In this document: one piece after another, positions 1 to 24,840 of the stretch
Numbering within the stretch: the stretch's first letter is position 1
Layout of the letters: every line of letters begins with the position of its first letter
Virus record (IMG/VR): IMGVR_UViG_3300046655_000331
Coordinates: 1-24,840 of that record
Strand: one strand, 5' to 3'
Source of the DNA: a virus
Length of the DNA stretch: 24,840 nt
Notes under the pieces: generated by a model
Seen by the model: only the letters and a program-made list of their open reading frames with translations
The model's database searches: none
Told to the model about the DNA's origin: nothing
Position numbers and translations under genes: made by a program

Positions 1-150
1 ATTATTTGTAAGCGAATACACCCTCACAAATGGATACGTTGCGTTTGATGGAACTCTGTTGTAAATTGGAACAATGTTGCCACGCAATGAAACTTCGTTC
101 GTTAAACGATCAATAATGGCTTTGCGTATGCGGTGAATCACTTCTTTCAT
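1..150 (-). CDS. Tail terminator / tail completion protein (DUF3168-like), 3' end missing
   Basis: Begins with ATG at 150 and runs off the window at base 1, leaving 50 residues. The visible part starts MKEVIHRIRKAIIDRL and continues to VPIYNRVPSNATYPFVRVY. An amphipathic N-terminal helix followed by a 'P...Y..VP....YPFV.V' strand is the layout of DUF3168-type tail completion proteins, which cap the tail tube and join it to the head. It follows the gp10-like gene with an ATGA overlap (147-150), the usual position of the tail terminator in HK97-like head-tail modules. Family assignment rests on this short N-terminus plus position, so it is likely but not certain. Confidence 0.72.
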   Translation of the reverse strand, partial: MKEVIHRIRKAIIDRLTNEVSLRGNIVPIYNRVPSNATYPFVRVYSLTNN

Positions 151-587
151 AATAGTTTTTTAAGTTTTTTATCCACTCGTTTGAGCATATTATTGAATCC
201 AACCCTTGCGGATGAAAAGAAAAAAGGTCGTGCAGGGAGGTTGACTTCCTTTATTCCTTTGCCTTTAAATTGCGCAGCATACGAATCAGGAATGCCAAGT
301 TCTTTCATATCTGCCAAACTCACTTGCGATCCCGTTCCAAATTCAATATATGGCGCATAATTAGCATTTGCATAAACCGCAACACCTTTTCCCGATGCCT
401 CCGAATTTATGCTTTGTCGCAATGCTCCAGTATCTTTGGCTGCGGATTGCTTTGCCCTTCCAACAATTTCCAATGCACCCCTTCCAATTTCATTTGAAAG
501 TTCTTGTTTTGAGAACTTTTGCAATTGCGCAAGTTTTTTATTCAACTTTGACAAATCCGCTTGATTGATTTTTACATCCGCTTTCAT
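147..587 (-). CDS. HK97 gp10-like head-tail / tail component protein
   Basis: 146 residues, the usual size for the HK97 gp10 family. Family-like features are a helical N-terminus (LSKLNKKLAQLQKFSKQEL), then 'AKDTGALRQSI' near residues 50-60 (the conserved DTG.L..S), 'YAPYIEFGTG' near 80-90 (the conserved Y...vEfGT) and 'PARPFFFSSA' near 120-130 (the conserved ARPFl.PA). Members of this family are neck or tail proteins needed to attach tails to filled heads. The gene overlaps the upstream closure protein and the downstream tail terminator by ATGA, so the three are probably translationally coupled. The motif set makes the call firm; the exact position in the neck is known only from the family. 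Confidence 0.9.
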   Translation of the reverse strand: MKADVKINQADLSKLNKKLAQLQKFSKQELSNEIGRGALEIVGRAKQSAAKDTGALRQSINSEASGKGVAVYANANYAPYIEFGTGSQVSLADMKELGIPDSYAAQFKGKGIKEVNLPARPFFFSSARVGFNNMLKRVDKKLKKLL

Positions 588-907
588 ATTCCAACCGCTT
601 TGATTGTTGTGTACTGATCAATTGTGGAATCAAATTTATCATTGATGCGAAACTTTTCACCCGATGATTCAAGTTCTAATACATCACTCAACAGAATTTG
701 ATTTGCTGCCTTTTCCCGCATTATTATTTCAATTGCGGTGCGTTGCTCCCTTATTCCGTTTTCCTGCGTTATTTCGCCTGAATTTTCCTTGTACGAACAC
801 CAAAATGTATGCACAATGGTTTCGGAACTTGTAAAACCTCCAAATCCATCTGCGGTTTTTGTTAGTCGCAGTATTTTAACCCTTTTATTCAACCGCCCTG
901 CATCCAT
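584..907 (-). CDS. Head closure / head-tail joining protein (SPP1 gp16-like, Phage_H_T_join)
   Basis: 107 residues, typical of the small beta-barrel head-tail joining family. It opens MDAGRLNKRVKIL, matching the family start 'l..Ri.i......D..Gg', and contains 'TADGFGGFTSSETIVHTFWCSY' features where the conserved G-F-G-G turn and following W sit. The C-terminus 'YTTIKAVGI' is a closing strand. It would plug the portal-connector channel after packaging and contact the tail. The start codon overlaps the connector stop by one base (TAATG at 905-909), and its own stop overlaps the next start (ATGA at 584-587). Position between gp6-like and gp10-like genes agrees with the family. Confidence 0.85.
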   Translation of the reverse strand: MDAGRLNKRVKILRLTKTADGFGGFTSSETIVHTFWCSYKENSGEITQENGIREQRTAIEIIMREKAANQILLSDVLELESSGEKFRINDKFDSTIDQYTTIKAVGI

Positions 908-1419
908 TACACAAACATTGATTTGTAAGATGAAAGTATTGTTTTAGCATCAGTTGGAATCAAATGCAATGATTGCCCAGTAATAAAATCAGCACGATTG
1001 TCGTAATACGTTGAAATGGTTTGCAACATTGCTTGTTTAATTAGCGCATTGTTGATGCCCTCTGTTATGTATGTGATTTTTACCTTTTCCGCAGCACCTC
1101 CATCCAATTCAATGGATTCATTGTTCAAACCGAGTATTGTATATGTTGCAGTTTCATCATTGATTGTAACGCTTGAAATCGATGCTACTGGTGAAAATGG
1201 CAAATCAATCAATCCTGTTGTGGTTGAATCTAAATAATACGTTCGATTTTTTGGCACAATATCCCTTGAAATGTAATTCTCGCACCATATACGAGCGGTT
1301 TCAATCATCAACGTGATCAATGAATCATCCGCTGATGTGTCAATACGTGCGTAATCCTTCACATCCTGAATTGTGATGATTTCATTTCCAGTTGTGGAAT
1401 TGACTTTGATTTGCCTCAT
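907..1419 (-). CDS. Head-tail connector protein (gp6/gp15-like adaptor)
   Basis: 170 residues. The N-terminus 'ITIQDVKDYARID...DDSLITLMIETARIWCENYISRDI' is the helical signature of the gp6-like adaptor family (roughly 'lt.ee.K.yLRid...dD..l..li.aA....e.y'). Next comes a beta-rich insert (FSPVASISSVTI) and a C-terminal helix 'ALIKQAMLQTISTYYDNRAD'. Such proteins form a ring under the portal. The gene starts a new block after terminator 1441-1471 and is coupled to the closure gene. In simpler phages it would directly follow the capsid gene; here an accessory cassette separates them. Confidence 0.87.
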   Translation of the reverse strand: MRQIKVNSTTGNEIITIQDVKDYARIDTSADDSLITLMIETARIWCENYISRDIVPKNRTYYLDSTTTGLIDLPFSPVASISSVTINDETATYTILGLNNESIELDGGAAEKVKITYITEGINNALIKQAMLQTISTYYDNRADFITGQSLHLIPTDAKTILSSYKSMFV

Positions 1420-1440
1420 TGCTTTTATTTTGTGTAAAGT

Positions 1441-1471
1441 TAAAAAAAAAGAGGCACATTGAATGCGCCTC
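1441..1471 (-). terminator. Rho-independent terminator after the PD-(D/E)XK gene
   Basis: On the minus strand, GAGGC and GCCTC arms (1451-1455 and 1467-1471) with an inner CAT/ATG pairing form a hairpin. A run of nine T follows it. It lies between the nuclease stop at 1500 and the connector start at 1419, separating the accessory cassette from the connector genes. Confidence 0.82.
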
Positions 1472-1499
1472 CTTTAAAGTTGAAACAGAAAGAAATCCT

Positions 1500-1871
1500 T
1501 TACAGAATTAATGCAAAGTTATTAAAATTATCTTTATAGATTCCCGTTGTTGATAACCTTAATGCTTTTTGCCCTTTATTTTTAATAATATAAAACCCAT
1601 CCAATTCAACAAAGTAGATTGCAAAATAATCAACGTGTTTTTCTAAATACCCTTTACCTAATCTTGACAATGAAATATGCGTGTTGCTTTCCCCTTTTTT
1701 ACGATCATCGGAAATATATTTGATTTGGATCTTGAAAAGTTCCCCATCCTTTTCAATAATGGCATCATAAGGTGATGCATCAAGCAATGGCATTGATACA
1801 TTGAATCCGTTTTGCATTGCTATTGTGCTGAATTTATATTCCGCAAAGCAACCACGTTGATTGACATCCAC
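1500..1871 (-). CDS. PD-(D/E)XK endonuclease-like protein (PDDEXK_5-like), GTG start
   Basis: 123 residues if started at GTG 1871. A longer reading from TTG at 1898 would put the start inside a terminator hairpin and add an implausible FFLYFYF leader. Visible motifs are 'NQRGCFAEYKF' with Glu near residue 11, 'ASPYDAIIEKDG' with Asp near 36 and 'FKIQIKYIS' with Q-x-K near 49-51. This E-D-QxK spacing is that of the PD-(D/E)XK fold and resembles freestanding homing-type or archaeal-resolvase-like nucleases. It would cut DNA using Mg2+; the target is unknown. It is flanked by a terminator on each side and sits between capsid and connector genes, suggesting an independently acquired gene. Defence or homing roles are inference. 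Confidence 0.72.
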   Translation of the reverse strand: MDVNQRGCFAEYKFSTIAMQNGFNVSMPLLDASPYDAIIEKDGELFKIQIKYISDDRKKGESNTHISLSRLGKGYLEKHVDYFAIYFVELDGFYIIKNKGQKALRLSTTGIYKDNFNNFALIL

Positions 1872-1884
1872 GAAATAAAAGTAC

Positions 1885-1913
1885 AAAAAAAAAGGCAACC
1901 AAAAATGATTGCC
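1885..1913 (-). terminator. Rho-independent terminator after the small-gene cassette
   Basis: Minus strand GGCAATC and GGTTGCC arms (1894-1900 and 1907-1913, one G-T pair) enclose a short T-rich loop and are followed by a nine-T run (1885-1893). It ends the four small genes that start from the 2591-2621 promoter, and it overlaps any TTG-started form of the following nuclease. Confidence 0.8.
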
Positions 1914-1950
1914 CTTTTCAACTTAAACAAACTATGAAAAACTTGCCCTA

Positions 1951-2085
1951 TTATCGAGCAATTTTTTTCTCGAGTTCCCCGAGTTCTTTCAACACCATCA
2001 ATTGCTTTGATAGTGGTAACCTACTAAATTCCTTTGCATCCAATAGTTGCAAATATCTTTTATAATCTGTTGATAATTGTTTCAT
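1951..2085 (-). CDS. Small hypothetical protein, 44 aa, charged and helical
   Basis: Starts MKQLSTDYKRYLQLL and ends LGELEKKIAR. It is rich in Leu, Lys and Glu with heptad-like spacing, so probably one or two helices, possibly a short coiled coil; no membrane segment. Its ATG overlaps the stop of the upstream 51-aa gene (ATGA, 2082-2085), the strongest argument that it is translated. It is last in a four-gene cassette before terminator 1885-1913. No family is recognised. The middle position after two membrane mini-genes could suggest a cytosolic partner, but nothing in the sequence proves that. Confidence 0.6.
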   Translation of the reverse strand: MKQLSTDYKRYLQLLDAKEFSRLPLSKQLMVLKELGELEKKIAR

Positions 2086-2237
2086 TGTTCTTTTTTTGTG
2101 AGCATCATTGTGAATCCAATCAAGATTGTAAAGATGCCAGTGAATAAATCATTGAAAAGGTATATTGTACGAATGCCAATCAAAAAGAAAAGCCACCCAA
2201 GTAATCCCTTGTTAATTTTTGTTTCCTTGCTTTTCAT
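2082..2237 (-). CDS. Small membrane protein, 51 aa, two predicted transmembrane segments
   Basis: The protein begins MKSKETKINKG, then has the hydrophobic stretches LLGWLFFLIGIRTIYL and LFTGIFTILIGFTMML with a short FND turn between, and ends in the charged tail TKKEQ. This is a helical hairpin with a Lys-rich N-terminus. Both its start and its stop are ATGA overlaps with neighbouring mini-genes (2234-2237 and 2082-2085), which fixes the start. Size and topology are compatible with a small holin or antiholin, a superinfection-exclusion peptide or another membrane-acting accessory protein. No family signature is recognised and no endolysin is adjacent, so the role is left open. Confidence 0.65.
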   Translation of the reverse strand: MKSKETKINKGLLGWLFFLIGIRTIYLFNDLFTGIFTILIGFTMMLTKKEQ

Positions 2238-2350
2238 AACCCCATCCATTTATCAGCGTATGCACATAATTGTAAAAAAGTGCAAGTCAAACCAAATGCA
2301 CCCAAGTAAATGATGCACCAAAATATAAAGTTTTCAATTTTCCGTTTCAT
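2234..2350 (-). CDS. Very small membrane protein, 38 aa
   Basis: Starts MKRKIENFIFW and contains a hydrophobic core (FIFWCIIYLGAFGLTCTFLQL), followed by CAYADKWMGL. A positively charged N-terminus and one transmembrane segment are evident. Four cysteines or aromatic-Cys pairs sit in or near the membrane span. The stop overlaps the next ATG (ATGA). It starts 11 bases after the stop of the 66-aa gene and belongs to the same cassette. It is too short for homology by eye. The tight coupling and clean topology support a real gene, but the function is unknown. Confidence 0.58.
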   Translation of the reverse strand: MKRKIENFIFWCIIYLGAFGLTCTFLQLCAYADKWMGL

Positions 2351-2361
2351 TGTTTCAAGTT

Positions 2362-2562
2362 TTATGCGTTAATGGCTAAAATAGCACTCACTTTAAGCAT
2401 ACAAGCCAACATACAATCATCCTCATTATCATAAGATATTTGTTCGTGTACCATATCCAACTCACCATCCTCATATCTTGCAATCCTCCAAACATTTAAA
2501 GAAGTTTGAAAAAATGGTTTGTAAGTGATTTGCTTTCCGCTCCAGTTTGTAAATGATGTCAT
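2362..2562 (-). CDS. Hypothetical protein, 66 aa, first gene of the accessory cassette
   Basis: Starts MTSFTNWSGKQITYKPFF and continues with 'VWRIARYEDGELDMVHEQISYDNEDDCMLACMLKVSAILAINA'-type content: an aromatic beta-rich N-half, an acidic middle (YDNEDD) and a hydrophobic C-terminal helix. Cys pair at 'CMLAC'. It lies directly downstream of the best promoter in the window (2591-2621), with a leader of roughly 20-30 bases. It is probably made abundantly and perhaps at a defined time. No family is recognised. It is followed by three mini-genes in the same direction. Confidence 0.68.
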   Translation of the reverse strand: MTSFTNWSGKQITYKPFFQTSLNVWRIARYEDGELDMVHEQISYDNEDDCMLACMLKVSAILAINA

Positions 2563-2590
2563 AATTTTAAATTTTAATGTTTCAACACCT

Positions 2591-2621
2591 CAAAGATAGG
2601 AAAAAATTCTTTCCCTCCAAA
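2591..2621 (-). promoter_or_regulatory. Bacteroidota-type promoter with operator-like 14-bp motif (site C)
   Basis: Minus strand shows TTTG (2618-2621), exactly 19 bases, then TATCTTTG (2591-2598). This matches the Bacteroidota consensus TTTG-N19-TAnnTTTG at every defined position. Between the boxes lies GAAAGAATTTTTTC (2600-2613), a near-palindrome also present at two other promoter regions in this window. A protein bound there would cover the spacer. It drives the 66-aa gene and the mini-gene cassette, and sits just downstream of the capsid terminator region on the other side of 2642. Confidence 0.78.
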
Positions 2622-2641
2622 CAAATAATAAAAAAAAGTGC

Positions 2642-2674
2642 AAAAAAAAAGAGGTGATCGAATATGATCACCCC
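2642..2674 (-). terminator. Rho-independent terminator after the major capsid gene
   Basis: Minus strand arms GGTGATC (2666-2672) and GATCACC (2653-2659) pair perfectly around a five- to six-base loop and are followed by nine T. Located 48 bases past the capsid stop, it closes the packaging/head transcript before the accessory cassette promoter. Confidence 0.87.
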
Positions 2675-2721
2675 TTTCATTGATTGTGAAAAGTAAATAA
2701 TTGTTTACTTTTTTCTACTCA

Positions 2722-3915
2722 TTAGGGAGTTTCAAGTGCAGTTTTCGCAGTTGAGAATGTTCCGTTTACGAATGCATTTGGCAAATAGTTTGTCAATGCA
2801 ACACGTTCAGATACACGTACAGTCACGAATCCATCACGCACGTTTGTGCCATCCTCTCTAAAGAATTCAACACCAACGTTGTCACGCACCCATAATTGTG
2901 TTCCAACACCAAAGTTCCCTGCAAGGAATGTTCCCGCAGTGATTGCAGTGTTGATCACAACTGGCACACCCATAAAGGCGGGTTGTAAACCTGCATAAAC
3001 CTGATCTTTCAAATAGCTATTGTTACTATCTTTTAACAATAGGATTTTGTGAAAATCTGTTGGATTAAGCATAATGTAATCTGCTTGATATTCACTTAAT
3101 GCCAAGTGGTTTAATGTAGCAACAAGCACGTCAAATTCATTCGCTGATTCTACACTTTGATAGAATGCACCACCAGAAGTTGTGTCAAAATCCGCAGCAT
3201 CAGTGATGATACCTGAAAGGTTTGGCGCAGATCCATTTCCTGAAAGGATTTGTGTATCCTCAACAGATAAAAGTTTTTCAGGCGCACGTGCTGAAAGGTA
3301 TGATGTAAGTTGTGGAGTATCTGCCAACATTTCCTCGCTGATGCGGAAATACGTTCCAATTTTGCGAACGTTTGCATCAGAAGCAGTCATATCGAAATCA
3401 GATTGTGCAAGTGTAGCACCTTCCGCAGCGGTTGCAGCACCATTTGAATATCCAGATTCTTTCACGAAACGTACAACATCACTTGAAGTTGATCCTTGTG
3501 GAATCAAGTTTCTAACGTGAGTTGAACGTGTTGGATCGAATTTGTATCCTGCAACTCTATCCGCTGGAATTACTTCACCAGTGAAATCAGCTGCAACAGT
3601 CATATCGGCTTTAACCTCGAATGATGCTGAACGTGAATTTCCTTTTACAATGCTTTCGATTGCACCATCATTTATGGCATTTTTTAAAGCACCTTTAAAA
3701 GAAACATCTTGTTTTGATTCAAAGTGCTTTTTGTTTGCAACCTCGATTGCATCCATACGCTCATTGAATTGTGTTGTTAGGTTGCTGATTTCGCTTTTTA
3801 GCATTTGATCAGCTTTCCCAGTTGCGGAATCAACCGCTTGACCTTGCGCTTTTTCAAGTTTGGCATCGATTAAATCGCCAAGTTGATCCAATTGCGCTTT
3901 TGTATTTTCATTCAT
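2722..3915 (-). CDS. Major capsid protein, HK97 fold
   Basis: 397 residues. Residues 1-100 are charged and helical (MNENTKAQLDQLGDLIDAKLEKA... ISNLTTQFNERMDAIEVANKKHF), the pattern of the delta/scaffold domain removed by the prohead protease. From about residue 105 on it reads like an HK97-family shell protein: 'FTGEVIPADRVAGYKFDPTRSTHVRNLIPQGS' style N-arm, 'DVRKIGTYFRISEEMLAD'-like E-loop/P-domain strand, 'YIMLNPTDFHKILLLKDSNN', 'VPVVINTAITAGTFLAGNFG' and the C-terminal 'VTVRVSERVALTNYLPNAF'. It follows the protease with a 19-base gap and is closed by its own terminator. Cleavage probably falls somewhere near residues 95-110, by family analogy. Confidence 0.95.
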   Translation of the reverse strand: MNENTKAQLDQLGDLIDAKLEKAQGQAVDSATGKADQMLKSEISNLTTQFNERMDAIEVANKKHFESKQDVSFKGALKNAINDGAIESIVKGNSRSASFEVKADMTVAADFTGEVIPADRVAGYKFDPTRSTHVRNLIPQGSTSSDVVRFVKESGYSNGAATAAEGATLAQSDFDMTASDANVRKIGTYFRISEEMLADTPQLTSYLSARAPEKLLSVEDTQILSGNGSAPNLSGIITDAADFDTTSGGAFYQSVESANEFDVLVATLNHLALSEYQADYIMLNPTDFHKILLLKDSNNSYLKDQVYAGLQPAFMGVPVVINTAITAGTFLAGNFGVGTQLWVRDNVGVEFFREDGTNVRDGFVTVRVSERVALTNYLPNAFVNGTFSTAKTALETP

Positions 3916-3934
3916 TTTTGAAAATTTTTAAAAG

Positions 3935-4612
3935 TTATTTAGTTAATTTATTTGATAAATATGAAAACACCTCAATTGCATCATCCTTTTTCGGCAAAGT
4001 GACCTCATCAGTCGGCTTTGTGAAATCAATAAAAAATGATTTTAATTTTAGTATCTCGGCTTCAATAGCGTATCCCATTTCATCGGAAATCTTTCCCTTG
4101 CGGATTAGTTTTGCCAATGCATCGAAACGCTTGAATTCGTTTTCAATATCCATTTTTCCTTTCACATCCAAGATCTTTGCCTGATCATTGGCTGCCAAAG
4201 TAACTGCGGATATTTCATAAAGTTTGACTTCCGTAATTTCACGATAATCATCCTTCATTTGTTTTTGTATTGGCAATATACCAACGGAATTTTCCGTTAC
4301 GATTCCCGCTTTCATAAGTTCAAGCGCATCATTGCCAAGTGTTGTTTTTGGTATTTCGGCAACAAACATCAATCCTTTGTCATCCTCATACATTTCTTTT
4401 ATTTTTCCAATGGGTTTATCCATTTTGTGTTGCCATAAGTAACGCACACGCTCACCATTTTCCTTGATGGTTTTTTGGTATGCACCTTTTGCAATCACAT
4501 CACCATCGGAATCCTTGTTGCCAAAATAAGATCCGTATCCTTTTACGATTCCCATTTTTTCATCGATGTCGGCAATATCACCCATTGGTGATGCCTTGTA
4601 TATCATTGCCAT
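3935..4612 (-). CDS. Prohead protease, HK97 family (peptidase S78)
   Basis: 225 residues. Opens with 'GIVKGYGSYFGNKDSDGDVIAKGAYQKTI' (family: G.as.f...D..gdvi..GAf). Candidate catalytic residues are His62 in 'YLWQHKMDKPIGK', Ser109 in 'VTENSVGILP' and Glu133 in 'KLYEISAVTLAAN'. The protease matures the prohead by removing capsid delta domains and itself. The C-terminal 70 residues (FKRFDALAKLIRKGKI...) are likely a dispensable or scaffold-like tail. Its neighbours, MuF upstream and capsid downstream, are the expected ones. The ATG at 4610-4612 sits in the context TTTTACTATGGCAA, shared with two other genes here. Confidence 0.94.
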   Translation of the reverse strand: MAMIYKASPMGDIADIDEKMGIVKGYGSYFGNKDSDGDVIAKGAYQKTIKENGERVRYLWQHKMDKPIGKIKEMYEDDKGLMFVAEIPKTTLGNDALELMKAGIVTENSVGILPIQKQMKDDYREITEVKLYEISAVTLAANDQAKILDVKGKMDIENEFKRFDALAKLIRKGKISDEMGYAIEAEILKLKSFFIDFTKPTDEVTLPKKDDAIEVFSYLSNKLTK

Positions 4613-4629
4613 AGTAAAACTATTTTATG

Positions 4630-4637
4630 CAAATATA
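4630..4637 (-). promoter_or_regulatory. Possible -7 box upstream of the prohead protease
   Basis: TATATTTG on the minus strand matches TAnnTTTG and lies 18 bases upstream of the protease start, but overlaps nothing recognisable as a TTTG at the -33 position. It could be a weak internal promoter allowing extra capsid and protease synthesis. Confidence 0.35.
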
Positions 4638-4638
4638 G

Positions 4639-5541
4639 TTATATTTCATTATTCAGTATTTGAGCAACCGCAGCACCACTCAAACCAAATCCAACACTTT
4701 CAAATTCACCAATTGCCTGTGCCTCATCCATTGGGAATGGAAACACGCTGCATCTGCAATTCACAATGTTTCCCGCTGATGCTCCAAGTGATGAATCCGC
4801 AGGATGCCTCATTTGCTCACCTTGTACGCTAAATGTTTCCTCAAATTTAACTTGCACACCATTCATCACTGCGTGATCAAAATCGTTTGGAGGAATGGAT
4901 CGTGTGCGCCCATCTTGACCTGAAACCCATTGTTTCATCATCTGTTGTGCGGGAAATATAGTTGTTGCGGATTGCAATGTGCCATAATTAGCAGCATTGG
5001 TTGCCTCCGTTCGCACCAATCGGAGTGCCTGATTCCTTGAATACAAATTCGTTTGACGCAATATCACATCACGCTTTTGCCTTGCACCGAGCGCAGCAAA
5101 TGTAGGATCGTTCATATTTGCTTTCAATATCCGTTGCATTGTTTTCTTTGCAGTTCCTTGAACAAGTACAATTTTTGCACCTGCATTTTGTTGCGCATAT
5201 TGCCCGAATAGGTTTTGCCATTGTGTTTGAAATTGATTTGGATTAACACCTTTTTTTAAAAACCGATCAAAGTTCCTTGCATACCAATTGGCAAACCGCA
5301 TTCCAGTTTGCACATATAGTTGCTCATATATTTTTTCAAATCCTTTTGTTGTAAATATCCCTTGCGTTTGGATTGTGCCTTGTTGCAAAAATGAATCAAC
5401 ACCCTTTTCATATTCCGATTGATAAAACCTCCGCACGGATCCAATGATTGCCTTTTCCGCTTTGCGCATTTCATTCTCAAACGCACCCCGCCAATTCGCT
5501 TTCACTTGTTTTGAAAGGATGCCATTTGTTTGTGTAGGCAT
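4639..5541 (-). CDS. MuF-like head morphogenesis protein (SPP1 gp7 family)
   Basis: 300 residues. The N-terminal 150 residues are helical and charged. The family core follows: 'LVRTEATNAANYGTLQSA' near 180-200, 'KQWVSGQDGRTRSIPPNDFDHAVMNG' near 205-235 and 'GASAGNIVNCRCSVFPFP' near 255-275, with the conserved N-C-R-C. MuF proteins ride with the portal into the prohead, are present in a few copies per head and may be ejected with DNA. There is no extra C-terminal toxin domain here: the protein ends about 30 residues after NCRC. It follows the two mini-genes downstream of the portal. Confidence 0.9.
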   Translation of the reverse strand: MPTQTNGILSKQVKANWRGAFENEMRKAEKAIIGSVRRFYQSEYEKGVDSFLQQGTIQTQGIFTTKGFEKIYEQLYVQTGMRFANWYARNFDRFLKKGVNPNQFQTQWQNLFGQYAQQNAGAKIVLVQGTAKKTMQRILKANMNDPTFAALGARQKRDVILRQTNLYSRNQALRLVRTEATNAANYGTLQSATTIFPAQQMMKQWVSGQDGRTRSIPPNDFDHAVMNGVQVKFEETFSVQGEQMRHPADSSLGASAGNIVNCRCSVFPFPMDEAQAIGEFESVGFGLSGAAVAQILNNEI

Positions 5542-5545
5542 TTTT

Positions 5546-5710
5546 TTACTTTTTTTTATTCATCAAATACCACTTGTGAATCGTGTATCCAATGGTTGTC
5601 AATAAAACCGCTATTTTTAGAAACAACTCAATTTCAGTCAAAGACAAAGCGAATGCGCTGAAGTTTAATCCGTATATTTTCAAATCAGTTAAATTCATTT
5701 TAAAGTTCAT
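5546..5710 (-). CDS. Small membrane protein, 54 aa, holin-like topology
   Basis: Starts MNFKMNLTDLKIYGLNF. One clear transmembrane helix (ELFLKIAVLLTTIGYTI) is followed by the basic end HKWYLMNKKK. The ATG at 5710 overlaps the stop of the basic 44-aa gene (ATGA, 5707-5710), so I prefer it to the internal ATG at 5698, which would give 50 residues. An N-terminal polar/amphipathic part, a single membrane span near residues 31-47 and a Lys-rich C-tail resemble small phage holins found near head genes in Bacteroidota phages. That comparison is from memory and unproved. No lysozyme or amidase gene is in the window. Confidence 0.68.
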   Translation of the reverse strand: MNFKMNLTDLKIYGLNFSAFALSLTEIELFLKIAVLLTTIGYTIHKWYLMNKKK

Positions 5711-5841
5711 TTTTGTTTACCTTGACCACGATATTTTTTTTTATATCCTTTTTGCCCTTTGGATGCGTTCTTTGAATGCACCCCTTTTCGTTTCTTTTTT
5801 GGCTTTTCAAAAACCGATTCTATGATTCTCAATTTAGCCAT
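5707..5841 (-). CDS. Very basic small protein, 44 aa
   Basis: Begins MAKLRIIESVFEKPKKKRK and continues with a Lys/Gly/Arg-rich stretch ending YRGQGKQK; about half of the residues are Lys or Arg. It overlaps the portal stop by eight bases (5834-5841) and the following membrane gene by ATGA, so it is embedded in a coupled set. Such a charge would bind nucleic acid or an acidic partner, perhaps packaged DNA or the portal extension; this is inference. The antisense strand carries a longer open frame that looks like a shadow. Confidence 0.66.
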   Translation of the reverse strand: MAKLRIIESVFEKPKKKRKGVHSKNASKGQKGYKKKYRGQGKQK

Positions 5842-8068
5842 TGCGAAGTTCCTCCATTTTTTTGATTGCCCAATCTACACCCGCAGTGCCACCCCATAAA
5901 TTCCAAGCAACGAATCCACGATCCTTCCATGGCTCATCCTTGTATTCATCAGCAATGGTTGCATTGTCACGATGCCTGTTGAATTGTGCCATTCTTGAAA
6001 CTACATCCGCACTGATTGCTTCACGCTTTGCAAGTTGATTGGCACGTTGCCACCCCACTTCCGTTCCGCCTTTTACAACATCACGTCCATACTTTTCCCG
6101 CCACTCAATCATTCGCTTTGCGTTGTTGGTTGCGGTTTGCGGATAATCATCATACATTTCCGCTTTGCTTTCCTCCTTGCTTGATAATGGATGTCCTTCT
6201 GGGAACAAATCCGTATCGTGTTTGCCTGATCTGAATTTTCCATTACGCATTGCATAAAGGAATGAATTCACACGTGCGTATGCCCATTGATCGGATGATG
6301 TTACTGATGGTCGAACTGATGATGGATTTGTATTGTAAGCACCAACACCACGCTCAAACACTTTCACAAGCATTCCAAGTGTCACACGCTTTGTTGCATC
6401 ATCACCAAACTTTTCGTTGTGTTCCTCAACTTTTTTTTTCAATCCCTTTTCAACTGCATCGGAAACATCTTTTTGTTCCTCCATTGATGCATCAAAAATG
6501 GCATCCTCATATTCCTGATGCGTTTCAAATGGCATATATACAACCTCACCATCAAATTCGTGCTGATGATACCCATCACCGCCCAATTCATTTGCACGTG
6601 CAATGGCTTCATCAATGGTTGTGTACACATCTGGCATTCCTTGCACCTCCGCTTTCACTTCAATGTTCCAAAGTGCCTCCTTGATTAGTTGCTTTTCCTC
6701 ATTAATATCCATTTCATCAATCGGATCTGGAATTGGCATTTCGTTTGTTTCAATTGGCAAAAGGTTTGCGGGGATGTAATAATTATCAAGCGCAATATTT
6801 TCCTCATCCACTCCGTAATTCATCACACTTCTTTTTTCGTTTGGAGTAACCCACCACGCTTTTGCAAGTTGATCAACAACCTTTTCATTCTCTTCTTGTA
6901 ATTCAGGGATTGCGGAATAGTCAAAATCAATGAATAGCTTTTCACCAAACTTTGGAACAAGCCACCTGTTTAATTCATCACGTATCTTGTTAAGTTCGGG
7001 AATCACACAGTTTTGATACAATGCTTTTTTTGCCTCCTTCATATTGTTGTACGTTGCTGATTCCGTATTGTTTAGCAATTGTACTGGAACTGCATAAATA
7101 TTGCACAAATCTTTAATGGATGCGTTGTATTGTTGAATCAATGAAACATCGGATGCATTCAATCCAAAGTTTACCCAAGATAGTTTTTTTGGAGTGATAA
7201 TAACATCACCCGCATTGTCTGATCCTTGAAAGTTTTTGCGGAATTTATCTTTTAATTGTTGCGCTTGTACTTCATTTAAATCACCCTCATCACTTGTAAG
7301 GATACCACGTGCGGTTTGGTTTTGTAAATATTTCACACCCGTTTGCACCGCTTCATTGTTGGTTGTAAGGGAACGTAATCCCGCCCTCAATGGTGATTGC
7401 CCATACAAATGCGATCCAGTTCCATCATAGTAAGGATTGAAATCTTTGATGTGGCATATGTCATTCGCAGGAATATCGTATGCACCCTGATATTCAATGC
7501 GATACTTTTGCACTGGTTGCATAATGCCTCCAGATACAATTTCCATAATTTGTGAAGGCATCACATAAAGTTCTTTGTATTTGCCCTGATTCATTCCAGT
7601 TTCAGGTGCAATCCCATAAATGTATCGGTTGCCCGTAAGTTTACCAAACGCAATGAGTTCGCTAATCCAACTTGAATATGATTGCGCTGCATTTGGTCGC
7701 TCCAATAGTTTGTGAAGTTCCGTTTCCTCCAATTCAACCATTGCATTTTTGCGAATGAGGTTTGCTTTGTATATTGAATTTGCATCAATTGATCCGCTTG
7801 TGAGTGCCTTGTATCGCTTCACCTCGTTTTCATTCACCTTTTCATATATCTGAAATGGAATTGTTGTTGCAGCGTTTGTGATAATGTTCACAAGGGAATA
7901 AATGGTTGCGTTCTTTCTGTAACCATCTTTGATGTAAGTATCATCATTTTCAGGATTCCAAACAATGGATTCACCCAAAAATTGATAAATTGCTTTGTTG
8001 TATTCCGCTGCGGTTTGTTGTGCGTTTTTTGTAATAAGATTTTTAAACCTATCAAATACTGATGCCAT
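5834..8068 (-). CDS. Portal protein with long C-terminal extension
   Basis: 744 residues from ATG 8068 (a TTG three bases earlier is less likely). Residues 1-440 match HK97-type portals: 'YSLVNIITNAATTIPFQIYEK', 'ELHKLLERPNAAQSYSSW', 'TGNRYIYG', 'ICHIKDFNPY...GQSPLRA', 'QTARGIL', 'DLCNIYAVPVQLL' and 'WWVTPNEKRSVM'. Typical portals stop there (about 400-500 aa). Here about 300 more residues follow: an acidic linker (445-470), 'GYHQHEFDGEVVYMPFETHQEYE' (500-522), a helical region, 'GVGAYNTNPSSVRPSVTSSDQWAYARVNSF' (575-604) and 'EVGWQRANQLAKREAISADVVSRM' to 'VAWNLWGGTAGVDWA' (671-735). The latter two look like small globular modules. The extension could be an internal head protein fused to the portal; its function is unknown. 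TerL is 30 bases upstream. Confidence 0.92.
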   Translation of the reverse strand: MASVFDRFKNLITKNAQQTAAEYNKAIYQFLGESIVWNPENDDTYIKDGYRKNATIYSLVNIITNAATTIPFQIYEKVNENEVKRYKALTSGSIDANSIYKANLIRKNAMVELEETELHKLLERPNAAQSYSSWISELIAFGKLTGNRYIYGIAPETGMNQGKYKELYVMPSQIMEIVSGGIMQPVQKYRIEYQGAYDIPANDICHIKDFNPYYDGTGSHLYGQSPLRAGLRSLTTNNEAVQTGVKYLQNQTARGILTSDEGDLNEVQAQQLKDKFRKNFQGSDNAGDVIITPKKLSWVNFGLNASDVSLIQQYNASIKDLCNIYAVPVQLLNNTESATYNNMKEAKKALYQNCVIPELNKIRDELNRWLVPKFGEKLFIDFDYSAIPELQEENEKVVDQLAKAWWVTPNEKRSVMNYGVDEENIALDNYYIPANLLPIETNEMPIPDPIDEMDINEEKQLIKEALWNIEVKAEVQGMPDVYTTIDEAIARANELGGDGYHQHEFDGEVVYMPFETHQEYEDAIFDASMEEQKDVSDAVEKGLKKKVEEHNEKFGDDATKRVTLGMLVKVFERGVGAYNTNPSSVRPSVTSSDQWAYARVNSFLYAMRNGKFRSGKHDTDLFPEGHPLSSKEESKAEMYDDYPQTATNNAKRMIEWREKYGRDVVKGGTEVGWQRANQLAKREAISADVVSRMAQFNRHRDNATIADEYKDEPWKDRGFVAWNLWGGTAGVDWAIKKMEELRNG

Positions 8069-8098
8069 CAATCAAAAATTTATTCAAAAATACAAATT

Positions 8099-9277
8099 TT
8101 AAATCACAAAGAAATCATTGCGGTTTTTGTATCGTGAATAGGTTGCGTATCTTAATGCATCCATAAGGTGATTGAATTTGTCAATCGGTTTGTTGATAAT
8201 TGTTCCATCCTTTAATTCCTCCCAAAAATACATCTGTTGCTCCTTTTGTAAATTCTTTGATTCGTTTGAAACAATCACATCAAACTCCTTCACTAAACTT
8301 ATTCCCGCATTGATTGATCCCGCACCTTTTATGGCTGCCTTTGCCAAGCAATCCATTTGGCGCAATTCCTCAATCGATTTTGGCTCGGCACTGTCACAAT
8401 ACATCAGCATTTGATTTTTACCTTCACGCTTTAGGAATTCAGCAATATCACGATTGGTCATTCCTTTGGCATACAATAACTCGTGAACATAAAGTTTGTC
8501 ATTCTTTTTTGCCACCATTACGATTGCGGTTTGGTCGTTTGAGAATCCGAAATCACATCCCAGATGCCAATCCAATTCGGGAAACTCCTTGAAAGGAATG
8601 TATTCCCACTTTTGGAATATCTGCCTATCACTAAACACCGCACGTTGCCCTTCACCATACACCCTCCAATAATCAGGATCACGATCTTTGATGCGCTCAA
8701 TTTCCTTCACGAGTTCCAATGGCAAAAATTGGTTATCCTTGTACGTTGTAACTGAAAGGAAACAATCATCACGTTCAATCACTTCATCATAAAGCCAATG
8801 CACTGGATCGGATGGATTAAAGTCAATCAACATTTCCTCCGTTGTTCTCATGTTCAACTGGCTAAAATCTTCCATAAATAATTCATTGCCCTCATTCAAA
8901 AAACAATGTGTGCGTTTGCGCCCTCGTATCTTTTGACTATCATCAACACTCAAAAATTCAACCATATGATTTTTGTATTGGAATGTGTTTTCGGATTTGT
9001 TGTGGATGCCTTGATAATACAATCCAAGTTTTTGCAATAATGAAATGAAATCACGTTGCACTGATCCTTTCAATGCAGGGAGCGTTTTCCGAACGATTGA
9101 AATCACCAATGGATCTTTTCGTGTTGTAAGTAAATAAATTAGGTATTGGCAAAGCGCATACGTTTTTCCGCTCCTTGTACCGCCTTGAAATACTTTGATC
9201 CGCTCCTTTGATTCAATTGCTTGATAGAATTGGATATTACAGTATTCCGTTACTTTTCTTTTTTCGATGGATGCCAT
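8099..9277 (-). CDS. terL: Terminase large subunit (ATPase-nuclease packaging motor)
   Basis: 392 residues. Walker A is 'VFQGGTRSGKTYAL' (29-42). A Walker B-like strand 'THCFLNEGNEL' lies at 123-133 with NE in place of the usual DE, and 'DFNPSDPVHWLYDE' (152-165) is the coupling motif. The RNase H-like nuclease half has 'HLGCDFGFSNDQTAIV' (Asp242) and 'LMYCDSAEPKSIEEL' (Asp295), with a further Asp in 'FNHLMDALRYATY' near 376. This is the PBSX/Terminase_3 type that cuts concatemers and pumps DNA into proheads through the portal encoded next. The start overlaps the TerS gene by 28 bases. Confidence 0.95.
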   Translation of the reverse strand: MASIEKRKVTEYCNIQFYQAIESKERIKVFQGGTRSGKTYALCQYLIYLLTTRKDPLVISIVRKTLPALKGSVQRDFISLLQKLGLYYQGIHNKSENTFQYKNHMVEFLSVDDSQKIRGRKRTHCFLNEGNELFMEDFSQLNMRTTEEMLIDFNPSDPVHWLYDEVIERDDCFLSVTTYKDNQFLPLELVKEIERIKDRDPDYWRVYGEGQRAVFSDRQIFQKWEYIPFKEFPELDWHLGCDFGFSNDQTAIVMVAKKNDKLYVHELLYAKGMTNRDIAEFLKREGKNQMLMYCDSAEPKSIEELRQMDCLAKAAIKGAGSINAGISLVKEFDVIVSNESKNLQKEQQMYFWEELKDGTIINKPIDKFNHLMDALRYATYSRYKNRNDFFVI

Positions 9278-9606
9278 TCAATGATTTTGCTTTCCACTTC
9301 ACCATCAATTTTCACTTCACTGCGCTCAATGTACCCACGTTTTTTTCCTTTGGTTTTCAATAGGAAAATGGTTGCGGTTGTGTTGCCTTGTTTGATTTGT
9401 TTGTGGAGTTGTGATTCAGCGAAATCCAATGTTATATCCTGCAAATCATCAACCATCTTTTTGTATTCTGGATCATCATTCATCCAATTGTAGTGCGTTT
9501 TTCTATCAATGCCCACTGTTTTACAAGCGGTTGTAACAACGCACAATGATTTTTCCAATGCAGCGATCATTGCTTTTTTTAGTGTGGAATTTTGTGTATT
9601 TGCCAT
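9250..9606 (-). CDS. terS: Terminase small subunit-like DNA-binding protein
   Basis: 118 residues from ATG 9606; an upstream GTG at 9633 lies in a terminator and is rejected. Contains a helix-turn-helix 'SLCVVTTACKTVGIDRKTHYNWMNDDPEYKKM' (about 20-52), then helix 'LDFAESQLHKQIKQGNTTATIFLLKTKGKKRGYIER', the typical pattern of small terminase/phBC6A51-type HTH proteins. It would recognise the packaging site and load TerL. Position directly before terL and the overlap support the call. It opens the packaging module just after a terminator, so it either has its own promoter or depends on readthrough. Confidence 0.87.
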   Translation of the reverse strand: MANTQNSTLKKAMIAALEKSLCVVTTACKTVGIDRKTHYNWMNDDPEYKKMVDDLQDITLDFAESQLHKQIKQGNTTATIFLLKTKGKKRGYIERSEVKIDGEVESKIIEWHPSKKEK

Positions 9607-9619
9607 AGTACAAAAATAT

Positions 9620-9647
9620 AAAAAAAAAGCCACCCGAATGGATGGCT
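9620..9647 (-). terminator. Rho-independent terminator between the 78-aa gene and terS
   Basis: Minus strand arms AGCCATCC (9640-9647) and GGGTGGCT (9628-9635) pair with one mismatch around a four-base loop and are followed by eight or nine T. This closes the single-gene unit started at the 9934 promoter region. Confidence 0.83.
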
Positions 9648-9671
9648 ATTGTTTTGAGTTGGTTTTGGTTA

Positions 9672-9908
9672 TTATTTATATTCCTTGAATTTAACAATGT
9701 GCAAATCAAAATCAGGGTTATGAGAAACAATGATCAAATCATTGCCATTCCTTGCAATTTTGAAATCATTATCAGTGTACATTCTGATTCGTGAATCAAT
9801 GTTTTTTTCAACATCATTGATTTTTTCAAGATCATACATTGATATAACATTTACCTTTTCACCTCCCTTGTAACTTTCCTGAATTGTGTAATATAATTGA
9901 GTTTTCAT
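9672..9908 (-). CDS. Hypothetical protein, 78 aa, single-gene unit
   Basis: Starts MKTQLYYTIQESYKGGEKVNVISMYDLEKI and ends 'NPDFDLHIVKFKEYK'. Alternating polar and hydrophobic residues suggest a small alpha/beta protein with a central charged helix (DLEKINDVEKNIDSRI) and two C-terminal strands (DLIIVSH, DLHIVKF). It has its own promoter with the shared operator-like motif (9934-9964) and its own terminator (9620-9647), between the methyltransferase and terS. This isolated unit looks like a moron or a regulatory/anti-host gene. No family is recognised. Confidence 0.72.
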   Translation of the reverse strand: MKTQLYYTIQESYKGGEKVNVISMYDLEKINDVEKNIDSRIRMYTDNDFKIARNGNDLIIVSHNPDFDLHIVKFKEYK

Positions 9909-9933
9909 ATCTGTTTGTTTTTATTATTTGATA

Positions 9934-9964
9934 CAAATATATGAGAAAAAATTCTTTCCCACAA
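9934..9964 (-). promoter_or_regulatory. Bacteroidota-type promoter with operator-like 14-bp motif (site B)
   Basis: Minus strand TATATTTG (9934-9941) matches TAnnTTTG. With a 19-base spacer the upstream box is TTGT (9961-9964), an imperfect TTTG. GAAAGAATTTTTTC (9945-9958) is identical to the motif at sites A and C. The 78-aa gene starts 26 bases downstream. Confidence 0.68.
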
Positions 9965-9987
9965 GAAAAAAGTAAAAAAAATTAAAA

Positions 9988-10024
9988 TAAAAAAAGGGGA
10001 GCGGATTTGACTGAATTACTCCCC
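9988..10024 (-). terminator. Rho-independent terminator after the ParB-methyltransferase gene
   Basis: Minus strand GGGGAG (10019-10024) and CTCCCC (9996-10001) pair around a 17-base loop and are followed by eight A's complement (T run, 9988-9995 on this strand). It ends the replication module transcript 14 bases past the gene stop. Confidence 0.8.
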
Positions 10025-10037
10025 TTAATAAAATGAT

Positions 10038-11141
10038 CTAATCACGATCATATTTTTTCCCATTTATTCTGATTTTTAAGTTTTCATCTAAATTCAACAT
10101 TCTATCAATTATCACCTGACAATACTTTGGATCAAGTTCCATTCCATAGCACACACGATCAATTTGATGTGCAGCAACCATTGTTGATCCCGATCCCATA
10201 AAAAAATCACAAATCAACTTTGATTCATTTTTAAATTTTTTAATTGACCAATTAATAAGTTCAATTGGTTTTTGTGTTGGATGAACTCGATTTCTTTTTT
10301 CCGATGCTTTTGTGAATTGCCTTACAACACTTCTTGCGTTTGACCATGCAAGTTCACAATCCGTTTGATCACTTTCCCCGTTGTTTTTATCCCATACAAT
10401 CCAACATTCAGAATCGGGTAAGCAACTTGAATAATAATTTGCACCCCACCAGATATGCAATGCATCAGGATATTCATTGAAAATTAAATTGAATGAATCT
10501 TTTGCTGCATCTGTATTATCATCCCCTAAAATATCGGAATCATAGTTTTTGCTTAATACACCGCTTTTTGAAACCGCATTCATTCCATAAGGAGGATCAG
10601 TGAAAACCATATCCGCTTTTTTGCCATCCATAAGTTTTGCAACCTGATCTGAATCCGTACTATCACCACATAGCAACCGATGGTTTCCGATTTCAATCAA
10701 ATCACCGAGTACAACATCAACCTTTAAATCATCTGGCTCCTCATAATCATCCTCCTCCGCTTCGGGATCGGCTTCAAATATATCAGGCAAATCCAAACCC
10801 CAATCATCGAGTACATTGGCATTCCATTCGTTTGCCAATATATCCCAATCCCATTCACCAAATCCAACATTGTCCTTGATGATGAATTCATTTTTCTGTT
10901 CAACACTCCATCCAGTCGCTTCATCAATCCATACTTCAAACAATCCTGCACTTTTACACGCTTTGAGGCGCATATTGCCACCCAATACAACCATATTTTC
11001 ATCAACAACGATTGGTCGCTTTTCAAGCATTTCAGGAAACTCCTTGATTGATTTTACTAACTTTTTAAATTTTGAATCCTTGATAAATCGTGGATTGTCG
11101 GGATTCGGTTTGATTGATGCGATGTTTACTTTACGCTTCAT
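10038..11141 (-). CDS. ParB/Spo0J-like nuclease domain fused to beta-class DNA methyltransferase
   Basis: 367 residues. The N-terminal ParB-like domain has 'IKPNPDNPRFI' (10-20), 'KRPIVVDENMVVLGGNMRLKACKSAG' (41-66) and the following helix. An acidic linker (EADPEAEEDDYEEPDD, 123-138) leads to the methyltransferase: motif IV DPPY at 182-185, 'HPTQKP' at 287-292, motif I 'FFMGSGST' at 313-320 and 'ELDPKY' at 335-340. DPPY before FxGxG means the beta class, probably N6-adenine. The region between motifs, which would read the target, is short (about 100 residues). Such fusions are common in phages, where they protect phage DNA from host restriction or alter regulation. Target site unknown. Confidence 0.92.
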   Translation of the reverse strand: MKRKVNIASIKPNPDNPRFIKDSKFKKLVKSIKEFPEMLEKRPIVVDENMVVLGGNMRLKACKSAGLFEVWIDEATGWSVEQKNEFIIKDNVGFGEWDWDILANEWNANVLDDWGLDLPDIFEADPEAEEDDYEEPDDLKVDVVLGDLIEIGNHRLLCGDSTDSDQVAKLMDGKKADMVFTDPPYGMNAVSKSGVLSKNYDSDILGDDNTDAAKDSFNLIFNEYPDALHIWWGANYYSSCLPDSECWIVWDKNNGESDQTDCELAWSNARSVVRQFTKASEKRNRVHPTQKPIELINWSIKKFKNESKLICDFFMGSGSTMVAAHQIDRVCYGMELDPKYCQVIIDRMLNLDENLKIRINGKKYDRD

Positions 11142-11301
11142 AAGAATACCAAATTATGTTGAAACCAAATAAAAACAAAAGTATTTGAATAACGTGTTCA
11201 CGCATCCCATCCGTGCGCTCCACTTCTTGAAGTTCATTATCAATGTAATTGATGCCAACTGTTATTCCGTAGATTGGAAAAAATGTGATTGCTAAATTCA
11301 T
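11131..11301 (-). CDS. Small membrane protein, 56 aa
   Basis: Starts MNLAITFFPIYGITVGINYI, a hydrophobic segment, then the charged loop DNELQEVERTDGMREH, then a second hydrophobic segment VIQILLFLFGFNIIWY. ATG 11301 overlaps the stop of the upstream gene (ATGA, 11298-11301) and is preferred to an upstream start at 11340 that would lie within that gene. Its end overlaps the methyltransferase start by 11 bases. Two membrane spans with a charged loop suggest a hairpin in the inner membrane. It is placed among DNA metabolism genes, so membrane tethering or host takeover are possible roles, both inference. Confidence 0.72.
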   Translation of the reverse strand: MNLAITFFPIYGITVGINYIDNELQEVERTDGMREHVIQILLFLFGFNIIWYSYEA

Positions 11302-11525
11302 CCCTTGTGTTTTTTGTAAAAGTACAAATATATTTCCCAAATCTTTTGATGCGCTTCATCAATTTTTTTGTATGCGTTTGGTGATTTGCGTTTTTTACCA
11401 TTGTGATCAAGCACAATCCAAAACTCATTTTTTCGTGGCACAACATATTGCTTGATGCCATTTTTGAAACACCAACTCATTGCCTTTTGCATTTCATCCG
11501 TTGGCACAAACTTGAATGGCTTCAT
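11298..11525 (-). CDS. Hypothetical protein, 75 aa, basic
   Basis: Starts MKPFKFVPTDEMQKAMSWCFKNGIKQYVV, then 'PRKNEFWIVLDHNGKKRKSPNAYKKIDEA' and a helix 'HQKIWEIYLYFYKKHKG'. A helix-strand-strand-helix layout with many Lys and aromatic residues suggests a small nucleic-acid- or protein-binding fold. It lies 33 bases after the primase-helicase stop, with a 14-bp perfect palindrome in the gap, and is coupled by ATGA to the next membrane gene. Family not recognised. Confidence 0.73.
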   Translation of the reverse strand: MKPFKFVPTDEMQKAMSWCFKNGIKQYVVPRKNEFWIVLDHNGKKRKSPNAYKKIDEAHQKIWEIYLYFYKKHKG

Positions 11526-11530
11526 AAAAA

Positions 11531-11544
11531 AATGTAATTACATT
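11531..11544. promoter_or_regulatory. 14-bp perfect palindrome AATGTAATTACATT between primase and the 75-aa gene
   Basis: This is a fully symmetric site in the only non-coding gap of this part of the operon, just 6 bases upstream of the next ATG. It could be a dimeric repressor site or a very short hairpin with a trailing T run. No loop is available, so a terminator is unlikely. Confidence 0.42.
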
Positions 11545-11558
11545 GTAGGTACATATTT

Positions 11559-13235
11559 TTAAAATGGAACGTTTGTATCTTTTATCACTTCAAATTTTTT
11601 GTTTTCAGCTTCAAGCGGTTTATAAACACCGCCATTTGTGAAATCTGGAGCAACTTCAAAATCCCCGAGTTGCCCGTTTTCCTTACGTTTTACCTTTTCA
11701 ATGTACAATCGCACCGCATCGGATTTGTATTTGGTTTTTTGCCCAATGCATCGATATACAACAATACCATTGTATGCCTTATTGAAAAAATCCGCACTCC
11801 CAGAAATATCATAAAGTGTTGGTTTTTTATATACACCCTCAACCGATTCAATTTTTCGTGGATGCGCCACCAAAAAAAGATGCGTGTTTGTTTGTTGGCA
11901 AAATTGCGTAATTTCTGAAAGCACCCTTCCAATGTAGCTGAAATCCCTTTGCGCTGAATGGTCAAGCATATTCCAAGGATCAATCACGCACACATTAATT
12001 CCCTTTTGAAATACCAATTCCCGAAACGCATCCAAAATTCCTTTCAATGTAAGATTTTCAAGGTCGATTTTTATCCAGAAAAAATGATCCTCAATGAAAT
12101 CCTTTGTGTTGTTTAAGTCATCGGAATCACATATTTTTTCATTTAGTTTGTTTGCAATCCTTTTGATATGCCCTTCATAGGGAAATGATTCGGGTGAAAA
12201 CATTGCACATCTAAAATCATATTTTGTTGCCAAGTTGCAAAGCACCTGATCCACAACATCCGATTTTCCCGAATTGGGAATTCCAGTGACAACGCTCCAT
12301 TCACCCATTGCAATTTTAAAATAGGAATCCGATTCACCCATTCCAAGTGAATAGTTTTTGATGCCCTTTTCGTTATATGAAAGCACATTATCCCAAATGT
12401 TGTTGATATTCAATACACCCTCCAAAGGGAAATTTTTCGCATTCTTGATAATGTTTCGCAGCGTTTCCGCTCCTTTTGAAATCAATACCTCATTTGCATC
12501 CTTGTAATTGCCAAACTCCACGTATTTGCACCTATAAGCACCAAACCGCCTTGATAATTCATTCCGCAGTTGCAAACCCGCATCATCATTATCAGTGCAA
12601 AGAATTATTTCTTTTTTGTTTTTAAAATACTCAAAGCAATTATCAAGATATTCAAGTTTTTGATTACCCTTTGATGCACCATTTGGAACGGAGCAAACGG
12701 AATATAAACCCGCCTCGTGTAATGAAAGCGCATCCATTTCGCCCTCAACAATGTAGCACGTTTCAACATCTTTCAAATTATCAATGCCATAAAATATCAA
12801 TTCAGCACCCGAAACAAGTTTGAAATTCTTTTCCGCATCCCTAAATTTTACGTTGATGAGTTCCTTGTTTCTAAAATAGTTGAAATTGATGCACCGCCTT
12901 TTCTTTTGCACTTGTGGCATATATTCAAGGGATTCACCAATTTTCCAATGCGCAATGGTTGGCTCAGTGATGCCTCTGGATGAAAACCATTCAATCACAC
13001 GATCATTCAAATCAACACTCACTTTTGGAGGTTTGATGTATTCTTTTTTCTTTTCAAATTTCACGCTCCCGCTCCATCCGCAGTTGTGGCAATTGTACAC
13101 ACCTTCATCAATCGTGACCGACAAACAAGGATCATTTTTCTTTTTGCGTGTGTGTGAGCATTTTGGACACGTTGTTTTTTCGTATCCTGATTGTTTTTTC
13201 AAGACAATTCCAAGGTTTTCAAGTTTCTGTTTCAT
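11559..13235 (-). CDS. Bifunctional DNA primase-helicase (T7 gp4-like)
   Basis: 558 residues. Zinc ribbon Cys23-Cys26 and Cys49-Cys52 ('CPKCSH', 'CHNCGW'). The TOPRIM domain has 'YIVEGEMDALSLHEAG' (161-176, Glu165) and 'ILCTDNDDAG' (211-220, Asp215 and Asp217). The RecA-like hexameric helicase has Walker A 'VVTGIPNSGKSD' (315-326), Walker B 'VCVIDPWNML' (415-424) and 'HLFLVAHPRK' (452-461). The protein would lay primers and unwind the fork ahead of a host or missing phage polymerase. It follows the initiator block (13852-14724) and the nuclease and membrane mini-gene. Domain order is complete and nothing appears broken. Confidence 0.95.
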   Translation of the reverse strand: MKQKLENLGIVLKKQSGYEKTTCPKCSHTRKKKNDPCLSVTIDEGVYNCHNCGWSGSVKFEKKKEYIKPPKVSVDLNDRVIEWFSSRGITEPTIAHWKIGESLEYMPQVQKKRRCINFNYFRNKELINVKFRDAEKNFKLVSGAELIFYGIDNLKDVETCYIVEGEMDALSLHEAGLYSVCSVPNGASKGNQKLEYLDNCFEYFKNKKEIILCTDNDDAGLQLRNELSRRFGAYRCKYVEFGNYKDANEVLISKGAETLRNIIKNAKNFPLEGVLNINNIWDNVLSYNEKGIKNYSLGMGESDSYFKIAMGEWSVVTGIPNSGKSDVVDQVLCNLATKYDFRCAMFSPESFPYEGHIKRIANKLNEKICDSDDLNNTKDFIEDHFFWIKIDLENLTLKGILDAFRELVFQKGINVCVIDPWNMLDHSAQRDFSYIGRVLSEITQFCQQTNTHLFLVAHPRKIESVEGVYKKPTLYDISGSADFFNKAYNGIVVYRCIGQKTKYKSDAVRLYIEKVKRKENGQLGDFEVAPDFTNGGVYKPLEAENKKFEVIKDTNVPF

Positions 13236-13239
13236 TTTG

Positions 13240-13353
13240 CTAACTTAAAAAATAATTTAATCCCATTATCATTATTTGAATTGTAATTGCATAAACAACC
13301 ACAAAATATATTCCCGCTTTCATTAGGAATTTTTGGTTTCTGTTTAGTTTCAT
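13240..13353 (-). CDS. Very small membrane protein, 37 aa
   Basis: Starts MKLNRNQKFLMKAG, then has one strong membrane span (IYFVVVYAITIQIMIMGL) and ends NYFLS. The basic N-terminus and single helix give an N-in topology. The ATG overlaps the stop of the upstream PD-(D/E)XK gene (ATGA, 13350-13353), and its stop is four bases before the primase-helicase start, so it fills the gap exactly. No function is assigned. The same design recurs at 2082-2350, 5546-5710 and 11131-11301. Confidence 0.63.
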   Translation of the reverse strand: MKLNRNQKFLMKAGIYFVVVYAITIQIMIMGLNYFLS

Positions 13354-13865
13354 ATTTTAGTTTTTAAAAAAATTAGTTCATCCATTGTAAGCATATCGTA
13401 AGTATTAAGCACATAAGACAAAACCCGAGTGTGCTTCAATCGTTTTTCATCGAAAACCATCCCATTGGTTGCAAACCCTCTGAATTGGAATGTTTTTTCA
13501 TCACCTTGAAAAAAAGCAAATATATCCACATTGCATTTTGAATACTCTGGAATCATCATTGGGTTTCGGATGTTGCGTGAACACTTTACATCAACGCTCC
13601 ATCCATTCCACGTGGCATCGTATTTATCCGTTCCTTTTATCTTTGAAGTGTTGCCAACACTAAAATCAGGCATCAAGTTCATTTCCCTACAAAATATGTA
13701 TTCCGCAGCAAAACCCGCATAATTGAGTTCTAAGCCACTTTTATCGCTCACAGTACCCAAACCATCAACTCGTGTGCGTTCCTTGTTTATTTGCCTTTGT
13801 TTTGCGTGAAAACGTATCAATTCGCTTTCCCACTCATCCAAAAAATAAAATTTATCCTTTTCCAT
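13350..13865 (-). CDS. PD-(D/E)XK nuclease-like protein
   Basis: 171 residues from ATG 13865 (a TTG three bases upstream is less likely). Motifs: 'LNYAGFAAEYIFCREMNLMPD' with Glu55, 'TDKYDATWNGWSVDVKCSR' with Asp83 or Asp92 and Lys94 (D-V-K). This E ... D-x-K layout, with hydrophobic strands around it, is that of restriction-like nucleases. The C-terminal part is helical (VLNTYDMLTMDELIF). It lies between the initiator and primase-helicase, overlapping the former by 14 bases, where a replication/recombination nuclease such as a resolvase would fit. Activity is not certain; it may be a DNA-end or branched-DNA cleaving enzyme. Confidence 0.72.
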   Translation of the reverse strand: MEKDKFYFLDEWESELIRFHAKQRQINKERTRVDGLGTVSDKSGLELNYAGFAAEYIFCREMNLMPDFSVGNTSKIKGTDKYDATWNGWSVDVKCSRNIRNPMMIPEYSKCNVDIFAFFQGDEKTFQFRGFATNGMVFDEKRLKHTRVLSYVLNTYDMLTMDELIFLKTKI

Positions 13866-14724
13866 CAAGATATTTTTTTAAATTCTCATATTCTTGTGTA
13901 CCAAGTTTGTACACCAATGCGAAATCATCCAATTCAGATTTTTTTGTGATTGCTCCAATCATTGGCTTTCCCGCAGGATCTTTGTATTGGTAAAACTTAA
14001 TAAGGTTTGGAATCATTTTGTACGCTTGTGGTTTGTTTGATTTTTGCATATCCATAAAGCGATGAATGTATAACGTGCCATTTTTATCCTTGTTCCGCAA
14101 TTTTAGTATTGAAAGGAAATTGCCACTCCAAAATTGATCCTCACGAAGTTTCTTTGCCATTTGATATACTTTTCGCAAATCGTATCCATCAATCCTTTCA
14201 ATGCGATCAAGGCATTCCGCCCACTTTAATTTTTGCGCATCGGTTGTTGGTTGATACTTTTTTGGGAACAACAAAATAAAATGCTGCAAAGCGGTTTCAA
14301 CGCTTTGTGGTATATTATTACTTTTATTATGATATTGTACATTGTCTTGTACATGATCTTGTATATATATATTACTTTGGTGCGGATTTCCCGCAGCGGT
14401 TTTTCCCGTAGCGGTTTTTTCCGCAATGGTTGGCACAATCAACCGAAAATTGTATCCTGAAAATTTTCCATTCTCACGCACCTCTTCACGTTTTAAAAAA
14501 CCAAGTGATTCCAATTCCTTTATTTTTGAAGTTATGGCATCTTTTCCATCCTTAAAATGCCCTTGAATGAATGCCATTGTCATTTTTTGTTTGGCATCGT
14601 GTGAAAATAGCCAACAATACAATCCAGATGCAGCCATTGTGATTCCCTTTTTTCTGAATATATCGGTCGGGATTACCGCAAACCTATCAAAATGATCAGG
14701 TTTGTAAATTCTATTTACAACCAT
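13852..14724 (-). CDS. Replication initiator protein (winged-helix N-domain, DnaD-like C-region)
   Basis: 290 residues. Residues 1-100 form a winged helix: 'FAVIPTDIFRKKGITMAASGLYCWLFSH', 'GHFKDGKDAITSKIKELESLGFLKREEVRENGKFSGYNFRLI'. This is the shape of phage replication initiators and RepA-like proteins. Residues about 105-135 are a low-complexity repeat linker encoded by two tandem arrays (see 14335-14370 and 14382-14422). Residues 145-230 are helical (TALQHFILLFPKKYQPT...WAECLDRIERIDGYDLRKVY...FWSGNFLSIL), as in helicase-loader C-domains. It likely binds the origin inside its own gene and recruits the primase-helicase, as lambda O does; this mechanism is inferred from the layout. Confidence 0.82.
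   Translation of the reverse strand: MVVNRIYKPDHFDRFAVIPTDIFRKKGITMAASGLYCWLFSHDAKQKMTMAFIQGHFKDGKDAITSKIKELESLGFLKREEVRENGKFSGYNFRLIVPTIAEKTATGKTAAGNPHQSNIYIQDHVQDNVQYHNKSNNIPQSVETALQHFILLFPKKYQPTTDAQKLKWAECLDRIERIDGYDLRKVYQMAKKLREDQFWSGNFLSILKLRNKDKNGTLYIHRFMDMQKSNKPQAYKMIPNLIKFYQYKDPAGKPMIGAITKKSELDDFALVYKLGTQEYENLKKYLDGKG
14335..14370. repeat. Three AT-rich 12-bp tandem units inside the initiator gene (origin candidate, AT arm)
   Basis: Plus strand units TTGTACATTGTC (14335-14346), TTGTACATGATC (14347-14358) and TTGTATATATAT (14359-14370) share TTGTA at a strict 12-bp spacing. AT-rich sequence continues on the left (14309-14334). They encode the four-residue repeat pattern YIQD-HVQD-NVQY. 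Such repeats beside an easily melted tract are typical of replication origins. Confidence 0.66.
14382..14422. repeat. 15-bp tandem units inside the initiator gene (iteron-like)
   Basis: Plus strand GCAGCGGTTTTTCCC (14393-14407) and GTAGCGGTTTTTTCC (14408-14422) differ at three positions. A partial copy GCGGATTTCCC (14382-14392) precedes them, and GCAATGGTTGGC follows. The spacing of 15 bp keeps the reading frame and gives five-residue protein repeats. The units lie 11 bp from the AT-rich array, in the linker of the initiator protein. Confidence 0.64.
14702..14720. promoter_or_regulatory. 19-bp perfect inverted repeat at the 5' end of the initiator gene
   Basis: TTGTAAAT and ATTTACAA (14702-14709 and 14713-14720) flank a three-base spacer, a perfect dyad. 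It covers codons 2-7 of the initiator gene. It could bind a dimeric regulator, such as the initiator itself, or form an mRNA hairpin over the start that limits translation. Confidence 0.5.
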
Positions 14725-14744
14725 TTTTTTCTGTTTCTAAATTA

Positions 14745-14987
14745 TCAATTCGTGATCTGTTTCAATTGATCACAAAATGTGCGGAGTTCACCAAACGTTT
14801 TGGCAAAATCCAAAAAAGTGATATTATTATCACCATACAATTCCCAAAGAATTTCAACAAGCAAATCAATTTCAACCCTTGACATTGTGCCAAGATATTC
14901 ATACGAAACCGCAAGATCCGAAGTGTTGTTCATTGTCCAACGCACCTTTTGATTTTCCTCGTCAAAATAAACTTTTCTATATTTCAT
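14745..14987 (-). CDS. Hypothetical protein, 80 aa
   Basis: From ATG 14987 (a TTG six bases earlier is less likely). Starts MKYRKVYFDEENQKVRWTMNN and continues into 'TMSRVEIDLLVEILWELYG' and 'TFLDFAKTFGELRTFCDQL'. It looks like two strands with a Phe-Asp-Glu-Glu turn, then two amphipathic helices, an alpha/beta layout of a small adaptor. It overlaps the VRR-NUC gene by 11 bases and precedes the initiator by 20 bases, so it belongs to the replication operon. No family recognised. Confidence 0.72.
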   Translation of the reverse strand: MKYRKVYFDEENQKVRWTMNNTSDLAVSYEYLGTMSRVEIDLLVEILWELYGDNNITFLDFAKTFGELRTFCDQLKQITN

Positions 14988-15387
14988 TATCAAAGTATTT
15001 TTTTATTACATCAACAACCTTTTCAAAATCATTGAGGCAATACGTTGCCCATCCTTTTGCATCCAAACGTTCAAGCCAAACAATTTGATTCTTTGTTGGT
15101 TTGTTATTTCCTGCCTTTAATTCAATTGCCAATCCATTGAATGAATCATTACAATCAAAAATCAATACATCTGGAATTCCTGATTTGCCACCAAGATATT
15201 TGAATTTAAACCGCTCAAATGGAGTGCGCCTCCCTTCATTGGGAACGTGCGCACACAATGCATCGGGATATTGAAATTCAATGAAATTCATCACCGAGTG
15301 TTGCAATTTATCCTCATTGCCTAAATACTTATGAAACCCCTTTGCCATTTTTGTTGCATTTTTAACAAAATTAGGAAAAAATATCAT
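14977..15387 (-). CDS. VRR-NUC domain nuclease
   Basis: 136 residues. 'NEDKLQHSVMNFIEFQYPDALCAHVPNEG' (24-52), then 'GGKSGIPDVLIF' with Asp73, 'LAIELKAG' with Glu89 and Lys91, and 'PTKNQIVWLERLDAKGW' with Gln101. This D...ExK...Q pattern and the 'GKPTKNQ' context are diagnostic of VRR-NUC, a structure-specific nuclease family with restriction-like fold, common in phages and active on branched or flap DNA. The start overlaps the DnaA-like gene stop by ATGA (15384-15387). A later Met at position 14 would remove a poorly conserved leader and is an alternative start. Confidence 0.9.
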   Translation of the reverse strand: MIFFPNFVKNATKMAKGFHKYLGNEDKLQHSVMNFIEFQYPDALCAHVPNEGRRTPFERFKFKYLGGKSGIPDVLIFDCNDSFNGLAIELKAGNNKPTKNQIVWLERLDAKGWATYCLNDFEKVVDVIKKYFDNEI

Positions 15388-15836
15388 TGAATTTGCATTT
15401 TTATTATTTGCATTCTCAATTCATCAATTTCATTTTCAAGATTTTGAATGTCTTTTAATGCATCCGCAAGTTGATGTGAAATTGATTTTCCATTGAATCT
15501 TGAAGGCATTTTCCTTGTACATCTAAAATCAACAATTGTTTTCAATGATTCAAAATTTTCCTTAAAATCAACATCAACCTCACAAAGTATTTTAAAGCGT
15601 TTTGTGCCATGCAATACAGTTGCGTGATCCTTTCCTACCGATTGCCCAATTTCATTCAAACTCATCCTTTGCATTCGGCAAATTTCGTAATACATATACC
15701 TTGCCTCAACAACTTCACGTTTTCTTGTTCGCCTTTCAATATCAATTTTGAAAAAATCCCATATTGATTTTTTTACAACATTGCGAATGTTAGCGTTTGC
15801 TATTTGTTTTTTAGATAATAATGCTCCCATCCTCAT
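15384..15836 (-). CDS. DnaA domain IV-like DNA-binding protein
   Basis: About 150 residues from ATG 15836. An upstream ATG at 15950 would overlap the exonuclease gene by 140 bases, which is unlikely; ATG 15830 is also possible. The core 'RRTRKREVVEARYMYYEICRMQRMSLNEIGQSVGKDHATVLHGTKRFKIL' matches the DnaA C-terminal helix-turn-helix: basic 'R..Rk..v.aR...y', then 'sl.eIG...g.dHaTVlh...ki', the DnaA-box signature. No AAA+ ATPase domain is present, so the protein can bind DnaA-box-like DNA but not melt it alone. It may guide the phage initiator or block host DnaA at its boxes; both are inferences. The C-terminal tail (LADALKDIQNLENEIDELRMQIIKMQIQ) is a coiled coil. Confidence 0.82.
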   Translation of the reverse strand: MRMGALLSKKQIANANIRNVVKKSIWDFFKIDIERRTRKREVVEARYMYYEICRMQRMSLNEIGQSVGKDHATVLHGTKRFKILCEVDVDFKENFESLKTIVDFRCTRKMPSRFNGKSISHQLADALKDIQNLENEIDELRMQIIKMQIQ

Positions 15837-16590
15837 TGCGATTTGTTGAATCATATCCCAGTGCAACATCGGTTTCCTTGTAGAATTTCCAATTGTCAAG
15901 TGCCTGTTTGTATCCCATTTTGTATGCGTTGCCATTGCGCCCAAGTTCAATCATTTCATCACTCAATCCATACACTTCAATCGAAAATGGATGATTGGTT
16001 TCAACCGCAATGAAACGGAATTCTTTTGGATCAAATCCCAATGCATCACAATAGAATGCCGCCTGAATATCGTATCTATATTTAAGCACATCCAATCTAA
16101 ATTTTTCGGGTGAATTATCTTGACACGTTTTTACATCCGAAATCCATCCCGAAATTGAGTTTTTACAATCAGGTCGAACACGAATATCAGCACCATCCAT
16201 TTGCCCATAATGTGAAACCTCAATTTCACCATTGCAATACTTTTGCGCTAATTCATTATTTTTTAGGTTTTCCATAATGGTTTTGATGCGCTCGTGATCG
16301 TATTCATCCAATACAATTTTTCCCTTTGCATTTTCAATGTGTTGCGCTTTCAATGCTTTGCCCTCTTTTGTGCGCCCATCAACCTTTGGCATAATGTAAT
16401 AATCATTGTAAAATTGATCACTTTCAAGCATTGCAGTATGTACCGCAGTTCCAAATTTCATTGCATCGGTTTCTTTGAAATTAGCATTCAAATAATGTTT
16501 AACCGATTTTTTTGCAATCATTTTTAATCCTGATGCACTGATGGATTTTTTGGAGTGATATTCCTCGTTTGTATCTTTAATCTGTTTCAT
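15811..16590 (-). CDS. RecE/YqaJ-like 5'-3' exonuclease, PD-(D/E)XK (PDDEXK_1, DUF3799-like)
   Basis: 259 residues. Motifs: 'SISASGLKMIAKKSVKHYL' (16-34), 'KFGTAVHTAMLES' (45-57), Glu124 in 'EIEVSHYG', 'RVRPDCK' (137-143, Asp141), 'WISDVKTCQDNSP' (149-161, Asp152 and Lys154) and 'YRYDIQAAFYCDAL' (171-184). This is the phage exonuclease that resects double-stranded ends and hands single strands to the annealing protein. An ERF annealing protein lies upstream at 17132-17629 with two small genes between, so the two form a phage recombination pair. Overlaps the DnaA-like gene by about 26 bases. Confidence 0.9.
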   Translation of the reverse strand: MKQIKDTNEEYHSKKSISASGLKMIAKKSVKHYLNANFKETDAMKFGTAVHTAMLESDQFYNDYYIMPKVDGRTKEGKALKAQHIENAKGKIVLDEYDHERIKTIMENLKNNELAQKYCNGEIEVSHYGQMDGADIRVRPDCKNSISGWISDVKTCQDNSPEKFRLDVLKYRYDIQAAFYCDALGFDPKEFRFIAVETNHPFSIEVYGLSDEMIELGRNGNAYKMGYKQALDNWKFYKETDVALGYDSTNRNEDGSIII

Positions 16591-16598
16591 TTTTTCTT

Positions 16599-16817
16599 TT
16601 ATTTGCTATATTCATCTTTATTTAAAACATATCTTTTTGGGAATTCTGTTTGGTAATAATCCCATATATAATCAATTTCGTGATGTACTTTTTCAAGAAT
16701 TTTTTTTTCCTCACCATAAACCGATTCAGCGTTGGAATACATTTTGTATTCCCTATCAATAATGTGCATTCTTTCACAAACTAAATTGTGTATATATTCT
16801 AAAGTTTCAATTTTCAT
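16599..16817 (-). CDS. Hypothetical protein, 72 aa, helical
   Basis: The ATG at 16817 is preferred; an upstream TTG at 16853 falls within the terminator hairpin. Starts MKIETLEYIHNLVCERMHIIDREY and continues 'MYSNAESVYGEEKKILEKVHHEIDYIWDYYQTEF'. It is almost all helix with regular hydrophobic spacing, so a helical hairpin is likely. It lies eight bases before the exonuclease gene and 20 bases after terminator 16837-16865. No family recognised; a partner of the exonuclease is possible by position only. Confidence 0.68.
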   Translation of the reverse strand: MKIETLEYIHNLVCERMHIIDREYKMYSNAESVYGEEKKILEKVHHEIDYIWDYYQTEFPKRYVLNKDEYSK

Positions 16818-16836
16818 TCTTTCTGTTTTAACTAAT

Positions 16837-16865
16837 AAAAAAGGGAGCAGCAAAATGCCACTCCC
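16837..16865 (-). terminator. Rho-independent terminator after the SSB-like gene (partial, operon-internal)
   Basis: Minus strand GGGAG and CTCCC arms (16861-16865 and 16843-16847), with an inner GC pairing, are followed by six T (16837-16842). It lies inside the replication module, so it probably lowers rather than stops expression of genes from 16817 on; earlier genes (HTH, ERF, SSB-like) would be made in excess. Confidence 0.72.
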
Positions 16866-16874
16866 ATTGCTTGA

Positions 16875-17129
16875 CTACCAAGGCAAATCGCTTTCCCCTT
16901 GCGCTACTTTTTGTACTTTACCATCTGGCTGCCAAGTGTTTAATTCAGCGTACATTTTCCCGCTTTGTGCGGTTTTTACATCAAGATTGATCCATCCATT
17001 GTTTGCGTTTTCCTTTACAAACTTTCCGAATTCATCAACTTTGATTGATACATTTGCCACCACGAAATCGGGTGCGCCTTCTCTACGTTTCACAATGAAA
17101 CCATCTGGGAATTTTTTTTTATTTTCCAT
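16875..17129 (-). CDS. Small protein with SSB-like acidic tip, candidate ssDNA-binding protein (84 aa)
   Basis: Starts MENKKKFPDGFIVKRREGAP, with strands 'FVVANVSIKVDEFGKFV', 'GWINLDVKTAQSGKMYAELNTWQP' and the C-terminus 'GESDLPW'. The last six residues resemble the acidic-aromatic tip (D-D-I-P-F type) with which bacterial SSB recruits partners. Position right after the ERF gene (two bases between stop 17132 and start 17129) also fits. It is short for an OB-fold SSB (usually above 110 aa), with a plausible beta-barrel core of about 70 residues. Real ssDNA binding is not shown; an alternative is a recombination mediator or decoy of SSB partners. Confidence 0.72.
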   Translation of the reverse strand: MENKKKFPDGFIVKRREGAPDFVVANVSIKVDEFGKFVKENANNGWINLDVKTAQSGKMYAELNTWQPDGKVQKVAQGESDLPW

Positions 17130-17131
17130 TT

Positions 17132-17629
17132 TTATATATTGAATTTTGATTTTATTAAATATAACTCATTATCGGATAAATCCGCATTTTTGATTGCCTT
17201 GAGTGCAGTTTGTCGATCTGATTTCATCACAACTCCAAATTGCTCACTTGTCAATTTTGGCTTCATTCCTGATGCCATATTACCATCATCATCCTCCGCT
17301 TGTAGTGAAAGTAATGATTGCAATGTGTACCGCCTGAAATACGTAATTGCTGATCCGAGTTTCTGTGGATCATTTATTTCAGGAAGTTTTACTCCACTTT
17401 CAATGGAGTTTTTTCCATCACTAATCACGCTGCAAACTTCACCATTTTTGATGGGTTGCAATAGCGTGAGTTCGTGTTTGTTTAGTATTGGCAACACCTC
17501 CCGAATCAAAACATTTATATCAAAATACTTTGATTTGAAAAAAGGATTTGTTGCTGATTTTGAAATCGCTCCGATTTCGTTTTGCACTTTTAAAAGTTTT
17601 TCGTGCAAATTGTTTTCTGTTTCTACCAT
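17132..17629 (-). CDS. ERF-family single-strand annealing recombinase
   Basis: 165 residues. N-terminal helix 'LHEKLLKVQNEIGAISKSATNPFFKSKYFDINVLIREVLPILNKHELTLLQ' (8-58), then 'LGSAITYFRRYTLQSLLSLQAEDDDGN' (91-117). The family pattern is N-x-x-fkskYa.l......l.p.l...g, then GSa.tY.rRY.l....gi..e.DDDG. ERF proteins anneal complementary strands and circularise or repair phage DNA. The C-terminal tail (SEQFGVVMKSDRQTALKAI...) is helical. It starts four bases after the stop of the HTH gene, and the SSB-like gene starts just after its stop. Confidence 0.93.
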   Translation of the reverse strand: MVETENNLHEKLLKVQNEIGAISKSATNPFFKSKYFDINVLIREVLPILNKHELTLLQPIKNGEVCSVISDGKNSIESGVKLPEINDPQKLGSAITYFRRYTLQSLLSLQAEDDDGNMASGMKPKLTSEQFGVVMKSDRQTALKAIKNADLSDNELYLIKSKFNI

Positions 17630-17633
17630 TGTT

Positions 17634-17819
17634 TTAAATTAAACGATTAAGATCAAACCCCAACGATTGGAGTTTTTTGATTTCATCCACCTGAAAAGTA
17701 CCGCAATTGTTCACCCTTGATCGAAGTGTTGGGATTGTCATATCTAACGCTTGACAAACCTTTTTTCGTGTGAGTTCCAATCGCTCCAATTCGGAGTTGA
17801 AATGTTTATTAAATTCCAT
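17634..17819 (-). CDS. Small helix-turn-helix DNA-binding protein, Cro-like, 61 aa
   Basis: Starts MEFNKHFNSELERLELTRKKVCQALDM and continues 'TIPTLRSRVNNCGTFQVDEIKKLQSLGFDLNRLI'. 'TRKKVCQALDMTIPTLRSRV' fits the helix-turn-helix of XRE/Cro proteins: helix 2, a turn with M-T, then the recognition helix 'IPTLRSRV'. Cro-sized and first in the early operon, directly after promoter region A (17840-17870), it may repress its own promoter and the two matching sites B and C. This link is inference from the shared 14-bp motif; direct binding is untested. Confidence 0.82.
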   Translation of the reverse strand: MEFNKHFNSELERLELTRKKVCQALDMTIPTLRSRVNNCGTFQVDEIKKLQSLGFDLNRLI

Positions 17820-17839
17820 ATTGAAAAAATTTATTTTCG

Positions 17840-17870
17840 CTAATATAGAAAAAATTCTTTCTAAAAAGAA
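17840..17870 (-). promoter_or_regulatory. Probable promoter with operator-like 14-bp motif (site A)
   Basis: GAAAGAATTTTTTC on the minus strand (17848-17861) is identical to the motif at sites B and C. It directly abuts TATATTAG (17840-17847), a TAnnTTTG box with one mismatch. No good TTTG is seen at 19 bases, so activator help or a weaker promoter is possible. It lies 20 bases upstream of the HTH gene and overlaps the end of the tail module terminator. Confidence 0.58.
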
Positions 17871-17904
17871 ACCCCAAGCAAAAAAAATTCACTCGAGGTT
17901 TCGG
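17862..17904 (-). terminator. Rho-independent terminator of the tail module
   Basis: Minus strand GAAACC (17897-17902) and GGTTTC (17868-17873) arms pair around a 23-base loop, with a T-rich tail (CTTTTTAG) after it. It separates the tail genes from the early promoter A. Confidence 0.62.
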
Positions 17905-17927
17905 CAAACAAGGGAAAAGAAATGTGT

Positions 17928-19967
17928 TTAATTTTGCTTTAATTGATGCGTTACAGTTACATCAGTGTCATTGTTTGGGGTGTGAGCCACTAATTCAAAT
18001 TCATTTTTACGCAAATTATATTTTAATGAATCAACCATTGAAGATTGCTCATCTTTAAAGTTGTCAAAATTTACGTAAATCTTATCCAGTGGAGTTAATG
18101 GTTTTGTTCTTTGACCATACATTGTTCCTTCATATCGTGGCACAAAAGTTCGATAATCATTTAAAATTTGTTGTGCATTGTTTTTATCATCAGTTAAATC
18201 TAATAAATCACCAAATGATAAAAATGCATTCACAATACCCTCGTTTGGTATTACTTCAAAATCATATACACCTTTATTGTTTGTGGTTGTTGATGTAAGT
18301 GTTTGATTATTTCTTTCAGAATCAGTATCAAAAATTACAATATTATCTAAATACATTGCGGAATAACCTGTTCCGCTTGTTAGTACTGGTTGATAAAATG
18401 TAATTGTCACGTTCATATAAAATGCTGCAAAGAAATCATCTGGAAACGATCCTGATTCTTTTTGCCACCTTTCAATTTCATTTAGATTTTCAAAAGCAAT
18501 TTCATTGTAAACTATGGATGAACTTGTTGTATTGTTTTCTTTGTCATAATACTTTGTCGTGCCAAGTGATGTTGATATTCCGTATTGAATTTTAACTGAA
18601 TAATAAAGTTTGTAATCAACACTTGATGCAGTTGAATCAAAAAGATATTCAAAAGAATAAGTAACATTATCAGCGGGAACATAATTTCCAAATTTAGTAA
18701 TTCCATTTGATGCCAATGCAGTAATTCTTGATCCTGATGATGTTGTAAAATTTGTTAATTTATAGGATTGATTGTTTGATGCTACAAATTCATTATTAGT
18801 TGCAACTGATCCGTATGTCAAAGTGTAACCCGAAGATCCAAAAGTAAATCCTTGCCCATTGTTTAATTTTCCTAAAACTGATCCTTCTTGTTTTATATCT
18901 GAATTAGTTCTTACCTTGTTTAATGGTGGTAAATATTCAACAGTCAAATCATTGTTGATTGGTTTGAAATCACTTTTAATTTGTCTTGTAACATTTCGAG
19001 TTGCGTTCCCAACAAATGTTCGACCATTTCCAACACTAAAAACTTGAAAATTTATTATTTCATTTTGACCATTGCCAAGTGCTGTTTTAAAAACTGATCT
19101 GTCATGATATTGATCATTAAAAACTTCATCTAAGTATATTGAATTAGGAATCACATACCAATCACCAAATGCGTGAAAAATCCTTGAATTTGATTTTCGT
19201 AATATATTTTCCAAAACTTCTTTTTGATTAAAAAAATCAAAACTTGTATCAATGTTTGAATATGCGCTCCAAGGTCGTGCGGGAATATCTCCAAGAAAAC
19301 CACTTGTTCCTGTCCATTGTTCAATCACACCACAATACAAATATCTTTCAACCGCAGTTTCGCTTTTGTTAAATTGTTGCAACATTTCAGCAATGTAATA
19401 CCATTCACCATAATTTGCATCAATTGCTAAGGGATTCACAGAGTTGTTTAATGCTCTTGAATCATCTACATCAAGCAATCCCAAACCATCCAATGCAGTA
19501 ATCGATATTTCATAAGGTGTTGTTGAAAGCACTTCGGTGTAAGTATCTAAATACAAAAAACCCTCCCAAAGCGTTTGCCAATCCCTTGTGGCATTATTGC
19601 TAAATATTTTATCAATACATTCAGGTGCTTCACAAACACCTGCAACTGTATCAAATGCCTCAACACGATCTTGAAATGAATCCCCTAAACTCCTATCGTA
19701 ATATACAACAACCCTGTATTCCTCTTCATTCCCTTTAAAAAAATCATCATACGTAACGTCATCCGTTACTAATAAATTCAATCTGCAACTTGATCCGATA
19801 ATTGGTTGATAAAAATCATCATCACCCTCCCATTCTATTTGAACAGGATCACCCGTTCCAATCATTGGCAATACATCACCAGTGTATCCATCTTGTAGGA
19901 TTTCAACTTTTTTTCCGTTTCCCAATAAATCCGAAAACTCTAATCTATATTTAACCCCGTATGCCAT
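17928..19967 (-). CDS. Tail/tip protein downstream of the tape measure (distal tail or tip-associated), 679 aa
   Basis: Starts MAYGVKYRLEFSDLLGNGKKVEILQD, resembling an N-terminal beta domain of distal tail proteins in Bacteroidota phages, followed by a long, Asn/Thr/Ser-rich beta region (residues 200-600). 'CRLNLLVTDDVTYDDFF' (about 60-76) and 'VAGVCEAPECIDKIF' (about 110-124) are early blocks. The C-terminal part includes 'DKIYVNFDNF...MVDSLKYNLRKNEFELVAHTP'. It is long for a simple distal tail protein (about 250-300 aa), so the C-half could be a carbohydrate-binding or receptor-binding region; that is inference. Placed four bases after the tape measure stop, where distal tail/tip genes sit. 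Confidence 0.72.
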   Translation of the reverse strand: MAYGVKYRLEFSDLLGNGKKVEILQDGYTGDVLPMIGTGDPVQIEWEGDDDFYQPIIGSSCRLNLLVTDDVTYDDFFKGNEEEYRVVVYYDRSLGDSFQDRVEAFDTVAGVCEAPECIDKIFSNNATRDWQTLWEGFLYLDTYTEVLSTTPYEISITALDGLGLLDVDDSRALNNSVNPLAIDANYGEWYYIAEMLQQFNKSETAVERYLYCGVIEQWTGTSGFLGDIPARPWSAYSNIDTSFDFFNQKEVLENILRKSNSRIFHAFGDWYVIPNSIYLDEVFNDQYHDRSVFKTALGNGQNEIINFQVFSVGNGRTFVGNATRNVTRQIKSDFKPINNDLTVEYLPPLNKVRTNSDIKQEGSVLGKLNNGQGFTFGSSGYTLTYGSVATNNEFVASNNQSYKLTNFTTSSGSRITALASNGITKFGNYVPADNVTYSFEYLFDSTASSVDYKLYYSVKIQYGISTSLGTTKYYDKENNTTSSSIVYNEIAFENLNEIERWQKESGSFPDDFFAAFYMNVTITFYQPVLTSGTGYSAMYLDNIVIFDTDSERNNQTLTSTTTNNKGVYDFEVIPNEGIVNAFLSFGDLLDLTDDKNNAQQILNDYRTFVPRYEGTMYGQRTKPLTPLDKIYVNFDNFKDEQSSMVDSLKYNLRKNEFELVAHTPNNDTDVTVTHQLKQN

Positions 19968-19971
19968 TTAA

Positions 19972-22386
19972 TTATTTTAATCGTGAGCGATTGCGTTCCG
20001 CACGTTGCAATGCAACCACAAGATCTTGCCCTTGAATTCTAAATTCACCGCCAACATTCACTTGTTGCGCTTGTTTCCCGCCAATCATTCCCTCCAATTT
20101 GTTTAATGGTGCAATCACTTCGGGATTTTGTTTTGCGCCCGTATATTCACCCATAACACCCAATGTTGTGCCTGAAACAATACCACCATCGGCAAACTTT
20201 GGAATTGCAGCAAATGCGCTCATAACACCACCAACCGCAGTTGCAATGAAAGCAGGGGTTGTAAAAATTGCAGCGGGTCCAGTTGCAGCACCCGATGCGG
20301 TTGCACCTGCAATTGCTTGTGAAATGGATTGTGCCAACATCATTGAAATCAATTGTAAAACAGTTTTAATCATTCCTGCGATAAAACCTTGAAATCCATT
20401 TTCAGCCAACCCAAGTGAAGCAACCAATCCCGCACTCATACTATCAAATGCATTTGCAACAGATCCGCCAACCAAATCTGCGGTTTCTTGAATTTGCTCC
20501 ATTGACATCCCCATATTCGTGAGTGCCTCACGTATTTTATTGACCTTTTCAACCTCTGGCTCTGCGGGAGGTAAACCAAACCCGCCAATCATACTATATT
20601 CGGATGATGCTTGTTGTGGTGCGCCACCACCGCCGCCTGATGTTCCTTTTGCGGGTGCAGCACCGCCACCACCGCCAACGTTACCGATCAATCCAGTAAC
20701 CAATCCCGAAACTTGATCTTTCACGTTTGTGAGTGCGCCTTGCACTTGTTCAACTGTTTTCTTTTCAAGTGTTGATCCAATTGCATCACTCATTGCATCG
20801 GAAAATGTTTCGCCAATTTCAGTTGCAGCATCGGCAACAATTTGCGCATCATCTTTGAATCCGTTTTCAATGACATCACTAAATGATCCTTTAAATCCCT
20901 TTTCGGAAAATTCTTTGATTACATTCCACATTGTTTTAAATGTGTTTACTAATCGCATCACTTGCGCTTTCGCTGCAATAAATACTGATGCAAAAACCGC
21001 TTTTAATCCAAATATGGCTTTGCGAAGTATTTCAGATCCATTATATAAATCAACAAATTGATTGTACAAACCAACCACAACGGGCAACACTTCACCCCAA
21101 TTTTTATATATAATAAAGGCAACACCCGCCAATGCGGTTGCAACCAATCCAATTGGTGAAAGTAATGCGCCAACAACAGTTATAAGTGTACCAATCAATG
21201 TAATAATAGTTGGCAATACAACTGCAAATGCGCCCAATCCTAAAATAAGTTTTTGAGTGCCTTCATCTAAATTGAAAAATGCGTTGAATACGTTTTGAAT
21301 AACTTTTGAAACTTCTTGAAATATCGGTAAAAATCCAGTGAGTAAAGTTGCGCCAAGTTGTGCAAATGATTCCTTTGATGAATTCATTGCCTTGCGAAGT
21401 TTAAATTCAGCGGATTCAGCGGTTGCATCGAATGCGGTTTGCGTCATTCCCATTGTTGAATTCATTCGCTCAAATATGCCACGATTCACATCAACACCTG
21501 ATCCCAATAAATCCAACACCCCTTTCAAAGCACGAATGTTTGGGAATACGACTTGCGCTGCATCTGCATTGGAATCAAATGCGGTTTTCAACGTGTTTAA
21601 TGTTTCTAATAAACCCTCATCCTTGATTTGTTCTTTCAATCCTGATGATGATAATCCCATCGAATTTAAAGCATCCTCCGCTTGTTTTGTTGGTTTCAAT
21701 AATCCTGAAAGTATGGCATTCAATTGCGTTGCACCACTTGCAGCATCCGTTCCCGTTCGGCTCATTGCAGCAAACGCAGCACCAACCTCGTGGAATTCAA
21801 CACCCATATTTGATGCAACTGGCAAAACAGATCCCATTGCACCCGCCAAATCCTCCGATGAAAGTTTTCCCTCACGCACCGCAGCGGTCAATACATCTGT
21901 TGCTTGTGATGCGCCAAGTGTATCCGATCCATACGCATTCATTGCGGAGGTTGCCAAATCTGCAATTGTTGCGGTTTCACCTAATCCAACCGCTGATGCT
22001 TTTAATGATGCCTCCAATGTTTGCATTGCCTCATCACCACGCAATCCCGCTGATGTAATAAAAAACAACGCTTCGGCTGCCTTTGATGATGAAACACCAA
22101 ATTCATTTGCCATTGTTTTGGCTTTTGCGCCCATTGCATCAACTTCATCACCTGCGATTCCAACAAGTGATTTAACCTTTGTCATTGACTTATCAAAATC
22201 CGATGCCATTTTGATTGCAGCACCACCCGCCAATGCCAATGGTAATGCTAATCTTGTTTGAAGTGATTTGCCAACTTTGGTTGTGCTTTTACCAAAGGAT
22301 TTTAACCGCTTTGATGCGGTTTTGAGTGTTGCATTTAATTTGGATGCATCCCCTAAAAGCGTAACCCTTAACTCATTATTTGCCAT
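19972..22386 (-). CDS. Tail tape measure protein (TP901-type)
   Basis: 804 residues. Residues 55-245 match the TP901-type tape measure core ('ASDFDKSMTKVKSLVG', 'FGVSSSKAAEALFFITSAGL', 'VLTAAVREGKLSSEDLAGAMGSVLPVA', 'AAFAAMSRTGTDAASGATQLNAILSGLLKP'). Residues 381-427 are a hydrophobic span rich in Gly/Val/Leu/Ile. A Gly/Ala-rich low-complexity stretch occurs near 600-630 ('GGGGGAAPAKGTSGGGGGAP'). The C-terminus 'VNVGGEFRIQGQDLVVALQRAERNRSRLK' is usual for this family. It fixes tail length (at about 0.15 nm per residue, near 120 nm, an estimate) and may help DNA cross the membrane. It is followed directly by the tip protein and preceded by the chaperone pair. Confidence 0.95.
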   Translation of the reverse strand: MANNELRVTLLGDASKLNATLKTASKRLKSFGKSTTKVGKSLQTRLALPLALAGGAAIKMASDFDKSMTKVKSLVGIAGDEVDAMGAKAKTMANEFGVSSSKAAEALFFITSAGLRGDEAMQTLEASLKASAVGLGETATIADLATSAMNAYGSDTLGASQATDVLTAAVREGKLSSEDLAGAMGSVLPVASNMGVEFHEVGAAFAAMSRTGTDAASGATQLNAILSGLLKPTKQAEDALNSMGLSSSGLKEQIKDEGLLETLNTLKTAFDSNADAAQVVFPNIRALKGVLDLLGSGVDVNRGIFERMNSTMGMTQTAFDATAESAEFKLRKAMNSSKESFAQLGATLLTGFLPIFQEVSKVIQNVFNAFFNLDEGTQKLILGLGAFAVVLPTIITLIGTLITVVGALLSPIGLVATALAGVAFIIYKNWGEVLPVVVGLYNQFVDLYNGSEILRKAIFGLKAVFASVFIAAKAQVMRLVNTFKTMWNVIKEFSEKGFKGSFSDVIENGFKDDAQIVADAATEIGETFSDAMSDAIGSTLEKKTVEQVQGALTNVKDQVSGLVTGLIGNVGGGGGAAPAKGTSGGGGGAPQQASSEYSMIGGFGLPPAEPEVEKVNKIREALTNMGMSMEQIQETADLVGGSVANAFDSMSAGLVASLGLAENGFQGFIAGMIKTVLQLISMMLAQSISQAIAGATASGAATGPAAIFTTPAFIATAVGGVMSAFAAIPKFADGGIVSGTTLGVMGEYTGAKQNPEVIAPLNKLEGMIGGKQAQQVNVGGEFRIQGQDLVVALQRAERNRSRLK

Positions 22387-22418
22387 CCGTAGAATTTAAT
22401 TGTAAAAATACAAAAAAC

Positions 22419-22739
22419 CTACATCTTTAATTTTTTATTGAATGTACTGGCTTTTACCTTTTTCATAAACGAATCATATTGATCCCTTGTAGATTTTGGT
22501 CGCTCCTTTTCCATTTTGGCATAAATATCTTGTGGCAATGAAAATAACTTTTCAGGATCAATCATTTGTGAACGTTTTTGTGCATTCACATTGTACACCA
22601 TTGCAGCCAAATATCGAATGCGTTCCCATTCCTTATTATGGTTGATGTAATATGATTCACCCAAAAGGTGATTCTCCTTCCAAGTGTTTCGCCAAAAATT
22701 ATCTGGATTGATGCCCACTTGACCGATGAAATAATCCAT
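22419..22739 (-). CDS. Tail assembly chaperone, frameshift-extended part (GpT-like)
   Basis: 106 residues counted from the internal ATG 22739, but that ATG has no ribosome-binding signal and is preceded by an open frame (NATLTPETLSWDTL) back to the A9 run at 22780-22788. It is therefore probably made only as the C-terminal part of a 244-aa fusion with the chaperone at 22769-23152. The text 'DYFIGQVGINPDNFWRNTWKENHLLG' is the common T-like motif (small helical domain with aromatic residues), followed by 'RYLAAMVYNVNAQKRSQ' and a charged tail. The fusion chaperone binds the tape measure that follows. Confidence 0.82.
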   Translation of the reverse strand: MDYFIGQVGINPDNFWRNTWKENHLLGESYYINHNKEWERIRYLAAMVYNVNAQKRSQMIDPEKLFSLPQDIYAKMEKERPKSTRDQYDSFMKKVKASTFNKKLKM

Positions 22740-22768
22740 CAGCGTATCCCAACTAAGTGTTTCGGGAG

Positions 22769-23152
22769 TTAGGGTTGCGTTTTTTTTTCCGTAGATTTTA
22801 CCACATTGCGCTTCACACCCATATTCAGATCATTTCCAAGCACTCGTGATTCCATCATTGCGTTCACAATATCCTCCAATTTTTCCGCTTGTAAATCCTC
22901 AAGCCACATTCCAACTTTGAATTCATTGTAGTCAATTTCGTTGCCTTGTTCCTGATCATTCGCAAGTATTGCGGAGTAAATAAGCGCACGAATTGTTCCA
23001 AGTGAAATCCCCTCTGTAAATATATCACCGATTTTGTCAAGTGAAATTCCAAGTGAATCAGTAAAGTTTGCCCAAAAGTTCATCGAAAAATGCAAAGTGC
23101 GCATTTTCCCGCCAAGTTTGATGGAGTAGTATCCCCGTTGTTTGTTTGCCAT
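22769..23152 (-). CDS. Tail assembly chaperone (GpG-like), short form
   Basis: 127 residues. Starts MANKQRGYYSIKLGGKMRTLHFSMNFWANFTDSLGISL, a beta hairpin followed by helices 'GTIRALIYSAILANDQEQGNEIDYNEFKVGMWLEDL' and 'EKLEDIVNAMMES', the shape of tail assembly chaperones that coat the tape measure before tube assembly. The end 'STEKKTQP' is read through the A9 run, where a -1 shift creates the long form. It lies between the tail tube and tape measure genes, as expected, and follows a strong terminator (23156-23193) that would set its level below the tail tube. Confidence 0.88.
   Translation of the reverse strand: MANKQRGYYSIKLGGKMRTLHFSMNFWANFTDSLGISLDKIGDIFTEGISLGTIRALIYSAILANDQEQGNEIDYNEFKVGMWLEDLQAEKLEDIVNAMMESRVLGNDLNMGVKRNVVKSTEKKTQP
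22780..22788 (-). other. Programmed -1 ribosomal frameshift site (A9 slippery run)
   Basis: Minus strand frame-0 codons are GAA AAA AAA ACG CAA CCC TAA. Slipping by -1 on A-AAA-AAA gives AAC GCA ACC CTA and continues open to the stop at 22419. The fusion is 244 residues against 127 for the short form. No stop interrupts the -1 frame, and the second ORF has no credible start of its own. This is the well-known G/GT chaperone strategy of siphophages. Confidence 0.85.
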
Positions 23153-23155
23153 AGT

Positions 23156-23193
23156 AAAAAAATAAGTGAGCGCAACTCCCTCAAATTGCGCTC
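23156..23193 (-). terminator. Strong Rho-independent terminator after tail tube gene 2
   Basis: A perfect eight-base stem GAGCGCAA/TTGCGCTC (23168-23175 and 23186-23193) with a ten-base loop is followed on the minus strand by ACTTATTTTTTT. It lies between the tail tube stop at 23200 and the chaperone start at 23152, the usual place for an attenuator that lets the tail tube be made in far greater amount than the tape measure. Confidence 0.88.
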
Positions 23194-23199
23194 AATTAA

Positions 23200-23610
23200 T
23201 TATTGTTTGTCTGATGCGTCTATTTGCCCAGTCAATGTGATTGATCCTGAATATGAAACTGGTGATTCCATTTCCGCACTTTGTTCAAGTGATGAAATAA
23301 AACCCTCCGCAGTGAAAATACGATCACCCGTTGTTTCAGTTCCGAATACACAAGTTAATTGTGTACGTGCCAAAAGGAAATCAGCTAATTCAGTAACGTT
23401 TGATGAATCATCATAAGTTACTAATCCATCAAATGAAATTTCACCGCTCATTACACCTGCGATCACTTCTTGAAATCCGCTTGAATCTTTTGTTGTTGCT
23501 TCTGGTAAGTCAGTTGATAATGTTAATGAGCAAGATGTTGTATGCCCAAGATTTGTTCCCTCTACTGAAAGTACAAGGTTTGTTCCGTTAAATACACCCG
23601 TTGTTGGCAT
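23200..23610 (-). CDS. Major tail tube protein (TP901-1-like), copy 2
   Basis: 136 residues. 'MPTTGVFNGTNLVLSVEGTNLGHTTSCSLTLSTDLPEATTKDSSGFQEVIAGVMSGEISFDGLV' fits the TP901-1-like tail tube family (strand, then LPEaTTKDS.G..E.i.G...w.is.dglv). The rest is beta strands ending 'SYSGSITLTGQI'. It forms the hexameric tube rings. The upstream gene 23654-24145 is a clear paralog. This copy is probably the more abundant one because it sits right before the strong terminator and next to the chaperone; that inference is untested. Confidence 0.9.
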   Translation of the reverse strand: MPTTGVFNGTNLVLSVEGTNLGHTTSCSLTLSTDLPEATTKDSSGFQEVIAGVMSGEISFDGLVTYDDSSNVTELADFLLARTQLTCVFGTETTGDRIFTAEGFISSLEQSAEMESPVSYSGSITLTGQIDASDKQ

Positions 23611-23635
23611 AGCTTTTTAATTTTTTAATTCTATA

Positions 23636-23643
23636 CAAATATA
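23636..23643 (-). promoter_or_regulatory. Possible -7 box upstream of tail tube gene 2
   Basis: TATATTTG on the minus strand fits TAnnTTTG and sits 26 bases upstream of the ATG, in a 43-base gap between the two tail tube paralogs. A proper TTTG at -33 is missing. If real, it would raise copy 2 only. Confidence 0.38.
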
Positions 23644-23653
23644 CTATATTTTT

Positions 23654-24145
23654 TTAATTCAATACAATCAAACCAGTTAGTGAAATATCAACTGAAAAGG
23701 ATGTTGTGTTTTCGACTTCGGCAATTTGTTCCACTGATTCAATAAAACCTTCACCATTGAAAATGAGTTGTGAATTTAATGAATCTTGAAAATAAAACTC
23801 TGCCTTTTGCCTTGAAAGCATCATTGTGGAAAGTTCCTCAAAGTTTAATGCATCTGAATAATCAACTAATCCATCAACAACAATTTCCCCTGAACGTACA
23901 CCCGCAATCACTTCACGAAAACCATTGGAATCTTTTGTTGTGGATTCTGGCAAATCAACACTCAATGAAATTGCAGTTGATGATGAATGCCCAAGCACTT
24001 GTTTTTCATCCTCAAATGTATCACGAATGCAATTGAGTGCCTCCATAGTACCACTATCAGCACCAACTCTTTCGGCAAACAATGCTACCTTTGGATCAAT
24101 GTCGCTTTTATATAGCAAAAAACTTGATCCGTTGATTAAACCCAT
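23654..24145 (-). CDS. Tail tube protein paralog, copy 1, with N-terminal extension
   Basis: 163 residues. From about residue 53 on it matches the 136-aa tail tube downstream: 'LSVDLPESTTKDSNGFREVIAGVRSGEIVVDGLVDYSDALNFEELSTMMLSRQ' against 'LSTDLPEATTKDSSGFQEVIAGVMSGEISFDGLVTYDD', and both end 'ISLTGLI/ITLTGQI'. The N-terminal 50 residues (NGSSFLLYKSDIDPKVALFAERVGADSG) are different and somewhat longer. It could build part of the tail tube, a tube end, or an alternative tube; a decorated second tube protein is also possible. It starts three bases after the stop of the 134-aa gene. Confidence 0.85.
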   Translation of the reverse strand: MGLINGSSFLLYKSDIDPKVALFAERVGADSGTMEALNCIRDTFEDEKQVLGHSSSTAISLSVDLPESTTKDSNGFREVIAGVRSGEIVVDGLVDYSDALNFEELSTMMLSRQKAEFYFQDSLNSQLIFNGEGFIESVEQIAEVENTTSFSVDISLTGLIVLN

Positions 24146-24148
24146 TTT

Positions 24149-24553
24149 TTATCCATTAAAACTCCATCCCGCAAAGGTGTGAACTCCATTGTCACCCTCT
24201 TCAAGTGTTATTTCTTTTGATGCCCATCCATAAGGAAATTGAATTTCAGTTTCCGCAGGTGTAACAATTTCACCATTTTCATCTAAAACTTCTGCTTGTG
24301 TTTCAACAGTTATTTCAGATGCTCTCCATAGTACATCAACAGAATAATTTACCGCTAAAACTGGAGCGGTGAGTTCATTGCCCTCTTCATCATACGTGCC
24401 TTGTTCAACTATAGGATGCCCTAACTTAACAACAGTATGGTTGTGTGATGGGTGTTCGTTCCCTTCCTCATCTTCTTGGTGTGGTAGAGCAGCTATTCTT
24501 GTTTCTGCTAACTCTTGAGTTTCAAACTCGTACTTCTTAAATATATATTTCAT
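24149..24553 (-). CDS. Hypothetical phage structural-module protein, 134 aa
   Basis: Starts MKYIFKKYEFETQELAETRIAALPHQEDEEGNEHPSHNHTVV and ends 'GDNGVHTFAGWSFNG'. An N-terminal helix is followed by a loop rich in Glu and His (QEDEEGNEHPSHNH) and then short beta strands with conserved Gly/Pro turns (HPIVEQGTYDEEGNELTAPVLAVNYSVDVLW). It lies between the LamG-like gene and the tail tube pair. Similar short proteins are found near tail genes of marine phages as I remember, but no function is known. His-rich loop might bind a metal. Confidence 0.8.
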   Translation of the reverse strand: MKYIFKKYEFETQELAETRIAALPHQEDEEGNEHPSHNHTVVKLGHPIVEQGTYDEEGNELTAPVLAVNYSVDVLWRASEITVETQAEVLDENGEIVTPAETEIQFPYGWASKEITLEEGDNGVHTFAGWSFNG

Positions 24554-24562
24554 TTTATTAAA

Positions 24563-24840
24563 TTAACTTGTTAATGCTGTTAGTTCTGCTGGTGTTAATG
24601 CGGTGTTGTAAATTTTATAATCCTTTATCTTTCCGTAAAAAATGTTACTTACTAATGCGTGATTACCAAAGCTAATCTTACTTAAATTATCTCCTATGAC
24701 ATTACTAATTGCATCAGCATCTATCTGTGTTCCGTTTATATATAAATAACCATTTGACGCATTAAAAGAAGCTGCAACTTTATTAGTTTGAGTAGTATCT
24801 GTATTTGGTGCTGCAATACTAAAACCTGTTGTGCCGAGAG
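24563..24840 (-). CDS. LamG/concanavalin-like domain protein, C-terminal part (5' end missing)
   Basis: 92 residues up to the stop at 24563; the gene continues beyond the window's right edge. Visible text is 'VAASFNASNGYLYINGTQID', 'KISFGNHALVSNIFYGKIKDYKIYNTAL' and 'TPAELTALTS' at the end. The sequence 'l.v.g......g.i.D..iyn.aLs..ei..l' is the typical end of LamG/concanavalin-like lectin folds. These are sugar-binding domains often found in phage tail fibres, adhesins or virion decoration proteins, so a role in host surface binding is likely. Position between tail completion and tail tube genes is unusual but seen in some phages. Confidence 0.82.
   Translation of the reverse strand, partial: LGTTGFSIAAPNTDTTQTNKVAASFNASNGYLYINGTQIDADAISNVIGDNLSKISFGNHALVSNIFYGKIKDYKIYNTALTPAELTALTS

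Follow-up and report, generated by a model that had tools for sequence, protein, structure and literature searches.

A 14-bp dyad shared by three promoters and its candidate repressor in an uncultured clade of Bacteroidota phages

Three promoters of a phage that infects marine Bacteroidota bacteria share an identical 14-bp dyad (GAAAGAATTTTTTC on the coding strand), and we consider it likely that this sequence is the operator of an early-gene repressor under autoregulation that turns off two accessory-gene slots along with the operon in which it is encoded. The copies, designated A, B and C in order of position, lie inside promoters, are conserved in related phages and are absent from structural promoters. 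A small protein with a predicted HTH fold is encoded directly behind copy C, and the small genes behind copies A and B are exchanged between phages. The clade to which the record belongs is undescribed and uncultured.

The 14-bp site and its promoters

The sequence GAAAAAATTCTTTC occurs on the plus strand at 2600-2613 (A), 9945-9958 (B) and 17848-17861 (C). There are no further copies in the record, whose 24,840 bp were analyzed in full and are referred to here as the window. All three copies reported in the initial annotation were thus recovered. Every called gene of the record is on the minus strand, and on this coding strand the site reads GAAAGAATTTTTTC, a dyad in which six of the seven pairs are symmetric and one is asymmetric, in agreement with its earlier description as nearly a palindrome. 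In a 14-mer count, no other 14-mer reached three or more copies in the window. When sequences were generated from the window statistics with Markov models of order 1-4, the mean number of exact copies expected by chance was 0-0.01 per sequence, and none of the sequences contained two. For a palindrome with at most one mismatch accompanied by a -7 box, the chance expectation was 0-0.025 per window. The motif count at three mismatches did not rise above the shuffled background (20 in the window versus 17 in shuffles), and therefore only near-exact copies were treated as meaningful.

The Bacteroidota promoter consensus is TTTG/TAnnTTTG (PMC6847099, PMC2483708). Every copy of the site was found between a -33 element and a -7 box of this kind, behind a terminator-like hairpin and at the head of a minus-strand unit; the initial annotation had placed all three just upstream of a -7 box and in front of a transcription unit. 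The distance to the -7 box, given earlier as 0-3 bases, is 1 bp (A), 3 bp (B) and 0 bp (C). Since the spacers are only 19-20 bp long, the site takes up most of the gap between -33 and -7. Promoter A reads TTTG-GAGG-site-C-TATCTTTG (TTTG-N19), with the -33 TTTG at 2618-2621 and the -7 box TATCTTTG at 2591-2598 (all window features located in this section are on the minus strand). Upstream of it is the terminator of the capsid unit (2651-2676), and behind it, as an insertion ahead of conserved small genes, lies a 66-aa gene (2362-2562), the exchangeable cargo of slot A. Promoter B reads TTG-TGG-site-TCA-TATATTTG (TTG-N20), with the -33 TTG at 9962-9964 and the -7 box TATATTTG at 9934-9941. A terminator-like hairpin with a long loop (9995-10024) is located upstream, and the 78-aa gene behind promoter B (9672-9908), the exchangeable cargo of slot B, is followed by a terminator that closes the slot (9628-9647) and then by the motif-free promoter of the small terminase gene.

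Promoter C, which reads TTTC-TTTTTA-site-TATATTAG, has a weak -33 element (TTTC-N20, at 17868-17871) and an imperfect -7 box (TATATTAG, 17840-17847), one base off TAnnTTTG. The intrinsic terminator of the upstream unit (17868-17902) immediately precedes this promoter. A possible second, degenerate operator, GAAAATAAATTTTTTC (17823-17838), tentatively assigned, was observed downstream of the -7 box and is identical in most close relatives. The first gene of the early operon behind promoter C (17634-17819) encodes a 61-aa lambda/434-repressor-like HTH protein, the proposed regulator. The remaining operon (10038-17629) encodes an Erf-like annealing protein, a DnaA-domain-IV protein, a replication initiation protein, a Toprim/DnaB primase-helicase and a ParB/N6-N4 methyltransferase. 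The product of 15384-15836 in this replication operon is a DnaA domain IV-like HTH protein (Bac_DnaA_C, E = 4e-11) with no ATPase domain and may be a DnaA-box binder or mimic.

The 14-bp site is absent at the promoter-like -7 boxes of the structural genes at 1442, 4637, 8092, 9618, 22410 and 23643. Several structural-gene promoters (9607-9633 and 1420-1442) are fused to the preceding terminator, with the -7 box right after the T-run, and equivalents were found in the related phages G010, G012, G015 and G016. The distance from such -7 boxes to the ATG can be as little as 4-15 nt, from which mRNAs with a very short leader or none are predicted. A scan for sigma-70-type promoters gave no excess over shuffles; this consensus is the wrong one for the phylum. 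A PDDEXK_5 endonuclease (E = 1e-15) is encoded at 1500-1898, just downstream of slot A, with an uncertain start (TTG, called at 1898). The endonuclease is kept in distant relatives, where it lies behind its own terminator-fused promoter.

Conservation of the site and exchange of the genes behind it

Relatives of the HTH protein and of the terminase were collected from IMG/VR, and the three sites were found at the same places in related phages. G001, G002 and G003 carry all three, one of those in G003 with one mismatch, and reversed-pattern controls gave zero matches in the three genomes. G001 (L012/L026, IMGVR_UViG_3300048065_000444, 30,647 bp) is complete, as judged from its terminal direct repeat of ~266 bp, a repeat that includes operator C and the beginning of the HTH gene; the size of the complete genome is ~30.4 kb. 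It contains exactly three palindromes, all at promoters, in addition to the terminal-repeat copy of C. The initial annotation had named the absence of further copies away from promoters as support for its proposal, and this was found both in the window and in the complete G001.

The mean identity of the motif was 0.96 (A), 0.995 (B) and 0.985 (C). Downstream of the -7 box, the corresponding values were 0.65, 0.79 and 0.90; at C, the entire promoter is well kept and not the motif alone. In G005, whose HTH protein is 56% identical, site C is a perfect palindrome, GAAAAAATTTTTTC, and one variant, GAAAAAATCTTTTC, is common to A and B. In ten more distant phages, the motif scores at the slot and HTH promoters were 9.44, 9.6 and 9.33 out of 12 versus 7.42 at structural promoters (p = 7e-7, Mann-Whitney, on rows that are not independent because the phages are related), and most individual sites were without significance against shuffles. 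Promoters of F. johnsoniae favor A/T near -18 and -28 (PMC6847099). Because the motif is A/T-rich, its similarity in distant clades may partly reflect this promoter preference. In a distant relative (L147/G016), two tandem copies of AAAAAATTCTTTTA were found in the region ahead of the slot-B gene (L147:8575-8643), and the same word occurs at the slot-A promoter, at a greater distance upstream of the -7 box.

When all viral contigs were scanned for the palindrome with a -7 box, 104 stretches were returned, and every locus with two or more matches falls within this clade. Two of 199 Flavobacteriaceae genomes contained a single match, which does not exceed the reversed control. Since this is background, the site is a phage element, and the alternative of a host promoter element was rejected.

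Unexpectedly, and beyond what the initial annotation had noticed, the promoter and operator are retained at A and B while the gene behind them is exchangeable. Among close phages, whose terminases are mostly 91-96% identical, the first gene of slot B falls into 10 unrelated families (54-183 aa) in the 16 contigs with site B. The first gene of slot A falls into 11 families (38-98 aa) in 24 contigs, counted as those with site A and a readable first gene. In L126/L131, slot A is apparently empty, and the small gene that normally comes after the cargo follows straight after the promoter. More distant clades share cargo families at the corresponding slot (L117 with G011), and the slot-B protein of G005 resembles that of G007. 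A GGGGAGGGCAACCTCCCC hairpin without a T-run was observed between the slot-A cargo and the next gene in many relatives, including L084, L088, L099, L134 and L055. Ten cargo proteins searched against Pfam and PHROGs gave weak or uninformative matches and no family with a clear function, and no known anti-CRISPR was found among the cargo. The cargo genes probably serve host-specific early functions such as counter-defence.

The 61-aa HTH protein and the proposed shut-off

The initial annotation had placed the gene of a Cro-like HTH protein just after its copy A. The gene does follow one of the copies, that at 17848, which is labeled C here and was presumably the A of that annotation. An AlphaFold model of the 61-aa protein shows a four-helix HTH (pLDDT 90; helices 2-14, 18-25, 29-37 and 44-52). 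The model aligns over 58-61 residues with 434 repressor, 434 Cro and P22 c2 at VIA Z 6.8-7.1, a moderate indication by itself of a lambda-repressor-like fold; any small helical HTH may reach values of about 7. The protein matches no HTH family in Pfam or PHROGs, and the best PDB sequence match is weak (the Bacteroides HTH_XRE protein 2k9q, E = 0.13). No protein of the recognizable Cro/CI sequence family (HTH_3) was found in 14 related records. Eight diverged homologues all retain T31, R35 and N38, residues that lie within the predicted recognition helix or adjacent to it. Viral contigs contained at least 143 relatives; their genes usually open the early operon and come right after a terminator and an A/T-rich promoter, but some clades deviate from this. 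None was found in 50,697 phage records. Three MAG contigs also encode relatives, and those labeled Rhodobiaceae and Woesearchaeota are probably phage contigs put in the wrong bin.

As in repressors of the lambda/434 type, a short operator-like dyad lies in the promoter of the protein's own gene (copy C), and this dyad is a perfect palindrome in several relatives. P22 and 434 repressors read the A-tract centers of their operators by indirect readout (PMC3317979), which would suit a site of the form GAAA-(A/T-rich center)-TTTC. The most likely function of the 14-bp site is to serve as the operator of the 61-aa protein, whose gene comes straight after the copy at 17848, and we regard this protein as the probable binder of the dyad. 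In the close clade, the HTH protein and the motif vary too little to prove co-variation. Across clades, residue 33 of the recognition helix (R in the close clade, K in many distant phages) was compared with the end pairs of the operator (G-C versus A-T), and the pattern was suggestive but not clean. We make no claim of co-variation, since G is retained at one operator end in two K33 phages, G015 and G016.

It is unlikely that the site is instead the operator of another protein, either a host regulator or a phage DNA-binder such as the DnaA-domain-IV protein of the same operon. Such an arrangement would be compatible with the presence of this second phage DNA-binding protein (Bac_DnaA_C), and binding by the HTH protein is itself deduced from sequence and a structural model. 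However, the palindrome with a -7 box is found in host-family genomes only at the reversed-control level noted above, the HTH_3 search of the relatives gives no other repressor, and copy C is directly ahead of the HTH gene in relatives.

In the reading that we prefer, with the 61-aa protein as the regulator, host RNA polymerase of the sigma-ABfr type would transcribe promoters A, B and C together at infection. As the 61-aa protein accumulates, a dimer would take the 14-bp dyad between -33 and -7 and block the polymerase, so that the protein's own early/replication operon (C) and the accessory units A and B would be shut off. The motif-free packaging, head and tail promoters would remain on. 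A and B would act as standing expression slots, in which the regulated promoter stays while the small gene behind it is swapped between phages. The units behind all three promoters are presumed to be expressed early.

Repression rather than activation is the likely effect at the three promoters. The position of the site in the spacer would serve either outcome, and an activator site or promoter element that boosts early transcription, with the HTH protein or a host factor remodeling the 19-20-bp spacer to turn the units on, would fit promoter C, which has neither a good -33 element nor a perfect -7 box. On the other hand, A and B have good -33 and -7 elements and should therefore need no activator, and small HTH proteins that regulate themselves through a core-promoter dyad, for example those of the Aca families, are repressors (PMC9410906); we judge activation to be improbable. 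Very improbable is a duplicated promoter cassette or a chance A/T-rich similarity without any regulator. All three sites are indeed A/T-rich promoter spacers, and the motif is preceded by GG at both A and B. However, the 14 bp stay identical among A, B and C although the flanks, the -7 spacing (0, 1 and 3 bp) and the -33 elements differ, and exact copies are not expected by Markov chance. In addition, relatives preserve the motif at A and B better than the sequence around it, and the structural promoters in these genomes do not contain it.

The earlier proposal of a three-site phage regulon under one regulator is supported by the conserved sites, the predicted Cro-like fold of the 61-aa protein, the structural promoters without the site and its near-absence from the host family. 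Neither a tyrosine integrase, a serine recombinase nor an HTH_3 protein was found in the 14 related records, which speaks for a virulent life style and for a Cro-like rather than a CI-like role of the HTH protein. The divergent cI and integrase of a bistable lysis/lysogeny switch are missing, and all called genes of the window are on one strand. A lysogeny regulon was rejected on the lack of an integrase and of a second repressor in the related records.

Searches of the PMC literature returned no described operator or repressor for phages that use the Bacteroidota TTTG/TAnnTTTG promoter. If our reading is right, a phage regulon is readable from sequence alone in an uncultured clade, the shared operator provides a handle for retrieving small, uncharacterized early-type accessory genes, and the compact repressor/operator pair becomes available for Bacteroidota genetics. 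A promoter-based search in archaeal viruses has led to new anti-defence genes (PMC11065993). Only tentatively do we suggest that the clade holds a hitherto unknown regulon of exchangeable counter-defence genes, kept in two fixed slots under one miniature repressor that acts after the first minutes. Were this true, the 21 unrelated first genes, and others found by operator scan, would be new anti-defence proteins.

Comparison with known regulatory systems

In mycobacteriophage stoperator systems, one repressor acts on several dispersed identical sites, which are numerous, asymmetric and genome-wide and stop elongation (PMC9283540, PMC6550527). By contrast, exactly three symmetric sites, at promoters only, were found in the window and in the complete G001, and since the sites are few, symmetric and promoter-confined, this is not a stoperator system. 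The start-associated sequences (SAS) of cluster K mycobacteriophages are short sequences before many variable small genes, with extended versions that have inverted repeats (PMC3203893). The parallel to these is looser: SAS go with translation starts (PMC3203893), whereas the site described here precedes the RNA start and occupies the promoter spacer.

The predicted fold, the short A/T-centered dyad operators and the small repressor heading an early operon resemble Cro and CI of 434, P22 and lambda. Unlike in those phages, no divergent cI, integrase, immunity region or detectable sequence family match was found, and the operators are dispersed across half the genome. With integrase and divergent repressor missing, this is not a lambda-type immunity switch. 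Aca proteins are small HTH proteins with an inverted repeat in the core promoter, sometimes a second repeat beside it, and variable small genes behind (PMC9410906). An HTH protein and an inverted repeat inside the core promoter are likewise found here. However, acr genes share an operon with aca, whereas the HTH gene of this phage heads the replication operon and is separated from the slots by ~8 and 15 kb. With its HTH gene outside the cargo operons, the system is not an acr-aca operon as defined.

In the archaeal virus SIRV2, the regulator gene (Aca8) and many variable small early genes share one regulatory sequence, and the regulator is proposed to shut them off (PMC11065993). SIRV2 differs in having archaeal BRE/TATA promoters, a winged-HTH regulator, known anti-CRISPR targets and measured early expression (PMC11065993), whereas the present system belongs to a tailed Bacteroidota phage, comprises three sites without a known anti-CRISPR and is described here from its sequence. 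Both have one conserved regulatory sequence ahead of variable small genes and of the HTH regulator's own gene (PMC11065993), and the control proposed here resembles that of SIRV2 even more closely than that by the Aca repressors.
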